Below, piece after piece: positions 1-64,000 of a stretch of 64,000 bases of DNA (positions are counted from its first letter, which is position 1; every line of letters begins with the position of its first letter). The position numbers and the translations under genes were made by a program. This DNA comes from a virus: positions 43,190 through 107,189 of IMG/VR virus record IMGVR_UViG_3300017593_000150. The stretch is one strand, 5' to 3'. Below the pieces are notes generated by a model. The model made no database searches. It was not told the origin of the DNA and was given only the letters and a program-made list of their open reading frames with translations.

Positions 1-117
1 AGTAGTTCCAGTTTTCTTGACTTCCCACCCTAACGTACTTGTCATAAAGTCAATCAAGGCGTTGTATAACGCTTGAGGCCCGTTTATATCAGTTAAGTGT
101 TCTATATGATATGCCAT
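1..117 (-). CDS. Tail/virion structural protein, N-terminal part (runs off the left edge)
   Basis: The first 39 codons of a minus-strand gene are visible; the rest lies outside the window. Its ATG overlaps the stop of the next upstream gene as TAATG, so it is translationally coupled. The start contains 'ALIDFMTSTLGW', which resembles 'RIRTFFVGSLGW' at the start of the neighbouring gene product, so the two are probably tandem paralogues of a tail protein. It follows the tape measure gene, where distal tail and receptor-binding genes usually lie. The exact role cannot be read from so short a piece. Confidence 0.6.
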   Translation of the reverse strand, partial: MAYHIEHLTDINGPQALYNALIDFMTSTLGWEVKKTGTT

Positions 118-1091
118 TATTCGTAATCCCTTATTGCTATTGAAACGGAGTCTTCTCCATAAGTACTTACAAAAACCAAGTAAGGGTCGCCCCCAACGTA
201 AATAGTAGACTCAGACGGTACATTACCATAAAAGTATGAATAGTAAACATATTTCAACTCACCGAGTAGGTCAATCTCTGGGCTCCCGACATAAATAGGA
301 AATAAAACGTGCCCTTGAGACCGGGTCGAATACGATTGGCAATAGAAGTAAGTAACCAACCACCAACAAGAATTAGTATGGCTTAGAAATTCACAGTTAT
401 TATAACTATCTACACAATTAGTTACAAAGCGGCGAAACCACTCAGTATTTCCGCAATTTCGAAGCCAGGAACCACAGCAACCGAAAAAGGCGTCATAACC
501 TTCACCACTCCCCAGATTCCGGCGATACGGGATTGCAAGCTGACGATCACGCCAACAAACGCTAGTACAGCCAAATCTAAGATAGGGGTCGAAGGTTAAA
601 GAACCAAGAACTACTAATGGTAAAGGGTAATCACTCCAGTACGAATTAATCAACCCCACGTAAGCTGATAAATATTTAGAACCAATTCTAAACAAAAGAA
701 ATGCAAAATCCTTATCCCCAATAAACCAATACGCCATCGACGTCCCATCATCAACAGCGCTTAAGATAGGATACCTTACAAACTGGCAGCAACAACAGTC
801 TGGAGTTCCAAAACCCCCCGGCTGACTATCGAAATCCTCCGACGTGTTTATATCTGTACAAGCTGTAAACTGAAAGCCGCACAAAGTGCTACTGCGCCGG
901 AAAGATCTAACACCAATGTAAATGTCTTTATTTCCAGCCTCTCCTGTACTATGATAAAAGTAGTAAGCACTCCCCATTTGAGTTCCTGAGTGAACTTGTG
1001 TCCATCCGAGAGAGCCAACAAAGAAAGTCCTAATTCGAGCAAATAAATCCGACAGCGAAGATACAGTTCCAGACGTTTTTCTAAAAGCCAT
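117..1091 (-). CDS. Cysteine-rich tail structural protein (probable distal tail or fibre component)
   Basis: A 324-residue protein encoded directly after the tape measure gene, with TAATG overlaps at both ends. It has no signal peptide and no clear membrane segment. It is rich in Tyr, Phe, Trp and Gly and has 15 Cys, including a run of four (residues ~100-103), which is odd for a cytoplasmic phage protein. The N-terminal 'F-GSLGW' segment recurs in the next gene. Position suggests a distal tail, tip or receptor-binding protein. I do not recognise a named family, so the role rests on synteny only. Confidence 0.6.
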   Translation of the reverse strand: MAFRKTSGTVSSLSDLFARIRTFFVGSLGWTQVHSGTQMGSAYYFYHSTGEAGNKDIYIGVRSFRRSSTLCGFQFTACTDINTSEDFDSQPGGFGTPDCCCCQFVRYPILSAVDDGTSMAYWFIGDKDFAFLLFRIGSKYLSAYVGLINSYWSDYPLPLVVLGSLTFDPYLRFGCTSVCWRDRQLAIPYRRNLGSGEGYDAFFGCCGSWLRNCGNTEWFRRFVTNCVDSYNNCEFLSHTNSCWWLVTYFYCQSYSTRSQGHVLFPIYVGSPEIDLLGELKYVYYSYFYGNVPSESTIYVGGDPYLVFVSTYGEDSVSIAIRDYE

Positions 1092-4000
1092 TAGCTAGTC
1101 CTCCTCGCGATTCTCTCACCTACATTGTTCGCAACAACCCTGCCATAAGTGGGAGAGCTATAATACTTATTAAGCTCCTTCTCATCGAAAATAGTCACAA
1201 CCGTTACCTTCGGTTCCTGCGTTTGTTGTTGCATCGGCGTAACCAAGCCTCCCGCTTGGTAATGAAAAGGTGTTATCGTCGGAGGTACAACACCTTTACG
1301 TAGCGCGTCAAAGAACGAAACTCCTATTTTTTCTACCACAGGCCTTGGAACAACATATTCTCCTGGTTCTAGTAAAGCGGGGACGCTATCTCCACGTCCT
1401 TGCCCAGGTACCGGGCCGCCGGCCTGCCTCCTTAAAGGAACCAAACCCCCACGTCTCATCATAGGAACTCGAATTCCCATCGCCTGCAGCGCCATCATAG
1501 CTAGTTTAAATTCTAACAACTGTAGCATTGCCTGAGCAAGACCTGCCGTAAAGCTTCTCAAAATTTCCTGCCAGTTCATCTGAAATCGCTTTCCGTATAC
1601 TATAGAATCAATTATTGCCCTGTTCAACTCATCAAACGCGCTCGCAGCGGTCCTCGCAACAGCCTCTTGAGTCATTTGTCCGAGGGCGCCAAAGAACCCG
1701 CCCATTTCCTCGATCTTCGCCCCAATCTCAGCATAGTTCTTCAAGATTCCTTGCATTGCACTCTCGCCAATAGTCCTCAAGCCATTAGCAAAAGCTTCAA
1801 CTTCATCCTTATTGCGCGACCAAGCGCGTGTTTGTTCGGCCAGCTTAGCGTCCACGAACTTCGTAAAAGTATCAACTCGTCTACGAGCCAACTCAGTTAA
1901 CTCTGTGTAACCTGTAATAGTCCTTGTTATGTCCTCCAGTGCTTGTTTCTGCGATTCACTCAGTACCACACCCGCTCGTCGGTACTGTTGAATCAGATCT
2001 TGTACAGCAATGTTAGCGAGCTCGGACACATTCTCATGAAGTTGCTGAGTGGAAAATACCAAAGAGGAACTCAACTCCAAATTCTTACGGCGGCTTTCTC
2101 GCAAACGTTCCTCAGCATCAGTCAATGTGTTTAACTGGGAAACCAGTATTGAAACGATCCTAGCATAATCTTGAGTCTTCGCGATCATGTCAGCAGTTTG
2201 CACTTTCCCTTTAGCTAAAGCCTGAACTTGCGCGTTTAAATGAGGGAGTACGCTACTAAGGGCGGTACGTACTTGCTCTTCCAAACTCGTGATTTTACTC
2301 AACCCCTCACTATAAGCCGAAGAAGAACTCTTAGCTTCATACATCGCCGAAGCGCTGTCTAACACGCTTTGTATAACAGGAGCGAGGTTAGCATCAAGCT
2401 CACGGACTCTGTCAACCAACCCCCTAAATCCAAAGATAGCGTTCAGGAGAGCGGGTTTGAGGTAATCATTCGCTGAAATGAAATCCTTAGTCTTCCCTTG
2501 TAAGCTCTCAAATACATTAGCTAAGCTTGACCCCCATTGGGGGACATCAACTCTGGTCAGCTCGAGTAACTTCTCAACTAGAGAGGTAACTTCTTGAGCG
2601 GTCTCTTTTGAAACATTGTTGTAATCAACTTGATGTGCGCTTAAAAGGGCGAGATAAGAAGCCAGTTCACTCACAGTAACCGTAGAGGAATCAAAGGCGA
2701 GGGCCGAAATCCCTGTCTGCTTTGCTAGGTCACGAGAACGATTAACCAAATCAGCGATCAGATTCGAGTAATTCCCAAAAGTAGTATAAACAGGGTGAAT
2801 TACTTTCTCGAGTTCTTTAATCCGCCTCGCACTTTGGATCGTCATAGCCGCATACTCACGCTGTTGAGATGTAGCACGAGACAGAGCTTCTAAGAGGGTT
2901 TCCTTAATAGCCCTACTTAACAAGTCGGTACGACCTTGTAATTGCACCAGAGCCTGTCTAACGGCTGTAGTAGTTGAAATAGCCCCTTTCTCGTAATCAT
3001 CAAAGGCTTTGAGAGAAAGTCCTGCTCTGCTATACTGCTCGATACTTTGTTGTAAAGCCTCGCTAAGATACTGTTCTGCTTGGGCTCTCTTTTCTCTTGT
3101 AGTCAACCCCTGTAACGTAAGGGCGTTTAACCGAGAATGGAGGTTAAACTCAGACTTCCAAAGGTCAAGTAGAAGTTTCCGAAGCTTCAGAGTTTCCGTT
3201 GTTACCTTATTCTGCGCCTTCAAAGTAGCGAGTCGTGCTTTTATACGAGCCGATAAAGTTACATGAACTTGAGACTCACTCTCATAAGACTTTATCAAGT
3301 TATCAACGGTTCGAATCTGTGCTTCCAAGTAAGCATTCAGGAGCTGTCTCCCCTTTGCGTCCTTAACAAGAGTGGCAAATTCGTCGTTCTGGGACTTCTG
3401 AATTGTTTCAAGATAGTTCCGGTACACTTTAAGAGAGTCTATATTACCATTGATAGCTTCTTCGTAGCGACGAGCACCTACTTCGGAGATCTTCGCTAAA
3501 GCGAGCTGTACACGGGCGGCAGTTTCGGCCGAGACTGTTACATCTTTAGAATACACATTCGCGAACTGACCCAGTCCCTCAGTTGTATCGGAAATCGATT
3601 TATGTAAGTAAGTCAAAATTGCTTGGTGCCTTTGTAATTCGTCATTCACAGCACGTTGGGCAGCGGAGACTTTGAAGGAAGTCTCGATTAATTTTTCATC
3701 AATTTTGACCTTCCCTTTGGTCCTCTCCATTACCTTAGTTAGTATACCAGCTTGCTTCTCATAAGACTTAGCTTCTGCTACCAACGCGGCCCGTAGTGAA
3801 GGGCTAGCTTTAGAGGCCATATCACGAAGTATACCTGCTAACGAGTTGTACGCTTCTGCGGTTGTCTTAATCCCACTTAAGTTTCCCTGTGTAATCTGAT
3901 TTAAGCCTTGCCAAATCCGTGAAATAGCTTGCCCAGTTTTGAGAGTAACTACTTGTCCAGTCGAAACGTCGCCAATAGCTTTAGTGTACTTTGAGTACAA

Positions 4001-7000
4001 ACTTACCAACGTTTTAGTTTCCTTAATCTGGGCTCCTGTAATTTCAAACTGCTTCTTCAAATTCTCTGCAAGAGCGGAACGCGCCTTCGAAAGCTCCTGA
4101 ACCGCTTCGGTACTTCTCCTATGTAAAGCCTCTGCATCTTCTAACTGCTTACCCTCAGTCGTCCTACCTTTCTCAATCTCATCTTGAACTTCGAGGAACT
4201 CTTGGTAGGCATCTCGATACTCCTGAATAGCGTTAACAACTCGCTCCAACGACTTAGCAGACGAAAGGTTCAGTCCCAGTTCCTCTTGTCGTCTCTTCAT
4301 TCCTTCAGCAAGTTCCTTTCGCAACCGCGCAGTACGATCGATGTTAGTCTGTAGTACCTTGTTCAGCCCAATTATAGCTCGAGCATTATCTGCAGACCGT
4401 TCTCCAAACTTGATCAAAGTCTCGCCAGCACTGTCAAGTTTCTTGTTCAAGGAGTCAACAGACTTACCCCAAATACCGAACCACTTCCCCACATTAAAGA
4501 CGGACTTCCCGAGTAAATAGAAAGGTCCTGTTAAGCGGAGAAGAACGCCCCTGTACTTAATAATCAATCCCAGTGCATACGAAATAACACCTGCAGTCCC
4601 AGCGATTCCCGTCGCAAACAGCTTAACGGGGCCAGTAACAATCTGTACAATGATTTTTCCTAACCAACCCAAAACTTTCCCTAGTGCAGAAACCGCGGCC
4701 CGAAAAGTTTCGGACTCCCCAAAAGTTTCCTTAAAAGCCGGGATAAGCGCTTCTTTGAAGGCTTTATACACCGCGGGAATGACGATCAAAATAATCCCAA
4801 AAATCTTGGCAAAGCCTTTGAATATGTTAATGAGTTTTAACACGGCACCTTTAACTTTTGTAACGACACCTAAGAAAGTGTACCATACTTTAGACAAACC
4901 CCCGGCCGCCCCAGTAAACGTAATTATGGTATTAGCCCACTCCCGTTGAGCTCCGGCGACGTCATGAGTAATTAAGTACAAATCTCGAACCTGTTTAGCG
5001 TGCTTCTGTACCATAGGAGTTACCTTCTTCGCCAGCACCAACCCTTCGGCCATAAAAGTCGCTTGCATCAACTTACTAGCAGCCAGAGCTTTCCTAATCA
5101 CACCCCTTTCTGGAACCATAGCAGATGCTAGAGCTGGGCCAAAAATGGCCTTGGGAACTTTAGTCGCCATTAATGTGGAGATCGCAGTTCTTAACTCTAC
5201 AACAAGGCCTTTAACAGCCTTGGCACCGTTTTTGAAGAAGTTTACAAAGGTAGTACCAATGTAAACGCTTAACCTCTTGAGAACTTTGCTTAGTGACGAG
5301 GCAGTAAAACTAGTTTTGACCATACCATCTCTCATCACGAATAGAGGAGCAAGAGCTGTTCTCTGAGTCATCCCAAAGACGTCAAAGGCTGCGTTTAGTG
5401 CTGTTAACGCCTTTTCAACTAAATGTACAGTCTCAATCAATACAAACAACTGCGCTCCGAGTTTTACAAAACGTCCTAGCAAATCAAGTGAGGCGGCACC
5501 AGCGGCCTTCATCGTAGTGATAAAACCTCCAATCCCGGGCTGAGCCATGACCTCGTTAATTCGGGTCAAAATTTTGTAATAAGCATTCAAAATAGGAGTT
5601 ACATAATTTCCAGTTTGGGCCGCGAGAAGTTCTTGAGAAACGCGATAACGTCTCAGAATACCATACCCTGTTTCCATCAACCTATTGTTAACACCCTGTA
5701 AGTAACTCAACTCCTGTATAAGAGCGAGCATCCTCGCTTTTTGTTTGACGGACTTTCCAGTTTCGGTGCCTTCTTTCCGGAGTTGTTCTTCGTAAAACTT
5801 AGTCTTCTCTCTGAGGTGGTCTATGTTAATGCCCAAAATCATGGCTGAATTAGTTAACCCAGCCAACGCACCGTGGACATGTTGCAAGGTCTCGAACACA
5901 TCTTTGCCCAAGAAACTCGAAACGTCTGTCATCAAAGAAATGAATCGCTTCGTCTCCTTTTGGTTCAACTTATACAAAGCCGCAAAATCCAACAGAGCAC
6001 CGGTAACCCGGCGCATCTCTGAAACGTTTTTACCTGCAGAAAGAGCAAGTCTGTCGGACCACTGGAGCCAATCTTTTGCACTCATAGAAGCATCGCCGGT
6101 CAACTCAGCATACCTCCGAACCGCTCGGTTCAAATCAACCTGCGTGCGAATCATCTCAGAACTGACTCTATACGATTCGGAGAAGTGCTCGAGCATGGCT
6201 TCACCAAAGTAAGAGAGCTTCTCACCCAAGAGCTCGAATCCGTGAGCTAGACTAACATTAAACTTGAATATCATAAGGTAGTGAAAGGTGACTTCCCCAA
6301 GTGCCTTGATCAATCTAGGAAGCGCGGCCGTTTGTATGTTAATCTTACCGGTCAACTCTGAGAAACCGCGAGTAACTCTGCGTAATCGGTCGTTGACTCC
6401 AGGTAATGTCTTATCCAAATGGGACATTACCATAGACCACGACCGCGAAAACGAGGACACAGAAGCGAGGGAGTACCCCAACGTAGTTAGTGTAGAGCCT
6501 AACTTCTTAGTCAAGGGAAAGAAACGCAACAGTTTCCCGGAAAGAATGGTCAAACTCCCCATCATCGCCACAAAAGGTTTAGATAACTTCGCGCCTATAG
6601 AAACGGCCTCACCACCTAGGGATTCGTTAATACGAGCCCCGAGCTGCAAGATCTTGTCTCGCACCTTATCCAATACAGTACCTAAAAACGCAAAACTAGC
6701 GGTCAGTCCTATCTTGCCGGCTAACTTAGACTTCACCACACTCCCGATCTGGGCTACACGATCACGTAGGGAATAAGCAAGTCGGAGTAAGCCTTTCCAG
6801 AGGTCGGCTACGACACGAAGTCCAGACACAAACTTAGTAGAGATAACATCCGCGACATCAACGATTATCACTTTAAGCCTGGTAAAAACTTCGGTTAGCT
6901 TAGTAAAGGCGTCTGGAATTCTCAGTCTAACAAACAGACGAGAAAGAGCTTCCCTTACTGGAGTAAGAGAATCGCTCAACTTCAAAAACAAGCGCGTTAC

Positions 7001-7708
7001 CGTAGCAACAGCAGGAGTCAAGAACTCAACTAACCTAGTAGCTGCCCTTACAGCATAAACAGCAATAGAAACGAACGCAGACTTACCAACTTCTGCAACG
7101 TGCGTAAACTGAGAAGCTATCCAAGTAAAAGGTCCCCTGCGAAACTCGGTGAACAACACTCTGAGCGCATCTCGCACAGAATTTAAAGACTGTTTCATTG
7201 CGGCAGTAGCAGGGATTGATCCTTTTGCCCAAGTAATCCAAGCAGAAGTTGTAGTGGAAAGTATATGAACGGTTTGCGTCAAAACGGTACCAAGGAAGCG
7301 ATGCTGTACTGCAAATGAGGTGACTGCTCGAGCAGCGCTTTGGGCTGAGCGCGTATAAAGTACGTACAACTTATTCGCTAAGCTCATCGAGATCTTTTTA
7401 GAGTTAATCGCTGCAGTTACCAACCCAGCTGCAGAGGCAATAGCAATAAACGCAGTCCTTAACGTGAGAACAGAGGAGGCGTACTGTGAAGTGGCCTTCG
7501 AAGCACTTTGGGTGGACTTAACAGAAGCTTGGGTACTCCGGGCGGTATTACGAATCGACTCAACTAATTGTCGTTGACTTTCAGCGAGCTTACGTACAGT
7601 TTCAGAAAGGGTTTGGACAGACTCAGCGGTTTTCGCGACTTGGGTACGGAGTTTTTCTAACTCCTCCTTATTCTCAACACCTATTTCTACTATATACTCT
7701 TCGGCCAT
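1091..7708 (-). CDS. Tail tape measure protein
   Basis: The longest gene in the window (2,205 residues). It lies just after the two-frame tail chaperone and has the usual tape measure composition: long Ala/Leu/Gln/Lys-rich alpha-helical and coiled-coil stretches, several hydrophobic segments in the middle (for example around residues 980-1110) and a Gly/Pro-rich region near the C-terminus. In siphoviruses this protein sets tail length and helps DNA entry. By the usual ~0.15 nm per residue the tail would be about 330 nm. The start at 7708 has only a weak ribosome site (GGTGGG), so it may depend on translation of the upstream chaperone. The stop overlaps the next start as TAATG. Confidence 0.92.
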   Translation of the reverse strand: MAEEYIVEIGVENKEELEKLRTQVAKTAESVQTLSETVRKLAESQRQLVESIRNTARSTQASVKSTQSASKATSQYASSVLTLRTAFIAIASAAGLVTAAINSKKISMSLANKLYVLYTRSAQSAARAVTSFAVQHRFLGTVLTQTVHILSTTTSAWITWAKGSIPATAAMKQSLNSVRDALRVLFTEFRRGPFTWIASQFTHVAEVGKSAFVSIAVYAVRAATRLVEFLTPAVATVTRLFLKLSDSLTPVREALSRLFVRLRIPDAFTKLTEVFTRLKVIIVDVADVISTKFVSGLRVVADLWKGLLRLAYSLRDRVAQIGSVVKSKLAGKIGLTASFAFLGTVLDKVRDKILQLGARINESLGGEAVSIGAKLSKPFVAMMGSLTILSGKLLRFFPLTKKLGSTLTTLGYSLASVSSFSRSWSMVMSHLDKTLPGVNDRLRRVTRGFSELTGKINIQTAALPRLIKALGEVTFHYLMIFKFNVSLAHGFELLGEKLSYFGEAMLEHFSESYRVSSEMIRTQVDLNRAVRRYAELTGDASMSAKDWLQWSDRLALSAGKNVSEMRRVTGALLDFAALYKLNQKETKRFISLMTDVSSFLGKDVFETLQHVHGALAGLTNSAMILGINIDHLREKTKFYEEQLRKEGTETGKSVKQKARMLALIQELSYLQGVNNRLMETGYGILRRYRVSQELLAAQTGNYVTPILNAYYKILTRINEVMAQPGIGGFITTMKAAGAASLDLLGRFVKLGAQLFVLIETVHLVEKALTALNAAFDVFGMTQRTALAPLFVMRDGMVKTSFTASSLSKVLKRLSVYIGTTFVNFFKNGAKAVKGLVVELRTAISTLMATKVPKAIFGPALASAMVPERGVIRKALAASKLMQATFMAEGLVLAKKVTPMVQKHAKQVRDLYLITHDVAGAQREWANTIITFTGAAGGLSKVWYTFLGVVTKVKGAVLKLINIFKGFAKIFGIILIVIPAVYKAFKEALIPAFKETFGESETFRAAVSALGKVLGWLGKIIVQIVTGPVKLFATGIAGTAGVISYALGLIIKYRGVLLRLTGPFYLLGKSVFNVGKWFGIWGKSVDSLNKKLDSAGETLIKFGERSADNARAIIGLNKVLQTNIDRTARLRKELAEGMKRRQEELGLNLSSAKSLERVVNAIQEYRDAYQEFLEVQDEIEKGRTTEGKQLEDAEALHRRSTEAVQELSKARSALAENLKKQFEITGAQIKETKTLVSLYSKYTKAIGDVSTGQVVTLKTGQAISRIWQGLNQITQGNLSGIKTTAEAYNSLAGILRDMASKASPSLRAALVAEAKSYEKQAGILTKVMERTKGKVKIDEKLIETSFKVSAAQRAVNDELQRHQAILTYLHKSISDTTEGLGQFANVYSKDVTVSAETAARVQLALAKISEVGARRYEEAINGNIDSLKVYRNYLETIQKSQNDEFATLVKDAKGRQLLNAYLEAQIRTVDNLIKSYESESQVHVTLSARIKARLATLKAQNKVTTETLKLRKLLLDLWKSEFNLHSRLNALTLQGLTTREKRAQAEQYLSEALQQSIEQYSRAGLSLKAFDDYEKGAISTTTAVRQALVQLQGRTDLLSRAIKETLLEALSRATSQQREYAAMTIQSARRIKELEKVIHPVYTTFGNYSNLIADLVNRSRDLAKQTGISALAFDSSTVTVSELASYLALLSAHQVDYNNVSKETAQEVTSLVEKLLELTRVDVPQWGSSLANVFESLQGKTKDFISANDYLKPALLNAIFGFRGLVDRVRELDANLAPVIQSVLDSASAMYEAKSSSSAYSEGLSKITSLEEQVRTALSSVLPHLNAQVQALAKGKVQTADMIAKTQDYARIVSILVSQLNTLTDAEERLRESRRKNLELSSSLVFSTQQLHENVSELANIAVQDLIQQYRRAGVVLSESQKQALEDITRTITGYTELTELARRRVDTFTKFVDAKLAEQTRAWSRNKDEVEAFANGLRTIGESAMQGILKNYAEIGAKIEEMGGFFGALGQMTQEAVARTAASAFDELNRAIIDSIVYGKRFQMNWQEILRSFTAGLAQAMLQLLEFKLAMMALQAMGIRVPMMRRGGLVPLRRQAGGPVPGQGRGDSVPALLEPGEYVVPRPVVEKIGVSFFDALRKGVVPPTITPFHYQAGGLVTPMQQQTQEPKVTVVTIFDEKELNKYYSSPTYGRVVANNVGERIARRTS

Positions 7709-7713
7709 ATTCT

Positions 7714-7992
7714 TTACCCACCAACCACCTCAAAATCGACTCCAATATCTCGCACTTTCTTCAACAAGGTACGTGGATCATCACTATCTGGCCGAACGTA
7801 ATCATCACGAAGTTCTGCGCCTACTAGAGAAGCATAGAAACGATACTGAGCGTGGAGTCGTTCTCTCGCTTCTTCTAGTAAACCCTCAATCGTGGGCCTT
7901 GTCAAGGCGAAAACCTGGTCAGGAGTCCATCCATACTGAGAGCACAAGAAGTCGACTACCTGCGCTATGGTCTTCTCTATGGGGTCTCCCCC
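7714..7992 (-). CDS. Tail assembly chaperone, GT extension reached by -1 frameshift
   Basis: This open frame follows the G-like gene in the -1 frame and ends just before the tape measure gene. It has no ribosome binding site of its own; the first internal start would be a poor TTG. Read through from the upstream gene it adds about 88 residues (…TIAQVVDFLCSQYGWTPDQV…), giving a ~220-residue G-T fusion. This is the arrangement of lambda gpG/gpGT and most siphovirus tail chaperones, where the T part binds the tape measure protein during tail assembly. The frameshift is inferred from layout and from a homopolymer slip site. Confidence 0.7.
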   Translation of the reverse strand, partial: GGDPIEKTIAQVVDFLCSQYGWTPDQVFALTRPTIEGLLEEARERLHAQYRFYASLVGAELRDDYVRPDSDDPRTLLKKVRDIGVDFEVVGG

Positions 7993-8375
7993 GCCTCTTC
8001 TGCCAACTTCGTTACCGCGTTGGTTAGTCCGAGATTTAGCTTTCCGAAAATGTGAAGCGACAAAGGGACGATAAACTCTACCATATCCTTTGAGGTCAGA
8101 TTATTTTCAACCCACTTCTTGTCTTTGTTGAAAATAATCGATGCAATCTCAGACACGTCATTAGCAAAGGCGGTCATGAACGCGTAGACTTGGGACTCAT
8201 CGAACTGAGGATTGCCTTCTGCATCAGTACTAACGGAAAGCTTAGAAAAGACCTTAGTTAGAATGTTGTAGAGCCTAAGTTCCTTCCCCCAAGTAAGCGG
8301 AGGAATCTCAACCGTGTTCCCATTGCTTAAGGTAACTTCACGAGCTCCTTCAATGTACTCTTCAAAAGCTTTCAT
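7977..8375 (-). CDS. Tail assembly chaperone (G-like)
   Basis: A 132-residue soluble protein encoded between the tail tube and the tape measure genes, the normal place for the G chaperone. It has a strong ribosome site (AGGAGGTGC before the ATG at 8375). The opening residues describe an assembly-factor-like protein (…REVTLSNGNTVEIPPLTWG…), common in phage tail chaperones. It ends at a TAG within a run of G and C that allows slipping into the downstream frame. Family assignment is by position and layout; the sequence itself is not diagnostic. Confidence 0.75.
   Translation of the reverse strand: MKAFEEYIEGAREVTLSNGNTVEIPPLTWGKELRLYNILTKVFSKLSVSTDAEGNPQFDESQVYAFMTAFANDVSEIASIIFNKDKKWVENNLTSKDMVEFIVPLSLHIFGKLNLGLTNAVTKLAEEAGETP
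7984..7992 (-). promoter_or_regulatory. Putative -1 ribosomal frameshift site (G/GT)
   Basis: On the minus strand the end of the G-like gene reads GCG GGG GAG ACC CCA TAG. A ribosome slipping back one base on the GGGGG run (P-site GGG to GGG), or on CCA next to the stop (CCA to CCC), enters the -1 frame, which stays open to 7714. The exact slip codon cannot be decided from sequence alone. Confidence 0.5.
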
Positions 8376-8428
8376 AATAAATGCACCTCCTGGGGCGTCT
8401 AAATTGTACTAACTAAGTTAACCTAAAA

Positions 8429-8932
8429 TTAGGAGAAGTCACCGATTAACCTAATTCGGCACAACCTTCCCCTCTCATCCAAGGTAGTGCCATCCCAAGC
8501 AGTATCGGCATCCAGAGCAACGAACGAGTAAGGGAATTCGTGTGGATCGTTCCCAAACTCGATCGAGAGTTCTCCTGCGGACTGAGCTCTCCAAATATCA
8601 ATTTCCACAGTTCCTCCAGCAGGCATCTGGTGAACGAACTTCAGCGACGCTTCAGTAACTTCCATATCTCCGCCGAAATCCATCGTCTTCTCATTTCCCG
8701 AAGTTTGAATGATACCACAACCAATAGCATACCTCAAATTCTCAAGATTCCATTCATGACCAACAACATCTAGTTTAACTGTCTCAGTAACAACCCACTG
8801 TTTGATCAACTTCTCGGGAGAACCCTGTTTAACCTCGAGTTTATCTCGAGTAAATGTTAGAGTTGCTCCAGTCTTAACAGCGCCTATATCAATAGTAGGT
8901 GTTTGGCCGGCGCTTCCAATATAAAGCACACC
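8429..8932 (-). CDS. Major tail tube protein, exon 2
   Basis: This is the main part of the tail tube protein (167 residues, …GVLYIGSAGQTPTIDIGAV…). It has the typical start-of-tube pattern: a Gly-rich strand, 'TFTRDKLEVKQGSP', then Ig-like beta sandwich strands. The piece has no ribosome site or convincing start of its own. The missing N-terminus (MNTPTYNTKRLSFGP) lies at 10122-10166 behind a strong ribosome site, and joining them gives SFGP-GVLYIG, the usual opening of this family. The joined protein would be 182 residues. The gap is a predicted group I intron. Confidence 0.82.
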   Translation of the reverse strand, partial: GVLYIGSAGQTPTIDIGAVKTGATLTFTRDKLEVKQGSPEKLIKQWVVTETVKLDVVGHEWNLENLRYAIGCGIIQTSGNEKTMDFGGDMEVTEASLKFVHQMPAGGTVEIDIWRAQSAGELSIEFGNDPHEFPYSFVALDADTAWDGTTLDERGRLCRIRLIGDFS

Positions 8933-10121
8933 CGCTTTAACCTGTTATTTTTCTTGACCCTTTCGGGCAAGTAGTACAACTACTTCCCTACGTCACCGTA
9001 GGGGTCGGACTGTCGTATACACTAACCAGATCCTGAAAGAGGTTAGTGTCCTCTACGCTCAGTCTCTGCAGCCGCAGTTCGCTATTCAACTCTCTTTTGG
9101 GTCCCCGTCTTCTCTCGGGCGGATTTAATTCATTAAATTTCGTCCAGAAAAACTGATATAGAACTTCCTTCAAATCTTTCTTCCTCCGCCCAAGAGGCAA
9201 AGCTAACGCAATTGTAGCTAACATTCGTTTATCGTCCGGAAGAAACAAATGGACCCTTTCTAAAACACGTTTCGCTTGTCGACCTCTAACTACAACCTCA
9301 CCTTTCTTCCTTGAAGTTCTGATTCTCTGAAGGGCATCTTTAACGTCTTTATCATTAACCATTACGACTAACTCAGGAAAGTACGACAAGTACCGCCGTT
9401 CCTTCGAACCTCCCCAAACGCGTAAAATCATAATCTTCTTAATACACCTCGCAACCTTTTGAGCTAGGTCATCGTCCCACAGAGTCGCGCGAACTGCTTG
9501 CTGGGGGTTGACAACGGTAATCCACTTATAAGAGTGAAACGGAATTAGTGGGTCTCCTATGTACTCGAAGAAATCTAGGGCACAATCTTGATGTAACCTA
9601 AAAATCGGTCCTGTTGGGGTTTGGACAACCGTCCCATACAAGCCCAACTCTTCAAAGCACCTAACTATCTCTTTCACCTCGGGAACCGCCCAACTATTTA
9701 AGCACATAGTCGGGCTATTCTCAATAACAGTACCATCACCACAATAAGCAACGTTCAAAGTAGTAGGCGTCCATCTAAAATCTTTGGGAAGCTTTTTCTT
9801 TTTATCATCATACCAACGATAGTGAAGATTCTTCATAACAGGAGCTTTATATCCAACAACTCTGTAAGAGATAAATTTCTTCCCAAATCCAATACGTACT
9901 TGTTCTCTAATAGAACAGGAAATAACAGGACGAAGAAGGTTACAAACTTGCTCTGCGTACAAACGCTTGGTCGTCCCCAACTCGAACCTATAGTCACCAG
10001 CCTTACAATAAGCAATATGCCCATCACTGAAAATTAATCCATCTAAAATCTCATTTAGCTGAGTGGATACCATTGTGTTTCCCCGTTGATCAGCAGAGGT
10101 TTTACGGGCCCAGTGTCACTT
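8933..10121 (-). mobile_element. Group I intron in the tail tube gene
   Basis: A 1,189-nt insertion separates the two exons of the tail tube gene. The exon 1 end CGGGCCU can pair with GGGCCCG eleven bases inside the intron. This forms a seven-pair P1 helix whose last pair, at the 5' splice site, is the U-G wobble that defines group I introns. The only in-frame 3' junction ending in G is at 8933, giving exon 2 as GGT GTG CTT. The 3' end holds two short hairpins (GTAG…CTAC and CTTGCCC-GAAA-GGG…CAAG). The P3-P8 core was not fully traced and must overlap homing endonuclease codons. Confidence 0.75.
8988..10073 (-). CDS. LAGLIDADG-type homing endonuclease (intron-encoded)
   Basis: A 361-residue protein encoded wholly inside the predicted tail tube intron. 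Near the N-terminus it has LDGLIFSDG, a clear LAGLIDADG variant, and a second weaker copy, LNVAYCGDG, near residue 115, as expected for a one-chain two-motif enzyme. The C-terminal part is Lys/Arg-rich. Such enzymes cut the intronless allele so that repair copies the intron. The ribosome site before the ATG at 10073 is weak (GGGGA), usual for intron ORFs. Its 3' end probably overlaps the ribozyme core. Confidence 0.75.
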   Translation of the reverse strand: MVSTQLNEILDGLIFSDGHIAYCKAGDYRFELGTTKRLYAEQVCNLLRPVISCSIREQVRIGFGKKFISYRVVGYKAPVMKNLHYRWYDDKKKKLPKDFRWTPTTLNVAYCGDGTVIENSPTMCLNSWAVPEVKEIVRCFEELGLYGTVVQTPTGPIFRLHQDCALDFFEYIGDPLIPFHSYKWITVVNPQQAVRATLWDDDLAQKVARCIKKIMILRVWGGSKERRYLSYFPELVVMVNDKDVKDALQRIRTSRKKGEVVVRGRQAKRVLERVHLFLPDDKRMLATIALALPLGRRKKDLKEVLYQFFWTKFNELNPPERRRGPKRELNSELRLQRLSVEDTNLFQDLVSVYDSPTPTVT

Positions 10122-10166
10122 AGGCCCGAAACTCAATCTTTTGGTGTTATAAGTTGGTGTGTTCAT
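10122..10166 (-). CDS. Major tail tube protein, exon 1
   Basis: A strong ribosome site (GAGGAGGTGAG, 8 bases before the ATG at 10166) drives a frame that ends after 16 codons, at TGA. Its first 15 residues, MNTPTYNTKRLSFGP, are the typical beginning of a phage major tail protein. The frame breaks at the predicted 5' splice site after CCT. An otherwise orphan ribosome site with a 16-codon frame is itself evidence for splicing to exon 2 at 8932. Confidence 0.78.
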
Positions 10167-10217
10167 TTACAATTCTCACCTCCTCAAATTAAGTGTGTAC
10201 CTCAACAACCTAACTCA

Positions 10218-10454
10218 CTACAAGTACTTCTCCAGTTCGATCACAGCAGGTTCACTCATCTTCATCGCTTTCGCCATAACTTCATTAACTTTACCACACT
10301 TACGACACAAACACTTTATCAACGAAGCTCCTCTTATAACATTTACGTAAAAGTATAAGTCCTTATACTTGATACGCAAGATGTCTGTACCATCCAGGTA
10401 ACCTAGGACGGCCCCACAACTTGAGCACTTCCAAGCACTAGATTGGTTGCTCAA
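10218..10454 (-). CDS. Small zinc-ribbon protein (Com-like)
   Basis: A ~78-residue protein with CSSCG near the N-terminus and CRKCGK about 45 residues later, a two-knuckle zinc ribbon. It resembles the Com-type small zinc-finger translational regulators of Mu-like phages, but that is only a shape match. The TTG at 10454 is chosen as start because it follows GAGGT and places the frame just inside the end of the preceding gene (16-nt overlap). It lies between the tail terminator and tail tube genes, so it could act on tail gene expression. Confidence 0.5.
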   Translation of the reverse strand: MSNQSSAWKCSSCGAVLGYLDGTDILRIKYKDLYFYVNVIRGASLIKCLCRKCGKVNEVMAKAMKMSEPAVIELEKYL

Positions 10455-10866
10455 TGCCTTGTACCTCGAACTCAACTTTAATTGTTCTAACCATCTCTTC
10501 CTTAGGAAGAGACCACGTGACTCTTTTAACACTACCTGAATAGTAGGTATGGGTAGTATTATTTCTTCGCTCCAATTGATCTTGCAACTTATTACCTAAC
10601 TTCCGGATCAGGCTCGAAGCCACATCTTCACCTATCTCAAAAGATAACTCAACGAGTAACGTTCCAGTACACCGAAAGAAAACCTTCTCTTGACTTGAAA
10701 CCTCTTCCATTTTCAAGTAAGTAGAAGGAGTAACGCGATCCTCTGGTAAGGAGGAAACTATCACCGGAGCTCTAATCAACCCCAAATTATACGTTTGATC
10801 CAAATCCGTCAAAACGGACTCAATCTTACTACTCAAATCCGACTGAACTTCGTGCAAATAAATCAT
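10438..10866 (-). CDS. Tail terminator / head-tail joining protein
   Basis: A 142-residue soluble alpha/beta protein in the usual slot of the tail terminator (minor tail U/gp17-like), between the gp10-like neck protein and the tail tube. It starts with 'MIYLHEVQSDLSSKIESVL', like many phage tail-completion proteins that open with a helix, and ends 'VEFEVQGIEQPI'. Assignment is mainly from gene order. Confidence 0.55.
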   Translation of the reverse strand: MIYLHEVQSDLSSKIESVLTDLDQTYNLGLIRAPVIVSSLPEDRVTPSTYLKMEEVSSQEKVFFRCTGTLLVELSFEIGEDVASSLIRKLGNKLQDQLERRNNTTHTYYSGSVKRVTWSLPKEEMVRTIKVEFEVQGIEQPI

Positions 10867-10872
10867 ACTATC

Positions 10873-11250
10873 CTACTCCCAAATCTCCCTCAATCGATCT
10901 GAAGCCCTTTGGAGAGCAGCCGCAATAAAGTCTCGAGGGATCATCCGCCTTGTACCTTTAGTCACATATTTTAGATGGGGTGCTTTACCAGTGTCAAAAG
11001 CAATTCCGTCGCGATTCTTACGAATCGAAGCCTTTAAACGTCCAGTACGAATATGAACCAAAGGGGACAAGTTAGTAGGACGTCGCCTTGAGTAAGGATG
11101 TCCTCGTCTGCGTAACTCCTCGTTAGAAAGAGGTTCACCACTAACGAGTCGAATAACCTCCTCAAATATCACATCGATGGACTTTTGCTTCCTTCTCTCA
11201 AGGTCATCGTAAATCTTCGAAACAGAAGGTAATCGAATTAACAGTCTCAT
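10873..11250 (-). CDS. HK97 gp10-like neck / tail completion protein
   Basis: A 125-residue basic protein with the hallmark 'HIRTGRLKASIRKN' of the HK97 gp10 family, followed by a region ending in basic and acidic helices. These proteins form part of the head-tail neck. Its ATG overlaps the previous stop as ATGA, so the neck genes are coupled. Length matches the family. Confidence 0.75.
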   Translation of the reverse strand: MRLLIRLPSVSKIYDDLERRKQKSIDVIFEEVIRLVSGEPLSNEELRRRGHPYSRRRPTNLSPLVHIRTGRLKASIRKNRDGIAFDTGKAPHLKYVTKGTRRMIPRDFIAAALQRASDRLREIWE

Positions 11251-11828
11251 CGTTCTCTTATCCGTACAACATCAAGTTCCCAATGATGCAATCTACCTCT
11301 TCGATCAAAAGCTTGCTGTGCCTCTACTACAGAAAAAGTCTCGTTCGTTTCTTGGTCAATCAGTACATCGTCAGAGCGAATTTCAACTCCGGGTAAACAC
11401 ACCATTACACTCGAAGAGACTAACGTAACACGACCAAACTCATCCGTTCCTATAGCCCTTCTAGTAGTATAAACCGCGCCGGTGACTTGTCCTATGTCAA
11501 GACCAACTTCTTCGGTGGTATAAATCGAAAGGGAACCATCCTGAGTACACGTAACGTACTCCAGCCCAGGAAACTTATTTGACGTAAGAGACGCGCTAAA
11601 CTTAGTTAAAGTAAGAGTTTCAGTTACAGAGGCCCCGACTAACGTGCACAACACGCTCGGTGTATCTCCTAACCAGGTCAATCGCAACGTAGCTTCAGGA
11701 TGTATTTGCGAAATGTTCAAAGCAGTAGGAACTCCTCTTTTGCAAGATAACTCCACTGTAACACAAGTGGTATACCGACGAACCGTGTAAACACGCTGTC
11801 TGTAATGAAAGCCAACGAGATTGGTCAT
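11247..11828 (-). CDS. Probable head-tail stopper / closure protein
   Basis: A 193-residue beta-rich protein between the glycosyltransferase and the gp10-like gene. Overlaps are ATGA at both ends. The C-terminal part (…VCLPGVEIRSDDVLIDQETNETFSV…) resembles head closure (stopper) proteins, in which a small beta barrel ends with a conserved 'GD.I' turn. I cannot name the family with certainty; the call comes from gene order between connector and neck. Confidence 0.5.
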   Translation of the reverse strand: MTNLVGFHYRQRVYTVRRYTTCVTVELSCKRGVPTALNISQIHPEATLRLTWLGDTPSVLCTLVGASVTETLTLTKFSASLTSNKFPGLEYVTCTQDGSLSIYTTEEVGLDIGQVTGAVYTTRRAIGTDEFGRVTLVSSSVMVCLPGVEIRSDDVLIDQETNETFSVVEAQQAFDRRGRLHHWELDVVRIRER

Positions 11829-13717
11829 CTCACAATATACCTTTTGGTGTACTCTTTCAAAGGTCCGTAAACCTTCTTAATAGCATTCACCATAGGATGT
11901 TGAGGTGGCACAACTTCGAGGGTCCTCTCAATTGCCTCGAGTGCTTTTTGACAATATACTCTCGAAACTTCGTACTGTGCAAGGGCAAAACTCGGATGGA
12001 GAGAAGTTGCTTGAAGGAGGAGTTTGAGCGCTACGTCCAAATTTTCAGGATGCTCTTCATACTCGTTCAACAGATCGAGCGCGAGATTAAAATACGGTAA
12101 GGGGTTTTCCGGTTCCTCCTCTAACTGCATGTTGATCAACTCTCGATAAAAAGAGAGTTTCTCTTTCATGCGTGGGGACAGAAATCCTAGGTGGTAAATC
12201 ACTACATCATTAACTCGTGATACAACACGGTTCTCCTCAGTAGCGCAGCGTTCAAACGTCTCGTGAACCCGATTTGAGTAGTACCAAGTTCGTGGGTTCT
12301 TAACCAAACGAATGGCATCTTGATAGATGACCGTCCCCTCTTGCGGAGTTAAATTGTGCACCTGAAGCTGGACCGCGTCTGTATTCTCAGGTGTTTCCAA
12401 CATCACTGCGTAAATCTGCTTATAGTCAACAATTTCGTCCAGGTCCTGTTGAAGGAGCCAAGTGCCGTTCGCCCTCTGTAAGTACAAATTCCGCGCTTTA
12501 GAGAAGTCTTTATCTAATTTAGTCTCTAACACCTCAGCTCCAAAGCGCTTTGCAAAAGACAGAGATTCATCTTGAGAACCGGTGTCTACCAAAATCACCT
12601 GTTGAGCAAAAGGAAGAGCAGTGCCCAAATACGTGGGGAGGTTTTTCATTTCGTCCTTCATAATCGTTGCAATAGTCAAGGTAGGAGTACGAAGTCTCGC
12701 AATAGAACAATTGTCGGGTAAGTCATTAACCTTCTTGATAATGGGCACATTAACTGGGCGTAGGCCTTCATAAGGAAGCTGTTGCCCGTAGTAAGGATTA
12801 ATCAAAATACGCGGGGCAATCTTTTCAAAGGAAGCAAAAGCCCTAATTTCCCAAGTAACTTGATCTTTCAAATATCGATTATCCGACCAAGTCCGTAGTA
12901 CAGGAAATTGGTACGCGAAAACAAACGGATCAGGATTGTCACACATCCTTTGCAATTGCTCAAGGGTAAAAATATCGGCAAAATCCTCACCCTCTCTCAG
13001 AACAAAAATCAACTTTCCCTGATCAATTTCAGGAACGTCTAAAGGAGTGCAAACAATGACATCCTTGAACAAAGATTTCGCAGTAGAGGGGATGTCCTTC
13101 AACCGGCGATATTGATAGATTAATACTGGCTCCAACGGTTGAGTTCTGAACCTCGCGTCAAGTTTCAGATCACTAAAATCCTCTTCCATATCCAAAGTGT
13201 ACATTGGGAGTACATAGCTAAAACGACCTTGCTTCATCAGCTCATAACATACAAGCTGAACAATTCGCTCGTCTTGAAACACCTTCAGAGCTTTCTCAAA
13301 CAGAGTAATAGCCTCCTCTGTTCTGAACGCGAAACACCAAGGGGCAATCCGAGCTAATGCTCCTCTGTCTTTCCTCTTATAGCTCTGTGGTCCCACACCC
13401 TTAGGAAGTCCAGGAACTACAAAACCAACTTCAGGGGAAGAAAGAACTTTCAAAGCCTCACCAAGGAAGTCTAAATTAGAGAGAGCCGCCTTTGGGTGTA
13501 CAAAAACAAAATACTCCGTTTCGACCTTCTCTAATCCAGCAAGTAACTTCCTACCAAAAGTCTTTCCCCCTTCATAAGTACGACAGTTCAAGACTTTGGT
13601 AAGATCTCGTTGATCCTGTCCAACTACAACTAAAGGAATGCCCTCAATGTGAAAAGGTAGTGTAGTGTTCAAAAACGCGACTACATCTTCCGACGTAAAC
13701 GTTACAGCGGTAATCAT
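11825..13717 (-). CDS. Two-domain glycosyltransferase with TPR-like C-terminus
   Basis: A 630-residue protein. Residues ~340-470 are a family 2 glycosyltransferase domain: 'TIATIMKDEMKNL', then 'VILVDTGSQDES' and the DxD-like 'QQDLDEI'. The first ~200 residues look like a second GT-A fold ('YFVFVHPKAALSN'), perhaps degenerate. The end is helical (PLPYFNLALDLL…, FALAQYEVSRVY…) and TPR-like. It sits among connector genes with a strong ribosome site (GGAAGGAGG), so virion protein glycosylation is possible, though the acceptor is unknown. Confidence 0.75.
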   Translation of the reverse strand: MITAVTFTSEDVVAFLNTTLPFHIEGIPLVVVGQDQRDLTKVLNCRTYEGGKTFGRKLLAGLEKVETEYFVFVHPKAALSNLDFLGEALKVLSSPEVGFVVPGLPKGVGPQSYKRKDRGALARIAPWCFAFRTEEAITLFEKALKVFQDERIVQLVCYELMKQGRFSYVLPMYTLDMEEDFSDLKLDARFRTQPLEPVLIYQYRRLKDIPSTAKSLFKDVIVCTPLDVPEIDQGKLIFVLREGEDFADIFTLEQLQRMCDNPDPFVFAYQFPVLRTWSDNRYLKDQVTWEIRAFASFEKIAPRILINPYYGQQLPYEGLRPVNVPIIKKVNDLPDNCSIARLRTPTLTIATIMKDEMKNLPTYLGTALPFAQQVILVDTGSQDESLSFAKRFGAEVLETKLDKDFSKARNLYLQRANGTWLLQQDLDEIVDYKQIYAVMLETPENTDAVQLQVHNLTPQEGTVIYQDAIRLVKNPRTWYYSNRVHETFERCATEENRVVSRVNDVVIYHLGFLSPRMKEKLSFYRELINMQLEEEPENPLPYFNLALDLLNEYEEHPENLDVALKLLLQATSLHPSFALAQYEVSRVYCQKALEAIERTLEVVPPQHPMVNAIKKVYGPLKEYTKRYIVR

Positions 13718-13736
13718 AACAACCTCCTTCCTGTAA

Positions 13737-14552
13737 CTAAACTAATTTACGTTTATACGGAGCGAGTAAACTCCTAACTTCAGTCATTACATCCATCTTC
13801 GCGTCTCTCAAGTAGTTCTCAACGTTACTCAATAAACGGCGACTGGAAAAACCTTCAGATTCCCGCAGGTTATAAAGAGCGGCAACGAGCTTCAAACAGG
13901 CGAGTTTAACCGGAGAAGGGATTTGGGAAAGTCCAAAAGTGTAAGTACATTCAAAGAAACCAGTTTGTGGTACGAAAAACTTAATAAGACCTGTGGACAG
14001 TTCTACAAAATAATCAGTATCCTCAACCAAATCCACACTGTCGAGCTTAATCTCAGTGATTTCAGAAATGGGAAAGTATCTCAGTCCATACTGAGTAGCT
14101 CCCGACAAGAAACAGCGCTCTGTTTCACTAACAGAACCTAATTTCAACTGTGTATACGCCAAAATCGCGGACGAGGCAGCCAAAAGGAGGGCTCTGAGAA
14201 AGGGATCTTCAGAAAAATCATCTACGTGCAAATACTCTTTTACTTCATCTAATGTAACAAGCTCAGTAGTCAACGACGAAACGACATCGAACCTGACTTG
14301 AGAATTGGCTAGAAGGTCTTCATAACCATACTTTCCTCGGCCGATTGCAACGTAGGACCCTAACGTAGCAGAAGGAGTAGTCCAATAAGTCAAATAATGT
14401 CCGCCAGAAAAAACAAGATCAACTACATCCACTTTATTTCCAAAAGGATCGAAAACATCTGCCTGAGGTTGTGAAACAAGGACAGTTTGACCTCCTACAA
14501 CGAAATCAAACTGCAGCCTTATCTCACTCCCGGTGTAAACTTGTTTAAACAT
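13737..14552 (-). CDS. Head-tail connector (gp6/QLRG-like) with N-terminal extension
   Basis: A 271-residue protein. The second half has 'VTLDEVKEYLHVDD', 'LRALLLAASSAILAYT' and a late 'VKLACLKLVAALY', the helical pattern of the DNA-packaging connector family (HK97 gp6-like). The first ~100 residues are a beta-rich domain ('VLVSQPQADVFDPFG') not found in short connectors. Strong ribosome site GAAGGAG. Its end is 20 nt from the glycosyltransferase start. Confidence 0.7.
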   Translation of the reverse strand: MFKQVYTGSEIRLQFDFVVGGQTVLVSQPQADVFDPFGNKVDVVDLVFSGGHYLTYWTTPSATLGSYVAIGRGKYGYEDLLANSQVRFDVVSSLTTELVTLDEVKEYLHVDDFSEDPFLRALLLAASSAILAYTQLKLGSVSETERCFLSGATQYGLRYFPISEITEIKLDSVDLVEDTDYFVELSTGLIKFFVPQTGFFECTYTFGLSQIPSPVKLACLKLVAALYNLRESEGFSSRRLLSNVENYLRDAKMDVMTEVRSLLAPYKRKLV

Positions 14553-14913
14553 TCCTGTCTCCTTCGTTTAAGCAAGCTTTGTAAGTCTCGAGAATCGCCT
14601 CAACTTTCTTCTTACTCATTCGCAAAGTTTTAGAAATCATCGAGACCGAAGCATTTCCGTCTCTATACATTTCAATCACTTTGCGCTCTCGACTCGACTC
14701 TGGGAGAGGAGCCGGAGTAGTATCTACAGACACTTCGACCTTCTTAACCGGTTCACTTTTGGTAACTCGAACAAACCCGTGCATCTCCAAAGTTTGTGCG
14801 GTGTCTTCATACTTCACCTTACACCGCCCCTTATAAACTCGAACTAACTCCCTATACGTGGGCATCTCCCAATATTCACCCTCATAAGGCCCTTTATATT
14901 CTAACTCTATCAC
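14545..14913 (-). CDS. Small protein with C-terminal helix-turn-helix
   Basis: A 122-residue protein. The GTG at 14913 is preferred over the more upstream GTG because it follows GAGGAGG by five bases. The last ~45 residues (VIEMYRDGNASVSMISKTLR…KKKVEAILETY) form a helix-turn-helix similar to resolvase/transposase-type DNA-binding domains. The N-terminal half is a small beta domain. It is the first gene after the capsid terminator. It could be a head completion or regulatory protein; no named family is recognised. Confidence 0.55.
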   Translation of the reverse strand: MIELEYKGPYEGEYWEMPTYRELVRVYKGRCKVKYEDTAQTLEMHGFVRVTKSEPVKKVEVSVDTTPAPLPESSRERKVIEMYRDGNASVSMISKTLRMSKKKVEAILETYKACLNEGDRNV

Positions 14914-14951
14914 AACAACCTCCTCATTACACCACAAGTACTTATAGTAAG

Positions 14952-14980
14952 TTTTTACCGACTTTCCCACAGAAAAGCAA
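14952..14980 (-). promoter_or_regulatory. Possible promoter after the capsid terminator
   Basis: On the minus strand TTGCTT and TAAAAA are separated by exactly 17 bases, in the short gap between the capsid terminator and the next gene. It would restart transcription of connector and tail genes. The -10 match is only four of six, so this is a weak call. Confidence 0.3.
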
Positions 14981-15002
14981 GTACCAACTAGTTAAGAAGC
15001 AA

Positions 15003-15038
15003 CAAAAAACCCCCAACGTCAACACGTTGAGGGTTTTT
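15003..15038 (-). terminator. Rho-independent terminator after the major capsid gene
   Basis: The minus strand reads CCCTCAACG, a short loop, CGTTGGGGG and then TTTTTT, 24 bases after the capsid stop. A run of A on the 5' side gives T's on the other strand, so it may also work in reverse. A terminator here would keep capsid mRNA far more abundant than the downstream connector and tail mRNA. Confidence 0.85.
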
Positions 15039-15061
15039 ATACTACTTCTTAACTGAACTAA

Positions 15062-16012
15062 TTACCTGATACCTACAATGCACGAAATTGCTTGAGGATC
15101 TCTGGCTACCAACACCTCATCAGCGAAGATATCAAACTTATCATACTGACTACTTTCCTTAGCCAGCGGTTGAACGGTTAGCGGGGTCAACTCAGAGACG
15201 AATACTTTGCTTGTATCAACTACAAACAGAGTACTCAAATTACCTCCTGTGAGAGAAGTAATTGTAGCACCGCTAGCACTCACCTGCTGAGTATCCGGAA
15301 TCTGGTTGCTAACCAAAATAGGAACCTCGTTATAACTCAAAACCTCAAATCCACCTTTCACCTTCACCATGTTAATGAACCTTTGCTGTGCCTGGAGCAA
15401 TGCCCTAATCCTTCTACGGGTCCTCTTTGAACATACGATCAAACTGGGCATACCACGAATGGCGTCCAAAGCCTGATCCAGCAGTGCCAGAGTTAAATCA
15501 CCACCTGTGTTGTCGGACCCAGCAGGAATAATATTCGAGGAATCGCACAGCTTGTACAGTCCGTCAAACTCCTTAGCGTTGGCGCTGGAGTCTCCCCAAC
15601 AAATAGCATACTCCTCTTTATCTTTGAAATCCTCTGCCTTCGCCTCCATCTCAGCTGTTAGAATATCAACGTACTTAGAACCGATAGCGCGCGCCTTACG
15701 AGTAACCTTCCCTTGTGTTCCGATAGTCTTATAAAGGAACTCGACCTGTTCATAAGTACCGGTTTCTTCATCAAAAGAATCAGTATCAGCATAGAACGCA
15801 GCCTTAGCAGCACCAGGGGTTCTACGATTGATGTAAACCCCTGCACCAGAACCGGGTTTCCTAGGTATATTCTGTCTCAGCGGGTTAAGGTGCTCGACCA
15901 TCTGGGTGATGATCTTATCAACTTCCTTCGGCAGGATATCAGCGATACCTTCATAACCGCCACCAGTATTCTCTGCTAATGCCCTTCGAAGTTCAGATAT
16001 AGGATTCAACAT
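15062..16012 (-). CDS. Major capsid protein (HK97-like)
   Basis: A 316-residue protein right after the protease-scaffold gene, with overlapping TAATG and a perfect ribosome site (AAAGGAGGTGA). It shows HK97-fold features: a helical start, 'VEFLYKTIGTQGKVTRKAR', 'KEEYAICWGD', 'ALDAIRGMPSLIVCSKRTRR' (spine helix then loop) and a C-terminal 'PQAISCIVGIR'. A strong terminator follows. Cleavage of the N-terminal arm by the upstream protease is likely but no site was defined. Confidence 0.88.
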   Translation of the reverse strand: MLNPISELRRALAENTGGGYEGIADILPKEVDKIITQMVEHLNPLRQNIPRKPGSGAGVYINRRTPGAAKAAFYADTDSFDEETGTYEQVEFLYKTIGTQGKVTRKARAIGSKYVDILTAEMEAKAEDFKDKEEYAICWGDSSANAKEFDGLYKLCDSSNIIPAGSDNTGGDLTLALLDQALDAIRGMPSLIVCSKRTRRRIRALLQAQQRFINMVKVKGGFEVLSYNEVPILVSNQIPDTQQVSASGATITSLTGGNLSTLFVVDTSKVFVSELTPLTVQPLAKESSQYDKFDIFADEVLVARDPQAISCIVGIR

Positions 16013-16590
16013 TACTTTTCACCTCCTTTATACTTTTCTGTGAAATCCCACAGCATCCTCATCTTCTCAGAAGGATCTGCGTTTTTGTACTCTTCCGACT
16101 CGAGAAACTGCCGGATTGCATCCTCGGGAGCCTCTTCAGACCTCTCGCCACGAACAACTACAGTTTCCTTCAACTCCTTAACTTCATCAGTAAGAGCCCG
16201 AACACTTTCGAGCACTTCTTGCATCGGCTCCTCCGCATTCTCTTCAAGATCGAGCTCCTCTACACTCTCTTCAATCTCTGCAGACTTTTTTGCAGGGTAG
16301 GGATAAGGATAGGGGTAAGGATATTTTTCCAACTTGTCCAAAATCTTCTTAAGCATCTCCATCGCCTCATCCAACTTCTTCATAACAGCATCTAAATTCG
16401 CGGCCTTAAGAAGTTCGTCCGCCCGCTCAACCAACGCAGAAACACGCTCATCAAGGTCTAGTAACAGTTCAAGCTGACTGGATTCCACTGCCTCAATCAA
16501 CTCCTCAGTTCCTTCCTCTTCTTCAAGAGCTTCCTCTTCCTTCTCCTCAAGCTCCTGCTCCTCTAGCTCTTTCATTTCCTTATCACTCAT
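16012..16590 (-). CDS. Scaffold protein from an internal start
   Basis: Inside the protease gene, AAGGAGGTGACAAA precedes an in-frame ATG at 16590 (MSDKEMKELEEQEL…). The ribosome site is a perfect match to the 16S rRNA tail and lies exactly at the protease-scaffold boundary. The product would be a free 192-residue acidic coiled-coil scaffold, as in lambda C/Nu3. This is inference from signal strength and position. Confidence 0.7.
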   Translation of the reverse strand: MSDKEMKELEEQELEEKEEEALEEEEGTEELIEAVESSQLELLLDLDERVSALVERADELLKAANLDAVMKKLDEAMEMLKKILDKLEKYPYPYPYPYPAKKSAEIEESVEELDLEENAEEPMQEVLESVRALTDEVKELKETVVVRGERSEEAPEDAIRQFLESEEYKNADPSEKMRMLWDFTEKYKGGEK

Positions 16591-17157
16591 TTTGTCACCT
16601 CCTTGTTCTGAATTAACATCCCTTTGTAAGGGGACGAAGTCATTATCGCTCGCACTCCTTTGTACATACCACGATTGAATCTCTGCTTCATCAACAGCAG
16701 GTACGGAAACAACAGATACCTCAAGCAACTTCAAGTTATCAACAACTGACGTGGACCTTCCAGTATTCTCATCCCACTCTTCATGAGAAGCTAAAATCCG
16801 TCCGCGGATCGAGAACTTGTTCAACGTTCCTGATTTGATCTTCTCCTGAATCTCTTGCTCTGTCTTATCAATTACAGCAATTGTAAACAACCCCTTATTA
16901 TCCAACTTCACCTCATGAATGCGGCCAATAGGGCGATTTTGATCATGATTGAACAACACTGTGCTTCTCTTCTTCAGGTCCTCAGCAGCGTTAGACAATG
17001 CCTTCCTAGATATGACAGCATTATCCAAACCTTTATCATAAGTTGTAGCATAACCTGCGATCACCAACTCCCCCGGATTAGCAATCTTCTCGGAAACCTC
17101 AGCTGGAGCGCGAATGAATTCTGGATTTAACTGAAACAAGCCGTTCTCAAACCTCAT
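16012..17157 (-). CDS. Prohead serine protease fused to scaffold
   Basis: A 381-residue protein. Residues ~1-165 are a caudoviral prohead protease (S78-like): 'GYATTYDKG', the catalytic His in 'LFNHD', the Ser in 'NKFSIRG', then 'LLEVSVVSVPA'. The C-terminal part is acidic and coiled-coil, as in scaffolds, with a YPYPYPYPYP stretch near residue 275. The ATG at 17157 is chosen because GGAAGGAGGTG lies just before it; the longer frame start has no such site. A second start inside this gene gives scaffold alone (separate entry). Confidence 0.85.
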   Translation of the reverse strand: MRFENGLFQLNPEFIRAPAEVSEKIANPGELVIAGYATTYDKGLDNAVISRKALSNAAEDLKKRSTVLFNHDQNRPIGRIHEVKLDNKGLFTIAVIDKTEQEIQEKIKSGTLNKFSIRGRILASHEEWDENTGRSTSVVDNLKLLEVSVVSVPAVDEAEIQSWYVQRSASDNDFVPLQRDVNSEQGGDKMSDKEMKELEEQELEEKEEEALEEEEGTEELIEAVESSQLELLLDLDERVSALVERADELLKAANLDAVMKKLDEAMEMLKKILDKLEKYPYPYPYPYPAKKSAEIEESVEELDLEENAEEPMQEVLESVRALTDEVKELKETVVVRGERSEEAPEDAIRQFLESEEYKNADPSEKMRMLWDFTEKYKGGEK

Positions 17158-17234
17158 CTTGCACCTCCTTCCTGTTCCAAATTTTTTCCATAATAAAGTC
17201 ACAGGGAACCTAAATTTGGGCAAGGGGTCCACGG

Positions 17235-18125
17235 TCACACTTTCAAACTGACCTTATGCCAAGCCCCCTCTTCCAAGTACTGATACTGTCTCTGGCTCTT
17301 CAGAGCTAACACCAAACTATCCCGCACCTTTAAACGTTTCGCTTTTGACTCTATAGTCCAATACTGAAAAGCTCTTGGAATTCTCTCCTTCAGTGCCTGG
17401 GGCAGCCCACTAAAATGCACAGGGGAAATAAATCGTTTCTTTACAGCTCGTGTAGAAAGAACATACGGGGTCTGGTTCTTTGCTTTAATCCAAAGAAAAC
17501 CACTAATTTCCTTACCCTCTTCCAGCTTCTGGGTCGTCCCAACAAGTACGGGTCGGGCACTGGCAGTAAAGAAGGTAAAGTTCTTACCAAAAGGTCGAAG
17601 AATGTACCGTCCTCTAAAAGCCTTACCCTCAGTAAAGTAAAACTCAAACTCGTCCAGTTTCCGAGTTAAATGTTCCACTTTACCTTTATCAACAATCGTC
17701 ATATAGGACCACCATTTGCGCAAAACTCGAGCGCCAATAGTGCCTGGAGGAGAGATGTACTTTTTCACTCTCATCCATGCCTTAGCTTCCGGTAACTTAA
17801 CAGTTGCCGCTAAGCTGCGCTGGCCCTGAATTTCTCCTGTTTTGAAGTTTAGTTTGAAGTTCTTAGGGTCTCGAACAACTTTCAAGAACTCTGTCCAACC
17901 CTTCGGTCCATTGGGGCGGCGTTTGACAGCACCTTGCTTGTAAATGAACAAGGTAACTCCAATCACGTTATTGGGGTCGCCACAGTAACCCATTCGCAAG
18001 TCTCCGTGGAGGACGCTAGCCCAATGAACGTGAAGAATGTAGTCGAATTTACCTTCACACCAAACTAAAAAAGGGCTGAGGTACTTCTTAAAAGTATAGG
18101 AAGTTACCGAGATATTCTCTCCCAC
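17235..18125 (-). CDS. LigD 3'-phosphoesterase-like protein
   Basis: A 296-residue protein in the packaging/protease region. Residues ~34-44 read H-W-A-S-V-L-H-G-D-L-R, matching the metal-binding HxASxLHxDxR signature of the phosphoesterase domain of ligase D. It is followed by 'SPPGTIGARV' (like the PeGeYGaG segment) and 'EGKAFRGRYILR' (like the later GKLxGRxxL strand). In bacteria this domain removes 3'-phosphate groups from DNA ends. Here it lies between TerL and the prohead protease, far from the DNA ligase gene. The GTG start at 18125 follows GGGGG by eight bases. Confidence 0.5.
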   Translation of the reverse strand: MGENISVTSYTFKKYLSPFLVWCEGKFDYILHVHWASVLHGDLRMGYCGDPNNVIGVTLFIYKQGAVKRRPNGPKGWTEFLKVVRDPKNFKLNFKTGEIQGQRSLAATVKLPEAKAWMRVKKYISPPGTIGARVLRKWWSYMTIVDKGKVEHLTRKLDEFEFYFTEGKAFRGRYILRPFGKNFTFFTASARPVLVGTTQKLEEGKEISGFLWIKAKNQTPYVLSTRAVKKRFISPVHFSGLPQALKERIPRAFQYWTIESKAKRLKVRDSLVLALKSQRQYQYLEEGAWHKVSLKV

Positions 18126-18187
18126 ACCTTAATCCCCCTAACATCTTAAGAAAAGCTTACTAGGATAACACAGAAAAGTGCAAGACG

Positions 18188-19633
18188 TCAGAGTTCTACG
18201 ACAGCATATCCGCGGCCTACTCGCTTTCCTTCTAGGAAAAGCCTAATTGCTTCACGACTAAACCACCAAGCAAAAACAGTGTCGTCTTTCTTACTATAAG
18301 GATACGACAGTACCTCTCTTTTCCATTGGCACCAAGAACAACTACACTCAAGAGGGTGATCCCAAGAAGGGATCATCCACATATTATTATCAAGTTCCAC
18401 TCTAAGAGAAGGGATCCCTACCGAAATCAAGTGCTTTTGAACGCCTGTGTAATACGGTTTTAGAGGTAATTTACTTACTTCAGAAATCCAATCTTGCATC
18501 ATAGACTGAGTAGCGTTTGACTCAATCATAATCACTTCGGGTTGGTACTGCTTGTACATCCGAATGAGCTTGCGGGTCACATCAGGAGCTGGTTGCTTCA
18601 ACCGAGCTATTTCAACAGGCCACCGAATTAGAGTTTCAGCATTCACCCGCACCACAAAAATCACCGAAAAATCATCTCCATGTCCAGCTGAAATATCCAC
18701 CCCAAAGTAACACTTGATAAGAGAAGGATCCACATCGTTATACTCAGGAGGATTAGACCCTGGAGAAAGAGGCCAATCAGACCGTTGTTTAAATGAAGAT
18801 GGCGGGAAAAGAGCAGTATCTACACGTGTTGGACGATGGCGAAAGCCTTTATCGAAAGCCAAAGGGTTTTCCTTCCACTTCTTATAAAGCTTCTCTCGCG
18901 ACCACACTTGGGGCCATAGAGGGTCAAAGTTATCATTTATCGCCCAAACTTTACGAAACTCCCAGTCTTTATTCCTGAGCAATTCAGAGAGCAGATCGTC
19001 TTCATGCCAAATAGTACCAACAACTACCGCTTGGTTCCCTTGTGGTTCGAGAGTATTCATCCAAGTATCATAGAAAGCTTCCTTTACTTTTCTCCGCAAA
19101 CCTTCAGTAACGCAGTTCAAATTATCAACCATGTCATCTCCAATTATCACATCTGACCTACCTCCGGCCCCTGTAGATAGAACACTTCTTGCTTCGATCG
19201 TAGGATCACGAAGAACCAAAGAACGCTCCACATACAATCTATCCTTCGTCCAATAACGTGTCTTTGCGGGTCTAATCTCAGGAAAAACAAACTGGTACCT
19301 TTTATTAAAAAGAAGAGTACTCGAAACTGCGGCTAAAATCTCTCTACCCTTGTCAATAGAGTTAGTTATGATCTTAATCCTTATATTGGGGTTACGCCCA
19401 ATCAACCACGTCGAATACGCAATAGAAACTATGGTAGTTTTAGAGTGGGCCCGAGGAGCAGCAATCACAACTCGAGAACACTTCATAAGAGCGTCAATCC
19501 ACTCTCGATGCATTGCCGACACTGGAAACCCAAAAACGAAGATCAAGTAGTGAAGGAAACTATTTTGGCAAATAGTACGAAGCTTCTTTAACGAAATGTG
19601 GAACTTACTTTGACTCAAATCTCGAGAAGGCAT
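18188..19633 (-). CDS. terL: Terminase large subunit (DNA packaging ATPase/nuclease)
   Basis: A 481-residue protein with ATPase motifs 'APRAHSKTT' (Walker A, packaging type) and 'DVIIGDDMVD' (Walker B). The nuclease half has 'YFGVDISAGHGDD' (first Asp), 'VIMIESNATQ' and 'KKDDTVFAWWF' (last Asp pair). It pumps DNA into proheads and cuts it. The ribosome site is AAGGAAG, and the start overlaps the end of the previous gene by 29 nt. Unusually, it follows the portal gene instead of preceding it. Confidence 0.92.
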   Translation of the reverse strand: MPSRDLSQSKFHISLKKLRTICQNSFLHYLIFVFGFPVSAMHREWIDALMKCSRVVIAAPRAHSKTTIVSIAYSTWLIGRNPNIRIKIITNSIDKGREILAAVSSTLLFNKRYQFVFPEIRPAKTRYWTKDRLYVERSLVLRDPTIEARSVLSTGAGGRSDVIIGDDMVDNLNCVTEGLRRKVKEAFYDTWMNTLEPQGNQAVVVGTIWHEDDLLSELLRNKDWEFRKVWAINDNFDPLWPQVWSREKLYKKWKENPLAFDKGFRHRPTRVDTALFPPSSFKQRSDWPLSPGSNPPEYNDVDPSLIKCYFGVDISAGHGDDFSVIFVVRVNAETLIRWPVEIARLKQPAPDVTRKLIRMYKQYQPEVIMIESNATQSMMQDWISEVSKLPLKPYYTGVQKHLISVGIPSLRVELDNNMWMIPSWDHPLECSCSWCQWKREVLSYPYSKKDDTVFAWWFSREAIRLFLEGKRVGRGYAVVEL

Positions 19634-19970
19634 CTACCACTTCCTTAAACTCCTGAAGAGCTTGGTATGCGAGGTCCTGTTCTCCTTTCTTGTGCTTGCC
19701 GTGTAACTCATGCTTAAACTTTAATACTAATTCCAAACCACGGAGAACGTCACTCCAATTCTTCGGCCTAATGCTTTCATTACCGCGTAACTCTTCTATT
19801 ATCCTCTCAGCAATTGTATCAATCGCTTCCTGTTCAGGCGAACCAACCTCAGATGGAATGTCCTCCTGCTTAGGTAAGTCCTCAGAGGCAGCTTTACCCA
19901 ACCCCAAGACCGGAGGAGACTCTAAATCGTCTAACGAGTGATCAAGAAAATCTTCAAGTTTCTTTGACAT
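19605..19970 (-). CDS. Small acidic protein before TerL (possible small terminase)
   Basis: A ~121-residue protein. The ATG at 19970 (MSKKLEDFLDHS) is preferred over an upstream start in the same frame. The middle is acidic and disordered-looking; the second half is helical (…DTIAERIIEELRG…LAYQALQEFKEVVDAF). Its place immediately before TerL suggests the small terminase subunit, but no helix-turn-helix is evident, so this is only a suggestion. Confidence 0.5.
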   Translation of the reverse strand: MSKKLEDFLDHSLDDLESPPVLGLGKAASEDLPKQEDIPSEVGSPEQEAIDTIAERIIEELRGNESIRPKNWSDVLRGLELVLKFKHELHGKHKKGEQDLAYQALQEFKEVVDAFSRFESK

Positions 19971-20610
19971 CCTCGAACTTCTCCTTCTCTGAGGTTTCAA
20001 TTCCCCAACTAGGTACCAGAAAATACCGTGAGGGAAGTTTCAAGTTAACATCAAAATAAGTAGCCTCGTTAAATGGAAGAGGAACCTCCCTTACCCCATC
20101 CCGTGTAAACACTGTCCTTGTTAACTTCTTTTTAACCTCGTGGAACTCCCTATCAAACGTCCTGCTATTAGTCTGACATACAATTCCTCCCGGGGAATAA
20201 AACCAAATTCCTATGGTGATATCACGCCCTTTTAATCGTTCGAGGACATAACCCCGGTGAACTTGTTTAAACGTGCGAGAGTGTCTGCCAGTATTAGCAG
20301 GTAAAGATACTCCTTTCTTTCGCTCCTCAGCTGTAATACAGTAGAAATCAGGCGCAAGAATCGAACTGAGTTCAACAGGGGTAAACTTTACTACTCGAAC
20401 TGTTGGGGGGGAATAGCTAAGCTGAATCTCCCCTCGATCAAATACACGCTCTACTAACTGTACCCCTCGAGATAGTACCTCTTGTAGAGCTTTGTTCTTT
20501 GTGCTCACAGTCATATTCCCTTCTTTCCACAACCACGTCCCTACAAGGGTACCTTCCTTATCAACGATATAACCCAATTCAGTTTTTACTTCTTCAAACC
20601 GGCTAGCCAC
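19954..20610 (-). CDS. Unrecognised protein between portal fusion and TerL
   Basis: A 218-residue soluble protein with no family I recognise. It is beta-rich and has several basic patches ('RHSRTFKQVHRGYVLERLKGRD', spread over the middle). The GTG start at 20610 follows AAGGAGG by seven bases and overlaps the portal gene end by 25 nt, so it is a real, coupled gene. Context suggests a packaging or head role. Confidence 0.6.
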   Translation of the reverse strand: MASRFEEVKTELGYIVDKEGTLVGTWLWKEGNMTVSTKNKALQEVLSRGVQLVERVFDRGEIQLSYSPPTVRVVKFTPVELSSILAPDFYCITAEERKKGVSLPANTGRHSRTFKQVHRGYVLERLKGRDITIGIWFYSPGGIVCQTNSRTFDREFHEVKKKLTRTVFTRDGVREVPLPFNEATYFDVNLKLPSRYFLVPSWGIETSEKEKFEDVKET

Positions 20611-23600
20611 TTCAAAGCCTCCTTTTTAGTCTTGAAAGAAGTCAATTTCTCATACACATCAATCATACTCATCTTACCTTCAGCTACAACCGAAACAATC
20701 TTGTCCATAAAAACCTCTAAGTCTCTACCTTCGAGCTTCAAAGTCTTCTCAAGAACTTCGCGCACATCCTTTAGAGTTACTAGAGTCTTTTCGGGAAGAG
20801 AAGGTGCCTTACGAGGCTTCCTAATCTCTTTGGGTTTCGGCTCAGAACTAGGCATTTTCTTCTTCTCAGGCGCTTTGAAAAAGCGCTCGACAATATCTTT
20901 TATCTTCTTCCGTAAGTCTTCGCCCTCTGCAGTAGCAGCGCTCTCGAACAACGCTATCAACTCCTCAAACCCAACATCTTCTCTAATATGTGCCCACAGA
21001 AGGTTCGGAAGAAGTTGCTTTATCTGACTCCGTGTTAAACCTATACGTGAAAGGGCCTCAAAAACACGTTTCCACATAGGGTGCTTACTTATCAAAGTTT
21101 CTGGACGTACAGCAAGGTTCTGCAAGAGCGATTCCATAAACAAGTACAACTCGGGGTCACTGAAGTACAACACCGATGGGTTACGTATATAAGTGGCAAA
21201 CAACTCGGCAAAGGATTCGTCGATGCTCTGTAATGAGTACAGTCGCATCGGAAGTGCCCAGTTCCGCATCACCTCTTGTAACTTAGGATAAATAGGCTTA
21301 AAAATTTCCTCTCTAAATACGTCTCGAGACCCTAAGAAAAAGCTCCCAAGAGTTCTCTTCTCACTTGCATCAAGCATCTCGTTCATGTACCCCATGAACT
21401 TTTGAGCTTCCTTTTCAGTCAAATAAGGTAAAACTTGCTCGTAAAACGGGATCAAAACTCGTTCACGGTACACATAAGCAAACGCGTCTCTTAGTGTAGA
21501 GCGCGCGGTAAAATGACGCTCAAACACATGATGGCCTAGCTCGTGGAGGAACTGAAATGTATCCCCCGTAGTCAAGATAGAACCAACAAAGGACTTCACA
21601 AACTCATCATAGGTCCCCTCCAAACTATAAGACGCGTCGTAGCGAGATACATCTGACAACTTAATTCCCTTCAACCCATCCCAAAAAGATGGAACTCGTA
21701 ACATCGGATAACTCTTAAGGATTTCTACCAATCTATCACGGAACTCTGAGTCAACGTATTCCAGTCGAGTAAGTACTCTATCAGGAGTTAACGTGGCCCG
21801 CCAAGGGGCGGAACGGGCCTTATAAACACGGTTAAGCCAATTCTCATAAGTAGTTGGGGACCACACATGGGTTGCCAGGAGTTCTCGAAAAGCGGGCATC
21901 CCTACTATATCCTCTCGATGAGGGCTAAAAATGGACGCCCGGAACATGTAAGTAAAAAACTCTCTGGGATCAAAGTAAGCCTTAACTGGAATATCAAACA
22001 GCTTAAGTGACAATTTCTCAAAAGGAGCGAAATCACCTTCCAACCAAGACTCTTTCAACTCTGAAGGTAAAAGCTTACTTAATTGCTCGTTCCAAAGCAC
22101 TTTCCTGGCCCGCTCCATTATAGACATTATCTCAGAGACGAAAGGTGAGCTAGGATACTGAAAGTTCTGACGTAACAGGACGTTCAGGGCGACTGCATCG
22201 ACAAAAGCTGAACGAATCTGCTCCTCAGTAAAAGAGGCGGGGATTTCGAGTATATTTCGTATAGCATCGTATTTAGGTTGGGTTAAAGTCTCGCGCAATC
22301 GGATTTCCTTAAATAAAGCAACGTACGAAGGCTCCCGTAAGTGAGGGTTCTTTTTGAGAGCTTCTGCGATCTTCTTATCGATATGTTCGATTACGTCAGA
22401 ATAAACAAGCGCTGCTTCCTTTAGAGGGACGTGCAAATTCCTAAACTTGATAACTTTACCGATCCACTCGTTAACACTTGCTTGCGTAATATTAGAAACA
22501 GGTTCAAGGGCACACCTACAGTTATGGCCACAACGCACACCATAACCGGGCCAAGTTTGAAGCAGTTCAAGCGTGGATGGTTTAAAAACGCGCCCTTGAA
22601 GAGCTGCACAGTCTTCGCAATTACCACTCCACATACACTTCCCATTGCGCATGATGTAAAGAGTGTGCCATTTAGGAAGAGTCACGTCGTAGACCTTCCC
22701 CTTGTAGTAAGAAAGGCGAACTTCTGCTTCACTACAGGAAATACTAGACACGTCAGCAACATCGACGGGAACACCATGGTAGAAAGAAACCTTCGCAAAT
22801 TGAGTCAGCTCTCCTGCGCGAACTTTCCGAAGTCTTCCATTATCATACACAAAACACTGATGATCAGGTGTCACGAGTAGATCCGTTTGATAGCCCTCGA
22901 AATGAATCATCTCACCATCGTACTCAAACGTCTGATAGGCAACAGGTTTAAGCCACTCAACCTGAGTCAAATCATCAGGGTTAATACTCAACAACCTCTC
23001 CGTACCATCCAAATCCTTAAAGAACTTCCACCCCCGATCCGTCAACACTTTAGTTGCTTCATCATAACATGTAACATCATCAGATATGCCCACCCAGCGT
23101 AAGAGCACTCCTTGTGTCTCCTCAAAAAACTTAGACACAAGTACAAGAGGGAGATTCGCAAACAAAGTGACAAACCCTGCGGCGGCAATAATCGCGCGTA
23201 TAAAATTGTCAAGATCTTTTTTAACTTGATCCCACTCACCTCTTTTTGCTTCATTGTGAATAGAATCTAAACGCTCTTTCCAACTCCGAATAGACTCTCG
23301 ACGAAGTCGTCGATCGTGTTCAGCAATCTCAGCGTCAATCAGATCCTTATCGAACTCGCGTCTGTTCCAAAACTGGAGCACGCGTTCATAACCCAGCGCA
23401 ATCGACTGGGCCTCATAATTATCAATGATCCCTTCTACTCGTAGTAAGAAAGGCACATAAGAAGGTAAAGCAGGGGTATCCTGACGCAACATCACCTTCT
23501 CTTCAAAAGAAGAACGATAATCCAGAACTGCCTCTCTTAACTCCTCTTGCATCGATTTCAGCAACTTAATTCTCCTAAGAACAAACCGTGCTACCTTCTC

Positions 23601-24854
23601 ATCGGACAAAAGAGAGAGATTCCTAAGCTGTTTCACTTCTTCTATAGAAAGCGAGCGAGTAATATCTGTATCTTGTTTAGCGTCCGAGAGAGGTACCACA
23701 GGAGATTGTTGCCCACTCTTCCCTACAGGAGTTAAACCTTGAGGCTGCATAACTGACAACTGATCGCCGCCTTTAACCGGTGGTAAGTACATAAACTGAC
23801 GGGCCTCATTAGGTGAGATCAACCCTGACTTAGTCCCTTCAATAATACGTTGCAACGAGTGTGCAGGAGGAATCTTAAAACTAAAAGTAACTCCATAAGG
23901 TTTAAGAAACCGATTCAGTCGATTCTGGATCGCCCGAGCAACCACAGGGACTAAGGTAGAATACATCAAATCTTCGTTAGGTCGTGACTGAAGTAAACTA
24001 CTTCCAGGAGGCACAAATCCAAAAGCGCTCCGAACTAGCCAATCTAAGCGATCCAAGAACGTAGCAACCATCTGAATGTCAAATTGTTTAACCAACTCGA
24101 TCCACTCCCCTTTACCAGCGCCCCATACCACGGGGATTTTCACTTTACCTCCAGATACTAACGAGGTTAAGTCCTCTTGAAACCTATTAACAACTGCCTC
24201 GTCCAAACTCTCCGGAAAAATAAATGTCCCGATAGGCTTCCTAGATTCAGGATCGCTTTTCACTAAGTTCTTTAACAAGCTCGTAACTTCATAAGTAAGA
24301 GACTCTAAGATAGACCCTCCAGTAGCAGTGTAAGTTTTAGGAATAAGTTGAATGTACACTAACTCATCTGGGCGAAACTTATACACCTTACCCAAGCCGA
24401 CTTGTTGAATGAACCCACGAAGCCTGCCGTCTTTCTCATACACTGGAGAAAAAGTGGCTGCATCGCGTGCCGTAAATCCGGTTAACCTTCCGCCAAATGT
24501 CTTCAAAGGTACTAACACACCTTTGTTCAACACCAACAAATCCACTGTCAAAGCGATTAACACATCTCGAAAAGTCTCTCCAGTTATAGTCTCGCGCACA
24601 AAAATAAGATCGATTACTTCACTTTTCTTCAAACCAAACTTTACATCATACTCTCGCGGAAGGTCCGCAACAGAACTCGCAATATGGTCAACACACCGCC
24701 TCACAACATTAGTCTCTTTATAGATTTGACGGAGTTGCGAGGCGGAAAGAGAAGTAACCAAACTTGCGAAAGTTCCTGCAGTGATCGAAGTCTCTCCAAC
24801 TAATCGCTCCTTAACCTGTTGTTCCTTCTCCTTCTTCTCAAGTTGTCTCTCCAC
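20586..24854 (-). CDS. Portal-MuF-metallopeptidase fusion with intein
   Basis: A 1,422-residue precursor (1,272 after splicing). Residues ~1-400 are portal-like ('VNRFQEDLTSLVSGG', 'RPNEDLMYSTLVPVVARAIQN'). A MuF/SPP1 gp7-like domain follows, with its Cys cluster 'CEDCAALQG…CGHNCRCAL' split by an intein at residues 596-745. After a long helical region comes 'FLHELGHHVFERHF' (HExxH, ~residue 1103) with 'ESFAELFATY' about 105 residues later, a gluzincin-like zinc metallopeptidase. The GTG start follows GAGGAGG by six bases. Portal and MuF are usually separate genes. The peptidase may act in maturation or be injected with DNA. Confidence 0.85.
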   Translation of the reverse strand: MERQLEKKEKEQQVKERLVGETSITAGTFASLVTSLSASQLRQIYKETNVVRRCVDHIASSVADLPREYDVKFGLKKSEVIDLIFVRETITGETFRDVLIALTVDLLVLNKGVLVPLKTFGGRLTGFTARDAATFSPVYEKDGRLRGFIQQVGLGKVYKFRPDELVYIQLIPKTYTATGGSILESLTYEVTSLLKNLVKSDPESRKPIGTFIFPESLDEAVVNRFQEDLTSLVSGGKVKIPVVWGAGKGEWIELVKQFDIQMVATFLDRLDWLVRSAFGFVPPGSSLLQSRPNEDLMYSTLVPVVARAIQNRLNRFLKPYGVTFSFKIPPAHSLQRIIEGTKSGLISPNEARQFMYLPPVKGGDQLSVMQPQGLTPVGKSGQQSPVVPLSDAKQDTDITRSLSIEEVKQLRNLSLLSDEKVARFVLRRIKLLKSMQEELREAVLDYRSSFEEKVMLRQDTPALPSYVPFLLRVEGIIDNYEAQSIALGYERVLQFWNRREFDKDLIDAEIAEHDRRLRRESIRSWKERLDSIHNEAKRGEWDQVKKDLDNFIRAIIAAAGFVTLFANLPLVLVSKFFEETQGVLLRWVGISDDVTCYDEATKVLTDRGWKFFKDLDGTERLLSINPDDLTQVEWLKPVAYQTFEYDGEMIHFEGYQTDLLVTPDHQCFVYDNGRLRKVRAGELTQFAKVSFYHGVPVDVADVSSISCSEAEVRLSYYKGKVYDVTLPKWHTLYIMRNGKCMWSGNCEDCAALQGRVFKPSTLELLQTWPGYGVRCGHNCRCALEPVSNITQASVNEWIGKVIKFRNLHVPLKEAALVYSDVIEHIDKKIAEALKKNPHLREPSYVALFKEIRLRETLTQPKYDAIRNILEIPASFTEEQIRSAFVDAVALNVLLRQNFQYPSSPFVSEIMSIMERARKVLWNEQLSKLLPSELKESWLEGDFAPFEKLSLKLFDIPVKAYFDPREFFTYMFRASIFSPHREDIVGMPAFRELLATHVWSPTTYENWLNRVYKARSAPWRATLTPDRVLTRLEYVDSEFRDRLVEILKSYPMLRVPSFWDGLKGIKLSDVSRYDASYSLEGTYDEFVKSFVGSILTTGDTFQFLHELGHHVFERHFTARSTLRDAFAYVYRERVLIPFYEQVLPYLTEKEAQKFMGYMNEMLDASEKRTLGSFFLGSRDVFREEIFKPIYPKLQEVMRNWALPMRLYSLQSIDESFAELFATYIRNPSVLYFSDPELYLFMESLLQNLAVRPETLISKHPMWKRVFEALSRIGLTRSQIKQLLPNLLWAHIREDVGFEELIALFESAATAEGEDLRKKIKDIVERFFKAPEKKKMPSSEPKPKEIRKPRKAPSLPEKTLVTLKDVREVLEKTLKLEGRDLEVFMDKIVSVVAEGKMSMIDVYEKLTSFKTKKEALKWLAGLKK
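22620..23069 (-). other. Mini-intein in the MuF domain of the portal fusion
   Basis: A 150-residue in-frame insertion starting with Cys (CYDEATKVLTDRGW) and ending SGN before the extein Cys of CEDC. It has the block B-like 'LLVTPDHQ' and C-terminal 'YKGKVYDVTLP'. No homing endonuclease domain is present. It lies just before the first Cys of the MuF metal-binding motif. It is clearly related to the intein in the MBL-fold gene (shared CYDE.T…RGWK.F and GKVY.VTLP). Confidence 0.88.
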
Positions 24855-24873
24855 AGTCTTCCTCCTCTACGGG

Positions 24874-24902
24874 TTGACTCGGCGTCTCCTTACCTTTATA
24901 CT
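24874..24902 (+). promoter_or_regulatory. Sigma-A-type promoter for the nucleotidyltransferase
   Basis: TTGACT (24874-24879) and TATACT (24897-24902) are separated by exactly 17 bases, 31 bases before the plus-strand start codon. The -10 box overlaps that of an opposing promoter by four bases, so both cannot be open at once. Confidence 0.7.
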
Positions 24903-24923
24903 AGAACCAACCAACTAGTGCAA
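24895..24923 (-). promoter_or_regulatory. Sigma-A-type promoter for the virion operon
   Basis: On the minus strand TTGCAC (24918-24923) and TATAAA (24895-24900) are 17 bases apart, about 40 bases before the portal gene start. It is the best candidate to start transcription of the whole head and tail operon. It shares its -10 region with the divergent promoter. Confidence 0.7.
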
Positions 24924-24932
24924 GGAGTAAGT

Positions 24933-25724
24933 ATGAAAGTAACTCAGCTTTTAGGGGCCGATTTATCAAAAATCCCTACTAAAGACCTGCTTTTTAAGCA
25001 CTCAATTGTAGTAGCCCTGATTAAAAAGGCCCGAAAAAAAGGAGGGAAAGTCGGGGGTTTGACTCTATCGCAGCTTATGAAACTCGACAGCTTAATAGTC
25101 AGAGAACTGCGTAAGAGAGGGGTAAACGCTCATAAAGTAAAAAGAAGTTTGAACAGGATGTTACCTTTCCAGATCAAAAACCCCTACGTGATCGTAACAG
25201 GATCAGTCTTCTACGGAACACCGCACGATCTCGATTTTATGGTCTTCACTCCTCTCAAGATTGAAGAAGACCCAATCGCCAGAGTGACCAAACAAGTCCT
25301 CGAAAAATTTCTACCAACTTATGTTCACTGGTCAAACGCATACTACGGAACACCTTTCTCAACGTTCGCTCCCATCTACAATTTAGAGCTCACACCGCCG
25401 GTCTTGAGTAGGAAGTACGCGCCTATGTACCCTAAAAACTATACCAACCCAATTTCCATTGATCTTCACAAAATAGTCAACGACTTACCCGAAAAACAGA
25501 CACTTATCAAAAACTTTATACACTACGCACCTGCATATCATCTCTTCTTAATACCCAAAATACCTATTTACTACTTCGTTCCTCTTTATATTAGACTACA
25601 GAGAATGTTCCCGGTAGAAGAGAGGCCAGAGATTAAAGCGCTAAAGGGGGGAGTACACCAAAACTGTATTCCGGTGTACGATCTAACACTGCGGAAGGTC
25701 TCTTTCAAGATCACGGAGATGTAA
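24933..25724 (+). CDS. Nucleotidyltransferase-fold protein
   Basis: A 263-residue plus-strand protein, one of only two in the window. Residues ~92-105 read 'GSVFYGTPHDLDFMVF', the GS…DxD signature of the DNA polymerase beta-like nucleotidyltransferase superfamily. The ATG at 24933 follows AAGGAG; the longer frame upstream lacks a ribosome site. It has its own promoter and is divergent from the virion operon, converging with the XhlA-like gene. The substrate is unknown (protein, RNA or a small molecule); a regulatory or toxin-type role is possible. Confidence 0.65.
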   Translation: MKVTQLLGADLSKIPTKDLLFKHSIVVALIKKARKKGGKVGGLTLSQLMKLDSLIVRELRKRGVNAHKVKRSLNRMLPFQIKNPYVIVTGSVFYGTPHDLDFMVFTPLKIEEDPIARVTKQVLEKFLPTYVHWSNAYYGTPFSTFAPIYNLELTPPVLSRKYAPMYPKNYTNPISIDLHKIVNDLPEKQTLIKNFIHYAPAYHLFLIPKIPIYYFVPLYIRLQRMFPVEERPEIKALKGGVHQNCIPVYDLTLRKVSFKITEM

Positions 25725-25726
25725 TC

Positions 25727-26026
25727 CTATCCTTTTAAAAGATATCCTAACACGAAACTAATCGCACAAACGGAGCCACAAACTAGGATAACTTTAATGA
25801 ACAAACTCCGTAAAATACGCCAAATATCATCTACTCGGAGTTTAACTTCAGTCACACTCGACACAACAGAAGTTTGATTTTCACACAGACTTTCTGCCTT
25901 ACGTTCAATCACAGTCACCCGCTCAACTAACTTCTCCGTGGCAGACGTATTCCCTCGTACTAGTTCAACCAACAATTCTTCGACTGTAGAGAGATTCCTT
26001 AAGTCCACCGTTACTTCAAAAAGCAC
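25727..26026 (-). CDS. Coiled-coil protein with C-terminal membrane segment (XhlA-like)
   Basis: A 99-residue protein. The first two thirds are helical coiled coil ('SVVSSVTEVKLRVDDIWRILRS') and the end is one hydrophobic segment ('VILVCGSVCAISFVLGYLL'). This is the plan of XhlA-type hemolysin/holin-partner proteins of Bacillus phages, so it may help lysis. The start is a GTG overlapping the end of the REC-GAF gene. No recognisable endolysin is near it. Confidence 0.5.
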   Translation of the reverse strand: MLFEVTVDLRNLSTVEELLVELVRGNTSATEKLVERVTVIERKAESLCENQTSVVSSVTEVKLRVDDIWRILRSLFIKVILVCGSVCAISFVLGYLLKG

Positions 26027-26903
26027 TCACCTTCGTAATGGCGTTGCGAAGCACAGTCTCGAGAGTAGTATTATGACGTAGCCGGAGTAATGCAAGAGCA
26101 AGAATATCCGTAACACACTTCACGAACGTAATTTCCTCTTGAGAATAAGGAGCATCCTTATCATCATAAGTCAAGAAGAAACCCCATTGACCTATACCTT
26201 CGCCCTTGATAGGAAATGCTAAAGCCCTCTTAACATCGATGCCAAGCTCGTCGAGTCCCTGTTCGAAACAGGTAACAAATTTCCCGTTCAACAACTGATC
26301 AAACCAACCTTTAGGTAACTTAAATCGTCGGGGCATTTTAGGTTCGCCCTCTTTAAAGTATGCAAACAAAGGGAAACTAATCATACCACCTTGTTCAAAT
26401 GGGGAAACTATCACTGTTGCGTTAAGAGCTTTACCAACTATCTCAACACATTCTTGCACTTTCTGCCCACTAACCAAACTCTTTGCAAGAACTTCAAACA
26501 GTTTCGGGAAAACGCCCATTAAATCCTGAACTCTAGACCGTAAGCGGGGGCTCACCCTCAATACCAAAGAATCCAGCATACTTTTCAACACGTCTCCATT
26601 TACAGGCTTGGGAAGAACCCCGTGAAACCCATATACGCGGGCGATTTTACGAACTCTATCCGAATCGTAACCTGTCACAAGTATCGCCCGTGCAGGGTCA
26701 AACTGGTCCACCGCTGAGAACACTTGCCCATTGAGTAGGACAACGTCAAGGATGTAGAAATCGGGATTGACTTCAGTATTTAACTTCTTAAACTCTTGAA
26801 CTGAACCGCAAGTATAACACTCACAATTGTCAAAACTACTCTCGAGGAAAGACTTAAAAAAGTCCCTTACTGGCGCCTCATCGTCCAAGATTAGGACTCT
26901 CAT
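26016..26903 (-). CDS. Response-regulator receiver domain fused to a GAF-like domain
   Basis: A 295-residue protein. The first ~115 residues are a complete CheY-like receiver: acidic pair D7-D8 (LILDDEAP), phospho-acceptor D53 ('FYILDVVLL'), T77 ('LVTGYD') and K99 ('LPKPV'). The second half resembles a GAF sensor ('FPIKGEGIGQWGFFL', 'SQEEITFVKCVTDILALAL'). The ATG at 26903 is preferred because GGAGG precedes it by seven bases. A phosphorylatable receiver is rare in phages. A tiny histidine-box protein at 33974-34234 may be its partner. Confidence 0.8.
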   Translation of the reverse strand: MRVLILDDEAPVRDFFKSFLESSFDNCECYTCGSVQEFKKLNTEVNPDFYILDVVLLNGQVFSAVDQFDPARAILVTGYDSDRVRKIARVYGFHGVLPKPVNGDVLKSMLDSLVLRVSPRLRSRVQDLMGVFPKLFEVLAKSLVSGQKVQECVEIVGKALNATVIVSPFEQGGMISFPLFAYFKEGEPKMPRRFKLPKGWFDQLLNGKFVTCFEQGLDELGIDVKRALAFPIKGEGIGQWGFFLTYDDKDAPYSQEEITFVKCVTDILALALLRLRHNTTLETVLRNAITKVSAF

Positions 26904-26914
26904 ACTCTTTCCTC

Positions 26915-27991
26915 CTACCACAAAGAACGAGGTAACGAAGTGATTTTCTTCTTATTCCTGAAGCACACATCGATCAACGTTCTCAAATCATCCTCAAGCT
27001 CAATTGTATCACTTAAGAAACAATCACTCAAGAGTTCCCTTTCAATGTGGACAAACTGTGGCCAAGTAAACTCAAATGTTTTAGTACGAAAGAACCCAAT
27101 TCGTAGTCTATACCCAAAATCCTCCGCAAAAACATGTTTTATCTTATAAATCAAATCCTGAAAGCTGACCAGCCGATCGAACAAATGAACAATGGGTTTG
27201 TCCACCTTCTTAGTCAACAAGTAAGTAAAACTCTCAACAAATTGATTCAACGAGATAATAGTATAGTAACCCTCCTGAGGCACATTTACGATCCCTTGAC
27301 GGACGCCTCGGGCGCAATAGTAGTTAATGACGGTACTATGAAACTTGTCAACGTGCAATCGATGAAGTGGTTCCTCACTTGGATACACACCATACACAGA
27401 ACCTACACGGAGATCGACTAACTTGAGTTTTAAGTGGTTACGAGCATATGTTAAGAAAATTTGAACAAAGGCTTCAGTACACTGATTAAGAGAGTCCCCT
27501 TTCAATGGAAAAGGTAAAAAATCCTCAAGCTCATTGTGGTGAATCAATAACGGACCTTCTGGAACCGGTAGTTGTGAGGGATAATAGGAGTTTAGATCGG
27601 TTACCACAAATAAAGGAACGTTACGTAAAGCGGACGAAGCTAGTGTATTTACAACCGAAATGGTGTTGTAAAGGTTAGTAACACAAAGCAATTGGTCTCG
27701 CTGCTGAAAAAGGGCTGGGCTGTATAACCGGGATAAGTCGACAATCAAATCAGGCTCAAACTTCTCCAATCGGTCACGTAAGGCAGCGGAATCTGTAACA
27801 TCTAACTCAACAGTCTGTAAATCTTTTAAGGACTCAAAAGAGTGACGAATAATCGAATAAGAGGAGGTCGCCTCTACTAAAGACTCCCGCTTTAAATTGT
27901 CAACGCCTAGTACAGAGTGCCCTTCTCTAAGCAAATGATGTGAAAGTGCAAAACCTAAGTAGCCGTCTGCCCCTAGAATTGCGATTCTCAC
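26915..27991 (-). CDS. NAD-dependent nucleotide-sugar epimerase/dehydratase (SDR family)
   Basis: A 358-residue protein with the extended-SDR Rossmann start 'ILGADGYLGFALSHHLL' (GxxGYLG), an acidic 'VDNL' at the end of strand 2 and 'VDLRVGSVYGV', which matches the family's later sugar-binding region. The opening resembles UDP-sulfoquinovose synthase-like enzymes. A canonical YxxxK active site is not obvious, so activity is uncertain. The GTG start overlaps the stop of the glycosyltransferase gene. It probably supplies a modified sugar. Confidence 0.75.
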   Translation of the reverse strand: MRIAILGADGYLGFALSHHLLREGHSVLGVDNLKRESLVEATSSYSIIRHSFESLKDLQTVELDVTDSAALRDRLEKFEPDLIVDLSRLYSPALFQQRDQLLCVTNLYNTISVVNTLASSALRNVPLFVVTDLNSYYPSQLPVPEGPLLIHHNELEDFLPFPLKGDSLNQCTEAFVQIFLTYARNHLKLKLVDLRVGSVYGVYPSEEPLHRLHVDKFHSTVINYYCARGVRQGIVNVPQEGYYTIISLNQFVESFTYLLTKKVDKPIVHLFDRLVSFQDLIYKIKHVFAEDFGYRLRIGFFRTKTFEFTWPQFVHIERELLSDCFLSDTIELEDDLRTLIDVCFRNKKKITSLPRSLW

Positions 27992-28956
27992 CTCAGAGAA
28001 AACTCCCTTAACCCATCAAATGGCTGCTTAACGCCCAATACAGCTCTACACATCAAGTTAACAAACTGCTTTGCTCTCACATCGACACTGTGGAACTTAC
28101 GAACTAATCTATACCCTCGTGTCGTAATCTCAACTAAGCGGTCTTCGTCCCTTAACACTGAGAGAATTTTATCCTCAAAGGAAGTTGGTGAGACGGGCAA
28201 AAAGTGTTTATCTGGAACGTACCCAAGTTCTACAATGTCGTTAATAGGTGGAGCTGCCAAAAGAGAAAAAGACGCGGGAATCTCGAAGAACTTCTGAATG
28301 GAGTAATTGTAGATACTACCACAAGTAGGGCAAACTTTAGCTGAGTTCAAAAGCTTCGCGTAGGTATCATGAACAATCGCAGTTCGTGAATCAAAGTGAC
28401 CATAACCAGGATGAGGGACGTGTACAAAACCAGGGTACCCCTTAAACGTACGTAAATAAGATGTTCTCATAGGATAAACATCAGGGAGAATAGCTCCGGT
28501 TAGTAAGATGTCTATGGTCTTCGTTTGAGACCATTTCTTAAACACGTGAGTGTCAACTCCAATAGGTAACCACTCACAAGGAACTACATCAAGGAGTCGA
28601 GGAAACAACTTGAGCGTCCCTTCTTTAAACTTTACTACCACAAAGTCGATTTTATTCTCCTTGATAAACAGGAGCCGATCTCTCTGATAAGCATGAACAT
28701 CCCAATAGTGAACTACCTTAGGAAGCTTAATCTCAGCTAGCCCTGTCAAAGGAGGAGTTACTGGAGGAGCTTCACCCAACATGAGTAGATCAAAAGTTTT
28801 CCCTTTGTCAGCGAGCTCCTTCAATAGCGTAGGTACGTGACAGGGCTTGTGATGAAAAGTAACATCAGCAACTTTAGCAAGAGCTTTCTTAAAGGCTAGA
28901 TGTCCATGTCCAATCCAGTTAGTAAAGTCTTTACAAATATATAAAATCTTCAGCAT
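27988..28956 (-). CDS. CgeB-type glycosyltransferase
   Basis: A 322-residue protein with two Rossmann-like halves: 'MLKILYICKDFTNW', 'FDLLMLGEAPP', then 'CEWLPIGVDTHVFK' and, late, 'KFFEIPASFSLLAAPP', 'DIVELGYVPDKHF'. This order is typical of the spore maturation protein CgeB-like glycosyltransferases (GT4-like). It is coupled to the epimerase (GTGA overlap), suggesting that the sugar made next door is transferred by it. The acceptor is unknown. Confidence 0.75.
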   Translation of the reverse strand: MLKILYICKDFTNWIGHGHLAFKKALAKVADVTFHHKPCHVPTLLKELADKGKTFDLLMLGEAPPVTPPLTGLAEIKLPKVVHYWDVHAYQRDRLLFIKENKIDFVVVKFKEGTLKLFPRLLDVVPCEWLPIGVDTHVFKKWSQTKTIDILLTGAILPDVYPMRTSYLRTFKGYPGFVHVPHPGYGHFDSRTAIVHDTYAKLLNSAKVCPTCGSIYNYSIQKFFEIPASFSLLAAPPINDIVELGYVPDKHFLPVSPTSFEDKILSVLRDEDRLVEITTRGYRLVRKFHSVDVRAKQFVNLMCRAVLGVKQPFDGLREFSLR

Positions 28957-28958
28957 AG

Positions 28959-29198
28959 TTACTTCTCCTTCACAAAACGAGAAGACAATTCAAATACAGC
29001 ATCCCCTTTCTGAGAAGGATCTTTCTCAAGGTGATAGACATCAAAGAACAAGTACTTTCCTGGAATTCCTTTGGGAAACGCTACACAAGTACAATCCTCA
29101 CGGAAATGTTTACAAAAAGAGCACAGGGAGAAGTGATCTTCTCCGAGATGTTTTGCTCGATACTTGGACAGCCACCGAATTGGGTCGAATTCAGTCAT
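28959..29198 (-). CDS. Small Cys-rich protein with FPKGIP motif
   Basis: A 79-residue protein with 'CSFCKHFREDCTCVAFPKGIP' and later 'QKGDAVFE'. The Cys cluster followed by AFP.GIP and GD…F is a small phage family I have seen near MuF and portal-type proteins. It probably binds a metal. Start ATG at 29198, with GGAG seven bases upstream; the start overlaps the stop of the metallopeptidase gene. Confidence 0.6.
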   Translation of the reverse strand: MTEFDPIRWLSKYRAKHLGEDHFSLCSFCKHFREDCTCVAFPKGIPGKYLFFDVYHLEKDPSQKGDAVFELSSRFVKEK

Positions 29199-30196
29199 CA
29201 CAGTACTCCTTCCAAAGTAGCAAAATAGTCACGTGCCTCAGGCCACTTAAGTCTAAGAAACCTACGATGCTGAAGATTTGAATGTGCAAAAAGCGAAAAA
29301 GCCTCAGAAAAGCCCTCTTCTGGACTTTGAAGGCTGGGAATTGATATCACGGACGTGTTAAAAGGGTCGTCCATTAAAGCCCGATAAAACTGCAACCTCA
29401 CAAAATTACGCCTAACTGAAGGGCGTACCGAACCATAATGCTTAGTAGCTTGCTGAAAGAGCTGTACAGCTTCAGGCAAAACTCTCTGAAGGTAAGGAGC
29501 ATAAACACTTCGACCAAATTCTACATAATAATCAGGAGCCCGAGTAGCAAGCTGACTCTGAACAAAATGACCGCATTCATGGAGAAAAGTAAGATCATAA
29601 GGAACATCACGCCGCCTAGGGGAGTACACTAGCATACTAATAGCCCCCGATCCTTGCGGAAACGCGTACTCAGCAAGATCCTTAACCTCAGAAGGAACCC
29701 TTTGAACCTTAGGAAGAGTAATTCCCAGAACGTGTCTGAGATGGACACGATCATTTGCGGAAAATTGTTCAAGGCACTGTTGTGTGAGCTCTCTTTCAAT
29801 TTTCCCCGTCGACCTAAGAATATAGGCATCAACATAACACCCTATTGGAGCAGACGACGTATAACGATGAAAGGATAAACTTACATTACGAAATGCTCTT
29901 TCACTCTCAGCACTCCCAATAAAAAAATTCAAAAATGCATCAGCCTGAGGAAGGACTTTCCTGCGGACTTCGGGATGAGGCGCTGCAACGTTCTCGAGAA
30001 ACCTAAAAGTCTCGAAGCCCGCCCCTTCTAGCGTTTCATTAATAGACCGGGAGTCAACAACTCGAAGAGGAGACTTCCTGGCAAAGGCGAAAGTCCACAA
30101 GAAAGCTTGGCGGAACTCCTTTTTAATAATCGGAACTCTACGTCCGCCCTTGGTAATCCATTTCTCAATCCACTCAGGAGGGACTCTAAATTTCAC
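29198..30196 (-). CDS. HExxH metallopeptidase-like protein
   Basis: A 332-residue protein with 'TFLHECGHFVQS' (HExxH form HECGH) and, about 95 residues later, 'PEEGFSEAFSLFAHS', the same order as in the C-terminal part of the portal fusion; the two are probably paralogous. The N-terminus ('WITKGGRRVPI') resembles a short segment in the ATP-grasp protein and in MuF-associated toxins. A GTG start follows GGAG. Target unknown: virion maturation or an injected effector. Confidence 0.65.
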   Translation of the reverse strand: MKFRVPPEWIEKWITKGGRRVPIIKKEFRQAFLWTFAFARKSPLRVVDSRSINETLEGAGFETFRFLENVAAPHPEVRRKVLPQADAFLNFFIGSAESERAFRNVSLSFHRYTSSAPIGCYVDAYILRSTGKIERELTQQCLEQFSANDRVHLRHVLGITLPKVQRVPSEVKDLAEYAFPQGSGAISMLVYSPRRRDVPYDLTFLHECGHFVQSQLATRAPDYYVEFGRSVYAPYLQRVLPEAVQLFQQATKHYGSVRPSVRRNFVRLQFYRALMDDPFNTSVISIPSLQSPEEGFSEAFSLFAHSNLQHRRFLRLKWPEARDYFATLEGVL

Positions 30197-30206
30197 GCCA
30201 ATCTCC

Positions 30207-30437
30207 TTAATAAGGATCTAAACTATATTCAAACCACTTATCCTTAGCGTTCAAGACCTTAACAGCTTTTTCAGCATCATCCACGGTGACATAACGTTTT
30301 AGAACGGCCCACTCACGAAACCACGGTACCCTACTTCGGTACTCCCTTCTAAGTCGATAGTAAACAGGAATTCTACGTTTTCGTGTTCGATGTCTGTACT
30401 TCGGCACCTCTGACTCAAACTTCGATTGTAAGTCCAT
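30207..30437 (-). CDS. Small basic hypothetical protein
   Basis: A 76-residue, strongly basic protein (…KYRHRTRKRRIPVYYRLRREY…). The ATG at 30437 is used; it overlaps the end of the MBL gene by 23 nt. No family recognised. Its charge suggests nucleic acid or membrane surface binding. Confidence 0.5.
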   Translation of the reverse strand: MDLQSKFESEVPKYRHRTRKRRIPVYYRLRREYRSRVPWFREWAVLKRYVTVDDAEKAVKVLNAKDKWFEYSLDPY

Positions 30438-31614
30438 CCTTCGCAATAATTAAATCCTCCACACCGAGAATTTCTCTCACTCTCTCATCACCTTTCAAAA
30501 CAGGCTGGCGGCCAAGATGAGTAAAAACAACTGTTTGCCAATTCAATTGAGAAGCATATCGGAGTTGAGATTTCATACAAGTGTGCCCGAACGGTTCTCC
30601 TCCCTTTTCCTTAACGCGGATTATGGGATGGTTAATCGCGGAGCCATCACCAATGTAAACTCGGAGTCCCTTGAGAATCCCCCAGCCAGCACGTGGTCGT
30701 ATAACATCCGTAAAGATACCCAATTCGTTATTTATTACAACACCCCACATAGGACATCGAATAGAGTGAAAACAAGAAACAGCTTTTAACGACACATCTT
30801 CGTACTCAAAAGGAAGTGAAGAAAAAAGAGTAGGAGTGACCTTCCAATTACGGACTAATTGACGTCGAACGAGCGACGTAGACACCAACGTCGTCGGAAT
30901 TTCCTTGTGTTTTAAGCCACTTACATGATCTGGGTGTGAGTTCCCGGAAAAGCACACTTTACCCTCACGGCGAGTCAACAGTATATGCCTAGTGTACTCG
31001 GGTAAAGTAACACAGTAAACTTTCCCGTCGTAAGGAACCCAGGACTCTTGACTACCGGAGGTTACTGACTTAGCGGTAGAGGAACGACTGTCAGAAAAAA
31101 CTGCTTGTGCCAGAGAAGTATCGTGTTGTTCACATTTAAAAGAGCACGTAAACATCTTAGGGCGCCCAAAACACCTCGCGGCAGGGATAAGAGAAAAGGA
31201 AGGGTCATCAAAGTTCTCCGAAATATACAAATTGTGATTAGGAGTCACCATCATATTCAAAAAATCCGTACTCAAGTAATACATTAACCCAGTGTAATCT
31301 TGCTCAATATAATCTATAGGCTTCTCAAACACTAATCGATCGTCCTCATCCAATGTCGCGACGTAATCCGAACTACTTAACTCAGTAAACCTCTTCCAGC
31401 CACGATTAGTAAAAACTTCAGTCTTCTCATCATAACAATGACTTACATACAAAAAATCCACGTCCTTAAGGTTATCAAAGAACTCCTCTTCACCACAGTC
31501 AATTTGGAAACGCGCTCTGCGAGTCTCGACTACAATACCTGTTCTCAGTTTGTGATGAGGGGAACTTTCCTCAATCATACCCTTAGAACCCAGAAATGTT
31601 ATCTTATACTTCAC
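30415..31614 (-). CDS. MBL-fold metal-dependent hydrolase interrupted by an intein
   Basis: A 399-residue precursor. The GTG at 31614 (MKYKITFLGSKG) is chosen because it fits the fold's first strand and overlaps the previous gene by 11 nt. After splicing the 233-residue protein has 'GIVVETRRARFQIDCG' and the rebuilt metal motif 'VSHSHPDHVSG' (HxHxDH), then 'GIFTDVIRP', 'YIGDGSA' and 'VFTHLG', a full metallo-beta-lactamase fold. The intein cuts the motif between its first His and Ser, so the precursor must be inactive. The substrate is unknown (nucleic acid, phosphoester or cyclic nucleotide). Confidence 0.85.
   Translation of the reverse strand: MKYKITFLGSKGMIEESSPHHKLRTGIVVETRRARFQIDCGEEEFFDNLKDVDFLYVSHCYDEKTEVFTNRGWKRFTELSSSDYVATLDEDDRLVFEKPIDYIEQDYTGLMYYLSTDFLNMMVTPNHNLYISENFDDPSFSLIPAARCFGRPKMFTCSFKCEQHDTSLAQAVFSDSRSSTAKSVTSGSQESWVPYDGKVYCVTLPEYTRHILLTRREGKVCFSGNSHPDHVSGLKHKEIPTTLVSTSLVRRQLVRNWKVTPTLFSSLPFEYEDVSLKAVSCFHSIRCPMWGVVINNELGIFTDVIRPRAGWGILKGLRVYIGDGSAINHPIIRVKEKGGEPFGHTCMKSQLRYASQLNWQTVVFTHLGRQPVLKGDERVREILGVEDLIIAKDGLTIEV
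30940..31437 (-). other. Intein in the MBL-fold active-site motif
   Basis: A 166-residue in-frame insertion from Cys (CYDEKTEVFTNRGWKRF) to Asn (CFSGN), directly before Ser of SHPDH. Block B-like 'MMVTPNHNLYI' and the C-terminal 'DGKVYCVTLPEYTRHI' are clear. No homing endonuclease domain. It is closely related to the portal intein and lies in the most conserved part of the host protein, the usual choice of inteins. Confidence 0.9.
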
Positions 31615-31981
31615 GTAACTTCGACCCCCTTTCAAGAAGGGTAGAATCAACCTTCTTAGCTTTAAAGAAACCTCCAATGTACTCCTGAACCTTAATCGGG
31701 TCAAAAAATTTACAACTAAACACATCAATGTAAGCAGTCCGGCTAGAAGGAGCAAAATGTCCTGATACCAGAGACGTCTCTATTAACTGAACAAGAGTGT
31801 ATCCTTCAGAAGGGCCGTTACCAAACCACTCAATTATAGGGTCACCGTACCTTTTCACATCAAGAATATCACAAAGTTCGAATACGAATTCCCTAAGTTT
31901 GCCCTTACTAGAAATAAGGAACTCATCACAATCATACAAATCTAAAATCAGGTGAAGTCCCCAATCGGCGATCATGTACAT
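31604..31981 (-). CDS. S-adenosylmethionine decarboxylase-like protein, second copy
   Basis: A 125-residue protein with 'LHLILDLYDCD', 'LVQLIETSLVSGHF' and 'AYIDVFSCKFFD'. The spacing Ser70-His75-Cys90 equals the catalytic Ser-His-Cys spacing of the neighbouring SpeD (62-67-82), so it could also form a pyruvoyl cofactor, but the residue before the Ser is Thr instead of Glu. It overlaps the upstream SpeD gene by 50 nt. It may be a specialised decarboxylase or a partner subunit. Confidence 0.7.
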   Translation of the reverse strand: MYMIADWGLHLILDLYDCDEFLISSKGKLREFVFELCDILDVKRYGDPIIEWFGNGPSEGYTLVQLIETSLVSGHFAPSSRTAYIDVFSCKFFDPIKVQEYIGGFFKAKKVDSTLLERGSKLREV

Positions 31982-32315
31982 CCCCCCTCTCCAAGACTAA
32001 AACTTTAGGATTACCTTTAAGAAACTGAAGAATCTCCTGAACCGCTACATCTAAATCAACGGAATCGCCGCAAGTGAACAAATCAACGGCCGCGTAAAGT
32101 CGTTCAGGCCAAGTATGGATAGAAAAGTGAGACTCAGAGATCACAACCACACAACTTACCCCGTGAGGTTCAAAATGATGAACGAATGAATGAAGTATGG
32201 TTGCGCCGGCCTTACTAGCGGCCCGAATCAAACACTGAAGAACCAACTTCTCATTATCTAAAACTTCAAAAGGCACCTCAAACACGTCAATCAACACGTG
32301 TTTTCCTACACCCAC
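31932..32315 (-). CDS. speD: S-adenosylmethionine decarboxylase (prokaryotic class, SpeD)
   Basis: A 127-residue protein with 'ESHFSIHTWPE' and 'AAVDLFTCGD', the diagnostic motifs of bacterial AdoMet decarboxylase. Self-cleavage would fall between Glu61 and Ser62, making the pyruvoyl group; His67 and Cys82 are the other catalytic residues. Length is normal. The GTG at 32315 follows GAAGGAG; it overlaps the ATP-grasp gene by 10 nt. Product: decarboxylated AdoMet for spermidine synthesis, though some relatives act on ornithine or arginine. No spermidine synthase is in the window. Confidence 0.85.
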   Translation of the reverse strand: MGVGKHVLIDVFEVPFEVLDNEKLVLQCLIRAASKAGATILHSFVHHFEPHGVSCVVVISESHFSIHTWPERLYAAVDLFTCGDSVDLDVAVQEILQFLKGNPKVLVLERGDVHDRRLGTSPDFRFV

Positions 32316-33445
32316 AGCTGCTTCTCCTTCTTCCGTACTTCGGAAACTCCTTCTCCTGCCCACCATAAACCCGCCGCGCCTCCAGCTAGAGCAACGGCGC
32401 GTAAGTCATTAGTCCATACTCCAGTGACAGTCTTGTGTAACTTCCTGGCAATAACAGGGTTCATTAAACTACCTGGAACAGGGTTTCCTTCAATAAATCG
32501 GAAGGAACCGTCAGGTAATTCGACGATGTCAAACCCTACATGGGCGTTCTTCTCATATAGTTTCATAGCTTGAGTCACAAACTCCTTAAGTCGTTTACGT
32601 TTCACAGGGTTGAGCACTGGAATAGAAGAACCACCCTCCATTCCGAATCGATAAAAGATTTTATTGTAAATTTTACGGAAAGGATCAGGAAAACGACGAT
32701 GTGTAATAGAGTAAACCTTCCCATTCACATAGTGAACACGAAACTCATTTCTAAAAGGTAACATTTCTTGTATGATCACATTATTAGGACCACCGTGCTG
32801 TTCAATATATTTCATCAAACGTTTGTCACTCCACTCATGAGTAGGGAGTTCCTTCGAAAGTGAGCCAATGCGCGGTTTAATCACAAATCCCTTCCCAGCA
32901 CGTTGGAACGCATAGCGTGCGGATTCAAGACTGTGAAACTCACGAAGTAAGAAGGTTTGAGGAACAATTTTAGGGTCGTCCTTGAACAGCTTTGGAAATA
33001 CCGCTTTATCGTCAATAGCAGACATCAAGTCATAGTCTTGAATCTTAGGAAGTTTCATCTTAAAGGCTTCTTTCGACCAGGTATGAACAACGCCTGCAGT
33101 TTTGGGAAGTTTAGCGCCCGCTTTGGGACGAACTACACGCATCCCCATTATTGCCGACGTGATCATGTCATAAAACTTCTCTCTCATTGAGGGAGTGGGA
33201 TTTGGGTGTTTAGCGATCACGACAAACCTTTTATTGCGAAAAAGTTCAGAAATGGGCGTACCGGGTTTTAAAAAGTAAGCGGCTAAAGTTGCTAAAGTGA
33301 TACCTCCGAGGACTTTCATCTTTGGATCAAGACGGGAACGTGACCCCAACTCTCGTTGATGAATTCTTTCCTCAGGGATAAAGATCTTGCGGCCCTTGTA
33401 AGTAATCCAAATTCCTTTACGACCCTTAAACTCTACGAGTTCCAT
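32306..33445 (-). CDS. ATP-grasp ligase with hydrophobic segments
   Basis: A 379-residue protein. The central ~200 residues are an ATP-grasp domain: 'GKGFVIKPRIGSLSK' (P-loop-like strand with Lys), 'VIIQEMLPFRNEFRVHYV' and 'HVGFDIVELPDGSFRFIEGNPVPG' with metal-binding Asp, Glu and Asn. There is one hydrophobic stretch near residues 45-60 and a second near the C-terminus. It starts with 'FKGRKGIWITYKGRKIFI'. Such enzymes join a carboxylate to an amine (RimK- or cyanophycin-like). With SpeD next door, a polyamine or amino acid conjugation is possible but unproven. Strong ribosome site AGGAGG. Confidence 0.75.
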   Translation of the reverse strand: MELVEFKGRKGIWITYKGRKIFIPEERIHQRELGSRSRLDPKMKVLGGITLATLAAYFLKPGTPISELFRNKRFVVIAKHPNPTPSMREKFYDMITSAIMGMRVVRPKAGAKLPKTAGVVHTWSKEAFKMKLPKIQDYDLMSAIDDKAVFPKLFKDDPKIVPQTFLLREFHSLESARYAFQRAGKGFVIKPRIGSLSKELPTHEWSDKRLMKYIEQHGGPNNVIIQEMLPFRNEFRVHYVNGKVYSITHRRFPDPFRKIYNKIFYRFGMEGGSSIPVLNPVKRKRLKEFVTQAMKLYEKNAHVGFDIVELPDGSFRFIEGNPVPGSLMNPVIARKLHKTVTGVWTNDLRAVALAGGAAGLWWAGEGVSEVRKKEKQLWV

Positions 33446-33456
33446 AAAAAAGCCTC

Positions 33457-34026
33457 CTATCGTATCATAATCTTCGCGAGAAAAGTCCGGAACCCTCTTT
33501 TACCACCGTCACACATCACTATTTCGGCGCCAAAATTTTCAACAAACTCTACCGGAGACCAAGCTTCCTTATGTCCTTCATAATCATCTTCCCATCTTCC
33601 GTGAGGAAAGGAAGAGAAATCCTCTGGCAATGGTGTTGAAACAAACACTGCTTTAGTAACCTTCCGGAGCAAGGTGTGTAACAGATCGTAGCCCTCGAGT
33701 TTGCTCATATGCTCAATAACATCGAACAAACATATGAGATCATAAGTAGGGAAAGACTCCCAAGAAATGGATCGAACGTCCTGAACTATTACTTTGTTGT
33801 AAATGTACTCGTGTAAAGGAGAGATGTACTTGGAATAAGCTTCGATACAATCAATTCGAACTTTCCACTCAGGAGGAAACACCCTCCAATTCCAAACATC
33901 CAAGTACTCCCTAAAGAGTACACCCCACTTACCGAAACCCGGACCAATATCCAAAATACTTTGAGGTTTCAAATCAAGAACTTCTGTCAAGATTTTCGTG
34001 ATCGCGAACGGATTGCTTGAGGGCAT
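33457..34026 (-). CDS. Class I SAM-dependent methyltransferase
   Basis: A 189-residue protein with motif I 'SILDIGPGFGKWG', then 'IDCIEAYSKY', 'VIVQDVRSI' and 'YDLICLFDVIEHMSK', a standard class I methyltransferase. The ATG at 34026 has GGAGG five bases upstream and overlaps the histidine-box gene; the longer frame is unlikely. The EHM motif resembles small-molecule or sugar methyltransferases, fitting the glycan genes around it. Confidence 0.75.
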   Translation of the reverse strand: MPSSNPFAITKILTEVLDLKPQSILDIGPGFGKWGVLFREYLDVWNWRVFPPEWKVRIDCIEAYSKYISPLHEYIYNKVIVQDVRSISWESFPTYDLICLFDVIEHMSKLEGYDLLHTLLRKVTKAVFVSTPLPEDFSSFPHGRWEDDYEGHKEAWSPVEFVENFGAEIVMCDGGKRGFRTFLAKIMIR

Positions 34027-34234
34027 TTTGACCTCCATGCACTTCTTCAAAGCTATCAACGGAACGTTCCAAAGCTGAAAGAACACGAAGTAACTGGAGC
34101 CGAAGCTCGCAAAATAACTGAGACAACTCTTCCTGTGCAGCAAGGATACTTTCCTGTTTTCGGTTAATTCTAAGGATAATCCCAGCAATACAACTAATCC
34201 CGTTCCGAAAATCGTGAACAAACTCAGGAGACAT
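33974..34234 (-). CDS. Stand-alone histidine-box (DHp/Spo0B-like) protein
   Basis: An 86-residue helical protein. Residues 4-16 read 'EFVHDFRNGISCI', resembling the phosphorylated His box of histidine kinases and of Spo0B (HDxxN). A second long helix follows, giving a DHp-like two-helix bundle. No ATPase domain is present. The ATG at 34234 overlaps the previous stop as TAATG, so the gene is real and coupled. It could pass phosphate to the REC-GAF protein at 26016-26903, or dimerise with host kinases. The family call is tentative. Confidence 0.5.
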   Translation of the reverse strand: MSPEFVHDFRNGISCIAGIILRINRKQESILAAQEELSQLFCELRLQLLRVLSALERSVDSFEEVHGGQNALKQSVRDHENLDRSS

Positions 34235-34764
34235 TATCTTCGAACCCAAAACTGTTGCAACGTGTGGAGTTCCGTGCTTAAACAATTTATGTCATCAATC
34301 GGATGAAAACTCAAGTCAGCCAAAAACGAAACATCTTTCTCAGAGATTTCTGTGCCCCAATCATGTACACCGAGTACACTTCTCGGGGGAAGGACAGGTG
34401 CGTAAACCTGAATCTCACGTGGTTTATTCCCATCGTCACAGTACAAGAAAGAGGGCGCCTGCCCTAAAAACTCAAAAATTCTCAACTTAGTCCGTTGACA
34501 TTCAAAAATATCACCTCTTAAGAAAGGAAATAAATCCGTGACTCTCTTATCAGCGCGATCAACCGACAAGAAACGGTGACCTCGAACTTGACACTCTAGC
34601 CACAGAAAAGTTGAAAGAGCACCTCTATAAGTACCCAACTCAACAACCTGAGCAAAATCAAACTGGTCAAAAACTAGATCCAAGATATAGAGTGACGCAA
34701 ATGAGTGTTGAATCGGAATACCAAAGAGGCGATTATCCGGGGACAATCGTTCAAGAACGCTCAT
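34234..34764 (-). CDS. Class I methyltransferase-like protein (CmcI/cephalosporin hydroxylase-like)
   Basis: A 176-residue protein with 'QVVELGTYRGALSTFLW' (motif I), 'FLSVDRADKRV', 'SFLYCDDGNKPREI' and 'VLGVHDWGTEIS'. This plan (ELGTYRG, DDGNK) matches the CmcI/rhamnosyl O-methyltransferase branch, which acts on sugars. It lies between glycosyltransferases. ATG at 34764 follows AAGGAG and overlaps the previous stop as ATGA. Confidence 0.65.
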   Translation of the reverse strand: MSVLERLSPDNRLFGIPIQHSFASLYILDLVFDQFDFAQVVELGTYRGALSTFLWLECQVRGHRFLSVDRADKRVTDLFPFLRGDIFECQRTKLRIFEFLGQAPSFLYCDDGNKPREIQVYAPVLPPRSVLGVHDWGTEISEKDVSFLADLSFHPIDDINCLSTELHTLQQFWVRR

Positions 34765-35576
34765 TGGCACAACTCCTTGCAAATTACGGAATCCTTCTGT
34801 GAAAGAAACTGCACGATCTTCGAAAAAAGGGTTGAAGGGCGCTCACGTACATAATCCGGCGAGAGATAAAAGTTGTTTCGACGAAGCGTGGTACCCCATA
34901 AATGCACAGAGAATACCTCTCGCGTAAACAAATCCTCAACCTCTCCAGAGAAAGGAGAAAACAGTTTCTTCCATTCCTGCCAACTAATGTAGTAATGATG
35001 ATTCCTATTCCAATCAACTAGGAAGTACTCTTCTAGTTCAGTAAACCATTGAGACCCTACTAAATTAAAAGTATTGGGCTGCCACCGGTTAGTAAAATTC
35101 TTATACATAAACTCCAAAGCCTTGTGCCCTTTCTCCGTAAAAAGAATACCGTTGCTTAAATGAGAGCCGTCTTCAGAAGAAATATAGGAAGAACCAGTTA
35201 CAAGGGGTTGAAATGGACGAAGAGCCAGCGTATCTGTATCGCAATAAAAACCCCCAAACCGGTACAATGCGTAAATTCGAAAAAAATCGGCTTTATTAAC
35301 TACCTCATAACGACCGTGCAAACTCGAATAAATAGAAAATGCCTCTTTCTCAAAGAACTCTTGAGGAGTTACAACTTGGGTTACCTCCGGGAAATAAGTT
35401 TCTCGAACGAACTCAAACGGCATGTCTACCTCAGAAACATCCAAACACATAATTACTTCATCAAATCCAGCCACTGCACATAAAGAAGACACACTTACAG
35501 TAACATATAAAGGTACATCACCTCTTACCAACCAAAATAGATAACAAGTCTTAGATAGGTTTAACAATGAATCCAT
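34761..35576 (-). CDS. GT32-like glycosyltransferase
   Basis: A 271-residue protein. The segment 'KADFFRIYALYRFGGFYCDTDTLA' (split across ~residues 95-120) carries the DxD-type motif typical of the mannosyl/glycosyl transferase GT32 family, which also has 'WLVRGD'-like N-termini. It follows a GT2 gene that it overlaps by 26 nt, and is coupled to the methyltransferase by ATGA. The start is uncertain because no strong ribosome site is seen. Confidence 0.75.
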   Translation of the reverse strand: MDSLLNLSKTCYLFWLVRGDVPLYVTVSVSSLCAVAGFDEVIMCLDVSEVDMPFEFVRETYFPEVTQVVTPQEFFEKEAFSIYSSLHGRYEVVNKADFFRIYALYRFGGFYCDTDTLALRPFQPLVTGSSYISSEDGSHLSNGILFTEKGHKALEFMYKNFTNRWQPNTFNLVGSQWFTELEEYFLVDWNRNHHYYISWQEWKKLFSPFSGEVEDLFTREVFSVHLWGTTLRRNNFYLSPDYVRERPSTLFSKIVQFLSQKDSVICKELCQ

Positions 35577-36330
35577 CAATCGACCCCCAGTTACCTTTAG
35601 AGTTTATCTCTTCCAACCACCTCTCTTTAGACCAATTTAACATGTCAAAGACTTCACTACGATTTGATGCAATTACAGGGTTGATAGGATGATACAAGTG
35701 ATAGAGAGTTACAGGGAGAGGCCTCACCTTGTAACCTAGGACCTCTAACTTAGCCCAGTGAGCGTTGTCTTCACTCGTCCTTCCAAAGAACCTCTCGTCC
35801 ATACCCTGAAAATCGAAGTAAGTATCACGATAGCACACAAAGGCTCCTCCGGCAGCACCTGCCTTAGAAGGGCGACAAGCCCGAGACGGAGACGTAATTT
35901 CTACTTCATACCTTGGGAGCGAGAGTGACCGAAGAGTATCCTTTTCACTCAAGTACACAATACAGTTCCAGGCAGGACCGACATAGTCCTTGGAAGTAAC
36001 CTGCTCACGTACAATACGTGAGAAGTCGGGAGGAAAGACCAAATCAGCATCAATTAGAACAACTATATCACAAGTCGAAAGATGACGAACTCCAATGTTG
36101 AAGTTCCAGGCCCTGTTGTACGGGGTCGATGTGTAAATCTTCAAGTACTTCAACTCAGTATCCTCAGCTAAAACAGGAGATAACACATTACGAGTTAGTG
36201 CTTTAAAAGGACCAGACTCAACGATGCAAATTTGCTCGATGTCTTGGAGAGAGGAAAGACACTTAAGAAGTAAAGGAAGACGTCGCTCATGATGTTCATA
36301 ACCAATTACTATAGAGATTGTCCTATCCAT
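35551..36330 (-). CDS. Family 2 glycosyltransferase
   Basis: A 259-residue protein with GT-A features: 'TISIVIGYEHHERRLPLLLKC', 'AWNFNIGVRHLSTCDIVVLIDADLVFP' (DxD within IDADL) and a C-terminal 'GGAFVCYRDTYFDFQGMDERFFGR' plus 'EDNAHWAKLEVLGYKV', typical of chondroitin/galactosyl-type GT2. First gene of the block behind a divergent promoter region. The ATG at 36330 is preferred (GTGAGG upstream). Confidence 0.78.
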   Translation of the reverse strand: MDRTISIVIGYEHHERRLPLLLKCLSSLQDIEQICIVESGPFKALTRNVLSPVLAEDTELKYLKIYTSTPYNRAWNFNIGVRHLSTCDIVVLIDADLVFPPDFSRIVREQVTSKDYVGPAWNCIVYLSEKDTLRSLSLPRYEVEITSPSRACRPSKAGAAGGAFVCYRDTYFDFQGMDERFFGRTSEDNAHWAKLEVLGYKVRPLPVTLYHLYHPINPVIASNRSEVFDMLNWSKERWLEEINSKGNWGSIDGFIVKPI

Positions 36331-36343
36331 CACAAACCTCACT

Positions 36344-36371
36344 TGCCTCTAACAAAAAAAGGAGTTAACCT
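36344..36371 (+). promoter_or_regulatory. Possible divergent promoter pair between GT2 and ligase
   Basis: Plus strand: TTGCCT and TAACCT (36366-36371), 17-base spacer. Minus strand: TTGATT and TTAACT (36363-36368), 17-base spacer. The -10 boxes overlap as in the 24.9 kb region, but the hexamers are weaker. These would serve the ligase and the glycan block. Coordinates are for the plus-strand version. Confidence 0.35.
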
Positions 36372-36400
36372 CAACTAAGAACACTAATCAAGGAGGCTCA

Positions 36401-37399
36401 ATGTTAGCGAAAAAAATAACACCAGGAAAGTTCAACGGGCGTCAACACGACTATGTAGCTTTCATCTTCAACGTGAAGAAAATTAACACGCGCGAACTGT
36501 TATCATTCATACGTAAAAAATACGGAGCACGGCTCGATTTCATTGTTGAACCCAAGTACGATGGTCTCTACATCCAAATTAGTAAAGAAGGTAACTCCAT
36601 TAAAGCGTACAGTGACCAAGGCAATCCATTACAACTACCAAATCCAATCATAGAAGCCCTAAAGAACCTCCCCTGTAACAACCTTGTCGCAGAGGGCGAA
36701 CTGGAAACTTACGTAAACAAAAAGCACCAACCACGAGGAATTACCATTGGTTTAATCCATAGGAGAAGGAAAACTCGCAACAACGTTCACGCGGTATTGA
36801 CTCTTTTCGATTGTCTCTACATAGACAATAAAGATATCTCTCATCAAACAACACTGGAGCGCCTAGAAGAACTCAAGGCACTTCCCATCCCCTCAGAACT
36901 AACTCCTATAGATACACCCCTAAACAGGGTCCCTTACGAGCGAGCAAGGTCTCTCTCAGAGGTCGACAAGAACGTCCGCAAGTTCTGTAAAATCAGACAC
37001 TTTGAAGGAGCAATACTCAAACCAACTAAACAAGATGCACATAATTTAACATTCATCAAGTTTAAACGGTATATAGAATTCGCGCTCAAAGTTATTAACA
37101 GGATCCCCACAAAGACAAAAGGTGTCTATAACTACGACCTAGGAGCTGCAAACGAGAAAGGAGATCTCGAACTAGTAGGAAGAAGTCACAACTCCGAACT
37201 TTACTTGAACAAGGGCGACGTAGTAGCAGTAGCTTGTTACAACGTAAGTGTTTACATAGACAACGAGGGAAAGAGGGTAAGAGTACGTCTTTACAGCTCA
37301 ACAATACAAAACAAAACCACAGCTCCAGTTAACACCATCAGAACTATCCTACAAACAGCAAAAAGCTACAACATGCTCGAGGTACATAAAATTACTTAA
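36401..37399 (+). CDS. ATP-dependent DNA ligase
   Basis: A 332-residue plus-strand protein. Motif I 'VEPKYDGLYIQI' (adenylated Lys in KYDG), motif III-like 'LFDCLYID', motif IV 'FEGAILKP' and motif V 'FIKFKRY' are all present, followed by an OB fold ('KGDVVAVACYNVSVYI'). It seals nicks using ATP. The ribosome site AAGGAGG fits the ATG at 36401. It is encoded opposite to the replication genes and overlaps the KH gene tail to tail by 8 nt. Host-independent control by its own promoter is implied. Confidence 0.88.
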   Translation: MLAKKITPGKFNGRQHDYVAFIFNVKKINTRELLSFIRKKYGARLDFIVEPKYDGLYIQISKEGNSIKAYSDQGNPLQLPNPIIEALKNLPCNNLVAEGELETYVNKKHQPRGITIGLIHRRRKTRNNVHAVLTLFDCLYIDNKDISHQTTLERLEELKALPIPSELTPIDTPLNRVPYERARSLSEVDKNVRKFCKIRHFEGAILKPTKQDAHNLTFIKFKRYIEFALKVINRIPTKTKGVYNYDLGAANEKGDLELVGRSHNSELYLNKGDVVAVACYNVSVYIDNEGKRVRVRLYSSTIQNKTTAPVNTIRTILQTAKSYNMLEVHKIT

Positions 37400-37658
37400 G
37401 ACTAGACACCTCAAAGACAGTCTTAAGATCCAACCGAGCTCCTAAGCACCGAACAAGATGTCTCATCGCAGACACCGTGCTTCCTTTCTTCCCAATTAGA
37501 AACGAGAGCGTCTTAGGAGAGTCAGCTTTAACCGTAAACAACACAATTGAATCCCCTTTGTAAGTCTCAACGGTTACAGTATCCGGGTCGTCCACCAAAG
37601 CCTTAACCAGTTGAGTGACAAGTTCGGTTAACTCTTTCACTTTATCAGTATTACTCAT
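37392..37658 (-). CDS. KH-domain RNA-binding protein (KhpA/YlqC-like)
   Basis: An 88-residue protein with a single KH domain: 'LSFLIGKKGSTVSAMRHLVR' contains the GxxG loop (GKKG), preceded by the strand 'DSIVLFTVKADS'. Size and order match bacterial KhpA (YlqC), which binds RNA with KhpB and affects cell division and translation. Such genes are unusual in phages. It has its own promoter and a good ribosome site (AAGGAGGTAGG). Confidence 0.75.
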   Translation of the reverse strand: MSNTDKVKELTELVTQLVKALVDDPDTVTVETYKGDSIVLFTVKADSPKTLSFLIGKKGSTVSAMRHLVRCLGARLDLKTVFEVSSLK

Positions 37659-37705
37659 AACCTACCTCCTTAAAACTAAACTGAACTGAACATTCAACAA
37701 GAGAA

Positions 37706-37734
37706 AATTTACCCTCACAAATGGCCAAAGTCAA
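37706..37734 (-). promoter_or_regulatory. Promoter for the KH-domain gene
   Basis: On the minus strand TTGACT (37729-37734) and TAAATT (37706-37711) are 17 bases apart, 48 bases before the gene start. The -35 overlaps the stop of the DHH gene. The -35 match is five of six, the -10 four of six. Confidence 0.5.
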
Positions 37735-38714
37735 GTGACTTTTTCACGCGCAGTAGTAAGACGTGTACATACAACCTGAGCCAACTTCCGCGCTAGCTCC
37801 ATAGCAGCTTGAGCATTGGGTAAAACCGCAGCGGCAACACGAACATGACCTCCCGAATCACCGTCGTAAACATCACGAAGAATCTCGTGTAAAGGTATTA
37901 CACAATCAAACTCCTTCCACGGGTTATAAGAGACCGACAGGCTGACTGCAGGTGAATCCCAAGGAGGAATACTACGAATGTGTATTAAAAAGTCTAAATT
38001 CGGTTGAACCAAGAAAGCGGCATACCGAGAGGAAAACTTATAACCAACAAAGGAACATATCCCTACTAAGACGTCTTTGTCTTCATAAAGGACCAAATTC
38101 TTTTGTAAGAAATCTATAGACCTCTCTTGCTTCCAAGTATACCGTCGATAAGCATCGTCTACTTTCGGATGGGAGAGTATCTGGTCGGGAGGAACTTGAC
38201 ATATCATTTTCAGCAACTCGGCTCTGAAAACATCATCGTTGAACGTTTGAGACATAGCAACAGCAACTCTTAACGGCGGGTCCTTCATTAAGACGGCTTG
38301 TTCAGCAGATTCGTAGCGAGCACTATCAACCATATCAGCCCAAGGTACTAGAGACTCCAACAGAGGGTTCAACTTAGCTAAAGGTTCAAGAACTCTAGCA
38401 CAGGAAGGGGCGTCGGAGTCATAAAAGCAAACTCCCCGAGTTATTTCGGAAGAGTCTGGAACAAACCTTTCCTGGTGATGATCAGCCCAAATAAAGAAGT
38501 CAGAAGAAGGAAGAGCACGACTATATGGAAAGTCAGTTACCACATTAACAATAGGGTCAAACCGATAGGAATCCCAAACTTCAGGAGGATAAGTCGAATA
38601 CTCAACAAAAGTAATCTTATCCAAACTTAAACCAACTTCCTTACAAAAATTATATCCAATTGCACCTGACACCAAACCGTCAAAATCTCCGTGCGTGTAA
38701 ATACTAAACTTCAT
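37731..38714 (-). CDS. DHH-family phosphoesterase
   Basis: A 327-residue protein with 'THGDFDGLVSGA' (HxDxDG), 'WADHHQER' (DHH) and a late 'DGDSGGHVRVAAA' (DHHA1-like GGH). This is the metal-dependent RecJ/NrnA superfamily; size suggests an oligonucleotide or cyclic dinucleotide hydrolase rather than RecJ. It could recycle short RNA or remove nucleotide signals. ATG at 38714 has GAAAGGAG upstream and overlaps the previous gene by 11 nt. Confidence 0.78.
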   Translation of the reverse strand: MKFSIYTHGDFDGLVSGAIGYNFCKEVGLSLDKITFVEYSTYPPEVWDSYRFDPIVNVVTDFPYSRALPSSDFFIWADHHQERFVPDSSEITRGVCFYDSDAPSCARVLEPLAKLNPLLESLVPWADMVDSARYESAEQAVLMKDPPLRVAVAMSQTFNDDVFRAELLKMICQVPPDQILSHPKVDDAYRRYTWKQERSIDFLQKNLVLYEDKDVLVGICSFVGYKFSSRYAAFLVQPNLDFLIHIRSIPPWDSPAVSLSVSYNPWKEFDCVIPLHEILRDVYDGDSGGHVRVAAAVLPNAQAAMELARKLAQVVCTRLTTAREKVT

Positions 38715-39024
38715 TCGATTCTCCTTTCTGTTCAAACTGCTTCTTCAGCGCAAAAAGGCCCAAACAAATCAAGTCCTCATTAAGAGCAAACTTCCGTGAC
38801 GTGTTCACTACCTTCTTAAACAGGTACCTAAAGAACTCATCCGCTTTATTACGTCGCGGAAAAGATAAAACTCCCTCGCTAAACATAAACCACAGTAGGG
38901 CCTTACAACAAAGATCCCAACCATCTTTTCCGCTGTCGCGGGGGCCATTTAAATCCCGATGTAAGCGGGACATCACTGCGTCCAACAAGCCATATAAATT
39001 CTCACCACTATACTCCTCATCCAT
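38704..39024 (-). CDS. Hypothetical protein after the holin
   Basis: A 106-residue protein (from ATG 39024) with helical segments ('WDLCCKALLWFMFSEG', 'DEFFRYLFKKVVNTSRKF'). No named family is recognised. It overlaps the holin gene end and the DHH gene start. No clear ribosome site precedes this ATG, so translation may depend on the holin gene. Confidence 0.45.
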   Translation of the reverse strand: MDEEYSGENLYGLLDAVMSRLHRDLNGPRDSGKDGWDLCCKALLWFMFSEGVLSFPRRNKADEFFRYLFKKVVNTSRKFALNEDLICLGLFALKKQFEQKGESNEV

Positions 39025-39400
39025 GTCTAACCCAATAAGAGAAACGCGGAAATCTCCTCTCAAACCACTTTAATTCAGTTGCTTGCCTGAACACTTCAAG
39101 GGCTTCTGTCACGGACAAGAAAGGGAGTAGAAACCCCTGTACTAAAATCCTCCGAAACCCGAAGTAGGAGTCGATTCCAACTGCAGTCAAAATGACTCCG
39201 AAGTAGAGTAAGAATTTACAACACGTCCTAAGAAGTATGTGACTATCAAACCGCCGATACTTCAAAGACAAGTACACACTTAGGACTAGTTCCACAATCA
39301 CCAGACAAACCAAAATCACCATTTGACTGGCGCAATAAGGAGACAACAACACGCCGCTCATTAAGGTAAACATACCCTTAAACATGAACTTCGACCTCAC
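39017..39400 (-). CDS. Holin (phage_holin_4-like)
   Basis: A 127-residue membrane protein with about three hydrophobic segments: 'FMFKGMFTLMSGVLL', 'MVILVCLVIVELVLSVYLSL' and 'FLLYFGVILTAVGIDSYFG', then 'FLLPFLSVTEALEVFRQ'. The last part matches the pattern of the Clostridium/Bacillus holin family 4 (…LLY..VILA..ID….E.LS..E…). It would make membrane lesions for lysis. The GTG start overlaps the QueE stop as GTGA; ATG codon 6 is an alternative. No endolysin gene is visible beside it. Confidence 0.65.
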   Translation of the reverse strand: MRSKFMFKGMFTLMSGVLLSPYCASQMVILVCLVIVELVLSVYLSLKYRRFDSHILLRTCCKFLLYFGVILTAVGIDSYFGFRRILVQGFLLPFLSVTEALEVFRQATELKWFERRFPRFSYWVRHG

Positions 39401-40077
39401 TTTCCCGCAACTCCATTAAAAAGAACTAAGTGTTCACGGGTACCAAACCTAAACCCGTACTTCATGCAAAACTCAAAACACGCGAGACCTTGTTCTACGT
39501 AAGAATCCCTAGTTCGAGACTCAGGCATTACGTAAATATCTTCTTCCGAAGCAATTCCGAGCTGGGAAGCGCACTTGAACACAAACTGCGCAAAAGTGTA
39601 ATCATCAACCTTCTTATTATACACAACCTTAAGTATCTTTTTAAACCCTCGAAAAGACGTTAAGTTAAGATAGGATGAAGTGTGTAACTTCGGACTAACT
39701 GAAAAAAGAGTATCAAACTTCGCCCATTCCCTACTAGGAGGAATGGTCCCGTTAGTCTCAACGTTTAACTTTGGCAATAACTCTGAAGGAACTCTGGACA
39801 GGTATTGCACCAATTCCCGTTGTTGAAGTAACGGCTCTCCACCCGTAATCACAAGAAGTGGCAGTCTCTTACTCTTCAATAATCGCAGAAAATCTCCTTC
39901 TGCACACAGTGAAGGCGAAGTTTTTATGGGAATAGCATAACTCGTATCACACATCCGACAAGGGCCACACGGCAGATTAACAAGATTGCAGCCTTGTAGG
40001 CGCACAAAATGGGCAGGGACTCCAACATAAGGACCTTCACCCTGGATGCTCTCAAAAACCTCACTTACTCGCAGCAT
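39397..40077 (-). CDS. queE: 7-carboxy-7-deazaguanine synthase (radical SAM, QueE)
   Basis: A 226-residue protein starting 'VSEVFESIQGEGPYVGVP', the QueE signature, with 'FVRLQGCNL' and the Cys cluster 'CGPCRMCDTSYA' (cluster-binding region with an insertion compared with CX3CX2C enzymes) and 'LLVITGGEPLL' (SAM-binding GGE). It makes the deazaguanine ring from carboxy-tetrahydropterin. ATG at 40077 has GGAGG five bases upstream. Part of the preQ0 set with FolE2 and QueC. Confidence 0.88.
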   Translation of the reverse strand: MLRVSEVFESIQGEGPYVGVPAHFVRLQGCNLVNLPCGPCRMCDTSYAIPIKTSPSLCAEGDFLRLLKSKRLPLLVITGGEPLLQQRELVQYLSRVPSELLPKLNVETNGTIPPSREWAKFDTLFSVSPKLHTSSYLNLTSFRGFKKILKVVYNKKVDDYTFAQFVFKCASQLGIASEEDIYVMPESRTRDSYVEQGLACFEFCMKYGFRFGTREHLVLFNGVAGK

Positions 40078-40504
40078 AAGCACCTCCTAAAACCACATGA
40101 GAGGCAAAGTTAGTAAACTCACACAAGAAATATCCGTTGATGAACAAATATGGTTGAACGCGTGTTTGCAAGTTATCTATCGGAGTGATTAAGAAAATGT
40201 TACTCCCCTCTTTACGGGTCAGTATGTAAAAAGCATCACCACCAGAGAGCTGATGACACTCTTGAATGAATTCGCGCAGCTCTGGGGTAAACCCCCTCTT
40301 GAGTAATTGGTTCAGAGAGAGCTTGAGGTAACGACAAAACAGCAGCCCCGGGCGAACTAAAGGAACGTCAAAATACCTCTCATCCCCAAGTAAATACCCT
40401 TTCAACGAGTAATAATCAGTACTCCGAACTAGCGTCGGATGAAGTATCTGAAGAACTCTCTTCTCCAGGTAAAGCTGTCTGGACTCCGTCTTCGTGGGAA
40501 ACAT
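40061..40504 (-). CDS. Hypothetical protein overlapping recA
   Basis: A 147-residue soluble protein. The ATG at 40504 (MFPTKTESRQLYLEKR) follows GGAGGAAGGG and lies inside the recA gene, in another frame, for 89 nt. No family recognised. It is coupled to QueE at its other end. Confidence 0.55.
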   Translation of the reverse strand: MFPTKTESRQLYLEKRVLQILHPTLVRSTDYYSLKGYLLGDERYFDVPLVRPGLLFCRYLKLSLNQLLKRGFTPELREFIQECHQLSGGDAFYILTRKEGSNIFLITPIDNLQTRVQPYLFINGYFLCEFTNFASHVVLGGAYAASK

Positions 40505-41543
40505 CGCCCTTCCTCCACTTAGGTGAAAGCAGAACTTGATTGGTTCGAAGATTACGAAGTTGAAGAACCGTGTTAGCAAGAGGCCCGTAGTAGGTCTCTA
40601 CCACCAACTTCTCAATCTCTGAAAAAATCTCAACCGGAGGTGTACCTTGAAATTTTTCACCTTTGAACTCTTTCCAACCACCTCCACCCAAATCCTTGAG
40701 AATACCCGTCTCCTTCGCGAACCAAGTAACAAACTCGGTATCGTCAAAACCAGAGTCAAAATAATAGGTGACCGGAGCGGTCAAGTAGGGACGGTAAATC
40801 TTATTCTTAACCGCCGTCACAGACAGTTTCATTCCTACTACCTCATTTTTCCTCTCAGGATGAGGAATTAAACTTACTCGCTTCAATTGTAGTTGAAGGC
40901 AACTGTGAAAATCAAACGCGTGACCACCAATCTTCGAAACTCCACTAGCACCCCAAATACTGATCTTTTCCTTTTGCTGATTGGTTGCAACAAACAAAAT
41001 ATTCAAATCTTCCAAAGCGGTCGTTAGTTGACGAAGTCCTTTCGAAAGGAGCCGTGCGTGAAGGCCTGCGGCCTTATCTGAAAGATCATCGTCTATTTCC
41101 TCAAGGACAGGAGTGGCTGCGATAGAATCCCACGCAAATATACGTGGTGGGGGTGCGGGGTGCTTTTTGAAAAGAGTACAAAGAGTCTTAAATGTCTCAA
41201 CGGCTTCTTGGACGTGTTCAGGGTTCACAACGAGCAGTTTCTCTGGAGAGACGCAGAAGAGCCTCGCCCAATCATTAGTGTAAGCGTGCTCTGTATCAGC
41301 GAGGACAGCGGTCCCTTCTAGTACATGGGCAGAGCCAAGAAGTGCTGCTACAATAGCAGATTTCCCTACTGACTCAAGACCAAAAATCTCTACAACTCTA
41401 CCTAAAGGGAATCCAGGAGCTCCTGTTACATAATCAAGGGGTAACACCCCTGAAGGAAGATAACCTCGTTCGTCTTGAGAAATTGTATCTAGAGTAGAAG
41501 TCGCACACTTGAGTGACTTTCTAGCAGCTTCTAACCATTCCAT
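40416..41543 (-). CDS. RecA-family recombinase
   Basis: A 375-residue protein with Walker A 'FGLESVGKSAIVAAL' and 'VLADTEHAYTNDWARLF' and 'PRIFAWDSIAATP' (Walker B), plus 'FVATNQQKEKISIWGASGVSKIGGHAFDFHS', spread over the L2 region. It performs strand exchange in phage recombination. The Ser/Asp-rich C-terminus is encoded by the segment that overlaps the next gene. Ribosome site GGGAGGTAGGAG. Confidence 0.85.
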   Translation of the reverse strand: MEWLEAARKSLKCATSTLDTISQDERGYLPSGVLPLDYVTGAPGFPLGRVVEIFGLESVGKSAIVAALLGSAHVLEGTAVLADTEHAYTNDWARLFCVSPEKLLVVNPEHVQEAVETFKTLCTLFKKHPAPPPRIFAWDSIAATPVLEEIDDDLSDKAAGLHARLLSKGLRQLTTALEDLNILFVATNQQKEKISIWGASGVSKIGGHAFDFHSCLQLQLKRVSLIPHPERKNEVVGMKLSVTAVKNKIYRPYLTAPVTYYFDSGFDDTEFVTWFAKETGILKDLGGGGWKEFKGEKFQGTPPVEIFSEIEKLVVETYYGPLANTVLQLRNLRTNQVLLSPKWRKGDVSHEDGVQTALPGEESSSDTSSDASSEY

Positions 41544-41566
41544 CTCCTACCTCCCATTAACAGAAT

Positions 41567-41595
41567 GGTAGGAGAGTATATTCTACTCCCCTACC
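41567..41595 (-). terminator. Strong hairpin between recA and the SSB gene
   Basis: GGTAGGGGAGTA and TACTCTCCTACC pair over 12 positions (one G-U) around a 5-base loop. No T-run follows, so it is better viewed as an mRNA processing or stability hairpin, or a weak attenuator, than a full terminator. Confidence 0.45.
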
Positions 41596-41602
41596 AGTGA
41601 CT

Positions 41603-42466
41603 CTATTTATTCATCAACTTATTGAGCAAAGCTTGCATTTTCTGAGGATCAAATTGCTGGCCCGAAGAACTCTTATCAGAAGATGGTGTCTCTACTGCAG
41701 GGCTAGCCTGAGCTGGTTGATCAGGCGGAGGTGATTGAGGGGGAGCGCTAGGCGCTGGCTGCGGATTAGGAGTAGATGACTGAGTAGAAGGTGTAACCGG
41801 CTGTTGACTACCCGGGGTTCCTTCCCACGGAGGAGTAGAACCAGGCGTAGGGAGACTTTGACCAACAGAAGCCGGAGTCAGTCTCACATTCTCGTTTTGA
41901 AGTAACTCAGCTATCTCCTCAAACGGTATCTCCTCAAAGATCGTGCTCAGGTCCTTAAGGCCAGACAAGAAGGTCGGGTCAACCGGAGTTGGTTCAGGAT
42001 CCGGATACACTTGGTATTTAGTATCCTTAGCCCCAGTGCCTTCACGAACTATGGTGATATTTCTTCCCTGATTCACATCAGTTAGGTCACCCCACTTAGG
42101 ATCTAGAAAGTACTGATTCAGCGAACGCCATACTGTAACAGGCATACTCCACACTTGAACACCTGCTGAAGGGTTCTCTAAGTCAATCATGTTCACGAGG
42201 AACTTGTTCATTGTTTGAACCTTATCCTTCAGTACCATCGCAAAGGCCGAGTCTTGCAACATTGAACATACAATACAACCATCTCCTGTACAAAGGACAT
42301 ATCTACTACTCACCCAATGTAATCGAACGGCGTAGTAGTACACTGGAATGTCCTCACGGTAGGGCGGTAAAATCCTAATATAATTCTTCCCTGTTTTAGG
42401 TTTCCAAAAATTCCCAGAGCTAAACTTAGCAAGATCATTCTTAATTTTAGCGAGATCAACTGGCAT
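41603..42466 (-). CDS. Single-stranded DNA-binding protein (T4 gp32-like)
   Basis: A 287-residue protein with 'KNYIRILPPYRED' at the start of an OB fold and a zinc-type 'YVLCTGDGCIVCS' motif, as in phage gp32-like SSBs. The last ~90 residues are a Pro/Ser/Gln-rich linker ending in a short helix, instead of the usual acidic tail. It lies between the polymerase and recA genes. Strong ribosome site AAAGGAGG. Confidence 0.75.
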   Translation of the reverse strand: MPVDLAKIKNDLAKFSSGNFWKPKTGKNYIRILPPYREDIPVYYYAVRLHWVSSRYVLCTGDGCIVCSMLQDSAFAMVLKDKVQTMNKFLVNMIDLENPSAGVQVWSMPVTVWRSLNQYFLDPKWGDLTDVNQGRNITIVREGTGAKDTKYQVYPDPEPTPVDPTFLSGLKDLSTIFEEIPFEEIAELLQNENVRLTPASVGQSLPTPGSTPPWEGTPGSQQPVTPSTQSSTPNPQPAPSAPPQSPPPDQPAQASPAVETPSSDKSSSGQQFDPQKMQALLNKLMNK

Positions 42467-42535
42467 AACAAACCTCCTTTTGTAAAAAAATTAACATCGA
42501 CCATCTATTGTACTTCTTCTAGGAAAAAGCCTAAA

Positions 42536-45500
42536 CTACTCTTCAAACAAATGATCACCTCCTTTCCAACAATCCCCAACTTCAATTTCAACCGGGATCA
42601 CTAAATCTGTATTAGCCACAGGGCGCGTGTACAACTCCTGAATTAAACCAACAACTTCATCCAAAACACTCTCATGAACTTCCACCATTATAGCATCATG
42701 AAGTTGGATTATCACTCTCGCATCTAGCCCGCGTTCGTTAAAAATCATTTGGAGCATCCAAAGCGTCTGATTAGTATGATCTGCGACAGTACTATTATGA
42801 ACCAAATAACCTTGGCACACGTAGTAGGGTCGCGGGCCTTGTACGGTTAAATCGTACATCTCTACAACCCGGCCTGTACTCCTAACTTGAGTAACTTCGA
42901 AAAAGGTGGACTTGAAGAAAAGATCGAGTTCGTTTCGTTCCTCGGGACTAAACAGAGACCTAAACCTTGTATACAACTCTCGAGCATGGTCATATGATAA
43001 ACTCTTCTCCTGTATCAGTCTACGAAGTTGAACTTGTTCTGTCTCAGAAAGGCCTCGAGAAGGTAGATGTCGGAAAACCTTAGAAAGGTACAAGTAAGCC
43101 GTTTCAGGAAGCGGAGACCCTCCTTTCAAACCTCTCTTTCTGATCTTAGGAAGCGCGTCTCTCTTTACTAGAACAGGTTTATAAAAAGAAACATTCCCTT
43201 TCACAGTATTAACTTTAGGCAAAAATGAATCTTCTAGCTCCTTCAATTTATTATTCAGGGTATTCACCTCAGGAACTACTAACAGCTCCCCTTTTTGCAA
43301 ATCTCGGACAAACCGTTCTTGAATCCCGTCCTTTGTTAGTACTAACACGCGATGATCGCCGCTTGCGTATAGTGGTGGTCCAAAAGAAGTAGTAATCTCT
43401 ACTTCTTCCTTCCAACGAGGTCCTTGTAGAACGGCAGGAGTGAACTCCTTGCTGTCAAAAACTCTAACTCCGTCACACTCTTCAACCGGTATGTAACCAT
43501 ACTCTGTTAGAACAAGAGAACCCTTACACACGCATTGCGGAAGAAAATTCAGGGCTTGTCTTTCCCACACAGGCATAAACGCACAATCTCGAGGAAAGAT
43601 GCGCGTCCTTCCAAAAACATTTCGAAGTTCTCGCTGCTCCCGAGCGGTTTGTACGGCGTAGTCCAAAAACGTTGGAATCTCAGGATAGGCTTCAAACAAC
43701 GAGTCAACGATTCTTTGTGCCTCTTCTAGTGAAAGCTTGAACTGATCAGCCATGCTACGCGCCCCGCGGCCGTAGCTGATACCATAAACGGCAAACTTTG
43801 CCAGTTTCCGTTCAATATCTCCTTTCTTAACCTTTTTCTTAAATATCCGCTCTGCCGTTTGAATATGAAAATCTTCACCCGAGTTTAACTGGTCGAGCAT
43901 GGTCTTACACCTTGCATACCACGCGAGAGCATACAATTCAGCACTGTTCAAATCTGCCTCTATGAACTTGTACCCCTTAGGTACAGTGAAAATAGATCTA
44001 ACTGCGGATTTAGGAATTGTCTGAATAGGAGGGTCTGCAGCACTTAATCTACCGGTCACAGTACCGGTAACTTTAAAATCTGGGTGTACTCTCCCATCAT
44101 TTTCAACAAACTTCCAAATCCCTCCTTTACCTCCAGAAAGGTAAGTAGAGAGTAACTTTTGACGGGCTCTGAGTTTGAGCAACGAAGTAATTACAGCGGA
44201 CTTCTTGGGATCAGAGCCTACTTTAGACTTCAGCTTCTGTAAGGTTCCCTCATCAGCCGATGCGTTTCCTGTCGGGGACCTCTTCACTATAGGAAACTTC
44301 AAATCAGTATACAACGCCTTAGTCAACTGTTTAAAAGATTTGTAATTGAACTCATAACCCACTGCTTGAAAAAGCTGTTGTTCGTTCTGTTGAATCTCGG
44401 ACACCACACGCTTCGTTAATTCGTCTACTCGTTTCTTATCAACAAGGATCCCTGTTAATTCAACATCGACCAAAGCGAGTTGTACCGGGAACTCAACTTT
44501 CCAGTACAGCTCCTCGTACCCTTTCTCTCGTATTTCCTCAATTTGCTTTAGGGCAATCATCCTTGTCACAATGGCGTCATGAGTTGCGTACTTGAACAAT
44601 ATTTCTTGCGGAATTTCTGCATATGACTTAATCTTATGCTCCTTCTTGAACTTCTCTAACTCTCGGTCGTACTTTGGGTAATCCAAATACAGTGTAATAA
44701 GCGTATTCAAGTCAGCAGGGAGGTTCTCGTTCAACACGTGCTGAGCAATCATGGTATCGAAGTACATGTTAGTTACACAGAACCCGTTCCTCTTCAGGAA
44801 CCGGAGGTCAAACTTGCAATTCTGGGCCACTTTACGGCATCGAGACGCAAGAATACGCTTGATGTAAGGAACAACAATCGGGTCATCCATTGGAATAGTA
44901 TACCCAACCCAATCTTCAAAAGAGAGGGAGAGACAAATGATCGACGATCTAAACGGGTTCGTATCGGTCGTCTCCAAATCGAATGACATCAGTGTGTCTT
45001 CTGGGAGTGACTCTACCAACCTTGTCAACTCCTCAAGTGCTCCAAGGGTATTGATCTGGAAAATCAACGGAGAAGGTTCTGAGTAAGCCCCTTCAACAAT
45101 TCTGGCCAACTTTCTCATATCAGCCTCGAACAGCCATCGAAGCTCGGGCTGTCTCATTACACCCGCCGGATGAATTGTGGGTAACACAGGTCCTACTTCA
45201 GTACGGAGTAGGAACCCCCTAGCGGACAGAATAGAAGTAAGCTCACCTCTAGTTACATACTCAAGAGCTTGTCCACCAAATGTAACGATCAATCTTGGGG
45301 AAATGCGTCGAAGTTCCGTATGAAGTCTGTCATAACAGAAAGTCCTCTTCACTTTAGGAACAGGAGTTAAGACCTCACAAACACAAGCATTAGTAATGTA
45401 TAAATGTTCTCCACGGGTTTCTAAAAACTTATCAAAGGTTGGAGGTCTAGTACCAAGGATAGGAATGAGAAACTTGGCTATCTCTTCTCCTGACTTTCCA

Positions 45501-45658
45501 ACAAACGGCCTTCCTTCAAAGAACTCATTAATACCCGGGCTCTGCCCAACTATACAAATAGGTGCGTGAACACTCCCTTCCGGAGGAACAAACCTAAGGG
45601 AATTCCGATATAGAGGACAGGCACGGCAATACTCAAGAATGTGTGTATGCAACTCCAT
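42536..45658 (-). CDS. UDG-exonuclease-DNA polymerase I fusion with intein
   Basis: A 1,040-residue precursor (793 after splicing). Residues 1-200: family 4-like uracil-DNA glycosylase ('CRACPLY', 'VGQSPGINEFFEGRPFVGKSG', 'IHPAGVMRQ'). Residues ~205-400: 3'-5' exonuclease ('MSFDLETTDT', 'AQNCKFDLRFLK', 'YATHDAIVT'). Then family A polymerase: motif A 'IEADLNSAELYALAWYA', motif B 'KLAKFAVYGISYGRG', motif C 'QLHDAIMVEV'. An intein lies at residues 709-955, between motifs B and C. This replicates phage DNA and can remove uracil. Good agreement with the dUTPase next to it. Confidence 0.92.
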   Translation of the reverse strand: MELHTHILEYCRACPLYRNSLRFVPPEGSVHAPICIVGQSPGINEFFEGRPFVGKSGEEIAKFLIPILGTRPPTFDKFLETRGEHLYITNACVCEVLTPVPKVKRTFCYDRLHTELRRISPRLIVTFGGQALEYVTRGELTSILSARGFLLRTEVGPVLPTIHPAGVMRQPELRWLFEADMRKLARIVEGAYSEPSPLIFQINTLGALEELTRLVESLPEDTLMSFDLETTDTNPFRSSIICLSLSFEDWVGYTIPMDDPIVVPYIKRILASRCRKVAQNCKFDLRFLKRNGFCVTNMYFDTMIAQHVLNENLPADLNTLITLYLDYPKYDRELEKFKKEHKIKSYAEIPQEILFKYATHDAIVTRMIALKQIEEIREKGYEELYWKVEFPVQLALVDVELTGILVDKKRVDELTKRVVSEIQQNEQQLFQAVGYEFNYKSFKQLTKALYTDLKFPIVKRSPTGNASADEGTLQKLKSKVGSDPKKSAVITSLLKLRARQKLLSTYLSGGKGGIWKFVENDGRVHPDFKVTGTVTGRLSAADPPIQTIPKSAVRSIFTVPKGYKFIEADLNSAELYALAWYARCKTMLDQLNSGEDFHIQTAERIFKKKVKKGDIERKLAKFAVYGISYGRGARSMADQFKLSLEEAQRIVDSLFEAYPEIPTFLDYAVQTAREQRELRNVFGRTRIFPRDCAFMPVWERQALNFLPQCVCKGSLVLTEYGYIPVEECDGVRVFDSKEFTPAVLQGPRWKEEVEITTSFGPPLYASGDHRVLVLTKDGIQERFVRDLQKGELLVVPEVNTLNNKLKELEDSFLPKVNTVKGNVSFYKPVLVKRDALPKIRKRGLKGGSPLPETAYLYLSKVFRHLPSRGLSETEQVQLRRLIQEKSLSYDHARELYTRFRSLFSPEERNELDLFFKSTFFEVTQVRSTGRVVEMYDLTVQGPRPYYVCQGYLVHNSTVADHTNQTLWMLQMIFNERGLDARVIIQLHDAIMVEVHESVLDEVVGLIQELYTRPVANTDLVIPVEIEVGDCWKGGDHLFEE
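42794..43534 (-). other. Intein in the polymerase domain
   Basis: A 247-residue in-frame insertion from Cys ('CVCKGSLVLTEYGY') to His-Asn ('YLVHN'), directly before Ser of 'STVADHTNQ'. Flanks join as NFLPQ-STVADH, restoring the conserved NF..Q polymerase helix. It is longer than the other two inteins, with an extra ~100 residues in the middle but no clear LAGLIDADG motif. Confidence 0.9.
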
Positions 45659-45685
45659 CTCAATAACCTCCTCAGTTACGGTTAA

Positions 45686-46144
45686 TTATTTGCCAGTAGA
45701 ACCAGCGCCACCGCCCCGATTGTGTAAAGAAGCGGGCAACGCATCGACTGTCACTAACTCCAAACGCTCTAGTGGTAGGATCAGCATTTGGAGGACTCGC
45801 TCACCAGTGTGTACTACTAAAGCACTGTCAGAAAGGTTAGTCACAAAAGGCTCAACAAAGTCGAGGTAACCAGGATCGTAAACAGATAAACACAGTAAAC
45901 CCTGTCGTCGCCAGGAAGACCTTGGTACAATTAAGGCAAAGTAGTTTCTTGGTAAAGCCATGCGAAAGCCGCAGTGCAACTTAACTGTTGCTTGACTAGG
46001 GATTAAGTAATCTCCGGGGGAATCACCAAGCGAAGGGGATACCGTGTGAGTAACCAAATCGTAGCCGGCGGAGAACTGCTCACCTCTACGAGGGACGTAA
46101 ATCTTATCAAGGGCCTCAATCAAAATATCCTCTGGAAACAACAT
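45686..46144 (-). CDS. dut: dUTPase (trimeric)
   Basis: A 152-residue protein with the five dUTPase motifs: 'FSAGYDL', 'VPRSSWRRQG', 'VYDPGYLDF' (motif 3 variant), 'GERVLQMLIL' and 'NRGGGAGSTG'. It lowers dUTP so that uracil is not built into phage DNA. Strong ribosome site AAAGGAGGT. Adjacent to FolE2 and the UDG-polymerase fusion. Confidence 0.85.
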   Translation of the reverse strand: MLFPEDILIEALDKIYVPRRGEQFSAGYDLVTHTVSPSLGDSPGDYLIPSQATVKLHCGFRMALPRNYFALIVPRSSWRRQGLLCLSVYDPGYLDFVEPFVTNLSDSALVVHTGERVLQMLILPLERLELVTVDALPASLHNRGGGAGSTGK

Positions 46145-46158
46145 TACCTAACCTCCTT

Positions 46159-46983
46159 TCAGTTACCTAAATAGTTAAACAGCGCAAAATTAAAATCCGA
46201 TGACCAAGCAAACGCGACAGCGTTGTGTGCATGAATACTCTCGAAATGAGTAACTTTAATCAGGTAAGGGAGCGCACGCTTTTCGAGTTCAAGACCAATC
46301 AACCGAACCATATCCTCTACAAAAACAGGGTTCAAATAAGCACGCTCTGTTACGTATTTCTCATCAACCCGCTTCAAGCATTCCCTGATTGGCGCGCTAG
46401 CGCCATTTTCGACCACACCCACTAAATCTTCAAACAGGACCTCGTTGTTGGGGGGAGTGGTAACTGTGACAGAGGCAACTGATCGCTGATTATGCGCTCC
46501 AAACTGAGAAATTTCCTTACTACAAGGACATAATGACGTGTAAGGAACGTCAACACTTATCAGTATATAATCAGGGTACCCTTTCATCCTAATACCTGTA
46601 ACTTTAACTTCAACGGGTAGAAACTGATCGATCTCACTCACAGGAGCAGTAGTAGAAACTAAATAAGTAAAAGATACCTCTACTCGTGCATTCTCGTTCT
46701 CTAATCGACCTGTAACTGCACCTAACGTGTCGGAAACGTTTTGGGTTAACAACTTCTTCTCAGAAAAGACGTCCTGAATTACCTCGTAAAAACGCGACAT
46801 ATGAACGCCTTTCACTTCCGGGTTTAAAGAACAATACACATTAAAACTTCCAAGTGTTTGCATAAATATTTCAGTAAGAGGGTAGTAAACGTAAACAGGG
46901 TACCGGATACCCTCGACTCCTACCCAAGGTAAGTAAACTTTAGGAAATCCTTCACTTCGTGATTGTACATCAGGAACGCTCAT
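46159..46983 (-). CDS. folE2: GTP cyclohydrolase FolE2 (type IB)
   Basis: A 274-residue protein with 'YLPWVGVEGIRYPVYV', the catalytic 'LCPCSKEISQFGAHNQRS' and a late 'HFESIHAHNAVAFAWS', the metal-binding regions of FolE2. It opens GTP to dihydroneopterin triphosphate, first step to preQ0 or folate. The ATG overlaps the primase stop as ATGA. With QueE and QueC it suggests a phage 7-deazaguanine pathway; QueD is not present here. Confidence 0.9.
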   Translation of the reverse strand: MSVPDVQSRSEGFPKVYLPWVGVEGIRYPVYVYYPLTEIFMQTLGSFNVYCSLNPEVKGVHMSRFYEVIQDVFSEKKLLTQNVSDTLGAVTGRLENENARVEVSFTYLVSTTAPVSEIDQFLPVEVKVTGIRMKGYPDYILISVDVPYTSLCPCSKEISQFGAHNQRSVASVTVTTPPNNEVLFEDLVGVVENGASAPIRECLKRVDEKYVTERAYLNPVFVEDMVRLIGLELEKRALPYLIKVTHFESIHAHNAVAFAWSSDFNFALFNYLGN

Positions 46984-47801
46984 GCTACCTCCTTATACAC
47001 AAATTCTCTTAAACTCATAAAAGAACCCGAGGTCACCTCCAAACACGGGGAGTCCCACAGTTGAGAAGTATCTGAAGGAGATCCGTCTAAACAGAAAACG
47101 GCGTAAGTCTTCACTAAGTAGGTCTGATAGAGTTCTACAGCTGCTCTCACTGATTCTTCCCACGAATCATCATCCCAAAATACAAGGAACTTCCTAACCC
47201 CCTTTGCTAAGAGTTGGTTAGTTACAGACGAAGAAATAAAGTGTCCAAAAACACAAACGGCCAAACCTTCCAAACGATAATAATCAAAAATACCTTCAAC
47301 AAAAATCGCAAAGTCTCCAACTAGCTTATCAGCACCTAGCAAAACCCCGTTCTTACGGAATCCCTTCTTAGTCAAATACTTCGGTGCGTCAGGTGCACTA
47401 GAAAACAGGCGAATCTGAAAATTATCCTGATCTATAGGAATCACTAAACCATAACCCTGAGTAAAGAAAACTAAGTTCACCTTCTGAAAACGATCGAGTG
47501 CGTGTTTCCTCTCAAGAAGACGATAAACTTCGGGGAATTGATCTCGAACCTCTGTCAAACTATACTCAACAAACCTACGAGGATCCCAAGTTGAAGAAGA
47601 GTCAGTGTGTCCCGAACTCAGAAATCCTCGGTAAGGAACTAAAGACTTTCGGTCCAACTCAGATGAACGACCTTTACTACCACATCGAAAACAAAGATAG
47701 CGTTTAGCTGCCCAATTTACATACAACTTCCCTTTTACATCAGGAGACTTTCCTCTATAATGGCAAAAAGGGCAATAGTATCGTTCCCATTCAGTAGTCA
47801 T
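46980..47801 (-). CDS. DNA primase (zinc-finger and Toprim)
   Basis: A 273-residue protein. N-terminal zinc finger 'YYCPFCHYRG…YLCFRCG', then a Toprim domain with 'FAIFVEGIFDYYRLEG' (acidic Glu) and 'FLVFWDDDSW' (DxD). It lays RNA primers. ATG at 47801 has GGAGAG upstream and overlaps the helicase gene by 11 nt. A short primase of the size seen in phages. Confidence 0.85.
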   Translation of the reverse strand: MTTEWERYYCPFCHYRGKSPDVKGKLYVNWAAKRYLCFRCGSKGRSSELDRKSLVPYRGFLSSGHTDSSSTWDPRRFVEYSLTEVRDQFPEVYRLLERKHALDRFQKVNLVFFTQGYGLVIPIDQDNFQIRLFSSAPDAPKYLTKKGFRKNGVLLGADKLVGDFAIFVEGIFDYYRLEGLAVCVFGHFISSSVTNQLLAKGVRKFLVFWDDDSWEESVRAAVELYQTYLVKTYAVFCLDGSPSDTSQLWDSPCLEVTSGSFMSLREFVYKEVA

Positions 47802-49173
47802 TTCTACTCTCCGGAAAGGACCGGGGTATCTTAGCCTTATCAATTTTAGTAATAGGGGGACAGTAAAAAGTAGCCGTAGGATAATGAAGCTCGACCTGGC
47901 ATCCGTAATAGGATGAGCACCTTCTTGAATAGTCAAGAGAGATATCAAAAATCCGACTGGCAAGAACTGCCGACTCGGTAAACTGAGTTAGGTCAGACAT
48001 AGTAATAACGTGATCACAATCATAAATAATCGCATAACTATGTCCAATCTGTGAACCCTTAATTCTCTCTTTAAGTCCGCTCTTTAACCGATTTGCTTCC
48101 TGCATCTTCATAGCTTCTCTAGTAGTTCGCGCAATTGTCCACAAAGCAACATTTTTCTCTTTAGCAAAATCGTGTAACCATTCAAATACATCCGTCCCTA
48201 CTGCATACAACCTTGAACGATCTGAGATGTTCTCAGATTTAATCAAATTCGCATAATCAATCAGAACTAAATCAAAAGAGTCACCAATTACATCACACAA
48301 CTGATCATACTTCGCCTCAATCGCTGAGAACGAGGCTCTCTTAGAAGGAATATCTACTAACTTAAGAGCTGCTGGAGGTCGTAAAAAATACTTTAGATAG
48401 CGTTCTATTAAAGTAGCATTCTTCGCGTAATTCTCCTCGGAAATCCGGAGCGGGGACTGCCCAAACTGATTCACTAAGGTAAGGTCGTACCGCATAGCGA
48501 CCTCAATAGCGGGCATTTCTAAAGTAAAATGAATAACCTTAACCTTCCCTACCACAAGTGCATGCGCTCCGATCCAGTTCAATAAATAAGACTTTCCCAC
48601 TTTAGGTGGCGCAATGATAAGAGCAACCTCTCCAGGCAAGACAAACCGAAAAGTCCCAAGTTCAAAAGGAGTAGGAACTCCCAAACGTTGACGAAGTGAT
48701 TGCCAGTGCTCGATCCTCTTTGAAATGTCGTCACTCAAATCAAGCACGCCAGTAGACTTCTCTAAGATTGCCAGATTCTTAAATAGAGAGGGAAGTTGAT
48801 CAACTTTACCCTTTGTGAGTAACTGGGAAGCTTTTTGCAGATACCTTTGAGCACGTCTGAATTTAACCCACTTAAGAATTTCTTCAGCAATGTACTTCCT
48901 ATCTCCTTCTTGCCAAGTACACTCAGACCACTCAGTAAAAAACTCAGAAGCCAGCTGCAACTCTTCTGGGGTTAACTTCTGCTGAGATATCTCCTTAAAG
49001 GCGTTCAAGACCACTTCAGGGTGTGGTAGGGTCTTATACTGAAGAATCAAATCTCGGATCGCTCGGAAAAGGAATTGGTAAACCGGCTGAACAAAATCTT
49101 GTTCCTCAACCATCAGGAGCAGCTCAACATCTCGTACCGTAACGAAATAAACAAGGACCCAAACTTCCTTCAT
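47791..49173 (-). CDS. Replicative DnaB-type helicase
   Basis: A 460-residue protein: helical N-terminus, then RecA-like core with Walker A 'IAPPKVGKSYLL', 'VIHFTLEMP', Walker B 'DLVLIDYANLI' and 'GSQIGHSYAIIYDCDHVI'. It unwinds the replication fork and lies directly before the primase. ATGA overlap with the preceding gene; ribosome site GGAGG. Confidence 0.85.
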   Translation of the reverse strand: MKEVWVLVYFVTVRDVELLLMVEEQDFVQPVYQFLFRAIRDLILQYKTLPHPEVVLNAFKEISQQKLTPEELQLASEFFTEWSECTWQEGDRKYIAEEILKWVKFRRAQRYLQKASQLLTKGKVDQLPSLFKNLAILEKSTGVLDLSDDISKRIEHWQSLRQRLGVPTPFELGTFRFVLPGEVALIIAPPKVGKSYLLNWIGAHALVVGKVKVIHFTLEMPAIEVAMRYDLTLVNQFGQSPLRISEENYAKNATLIERYLKYFLRPPAALKLVDIPSKRASFSAIEAKYDQLCDVIGDSFDLVLIDYANLIKSENISDRSRLYAVGTDVFEWLHDFAKEKNVALWTIARTTREAMKMQEANRLKSGLKERIKGSQIGHSYAIIYDCDHVITMSDLTQFTESAVLASRIFDISLDYSRRCSSYYGCQVELHYPTATFYCPPITKIDKAKIPRSFPESRNDY

Positions 49174-49466
49174 ACTACCTCCATAACACGTCGGAAGAAC
49201 CCAACAACGGAACTTTTACGAGAAGCGTACTGCAAAATCAACCTCCAGTCACTGAAGGAAGTCTCTCGAATTATCTCCTCGAAATAACGAGGGGCCAACT
49301 GTCGTATACCATACTCTTTCAAATAATTATTCAACCGCATTAACTGCTTAACAGACTTAAGGTTGTCAAATAACTCTATACCAAAGCGGGGATAAACTCT
49401 TCTCAATACAAAAACTAGGTCTGCAGCTAGGTCCTGGAGCTCAAGCTGGGTCAAGTACGTGAACAT
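49170..49466 (-). CDS. Small helical protein before the helicase
   Basis: A 98-residue protein from ATG 49466 ('MFTYLTQLELQDLAADLVFVL…'), overlapping the SF2 helicase gene by 26 nt. No family recognised. Its place before DnaB hints at a helicase loader or adaptor, but that is only position. Confidence 0.5.
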   Translation of the reverse strand: MFTYLTQLELQDLAADLVFVLRRVYPRFGIELFDNLKSVKQLMRLNNYLKEYGIRQLAPRYFEEIIRETSFSDWRLILQYASRKSSVVGFFRRVMEVV

Positions 49467-50781
49467 CTCCAAACCTTTTATACAAAGCAATTCTGAAATT
49501 ACCTTGTGATCGGAGAACAGGAGGGAACTGGTCCCATATATCAAAAAAAGCTAGTCGTTTACCCTCTTCAAATCGAAGACCACGTCCAATTCGTTGAATT
49601 ATAGCAATCTGAGATCTCACACATGCCGCATTTATTATCGAATAAATCGAGTGATTATCAACGCCTTCCTCAATAACACGAGTGGCAACCAAAACACCTC
49701 TTTCTAACTTCCTAGCTGCCTCCCTTTCTTCCAACCTGGACTTATAACTCACAGTCAAACTCCCAGGTATCAAACTCTTTAACTGCTCTAAATGGTTCAT
49801 TCGATGAACTAAGACCAAAACTACTTTCTGTGTACGTTGGAGCTCTAAATCACACAGTAATTTAATCAAAGCGTTACGATCCTGATCTAAAGCTACGAAC
49901 TGCTGATAGATCCAATTACTGTCTTGTAAGCGCCAACCAGGTACGGGATAACGCTTGTTTGAATACTTTAGAACGTAAAAATCAACAGGGCACAACAACT
50001 TCTCCTTCAAACCCACAGAAAGATCTGCCACATCAACCCGGTCCCCAAAGAGAACTCTCAATTTCTCATCAAGTCGATCGCTCCGACCAGAAGGAGTCGC
50101 TGTAAATCCATACCAACGAGGCGCTTCTGTATGCATCAGAGTCTGAATATAACTAGGTGCTAGCGCATGGACACACTCATCTACTAGTACCACATCAGCC
50201 TTAAAAGGAAGAGAACGTAAGCTCTGAAATGTAGCAACTACTATCTGACTATCGAACTCTTTTCGTCCTCCAAAAACGCGCCCGAACTCTAGTTGAGGCA
50301 TCCAGTCCCGTAGTCGTTCATAATTCTGTTTAGCGAGGCCCTTGTTATGGACAAGGATCAAGACTTTAGAATTGCGGAAAGCATAAACAAGGGCTCCGAT
50401 CAAGTAAGTCTTACCAATCGATGTAGGGCCCACTACAAGAGCTGATCGCTTGGAAAGAATGTTATCTAGCGCAGTTCGCTGAAATGGTTTAAGCTCGTAA
50501 GGAAGGTCATCTAAAGAGAGAGGAGTACATTCAGTAGTATCATCTTCAACTTCCAACTTGATGGAAGAAGGGAACAAACTCAGAAAGGGAGACGGGAAAT
50601 AACGATTCTCAAAGAAATACTCCTTCTTATCGGAGGACCACGAAACGTGCCGTCCCTTATGAGGTTCATACTTAATCCTCATTGAAGAAACAGGAAATGA
50701 AAGTGCGCTCTTAACTAAGTCCTTCTCAACTTCAGAAGCTTCTATTACCTCAGCAAGCGGGCCCTTAACTCTAACTTTCAT
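49441..50781 (-). CDS. SF2 DNA helicase (UvsW/DEAD-like)
   Basis: A 446-residue protein with motif I 'VVGPTSIGKTYLIG', motif II 'DVVLVDECVH', motif III 'GFTATPSG' and motif VI 'QRIGRGLRF'. This is the layout of UvsW/type III-like SF2 helicases that restart forks or resolve recombination intermediates. Strong ribosome site AAGGAGG. Confidence 0.83.
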   Translation of the reverse strand: MKVRVKGPLAEVIEASEVEKDLVKSALSFPVSSMRIKYEPHKGRHVSWSSDKKEYFFENRYFPSPFLSLFPSSIKLEVEDDTTECTPLSLDDLPYELKPFQRTALDNILSKRSALVVGPTSIGKTYLIGALVYAFRNSKVLILVHNKGLAKQNYERLRDWMPQLEFGRVFGGRKEFDSQIVVATFQSLRSLPFKADVVLVDECVHALAPSYIQTLMHTEAPRWYGFTATPSGRSDRLDEKLRVLFGDRVDVADLSVGLKEKLLCPVDFYVLKYSNKRYPVPGWRLQDSNWIYQQFVALDQDRNALIKLLCDLELQRTQKVVLVLVHRMNHLEQLKSLIPGSLTVSYKSRLEEREAARKLERGVLVATRVIEEGVDNHSIYSIINAACVRSQIAIIQRIGRGLRFEEGKRLAFFDIWDQFPPVLRSQGNFRIALYKRFGDVHVLDPA

Positions 50782-51763
50782 TAAAAACCTCCTTTAGTGC
50801 ATCTCCTCGTATCTCTAACGACTTTCCTTTCCTAACCACCTTGAAAAGGGCCATGTAAGAATAGTGACTCTGACTAGTACTAGCTGAAAACATCAATGGG
50901 AACATAACACACTGTAATAGTTTAAAATAACGAAAATCGTTGAACAAAACAACTACGTACTTCACAAAGTTCTCATTCCGCTTAATCCAAGCCAGCACAC
51001 GAAGAAATGAATGTCGTGAAACTAACCAAACAACAGCGCACGAGATCTTCAATAAAGGGAACTCGATCTGGTTCCTACTTAAGTCATCCGAAACTACAGA
51101 AGACATAGCTTGTCGGATCTCTTCGCTCTCGGGGTCCGCAAGGTCGATCCAATAAAAAGCATCTGGCGCATACTTAAACGCCATCAAAGCCTTAATGTTG
51201 TAACACAACCAGCCAGACGATTCAATAGTAATGACACAGAAAGGGGTATTCTTACCCGTTCGAGAGATCAGAGAGCGCAACGTGAGCGAAATACGTTTAA
51301 CCTGATCGTCCGAAAACCATTCAAAGTAAGGAACGACTTGGGGTAACTTAGAATAATAGTTAATCATATTTTCCTCTTTAAGAGCAAAGACGCGCCAATA
51401 ACGCAGGACATCTTGATACAAGTACATCTTATAAACAACGCGTAACTGTCGCCTTATTATACGTTGCATTTTAAAAGGAAGATGTTTCGGAACTAGATAA
51501 GGGTAAAAGTACGAGACTTTCTCAGGTAACAAAACCTTATAAAAGAAGGGCATAGCATAAAAGTACTCCTTTAAAAGAGTTTCAGGACGCCCAGCGTAAC
51601 CAAATTCCGTCAGTGCGATTGACTCGCACTCAACGTGGAAAGGACAACTAAGACAGCGCGAGTCGACAAAACTGAAAAACCCCCTACACATAGAGGGGTT
51701 CTCAATCTGATAAGCTCTCCTAGCTCCGTAATTTAGCAAATAAAATTCACCTCGCTGTAACAT
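50771..51763 (-). CDS. Unrecognised protein with a Cys cluster between SbcC and helicase
   Basis: A 330-residue protein. 'SRCLSCPFHVECES' near residue 40 could bind zinc or an Fe-S cluster. The rest is helical, aromatic-rich and not in a family I know ('RIIRRQLRVVYKMYLYQ', 'ISCAVVWLVSRHSF'). Overlaps both neighbours, so it belongs to the recombination operon. Confidence 0.6.
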   Translation of the reverse strand: MLQRGEFYLLNYGARRAYQIENPSMCRGFFSFVDSRCLSCPFHVECESIALTEFGYAGRPETLLKEYFYAMPFFYKVLLPEKVSYFYPYLVPKHLPFKMQRIIRRQLRVVYKMYLYQDVLRYWRVFALKEENMINYYSKLPQVVPYFEWFSDDQVKRISLTLRSLISRTGKNTPFCVITIESSGWLCYNIKALMAFKYAPDAFYWIDLADPESEEIRQAMSSVVSDDLSRNQIEFPLLKISCAVVWLVSRHSFLRVLAWIKRNENFVKYVVVLFNDFRYFKLLQCVMFPLMFSASTSQSHYSYMALFKVVRKGKSLEIRGDALKEVFNES

Positions 51764-53163
51764 CACGCATGATGTGTTGTTAGAATTACCTGAGGGAACA
51801 GTTTAACCACTTCAGAAGACAACAAAGACATCAACAGACTAAAGAAGGTCTCATCCAAAGAATCCCCAATGGAGTCGAGGAGTAAAGGGAACTGTTCTAC
51901 GCCATGAAGCGCGGAAGTGATATAGGAAACAGCAACACGGAATACAGTAGCAACAAAATCACGTTGACCCACCGATAACTTGCCAAAAGGGCGTCCATCT
52001 ACCACTAAATCGAAAGATGGTGTAAGAGTAACTTCTCTAAATGGTGAGCCAGTCAGTAACTTCGACGCTAGTGTAGAAACCGAGTTTAATAAAGGAACAG
52101 ACACACTGTCCAAAAAGTCTCGAAGAGCAGCGCGAGCTTGCAACACTGTTTGACTTCTTAACAACTGTTCACGGAGTTCGAGTAGACTAGCAAGAGAAGT
52201 CTCGCAAGCCTTCTTCCGCTCGATTAAAGCTAACATAGTCTTGTGATCTTCTACAGTAAGGCTTCGATCAATTCGGCGACGCTGTTCCTCTGTTAACGTT
52301 ACTGCCATAGGTAACTGTGCGAGTTGACTACGAACGTTGGCTAATTCCTCCTGGACCTGAGTAAGTCTACCCTGAACCACGCTACGATCAAATTGAGTAG
52401 AGCCACACACGGGGCAACTAGTACTCTGCACGTTACTAACTTTAGTAAGTAACTCGACCAAATAAGACAAAGTAGTCATTCTCTGAGTGAGCTTCTGCCG
52501 TTCACTTACAACATCCGGCTTCTCCCGAGCTTCTTGCTCTAAGAGGTACAATTGTTCGCGATGAAAATTCTCGCGGGAAACGTCAACAGCCGCTAGTTCA
52601 TCTAACTCCTTCTGAAGAGAAGTAATCTGTTCCTCAGAAACAGTAGATACGCTACGAACTCCGGGAGAAGTTAACGAATTAATCGCCTCCGTTACTACAT
52701 CGAGGCGAAGTAGCTCGGAAATCATCTTCCTTCGCAATGGAGGTTTAGCTTGAGCAAGTAGTGCTGCCTCACGCTGATTGCAACAAATCGTCGCCTTAAA
52801 AAGCGCCGCGGGAACAAGCTTATCCCTCCAAAAACCAGAAAGCTCGTTTAACTTCTTGATCTGAACATCGCCGTACTTAAAATTGACACGGGAAGGTTTC
52901 AAGTGACGTGTCAAGGAGAAAGGAACACCTCGAAATTCTCCTTCTAACTTAACAAGAGAAGCTCCAACTGAGCCCTCTCTAATATAAGACTCTGTACTTT
53001 CGTCAAGGACTCTGGACCCGTAGATAGCAAAACTAATCCCTTCAATCAATGAAGACTTACCACCGCCATTAGGAAGCACCACAACGTTTAAGCCAGAAGT
53101 GAACGTAAATTCAGAGTCCTCATAACAGTTAAAATTCACTAATCGTACATTTGATATCTTCAA
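51763..53163 (-). CDS. sbcC: SbcC/Rad50-like ATPase
   Basis: A 466-residue protein with Walker A 'VLPNGGGKSSLIEGISF', a zinc hook 'STSCPVCGSTQF' in the middle, flanked by coiled coil, signature-like 'FGKLSVGQRDFV' and Walker B 'LLLDSIGDSLDE'. Shorter coiled coil than in bacteria, as in phage Gp46. Partner of the SbcD nuclease just upstream; TTG start overlaps its stop. Confidence 0.85.
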   Translation of the reverse strand: MKISNVRLVNFNCYEDSEFTFTSGLNVVVLPNGGGKSSLIEGISFAIYGSRVLDESTESYIREGSVGASLVKLEGEFRGVPFSLTRHLKPSRVNFKYGDVQIKKLNELSGFWRDKLVPAALFKATICCNQREAALLAQAKPPLRRKMISELLRLDVVTEAINSLTSPGVRSVSTVSEEQITSLQKELDELAAVDVSRENFHREQLYLLEQEAREKPDVVSERQKLTQRMTTLSYLVELLTKVSNVQSTSCPVCGSTQFDRSVVQGRLTQVQEELANVRSQLAQLPMAVTLTEEQRRRIDRSLTVEDHKTMLALIERKKACETSLASLLELREQLLRSQTVLQARAALRDFLDSVSVPLLNSVSTLASKLLTGSPFREVTLTPSFDLVVDGRPFGKLSVGQRDFVATVFRVAVSYITSALHGVEQFPLLLDSIGDSLDETFFSLLMSLLSSEVVKLFPQVILTTHHA

Positions 53164-54137
53164 GACGACTTCCCTCCTAATGATTTTTCCTCTAAAGTCT
53201 CTATTGCTAACTTAATAGCAGCTGGTGAATACTTAGTTTTATTTGCCTGACAAAACTCACGGAACGAATCCAAAATAGAGCCTACTATGGGTAGATCACG
53301 TTCCAAGTCATCCTTCACATCAACTTCATCAGTGATTCGCACTGTAACATGCAGTGCGACCTTTCTAACCTGATTGACCCAATCCAGAGAAGCAGAGGAA
53401 GGAATCACGCATCTAACAACTGCATTTCTTACCATCTCGAGATCTTCTGGGGGCTTCGTTAGTTCAACGAAAGGACGAGTTTCAATCTCAACAAACGTGC
53501 GTGACCTTGCAGTTCCGTCACTATAAAAAGTAAACCCGCAGGGAACTCCTAATTGATTAAAAGATACCCTTTCCAAAGCTCCTGCATAAAACGTGTTCTG
53601 GGACACTTCAAATGGCATGTGAAGATCACCTAACATAGCGATTTTGTATTTATCAGGGACCTCGATAGCAGAGTCTTTGAACTTAGGAACACGCCGGTCT
53701 CGAAGATGCCCAACAAGATAATCCGCCTCGAGGAAGTTGGGTGGAGACTCCGTATATGGAACACAGTAAAAGTAAGATCCCCGAACCTCATAAAGTGAAG
53801 GTTGTTCAAACAACACGACGTTTCGTAACAGTGATAACGTAACAAGGGGTGAACTGACTCGATGAATAGAGTTGTCGTGATTTCCTGCTACTACAATTAT
53901 AGGGCACTCAAATAGAGCTAGAGCGGATTGTGCTACCGCTATAGCCTGCGCGGGTGGTCTTCTCACGTGAAACAAATCACCAGCAATTACTACAACATCA
54001 GGGTTTAACTCTCTGGCTTTCTCACAAGCAGTAACAAACGCTCGATAAAAGTCGTACTCACGTATGTTCTTGTTTCCATCAAACTTACCGTAAGAACTAA
54101 ACCCCAAGTGTGCATCAGCCATATGAACGATACGCAT
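53160..54137 (-). CDS. sbcD: SbcD/Mre11-like nuclease
   Basis: A 325-residue protein with the metallophosphoesterase motifs 'MADAHLG', 'VVIAGDLFHVRRPP', 'IVVAGNHDN' and 'MLGDLHMPF'. With SbcC it processes DNA ends for replication and recombination. ATG at 54137 follows GAAGGAGG and overlaps the zinc-ribbon gene. Confidence 0.88.
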   Translation of the reverse strand: MRIVHMADAHLGFSSYGKFDGNKNIREYDFYRAFVTACEKARELNPDVVVIAGDLFHVRRPPAQAIAVAQSALALFECPIIVVAGNHDNSIHRVSSPLVTLSLLRNVVLFEQPSLYEVRGSYFYCVPYTESPPNFLEADYLVGHLRDRRVPKFKDSAIEVPDKYKIAMLGDLHMPFEVSQNTFYAGALERVSFNQLGVPCGFTFYSDGTARSRTFVEIETRPFVELTKPPEDLEMVRNAVVRCVIPSSASLDWVNQVRKVALHVTVRITDEVDVKDDLERDLPIVGSILDSFREFCQANKTKYSPAAIKLAIETLEEKSLGGKSS

Positions 54138-54330
54138 CTGAAACCTCCTTCGAGAGCAAAGTATGCTCTCTTCTCCATCTTAAACGTAATGGTGCTAAAT
54201 GATAGACAAAACCACAAGCGGGACACTTAACACGCCAGCGATCTGCCCGATGCCAAAATTCGTTGCCGCAACCGCAGCGAATCAACAACAAGTTCGCGGA
54301 AGGTGTCCACGTAGCATCAACTATCTTCAC
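54115..54330 (-). CDS. Small zinc-ribbon protein
   Basis: A 71-residue protein with 'IRCGCGNEFWHR' and 'VKCPACGF', a zinc ribbon of two CxC/CxxC knuckles, then a basic tail. Likely nucleic acid binding. It lies between the second TGT-like gene and SbcD, so it could assist either. Confidence 0.65.
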   Translation of the reverse strand: MKIVDATWTPSANLLLIRCGCGNEFWHRADRWRVKCPACGFVYHLAPLRLRWRREHTLLSKEVSDAYRSYG

Positions 54331-54339
54331 GAGGCCCTC

Positions 54340-55110
54340 CTACGCCTCAATCCCTTCAAGTGAAAGGTACTTCTCAACCCAAACTAAACACTGACGAAGT
54401 GCTTTACTCTCTAGCTCGATAGTGTAATCTAACCACTCTACAATACCGTTAGAAGTCACTTGTTGAGGTTCAGGTGGTGAGAAGTGACGAAAAGGGAAAG
54501 AAGTGTCAAAACTTCTTACAAAAGGGAGCCGTAAATAAAACGGTATCTCTACATCAGGAGTAACTAGCTCCAATATGTGTACCGGCTTACTGTTGGTAAA
54601 CTCCTCACAAAGGAACGCAAGAACAGCAAAACGCCCGAATAACTCTCGCAAACTCGCTGAATAAGTGGGTAGTACACCCGTTACTACCGATGTCTTACTA
54701 AGACCGAGTACACTAATATAAGGATTCTCTGCCATAGAAACTAAACACTGGAAAAAATCAGTAGCATTCTTTCCCTGAGGTACACCCATAAGGGATAAAT
54801 TCCCAAACAGAGAGTTACTTCTAACCTCTTTCACAAACTGAGAAACGACGTTTAAAGTCCCTTCCCTATCATTAGGAACGTAGGGTAGAACTACCTCGGA
54901 AACTTTTAACTCCCTTAGGGTAGGTAAAACATCATCGAAGTCACTCACACCAGCTAGTGTAAGCCAGTGTCCTTTCTTAGCTACTTTCTTATAAAAACGT
55001 TTACACTTCTTACTTTGCGTAATTACGTCGAAGAGTACTAAATGGTGGGAAATCCCAAACTGCGTAAGTAGCTCTAGGTGAGGTATAGGTGTGTCCAACA
55101 TTAACCACAT
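54340..55110 (-). CDS. TGT/DpdA-like protein with altered active site
   Basis: A 256-residue protein that aligns with the DpdA-like protein at 61481-62179 ('MGVPQGKN' with 'IVPQGHS', 'KPVHILELV' with 'KPVHILGCP', 'SFDTSFP' with 'SLDTSYP'). It keeps Asp202 (nucleophile position), but the first catalytic Asp site is Ala53 (LTLAG instead of LYLDN) and the base-contact Asp is Tyr77 (LPYV instead of APDV). It is probably non-catalytic or has a new specificity, as with the QTRT2 partner of queuine transglycosylase. Good start: GGAGG six bases before the ATG. Confidence 0.65.
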   Translation of the reverse strand: MWLMLDTPIPHLELLTQFGISHHLVLFDVITQSKKCKRFYKKVAKKGHWLTLAGVSDFDDVLPTLRELKVSEVVLPYVPNDREGTLNVVSQFVKEVRSNSLFGNLSLMGVPQGKNATDFFQCLVSMAENPYISVLGLSKTSVVTGVLPTYSASLRELFGRFAVLAFLCEEFTNSKPVHILELVTPDVEIPFYLRLPFVRSFDTSFPFRHFSPPEPQQVTSNGIVEWLDYTIELESKALRQCLVWVEKYLSLEGIEA

Positions 55111-55127
55111 CACTGACCTCCTTCTGA

Positions 55128-55745
55128 CTAAGCAATTATCCCTAACTCCTTCTTAATCTCCTTCATCATCTCAGAAAACGAAGTAACAGTTAAATACTCT
55201 TCAGGAGAAGAAGAGCCTAAGGAAGTACTGGGGCAATAAGGTCTTTCTGGGCACAATAAGCAAACAAACCCGCTTACCACTTTATCAAGAACCCAGCACT
55301 CAGCAACAGGTAGAACCACTGACTTCTTAAGAAAGTGAGAAAAAACGCCTAAATAAAAAGCTTTGTCGATCAACTCTAACTCAGAAGGATCTCTTTTACG
55401 ACGATATTCCATCACATCAAACGGGCGTAGAGGCCATGAACAAACGTTGCCTAACGTGGACGTAGTGATATTTATAACCCTCTCAGTTAAGCCACGTTTG
55501 GTTGCAACCCACGCCAGGTGACGGAGAGCAACAGCTTCGATCTGTCGAACTCGTTCGCGTGAGAGATTGAGAATTTCGGCCAGTTCCTCTAGCTTGTGTG
55601 GACCTTGATTAGCGACGCGGATTGTACAATTACCGTACTCAGGAGTAGTACGCTCCCAGTAATAGCAATTAGTCTTAGTACAAGGCTGGGCTGAGGAGAA
55701 GCACGGCGGGTCCTTACTGAGATCAGGGAAATCAAGCTCTGTCAC
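55128..55745 (-). CDS. Sigma factor-like protein with Cys-rich regions
   Basis: A 205-residue protein. 'LEELAEILNLSRERVRQIEAVALRHL' (split; residues ~52-77) is a sigma-70 region 4 helix-turn-helix. Before it lies 'CTKTNCYYWERTTPEYGNC' and near the end 'CLLCPERPYC', possible metal-binding clusters. This phage family of region-4-like proteins may direct host RNA polymerase to phage promoters. GTG start overlaps the small upstream ORF (GTGA). Confidence 0.7.
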   Translation of the reverse strand: MTELDFPDLSKDPPCFSSAQPCTKTNCYYWERTTPEYGNCTIRVANQGPHKLEELAEILNLSRERVRQIEAVALRHLAWVATKRGLTERVINITTSTLGNVCSWPLRPFDVMEYRRKRDPSELELIDKAFYLGVFSHFLKKSVVLPVAECWVLDKVVSGFVCLLCPERPYCPSTSLGSSSPEEYLTVTSFSEMMKEIKKELGIIA

Positions 55746-55852
55746 CGTCTTCTCCTCCTCACTACAATACTTCCTTCTTCAAAGACCACTTCAAAAGAGT
55801 ACCCCCTACTCCGTTTCTTCGAAGTCAACGTCTTTAAAAACTGCTCGATCAA
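55742..55852 (-). CDS. 36-residue basic peptide, coupled small gene
   Basis: A short frame that exactly bridges two genes: its TTG overlaps the previous stop (TTGA) and its TGA overlaps the next start (GTGA). The peptide begins 'MIEQFLKTLTSKKRSRGY' and ends in a run of Arg. TTG starts with the same overlap are used elsewhere here (sbcC). No independent ribosome site is evident, so this is likely but unproven. Confidence 0.4.
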   Translation of the reverse strand: MIEQFLKTLTSKKRSRGYSFEVVFEEGSIVVRRRRR

Positions 55853-56019
55853 CCTTGAGGAGGGTTTTCAGTGTCTTGTGGTTGATTCTGACGTACTTGT
55901 TGCAATACTTTGGTCGCATACACATGGGAAACGCCGCAGGCCTTTCGTATCTCTCCTGCTTTCGCGTTAGGATGTGCCTTCAAATACTCCAAAATCTCTT
56001 TCTTCTTATTACCTCTCAT
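55849..56019 (-). CDS. Free helix-turn-helix product from an internal start
   Basis: Within the preceding gene, AAAGGAGG lies seven bases before an in-frame ATG at 56019 (MRGNKKKEILEYLKAHP). The product would be a 56-residue DNA-binding domain without the Cys domain. The ribosome site is as good as those of real genes and lies exactly at the domain boundary. Confidence 0.45.
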   Translation of the reverse strand: MRGNKKKEILEYLKAHPNAKAGEIRKACGVSHVYATKVLQQVRQNQPQDTENPPQG

Positions 56020-56439
56020 AGCATTACCTCCTTTAACCTTACCTTTTTCATCCGACAAAGAGTTACTGTTATGTTCAACTTTATCTTTAGAAATGTCAAC
56101 TTTTTTCTCCGCAGAAGTAGGTTGAGAGCTTTTATCAGCTTTTTTCCTGGTCTTCTGCCCTTCCTTCTTCTCTTTTTTCCTCTTATCAGGGATTAACGTG
56201 TCAAGTTCGAGTTTACGAGAAAGTGTTGCTTTCTTGAAAAAAGCGCTATCGTACACTACATCATCAACATCCAAATCGGCGATCCCAACCTCTTTAGCAA
56301 CCTCACAAGTTGCCCTACGTGAGCACGCGAAACACATCAAAGCAGTGTGGTTTCGTTTCAAAACGGGACACCGAACTAACCGAGAAACGTGGTCCCTAAA
56401 CTCTTCCTTAACATCCTCCTTACTCAACAGACGAATCAT
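55849..56439 (-). CDS. Cys-containing N-domain, charged linker and C-terminal helix-turn-helix
   Basis: A 196-residue protein. The N-terminal part has 'MCFACSRRATCE' (possible metal site), the middle is a Lys/Glu/Ser-rich linker, and the last ~56 residues are a winged or simple helix-turn-helix ('LKAHPNAKAGEIRKACGVSHVYATKVL'). ATG at 56439 follows AAGGAGG. Probably a DNA-binding regulator. An internal start can release the helix-turn-helix alone. Confidence 0.6.
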   Translation of the reverse strand: MIRLLSKEDVKEEFRDHVSRLVRCPVLKRNHTALMCFACSRRATCEVAKEVGIADLDVDDVVYDSAFFKKATLSRKLELDTLIPDKRKKEKKEGQKTRKKADKSSQPTSAEKKVDISKDKVEHNSNSLSDEKGKVKGGNAMRGNKKKEILEYLKAHPNAKAGEIRKACGVSHVYATKVLQQVRQNQPQDTENPPQG

Positions 56440-56458
56440 AAACAACCTCCTTACATAG

Positions 56459-58492
56459 TCAACAAGTTGAATAACCGCATCTAGAACAACTCTTACAACC
56501 TTGTCCGTTACGTGTCAGAGTGTAATTCTGACACTTAGGACATAAGTCAAATAGTTCTTCTACCTTCCCACTTGATTGTAAAGTATCACTAAGAGCCTTA
56601 GCGACGGCGTCACAGATCGAGGTAACACGGCCAACACGACTGTTCACATAGAAGTCTCCTGTTTCAATACCCGATAAAGACTTCATAATCACTTCAGGGC
56701 GGGTTCCTGACCTAAGAGCAAGAGAAACAAGTCTCCCTAAACCCATAGCTAGTCCATTAACAACATTCCCACTCTTACCGGTAGACACAAATACCTCAAT
56801 GGGCTTCCCAGATGTTGATCTATTAACCGTGATGTAGATATTATTCAGGCCTTTAAACTTGTAAGTTTGTCCGATCAGCACGTCCCTTTCAGGTTCGTCT
56901 GCTTCAACAATCGATTCCAAAGCACAACCTCTACGGTACACAGTTAACCCCTTAAGACGATATTTTCGCGCTGTGTAGATAATCTCTTCTATCTCTTCAA
57001 CAGTAGTTTCCTTCGGGACGTTGATGGTCTTACTCGCTGATGTATGACTTATTTGTTGAACGGTAGAAACAACCTTTATCTGCTCTTCAGGGGGTATAAA
57101 AGGTAGCGTAGTAGGATTGGAGGGAGTCACTGAAGACTTAAGAATAACGGTCTGAAATTCATTTTCACTATTAAGAAATTGCCTTTTAACCTGAAAAGAT
57201 TCAAGAGGCTCTAATCCCGTAGACACACAGCGTAGGAACTGAGATACTGAACCAGTAGGCGCTTGAGATAGAGTAGTCGTGTTCCAAAATTTCCTGCTCC
57301 TCTTAGTGTAACCAACAAGTGAAAGATGTTCATCTTTGTACGTCGGGTCCCACTCCTTCTCAACTTTAGTCGAGAGGGCCCACTCATTCGACGCAATAAG
57401 TGAACCGCGGGCAAGAGCGGTGTACATCTCGGAAATTCTGTCGACATCAGTGTACTTGTATCCTTTCTTAAAGAGGTACTCTGCAACTCCTGTTAGACCA
57501 ATACCAACAGGGTGAATCTGGTCAACTCGCTCTCGGAGCTTATGATAAAGCCACTTTGGCTCCTTAGGTAAGCCCATATTGTGCTTCAAGGTTAAATACA
57601 AAATTGCGTTCCCAATATGAGTCATGTAATAACCCAACGCCTCAAAATCCGAGACTGACTCTGCAGAAAGGGCGTTACCTGTTAAAAGATGGCAAACACT
57701 GAAGGGAGGTGAAGCATACTCGGCACAAGGATTCACGTAACGTACAAGAGGTTTGAGCTTAGGAGGATAAGGTGAATGCTCGGCAAGTACGTCGGGGAAG
57801 AGTAACCCGGGGTCACCAGAAGTCCACATCCCTAACGCGATCTCCTTAATCAGATCACGCTGCTCCCAAAAATCGCCAAAGGCATTCACAGAAATATTGA
57901 TTGACCATAAATCACGCCGATCTCTCTTAAGCCGAACATACTTAAAAATGTCTGGGTGGTTGTAATCAAGCTGACCTAGCATTGCCCCTCGTCTTTTACC
58001 GCCTGCGGCAATACTCTTTGAAGTAGCTTCAAACATAGGAACGAAACCAACAGGGCCTGAACTCACTCCCTGTGCTTGATCAACAGCACTTCCTTCTGGG
58101 CGCAGAGAAGAGAAGTCTAACCCAACACCACCAGCATACTGAAAGATGCTAGCGCAAGCTTCAATATAACGCAGGATGTCCTTAGTTGAATCGGGAATAG
58201 GTCCTAACGGGAAACAAGAATAAAATCCGCCTCTTCTTGTATAAGGGTTACCTAGATTCATTAAAACGGGGGTTGCAAACGTGAACTTCCTATTACGTGC
58301 CATTTGTAACGCTTCTGATAATAGGTCGTTCGAGACAGGGTACTTACGCGAGAGGATGAAATTAGTAATTCTATCAATTATATCTTCATAAGTCTTCTCC
58401 AAACGTTCGGAAGTCTTTGGATGACGAATAGAATATCTTTGATAAATTAGAGCACGCTCGAAGTCATCCCAGTCAGTAATTACGTCCGTCAT
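56459..58492 (-). CDS. nrdJ: Class II (adenosylcobalamin) ribonucleotide reductase
   Basis: A 677-residue protein with 'GGFYSCFPLG' (reducible Cys), 'VNPCAEY' (catalytic NxCxE), 'FQYAGGVGLDFSSLRP' and 'SQAPTGSVSQFL', all typical of B12-dependent NrdJ. The end has a domain 'IETGDFYVNSRVGRVTSICDAVAKALSD' and the Cys-rich tail 'CPKCQNYTLTRNGQGCKSCSRCGYSTC' (spread out). It makes dNTPs without oxygen-sensitive or oxygen-requiring subunits. No partner subunit is needed. Ribosome site AAGGAGGTAG. Confidence 0.93.
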   Translation of the reverse strand: MTDVITDWDDFERALIYQRYSIRHPKTSERLEKTYEDIIDRITNFILSRKYPVSNDLLSEALQMARNRKFTFATPVLMNLGNPYTRRGGFYSCFPLGPIPDSTKDILRYIEACASIFQYAGGVGLDFSSLRPEGSAVDQAQGVSSGPVGFVPMFEATSKSIAAGGKRRGAMLGQLDYNHPDIFKYVRLKRDRRDLWSINISVNAFGDFWEQRDLIKEIALGMWTSGDPGLLFPDVLAEHSPYPPKLKPLVRYVNPCAEYASPPFSVCHLLTGNALSAESVSDFEALGYYMTHIGNAILYLTLKHNMGLPKEPKWLYHKLRERVDQIHPVGIGLTGVAEYLFKKGYKYTDVDRISEMYTALARGSLIASNEWALSTKVEKEWDPTYKDEHLSLVGYTKRSRKFWNTTTLSQAPTGSVSQFLRCVSTGLEPLESFQVKRQFLNSENEFQTVILKSSVTPSNPTTLPFIPPEEQIKVVSTVQQISHTSASKTINVPKETTVEEIEEIIYTARKYRLKGLTVYRRGCALESIVEADEPERDVLIGQTYKFKGLNNIYITVNRSTSGKPIEVFVSTGKSGNVVNGLAMGLGRLVSLALRSGTRPEVIMKSLSGIETGDFYVNSRVGRVTSICDAVAKALSDTLQSSGKVEELFDLCPKCQNYTLTRNGQGCKSCSRCGYSTC

Positions 58493-58495
58493 TCA

Positions 58496-58969
58496 CTACC
58501 TCCTTCGAATTAGTTGGATATCGTCTCGTAAACCGAGCTCAGTCAATACTCGGGAGAGGTAAGTCCTCTGAATACCTAACCTTCTGGCTATCTCTGTAAT
58601 GGTTAACCCTTTTCGTAGATAAGCTTGAATGAACTCTCGTTGCATTCTCTTAACAAACTCACGCCAAGTAACACCTTCTTCAATCAAACTATCAAAGTAC
58701 GAATCGATACTCGACTCTATAGGTACTATATCACGTAGTCTATCAATATCCCGCAAAATCTCCACAACTACGTTTACAACCTTATTGTCAATTACAGCGT
58801 TTTGAAATTGGAAGATATTAACGCCCCCCTTACGTAGTCCAGGAGACAGTTGTAAGTCCATATTCTGCTTAGCAACTATGTTCTCAGACGGAGGGCTACT
58901 AACAACACTGAGTAAAGAGTAAACTTTTTCACGTAGCTGAACTAATGCATTCTCAACTCTATCGCGCAT
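58496..58969 (-). CDS. Fis-type helix-turn-helix protein
   Basis: A 157-residue protein. The last ~40 residues, 'FIQAYLRKGLTITEIARRLG' and the next helix 'RTYLSRVLTELGLR', are a Fis/NtrC-type DNA-binding domain. The N-terminal two thirds are helical with no known domain. It is encoded directly before the ribonucleotide reductase and may regulate this operon or act as a nucleoid-type factor. Confidence 0.65.
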   Translation of the reverse strand: MRDRVENALVQLREKVYSLLSVVSSPPSENIVAKQNMDLQLSPGLRKGGVNIFQFQNAVIDNKVVNVVVEILRDIDRLRDIVPIESSIDSYFDSLIEEGVTWREFVKRMQREFIQAYLRKGLTITEIARRLGIQRTYLSRVLTELGLRDDIQLIRRR

Positions 58970-58970
58970 A

Positions 58971-59585
58971 CTATCTAACCTTTACGTAGTACCTATGTTG
59001 GGGGGTTCTTCCGTACTCAAGAAGTGCTTCTCGATGTTTCTTCGAGAGAAACCCCAAATTTGACGTTAAATCGTAAACTTGCCACCCAGGGTTCTCGTTT
59101 AACAATGAGAGTAATGCTTCTTTACGCAATTCCTTTGCCAATATCATAGCCAGTCGAAGAACGTAAACATACATACTACCGCGAAGTATGGGGAAGCAAT
59201 CAGCGGGTAATTCAGGAATTAGAGGATCCGAAACAACGATCAAGGAAGGATACTCTTGTACCAACTGCTCGACTACTCTTAACTTTGATCTACGAATAGC
59301 TTCATCTACATTACCAATACGATTGATCTCATCTCCAGCTACAGTATCAACTATAGGGGTCACCATTTGTCGTAAGGTGGAAGGCGCTTTAGAAGCTGTG
59401 GGAGTATGGTGCACATCAATTACTACGCCACAAGTAACAAGAGGCCCAAAAGCTGCTTCCTTCCCATCTGTGTAAAGACCAACAATGTTACTATACCCAA
59501 CTGAGAAGAACAACCGCTCTAGGGAAAAATTCTCTAAGCCCTGAACGAGTTCTTCGTTAACACGAGCTATGCGTTTAAAATTCAT
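58971..59585 (-). CDS. RNase HII/HIII-like protein lacking the catalytic Asp-Glu pair
   Basis: A 204-residue protein. The C-terminal 'SKKHREALLEYGRTPQHR' is typical of RNase HII, and 'AFGPLVTCGVVID' matches the FGPLV segment after the DEVGxG motif. However the motif itself reads 'GLYTDGKEAAFGP', with Tyr38 and Thr39 where Asp and Glu belong. Either the enzyme is dead (binding only) or D40 and E43 take over. It would otherwise remove RNA primers. Confidence 0.5.
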   Translation of the reverse strand: MNFKRIARVNEELVQGLENFSLERLFFSVGYSNIVGLYTDGKEAAFGPLVTCGVVIDVHHTPTASKAPSTLRQMVTPIVDTVAGDEINRIGNVDEAIRRSKLRVVEQLVQEYPSLIVVSDPLIPELPADCFPILRGSMYVYVLRLAMILAKELRKEALLSLLNENPGWQVYDLTSNLGFLSKKHREALLEYGRTPQHRYYVKVR

Positions 59586-59693
59586 TTAAGCACTCCCGAG
59601 TAAGACTAACGAAGTCATTATCATAGTAACTACAAAGAAGGGCAAGAGCAAAACTAAATTTTTTCTAAAGGTTTCAAAGGGTTCCGGTACCAC
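59586..59693 (-). CDS. Short membrane segment: separate peptide or +1 frameshift extension
   Basis: A frame encoding 'MVPEPFETFRKNLVLLLPFF…' with one hydrophobic helix; its TAA directly precedes the start of the next gene, as expected for a translated frame. It has no ribosome site. It lies in the +1 frame of the zinc-ribbon gene, whose end reads CTT TGA, the classic RF2-type +1 slip site, so it may be a membrane anchor added to the zinc ribbon. Confidence 0.4.
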   Translation of the reverse strand: MVPEPFETFRKNLVLLLPFFVVTMIMTSLVLLGSA

Positions 59694-59922
59694 GAAGCCG
59701 ACGATGGACTCTCCGTAAAATGGAAGACGGAGGAAGGAAAACAAACTCAAACAAGTGAGACAAGTCAAAGCACGTTTTACCAATTCTCAACTTACCAAAA
59801 TAGTGACAGAAAGGGCAAATACTATATGTTAATCGATACCACCCGATTAATCGGTAAGTAGGAAACTTCTCAACTATATAACCACACCTAGGACAAAAAA
59901 CTACATCTCTAGTTGCTGGCAT
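59674..59922 (-). CDS. Zinc-ribbon protein
   Basis: An 82-residue protein with 'FCPRCGYIVEKFP' and 'SICPFCHYFG', a two-knuckle zinc ribbon, followed by a basic C-terminus. The ATG has no ribosome site and lies only eight bases after the T-run of a terminator-like hairpin, so translation may be leaderless or controlled by that structure. Function unknown. Confidence 0.55.
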   Translation of the reverse strand: MPATRDVVFCPRCGYIVEKFPTYRLIGWYRLTYSICPFCHYFGKLRIGKTCFDLSHLFEFVFLPPSSILRRVHRRLRGTGTL

Positions 59923-59930
59923 AGCACGAG

Positions 59931-59985
59931 AAAAAAGCCGCCCTTCGCAACCTCTAATTAAGGCGCTACTTTACCCGTGGGCGGC
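59931..59985 (-). terminator. Terminator or attenuator-like hairpin before the zinc-ribbon gene
   Basis: On the minus strand GCCGCCC (59985-59979 region) pairs with GGGCGGC (59943-59937) around a long ~35-base loop and is followed by TTTTTT. The seven-pair GC stem and T-run are terminator features, but the long loop and the gene start right behind it suggest attenuation. Confidence 0.5.
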
Positions 59986-60005
59986 GGCCGGGGAAAGGAG
60001 GAGGA

Positions 60006-60227
60006 TCAACCTCTACGACGCGCTTCTTCCCGCTTAATCAAGCGCTCAAGGTAGAACTCTGCCTTTTTTAGGTCCTCTAAAGGAGCACCTTTCCATTTAT
60101 ACCTAGCAAGATATTTTACTACATTCCCCTCAAGGAAATCAAATCCTTGATCTTCAATAAAATCAATTACCTCAATCTTACCACGAGTGTAGTGTTTAGG
60201 ATGACGAACATTCTCCAATAATGCCAT
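60006..60227 (-). CDS. DUF3310 family protein
   Basis: A 73-residue protein with 'HPKHYTRGKIEVIDFIED' and 'EGNVVKYLARYKWKGAPLEDLKKAEFYL', the full signature of the small DUF3310 (phage nucleotide kinase-like) family, common in phage nucleotide-metabolism regions. Length is normal. Ribosome site AGGAGG. Confidence 0.85.
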   Translation of the reverse strand: MALLENVRHPKHYTRGKIEVIDFIEDQGFDFLEGNVVKYLARYKWKGAPLEDLKKAEFYLERLIKREEARRRG

Positions 60228-60236
60228 GTGTACCTC

Positions 60237-60503
60237 CTATTCCCATTTCTTAGCTGAAGTTTCCTGTCGAATCCTAATGATCTCAATCAAATTCTTATTG
60301 AACAAGTACTCGTTAAGGTGCTTCCTTCTGATCTCCTCCTTAACGGCGGCTTTCAAAGCTTTCAGGTAACATTTACAACACAAATCAAAAGTTTCATATA
60401 CATCCTCCACGGATCCAGCAGCATCGGCACGGCGGTCATATGAAAAACTAACTCGTTGCACGTCCTTTTGCGTACCGCAAACATCACAAACTGTAATTTG
60501 CAT
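60237..60503 (-). CDS. Small zinc-ribbon protein
   Basis: An 88-residue protein with 'ITVCDVCGTQKD' and 'FDLCCKCYLKALKAA', four Cys placed for one zinc. The C-terminal half is a basic helix. Similar small proteins occur in many phages and actinobacterial operons. Strong ribosome site AGGAGG. Confidence 0.65.
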   Translation of the reverse strand: MQITVCDVCGTQKDVQRVSFSYDRRADAAGSVEDVYETFDLCCKCYLKALKAAVKEEIRRKHLNEYLFNKNLIEIIRIRQETSAKKWE

Positions 60504-60522
60504 GGGAGCCTCCTAGGTAAAA

Positions 60523-60684
60523 TTAAACCTTCTTGGTTAACTTTTGTAGTGCTTTAAAAATCGCTCTCTCTAAACACAATACCTCAAAACGACTTCCCTT
60601 AACAACTAACGTTAACACAGAATCGAACATACCGGGTACCTCACAAGGTTTGTCCTTACGCTTTAGTTTAAGAACCTCAATCAT
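60523..60684 (-). CDS. Small hypothetical protein
   Basis: A 53-residue basic protein from ATG 60684 ('MIEVLKLKRKDKPCEV'), with AAGGAGG upstream at the end of the queC gene. No family recognised. Confidence 0.5.
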   Translation of the reverse strand: MIEVLKLKRKDKPCEVPGMFDSVLTLVVKGSRFEVLCLERAIFKALQKLTKKV

Positions 60685-60686
60685 CC

Positions 60687-61451
60687 TCAATCCTCCTTGT
60701 TCCGAAGAAAAGAGCAAGGATCTTTATCGTAGATAGTAGGATCCTCAACTCCTGCTTTCTGAAAAGCTTCAGCACGTTCAACACAAGTACCGCAGGTGCC
60801 ACAATGTTTTGGTGGCTCCCCTTTATAACAGGACCACGTTAACTCAAACGGACAATTAAATCTATTCCCGACAGAAACAACTTCCCATTTCGCAAGATGG
60901 GCAAAAGGAGCTAATAACTTTACCTTCCTATCAGAAGCAAGAAAAATTGTTTGTGACATATACCTCAGGTAGTCAATTCTGCAATCAGGATAAATAAAAT
61001 GGTCACCTTCATGAGCTGCGATAGCAACGAACTTCTTCCCTAAGGACTCCGCAAGGGCGAGTCCGTAGGAGATCATTACCGTATTCCTTCCAGGAACTAC
61101 AGTCTGACGCATACTTTCTTCGGTATAGTACCCTTCTGGTACATCTACTTGATCGTCTAATAACGCAACTCCTTTAGAAACCAATCGCTTCAGAGACGAA
61201 AGATCAACTACATAAACCCTCTCTTTCTCAATTCCAAAATGCTCAACCAACCGGAGGAAGGCGTGATATTCAGCTTCATGATGAGTAGAACCATAATCAA
61301 AGTGAATCAAAGTAAGGTCCCAACCTAGGTTGAGTAACATCGAGATTAAACTCGAAGAATCAAGGCCGCCAGAAGATAACACAACAGCACTTCTTTGCGT
61401 TGGTTCAATATCATAAACTTCCGCAGGCCGTTCACAAATCGTCCATTCCAT
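60687..61451 (-). CDS. queC: 7-cyano-7-deazaguanine (preQ0) synthase QueC
   Basis: A 254-residue protein with the PP-loop 'VVLSSGGLDSSSL', 'VPGRNTVMISYGLALAESLG' and the zinc cluster 'CYKGEPPKHCGTCGTCVERAEAFQKAG', ending 'DPTIYDKDP'. It converts carboxy-deazaguanine to preQ0 using ATP and ammonia. It follows the TGT/DpdA-like gene. Ribosome site AAGGAGG. Confidence 0.92.
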   Translation of the reverse strand: MEWTICERPAEVYDIEPTQRSAVVLSSGGLDSSSLISMLLNLGWDLTLIHFDYGSTHHEAEYHAFLRLVEHFGIEKERVYVVDLSSLKRLVSKGVALLDDQVDVPEGYYTEESMRQTVVPGRNTVMISYGLALAESLGKKFVAIAAHEGDHFIYPDCRIDYLRYMSQTIFLASDRKVKLLAPFAHLAKWEVVSVGNRFNCPFELTWSCYKGEPPKHCGTCGTCVERAEAFQKAGVEDPTIYDKDPCSFLRNKED

Positions 61452-61480
61452 CTAACAACCTCCTTTCTAAGGAAACGAGC

Positions 61481-62179
61481 TCAAGTTTGAATCAATTGAA
61501 AAAATTCTTCTACTGCCTTCTGCATCGATTTAAAAGAAACTCTATCATTAAAAAAATCGATCCGATCATCCAGACCTACCTTTCCTAACGCTTTACGTGT
61601 TGGATAAGAAGTATCCAATGACTCAATAGGTACTCCCGAATCAAAAATTTCGGGTAGCTCACTAGGGTCAGGACACCCTAAAATGTGAACTGGTTTAGAA
61701 GTCAACTTAAATGAATAAACTGACAGAAATAATCTGTTAGGATACATCACTCGAGGTATACCAACCAAATGAAAACGGTTCTCAAACTCAGAATAAAGGA
61801 TACGTAAACACCGTGTCCACTCGATGATGCTGTGTCCTTGAGGTACAATCATAACTTTAGTATCCGCAGGAAGTGAGTGTTTGAAAAACTGACGAGTGAG
61901 TTTAATGGTACCCTTACTATCACTATACACATCTGGTGCAACCACTACGTCTGGGCGTAACGTTTGGATGAGCTCTATGTACTTCTTAATGTCAATAGAA
62001 GCTCCTTGTTCATAAGCACCGTTGTCCAGATAGAGAGGGAGTTGAGAACGGTGTTCGTGTACGAAGTTACGGTAAGTCTCATTTTCAAACCAAGGAGCTA
62101 TAGCGAAGATATAATCACTAAACTCAACTTGAAGCTCAAGGCTTTTCAAAGGAACTTCGAAGGAAAACTTACAAGTCAT
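61481..62179 (-). CDS. TGT-like DNA transglycosylase (DpdA-like)
   Basis: A 232-residue protein. Asp52 ('LYLDNGAYE'), Asp83 ('VVAPDVYSD') and Asp189 ('ESLDTSYP') fit the catalytic and base-contact Asp residues of tRNA-guanine transglycosylases; 'VPQGHS' and 'HLVGIPR' also fit. It is much shorter than bacterial TGT and resembles phage DpdA, which exchanges guanine in DNA for preQ0-type bases. Together with QueC, QueE and FolE2 it suggests 7-deazaguanine-modified phage DNA that resists restriction. Ribosome site AAAGGAGG. Confidence 0.8.
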   Translation of the reverse strand: MTCKFSFEVPLKSLELQVEFSDYIFAIAPWFENETYRNFVHEHRSQLPLYLDNGAYEQGASIDIKKYIELIQTLRPDVVVAPDVYSDSKGTIKLTRQFFKHSLPADTKVMIVPQGHSIIEWTRCLRILYSEFENRFHLVGIPRVMYPNRLFLSVYSFKLTSKPVHILGCPDPSELPEIFDSGVPIESLDTSYPTRKALGKVGLDDRIDFFNDRVSFKSMQKAVEEFFQLIQT

Positions 62180-62461
62180 AAATGGACCTCCTTTTTTCTG
62201 TACTTACTAAAGCTGAGACCTCACAAAATAGACGCTCAGATGCGCTTATTTTACGCGAATTTTACGCAGGTACATACCTAAGCAATAGTTTGATATAGCC
62301 TAGATAGGTACCCACGATTTAAGTGCTGAAGGTACGCGCGATTCTGCACAAATTCGCGAAAATTTCGCGATGGAAGTACGCAGGTTTCCCAACTATAGAG
62401 ACTTCTCCAACAACTAACACACACTAGCCTCTTTTTCAACAATTTGAACCAAGCCGGGCGC
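62180..62461. other. Noncoding leader with CGTAAAA/TTTTACG motifs
   Basis: No convincing gene. It contains TTTTACGCG, TTTTACGCAGG and TACGCAGG words, which share the TTTTACG core with the iterons at 62655-62732, and a pair of palindromic TTCGCGAA/TTTCGCGA sites near 62350-62371. It serves as the leader of the TGT-QueC operon and is the left part of a probable replication origin. Confidence 0.5.
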
Positions 62462-62497
62462 GCGCGGCTTGAGTTATAGTTCCTGTTAGGAGTGCCC
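62462..62497. repeat. 36-bp direct repeat, copy 1
   Basis: The 36 bases are identical to 63907-63942 (core CTTGAGTTATAGTTCCTG then TTAGGAGTGCCC). Each copy is preceded by TGAACCAAG and a GC-rich stem closed by CAAG/CTTG. This copy stands upstream of the TGT-QueC operon. Confidence 0.9.
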
Positions 62498-62537
62498 ATC
62501 CCCTTCTGGGTTGGCAGGTTCATTTTCTTCTCAAAAG

Positions 62538-62573
62538 AAGGACGCGGCGGCGCAGCAGACGCGCCGCGTCCTT
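62538..62573. repeat. 12-bp GC-rich perfect inverted repeat
   Basis: AAGGACGCGGCG pairs perfectly with CGCCGCGTCCTT around a 12-base loop. No T-run follows on either strand, so it is not a standard terminator. Next to it is a second hairpin (CAAGATT-GTTA-AATCTTG, 62578-62595) and then AT-rich DNA. This looks like an origin element. Confidence 0.6.
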
Positions 62574-62654
62574 TGTACAAGATTGTTAAATCTTGTTATA
62601 TTATATACGCTCAAAATCACCAAAAAGTTCAACGAGTTAGCTGCGCAAAAATCG

Positions 62655-62732
62655 CCAGTTTTACGTAGAAGCCTGCCGGTTTTACGTAGAAGCCTGCCGG
62701 TTTTGTGTAAAGGCATGCCAGTTTTACGTAGA
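62655..62732. repeat. 21-bp tandem repeats (iterons), probable origin
   Basis: Four head-to-tail copies with exact 21-bp period: 62655-62675 (CCAGTTTTACGTAGAAGCCTG), 62676-62696, 62697-62717 (more divergent) and a partial one from 62718. A 21-bp period equals two DNA turns, as in plasmid iterons bound by Rep proteins. They lie beside AT-rich DNA and downstream of the Rep-like gene. Confidence 0.75.
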
Positions 62733-62776
62733 TTAAGATTTTGGTCCCCGGTTCCCCACTACACCCCACATTTTTG

Positions 62777-62935
62777 CTAACTCACGTGCCACCACCCCTC
62801 ATTAAATTTGAACCTTTCAACTTTCCTCCAGTGGTAACGGTACCTATTCAACAAGTCTTTTTCAACCCACCAGTGTTCAAGCAACCCCATAGCTATGAGG
62901 TCATCGAAAGCTTTCTAAACGATAAGAGATGTCAA
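62777..62935 (-). pseudogene. Remnant of a second Rep C-terminus
   Basis: Directly after the stop of the Rep-like gene and in the same frame, the DNA encodes 'KAFDDLIAMGLLEHW' and later 'YHWRKVERFKFNEGWW'. These match 'RAFDLLKRTGLITNW' and 'YSWQKPERFTYNPAW' at the end of the Rep-like protein. An in-frame TAG lies before the fragment. A 37-codon frame starting at ATG 62890 remains. It is a diverged duplicate or the tail of a replaced allele. Confidence 0.75.
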
Positions 62936-63793
62936 CTACGTAGGTGGGTACCGCCAGGCCGGGTTATATGTGAACCTCTCAGGTTTCTGCCAGGAGTACT
63001 TATGGTAACCAAATTCGTCATCATGATGCCAATTAGTAATAAGGCCCGTTCGCTTTAACAAATCAAATGCCCTAAAAATACTCTCACGTTTACGGGAGGC
63101 TCGTATAGGTAAATCTCGAAATACATACCGCATAAGACGATCTTCTCTAATAGCAGTGTATTTTTGTCCTTGGATCCAAACTCCTAACAAAATAGCCATC
63201 GGATTTGATAAATCAAGAATAGGAGCGATGTTGATGTGAAACCCTTTCTGACAAGCTTCCCAAAAATCTCCATCAACAGCGAATCCAACCGAAAGTCTTT
63301 TAGTATGCCGCCCTCTACCTCGTAAGAGATCAACCTCATTATATTTACCACCATCATAGTAATACAAAGCAGCATGCCAGAGAAGTCTTCGAATTTCTTT
63401 TACTCTACTCTTCCAAGACAAAACGTACATTATACTTGCGACGTTCTTGATACTCTCGAAGATCTCAGGCCCGCTATAGAACTCTCTCTTTCGATACCGC
63501 TTCACAAAAGTACTCCATTGACAAACTGTTACCTTTGTAGGAATGAAGTGACCCTCTTGAGTCGCCCACTCTCGATCAAGCACCTCTTCTTGTGTGAACA
63601 CAAAAAGAATGCTCAGGAACGTTTGTAAGTCAAACGCACTGAACATGCGGGAGTTCATAATCTCTACTTTCTCAAGGTCACTCCAACCTGCGAATTCAGA
63701 GAGTCCTTCTTTGATCACTTTCCGAGAAGTTGTGACTGGAAATGCATCTAAAAAATCTTTAGGAACCTTTACAATCATGTCAGACGACATCAT
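62936..63793 (-). CDS. Rep-like replication initiator (winged-helix)
   Basis: A 285-residue protein. 'ILFVFTQEEV…VTVCQWSTFVKRY…EIFESIKNVASIMYVL' and the C-terminal 'SIFRAFDLLKRTGLITNW' look like the two winged helices of RepA/TrfA-type plasmid initiators. Support comes from context: iterons and AT-rich DNA follow within 200-300 bp. The family call is by pattern only. ATG 63793 with GGAG five bases upstream. It would make this a phage with plasmid-type initiation, or a phage-plasmid. Confidence 0.45.
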   Translation of the reverse strand: MMSSDMIVKVPKDFLDAFPVTTSRKVIKEGLSEFAGWSDLEKVEIMNSRMFSAFDLQTFLSILFVFTQEEVLDREWATQEGHFIPTKVTVCQWSTFVKRYRKREFYSGPEIFESIKNVASIMYVLSWKSRVKEIRRLLWHAALYYYDGGKYNEVDLLRGRGRHTKRLSVGFAVDGDFWEACQKGFHINIAPILDLSNPMAILLGVWIQGQKYTAIREDRLMRYVFRDLPIRASRKRESIFRAFDLLKRTGLITNWHHDDEFGYHKYSWQKPERFTYNPAWRYPPT

Positions 63794-63906
63794 AACATCT
63801 CCTATAGCACATACATAATCCTTAGTTCAAACCCAGCGAGTTTATTCTACTTAACAACAATTCATGCTAAGATCAACAACTACCTTATTATGAACCAAGG
63901 CGCGGG
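63794..63906 (-). promoter_or_regulatory. Leader of the Rep-like gene
   Basis: No gene seen. A TAGAAT -10-like box lies on the minus strand near 63840-63845 but has no good -35 at the normal distance. The leader ends with the ribosome site AGGAGATG before the Rep start. The 36-bp repeat copy 2 lies just upstream. Confidence 0.3.
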
Positions 63907-63942
63907 GCGCGGCTTGAGTTATAGTTCCTGTTAGGAGTGCCC
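63907..63942. repeat. 36-bp direct repeat, copy 2
   Basis: Identical to 62462-62497. This copy lies 114 bp upstream of the Rep-like gene. The preceding GC stem differs in sequence from copy 1 (CAAG-G-CGCG…CGCG-G-CTTG against CAAGCCG…CGGCTTG) but stays paired. Confidence 0.9.
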
Positions 63943-64000
63943 CTAGTACTGCTGTTTCTGAGGTAAGCTAACTTGAACAACTCCTAAACGAACCGAAACT

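Follow-up and report, generated by a model that had tools for sequence, protein, structure and literature searches.

The window analysed here is a stretch of 64,000 nt (positions 43,190 to 107,189 of IMG/VR virus record IMGVR_UViG_3300017593_000150), and on its minus strand the first 15 codons of what appears to be a major tail tube gene are parted from the remainder by 1189 nt that hold a reading frame for a homing endonuclease. Judging from the sequence, we put the probability that a group I intron interrupts the gene after codon 15 at roughly 0.93. In window numbering the main features are:

10122..10166, minus strand: exon 1 of the putative tail tube gene, codons 1-15 (MNTPTYNTKRLSFGP), aligned to the intronless relatives L016, L029 and L030
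10116..10118, minus strand: UGA within the P1 loop, in the reading frame of exon 1
8933..10121, minus strand: probable group I intron, 1189 nt, last base G
8988..10073, minus strand: homing endonuclease frame, 361 codons, codons 1-185 of which correspond to LAGLIDADG_2 / phrog_11023
8429..8932, minus strand: exon 2, GVLYIG..., 167 codons plus stop, placed by alignment to intronless relatives

Exon 1 starts with the ATG at 10166, downstream of GGAGGUG, a ribosome-site-like stretch that agrees with the ribosome site of the preliminary description, and closes with GGG CCT, whose last base is 10122. Its frame meets the UGA (10118-10116) two codons into the intron, and in passages of PMC3073962 and PMC3984707 an in-frame stop shortly after the intron start is described as common among group I introns. 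Exon 2 opens with GGT GTG CTT at 8932 and reaches its stop at 8429. The coordinates, strand and lengths originally given (ATG at 10166, 15 codons to 10122, a gap of 1189 nt from 10121 to 8933, exon 2 from 8932) hold throughout. Exon 2 had also been said to follow 1,189 nt on without a start of its own; the spacing stands, but a GTG at 8929 is usable as a start on paper.

Joined, the exons make 182 codons (546 nt) that align indel-free to the uninterrupted 182-codon genes, 546 nt each, of three relatives found via capsid and terminase genes and tail-protein alignment. The identity is 69.6% to the gene of L016 (IMG/VR 3300005265_000084) and 64.7% to those of L029 (3300025163_000238) and L030 (3300013103_001742), the latter two being identical to each other, and the junction FGP/GVL is thereby fixed by homology. 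Exact removal of the insert gives the arrangement of all three, the empty site reading TTCGGGCCTGGTGTG, and this comparison with intronless relatives, which had been proposed as a check, puts the junction exactly at the place claimed. The assertion that only one in-frame 3' junction ends in G does not survive: among 12 scanned in-frame positions ending in G three are stop-free (8942, 8933 and 8927). The choice of 8933 itself is upheld by the 182-codon protein, indel-free against L016, L029 and L030, and by a P10 of 5 bp where the other two candidates have 1 and 0; on homology and P10 together it appears to be the best 3' junction.

Could the gene simply be split, with exon 2 translated alone from the GTG at 8929 and the homing endonuclease gene accompanied by a dead ribozyme? 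The existence of that GTG would allow it, and Rfam scores below threshold (considered further on) point the same way. Yet a protein begun there would be 16 residues shorter at its N-terminus, and 13 of those 16 are the same in the joined protein, L016 and L029; exon 1 has been kept along with its ribosome-site-like stretch; and nothing is missing on paper from the core, P1 or P10. We consider a dead ribozyme improbable.

The original naming of the gene as one for the tail tube leans on gene order together with weak profile matches. Major tail protein phrog_885 is matched by exon 2, L016 and L029 with E values of 0.016, 0.0028 and 0.005, and phrog_2175, 'protein with Ig domain', with 5.3e-7, 2.5e-12 and 1.7e-7, respectively; Pfam, NCBIfam and PDB gave no match for the tail protein, and a structure model of the L016 protein has a mean pLDDT of 30.6. 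In position the gene comes before a phrog_1442 tail assembly chaperone (E 1.3e-5) and then a 2205-aa frame (1091-7708), for which Pfam gave no name and which is taken as the tape measure by length and place. These profiles and the gene order weakly suggest a tail tube protein. Two other genes of the window may be mentioned. Among the head-tail genes, the product of 11825-13717 (630 aa) has a glycosyltransferase 2 domain and matches TPR weakly. DNA polymerase I (42536-45658), which has an N-terminal uracil-DNA glycosylase domain, matches Intein_splicing at residues 751-955, a predicted second self-splicing element, at the protein level, in the same phage.

For the insert, a full core (P1, P10 and P3-P9) can be placed in canonical pairs around two large loops:

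10112..10116, minus strand: P10 strand, ACACU, adjoining the guide and pairing with GGUGU of exon 2 at 8932-8928 (5 bp)
10105..10111, minus strand: internal guide sequence, that is the P1 3' strand, GGGCCCG, pairing with CGGGCCU at 10128-10122 (7 bp, U.G at the 5' splice site)
10093..10099, minus strand: P3 5' strand, pairing with 9056-9050 (7 bp)
10081..10084, minus strand: P4 5' strand, GGGG, pairing with 9507-9504 (4 bp)
10068..10076, minus strand: P5 5' strand, pairing with 9519-9511 (9 bp) and holding the endonuclease AUG, 10073-10071
9489..9519, minus strand: P5 3' strand, J5/4 (CAA), P4 3', P6 5' and P6a 5' strands, the same nucleotides being endonuclease codons 185-195
9069..9082, minus strand: P6a 3' and P6 3' strands, 9082-9074 pairing with 9497-9489 (9 bp) and 9072-9069 with 9503-9500 (4 bp)
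9060..9066, minus strand: P7 5' strand, pairing with 9012-9007 as GACUG/CAGUC (9064-9060/9012-9008) plus G9066-C9007 around the bulged A9065
9050..9056, minus strand: P3 3' strand
9019..9049, minus strand: P8 hairpin, 9-bp stem (9049-9041/9027-9019)
9007..9012, minus strand: P7 3' strand
8986..9003, minus strand: P9 hairpin, 7 bp (9003-8997/8992-8986), GUGA loop, holding the endonuclease stop UAG, 8990-8988
8958..8985, minus strand: two more 3' hairpins, P9.1/P9.2-like (8985-8969 and 8967-8958)

The P1 first described, with its U-G pair at the splice site, is exact, and alongside it stand the other marks of group I membership, a terminal G with P10 and a P3-P8 core with a P4-P6 domain. J4/5 (AAAC) and J5/4 (CAA) are A-rich, as expected for group I introns, while a J3/4 of 8 nt is long and counts against such a core. 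The group I reading had been staked on a foldable P3-P8 core, and it gains in that all core helices could be placed on paper and that P4-P6a scores above all shuffles. That combination, P4-P5-P6-P6a, reaches 63.5, a score attained by none of 1000 sequences with the middle shuffled (maximum 48) and none of 1000 fully shuffled (maximum 52); the strands were first spotted by eye and then tested, each shuffle being free to pick its own best arrangement. Of 20000 dinucleotide shuffles made from the first 60 nt of the intron, 37 gave a P1 equally long, and 2 gave such a P10 along with it. The 3' part folds with a z of -3.3 (8930-9070) or -2.7 (8933-9240), three other stretches (-0.12, -1.82 and 0.08) folding hardly or no better than shuffles. 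Two looser tests are too permissive to be evidence: a yes/no descriptor of P4-P6 was satisfied by 103 of 2000 and 87 of 2000 shuffles, and a letter-free P7/P8/P3 topology is common (15 of 1500 shuffles and 37 of 646 window tiles).

Some candidates were set aside. P4-P6 within 9220-9066, including an 11-bp hairpin at ~9193-9112, was dropped for a spacing to P7 that did not fit, 9519-9489 being accepted instead, and the same misfit in spacing, together with the lack of an RF00028 match in 8925-9290, led to the rejection of a core confined to the final 290 nt. An R/S motif pattern matched the window once, in the intron, and 18 of 300 shuffled windows matched too; it is discounted, having been written from this very sequence and having failed to match any of 14 further loci, among which were known introns.

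The Rfam search that had been advised gave a divided answer. Confined to 8925-9160, RF00028 yields 18 bits (E 0.014) over P7-P8-P9 as drawn, which is below gathering, and the match vanishes on widening, with nothing in 8850-10250. Genome-wide RF00028 searches left the intron unreported in its own genome and in three other records carrying the same intron, and cmscan of the whole window at gathering score found no family, group II included. Elsewhere in the genome a 19-bit RF00028 match (G000:40817-41066), recurring in three related records, lies antisense to a frame that is open for 661 codons or more and is probably due to chance; since a probable chance match of such size occurs in the same genome, a score of about 19 bits is no proof alone. 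Taken by itself the Rfam support is weak. As a yardstick, 11 of the 15 RF00028 matches with E <= 0.1 in T4, Twort, SPO1 and K, taken as listed, intron or otherwise, are below the cut-off, five such matches having 15.8-25.6 bits. The gathering score is a detection threshold and not a defining part of a group I intron. The 3' hairpins (8946-9003) also match RF02931, Bacilli-1 RNA, weakly (18.6 bits, under threshold), and that family might contain 3' ends of group I introns.

Phages have some genes in which a stretch is skipped, and on that precedent the insert might be passed over by translational bypass or be a group II-like element. The ends, the guide sequence and P3-P8 all fit group I, 1189 nt would be extreme for a bypass, and the cmscan result speaks against group II; we hold either to be very improbable.

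The group I intron, as we take it to be, recurs with its surroundings. It is 100% identical over 10.5 kb in MAG contig L031 (JAGGSE010000232.1, isolate AUK014), and three IMG/VR records have the same arrangement with 100% identity over 3.2 to 5 kb. Among the IMG/VR records and the MAG contig no diverged copy was found, nor was an intronless copy in the same phage species; a degenerate joined-site pattern, which is unable to match L029 (its serine codon is TCG), matched only the contig of L016. These copies bear on whether the gene and an unrelated piece of intron were brought together by faulty assembly. Contigs L012 (15872) and L013 (15876) both end inside exon 1, ~20-25 nt before the splice site, which would suit such an artefact; an assembly broken by a mixture of alleles with and without the intron would also fit. 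Against it are the identical arrangement in the MAG contig and the three records, and P1 and P10, which tie the intron to both exons; faulty joining is given next to no weight. As a separate matter of assembly, the 150-kb contig of IMG/VR 3300016457_000282 (L004/L005) has the same region at both ends in opposite orientation, either a terminal inverted repeat or a palindromic misassembly.

Another relative, L015 (IMG/VR 3300033150_002146), seems to carry a different, HNH-bearing intron in the same tail gene. Its gene is split at 15862-17027 by an insert in which a partial RF00028 match lies on each side of the nuclease frame (25.6 and 23.8 bits), but the enzyme is HNH_3 and the position another, exon 2 resuming at codon 28, ~12 codons downstream of the intron site in the window. 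As assembled, its exon 1 is without ~48 nt, a six-frame translation of the stretch read at this locus lacks SFGPGVLYIGxxGxTP, and by our reading the parts of the tail gene would not share one frame. A match of 9 nt, CAAGCGCCT, is a hint that a deletion or an assembly fault lies behind this.

Profile matches confirm that a LAGLIDADG gene lies within the intron, as first noted. Residues 8-157 match LAGLIDADG_2 (E 7.7e-12), the sole such match in the genome record, which has none to HNH_3, and residues 2-185 match positions 3-181 of 185 of the phrog_11023 profile (E 3.5e-20); the two acidic motif residues, D17 and D113, are common to the frame and HVTV-1 gp173. Its layout is interlaced with that of the ribozyme. 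The start codon is inside P5, codons 1-185 occupy the P5 loop, codons 185-195 core strands, codons 196-330 the P6a loop, and codons 331-361 the stretch from the P6a 3' strand to P9, inside which is the stop. By count, 132 nt of the core stretch are coding. Is the P6a loop merely read through? Its 135 codons have an in-frame coding score of 0.119, against at most 0.012 in the five other frames, and are stop-free, with none of 2000 base shuffles matching the score and none of 5000 the openness; the best score being in frame and stops being absent by comparison with shuffles, the loop is coding and not passive read-through. For codons 1-185 the best score is likewise in frame (0.04). Codons 331-361, the core overlap, have no in-frame signal (-0.06, with up to 0.069 in other frames) and may be mere overlap. 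For the 176-residue C-terminal extension, Pfam, PHROGs, the phage records and the PDB yielded no convincing relative, its best Pfam match, ResT/TelK (E 0.004), being under the cut-off and taken as chance. A structure model of the endonuclease has a mean pLDDT of 35.0, and the loci of two endonuclease relatives, L043 and L044, gave no Rfam match at E <= 1.

How might ribozyme and enzyme share one RNA? The transcript would fold into the ribozyme, a guanosine cofactor held in P7 would bring about the cut after U10122, and the freed exon 1 would attack after G8933 to join the exons, in the standard two steps of group I splicing. The endonuclease would cut intronless tail genes at the exon junction, repair then copying the intron in. 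Ribosomes coming from upstream would be halted by the UGA in the P1 loop. For the endonuclease itself the presumed ribosome site is the G-rich GGGG (10084-10081), 7 nt before its start and identical with the P4 5' strand, and the folded ribozyme should mask the endonuclease start just as a ribosome on the gene should unfold the core. With the AUG in P5, GGGG in P4 and the frame running across nearly all of the 3' core, folding and translation would thus be mutually exclusive for each RNA. In T4 td, according to parts of PMC2988022 and PMC3073962, RNA structure masks the I-TevI ribosome site and a mutant without the hairpin was spliced less; by analogy, the core itself may here play the role of that masking structure. 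That two loop frames, of P5 and P6a, have been fused across the core, with start in P5 and ribosome site in P4, to give a fold-or-translate switch is a tentative proposal to which we give somewhat less than even odds. Were it right, each RNA from this late structural gene would either be spliced, serving the virion tail, or make the enzyme, serving the spread of the intron.

Introns in a phage tail tube gene have precedent. Group I introns are already on record in orf142, the tail tube gene of Staphylococcus phage Twort, and we read as these the three adjacent RF00028 matches over the cut-off that follow the tail sheath gene (NC_007021, 16606-17506). The two cases are alike in type of intron and gene, but the Twort matches are compact, each end-to-end on the model, whereas the window has one intron with two large loops and a LAGLIDADG gene. 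The paper on Twort orf142 also has split phage genes mostly in nucleotide and DNA metabolism; the generalization in the preliminary description to that effect agrees with it, and the tail gene that was there called less usual has its forerunner in orf142. By blastn the intron matched none of the phage records. Mycobacteriophages offer further virion genes with introns, supported by RT-PCR, in the part of PMC3706429 that deals with the LittleE capsid gene and a BAKA/Optimus tail gene; the LittleE intron is there termed 'most likely a group I' and has a LAGLIDADG-like reading frame. As presented there, those are capsid and minor tail genes, not tail tube, and the LittleE intron has its endonuclease on the opposite strand, whereas in the window the enzyme shares the strand of the tail gene and its frame is woven into the core.

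Endonuclease frames that overlap a ribozyme core are familiar as 'core creep'. A table in PMC3073962 gives in five rows overlaps of 0 to 81 nt, among them 20 nt for T4 td and 81 nt for a Synechococcus lividus LAGLIDADG intron, and a portion of PMC3984707 treats such frames as well. In those examples, so far as these portions describe them, the frame also supplies core strands, to an extent of at most 81 nt against 132 nt in the window, and the filling of two loops, P5 and P6a, with a crossing of the core between them sets the window apart. A phrog_11023 LAGLIDADG endonuclease is present in one Nitunavirus DNA polymerase intron (PMC11878797); HVTV-1 gp173, of that family, stops at about the point that corresponds to the start of the P5 3' strand in the window, where the frame goes on for 176 residues more. 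Judged by title, no publication was found on a LAGLIDADG-bearing intron in a phage major tail protein gene, and no report was found of an intron with two of its loops filled by a single endonuclease frame, which is weak evidence of absence. An intron-split tail tube gene is, then, already known; an endonuclease frame woven through the core is the unusual part.

The tail tube gene joins a short list of virion genes seemingly dependent on RNA splicing, here in an uncultured phage whose sequence is also in a MAG labelled AUK014. If the intron of L015 is indeed different, its site ~12 codons away would make the start of the tail gene a repeated target. A probable intron can evidently be almost invisible to a standard Rfam search, and the woven layout of this one makes it a good test case for 'core creep' and for the clash between translation and splicing.
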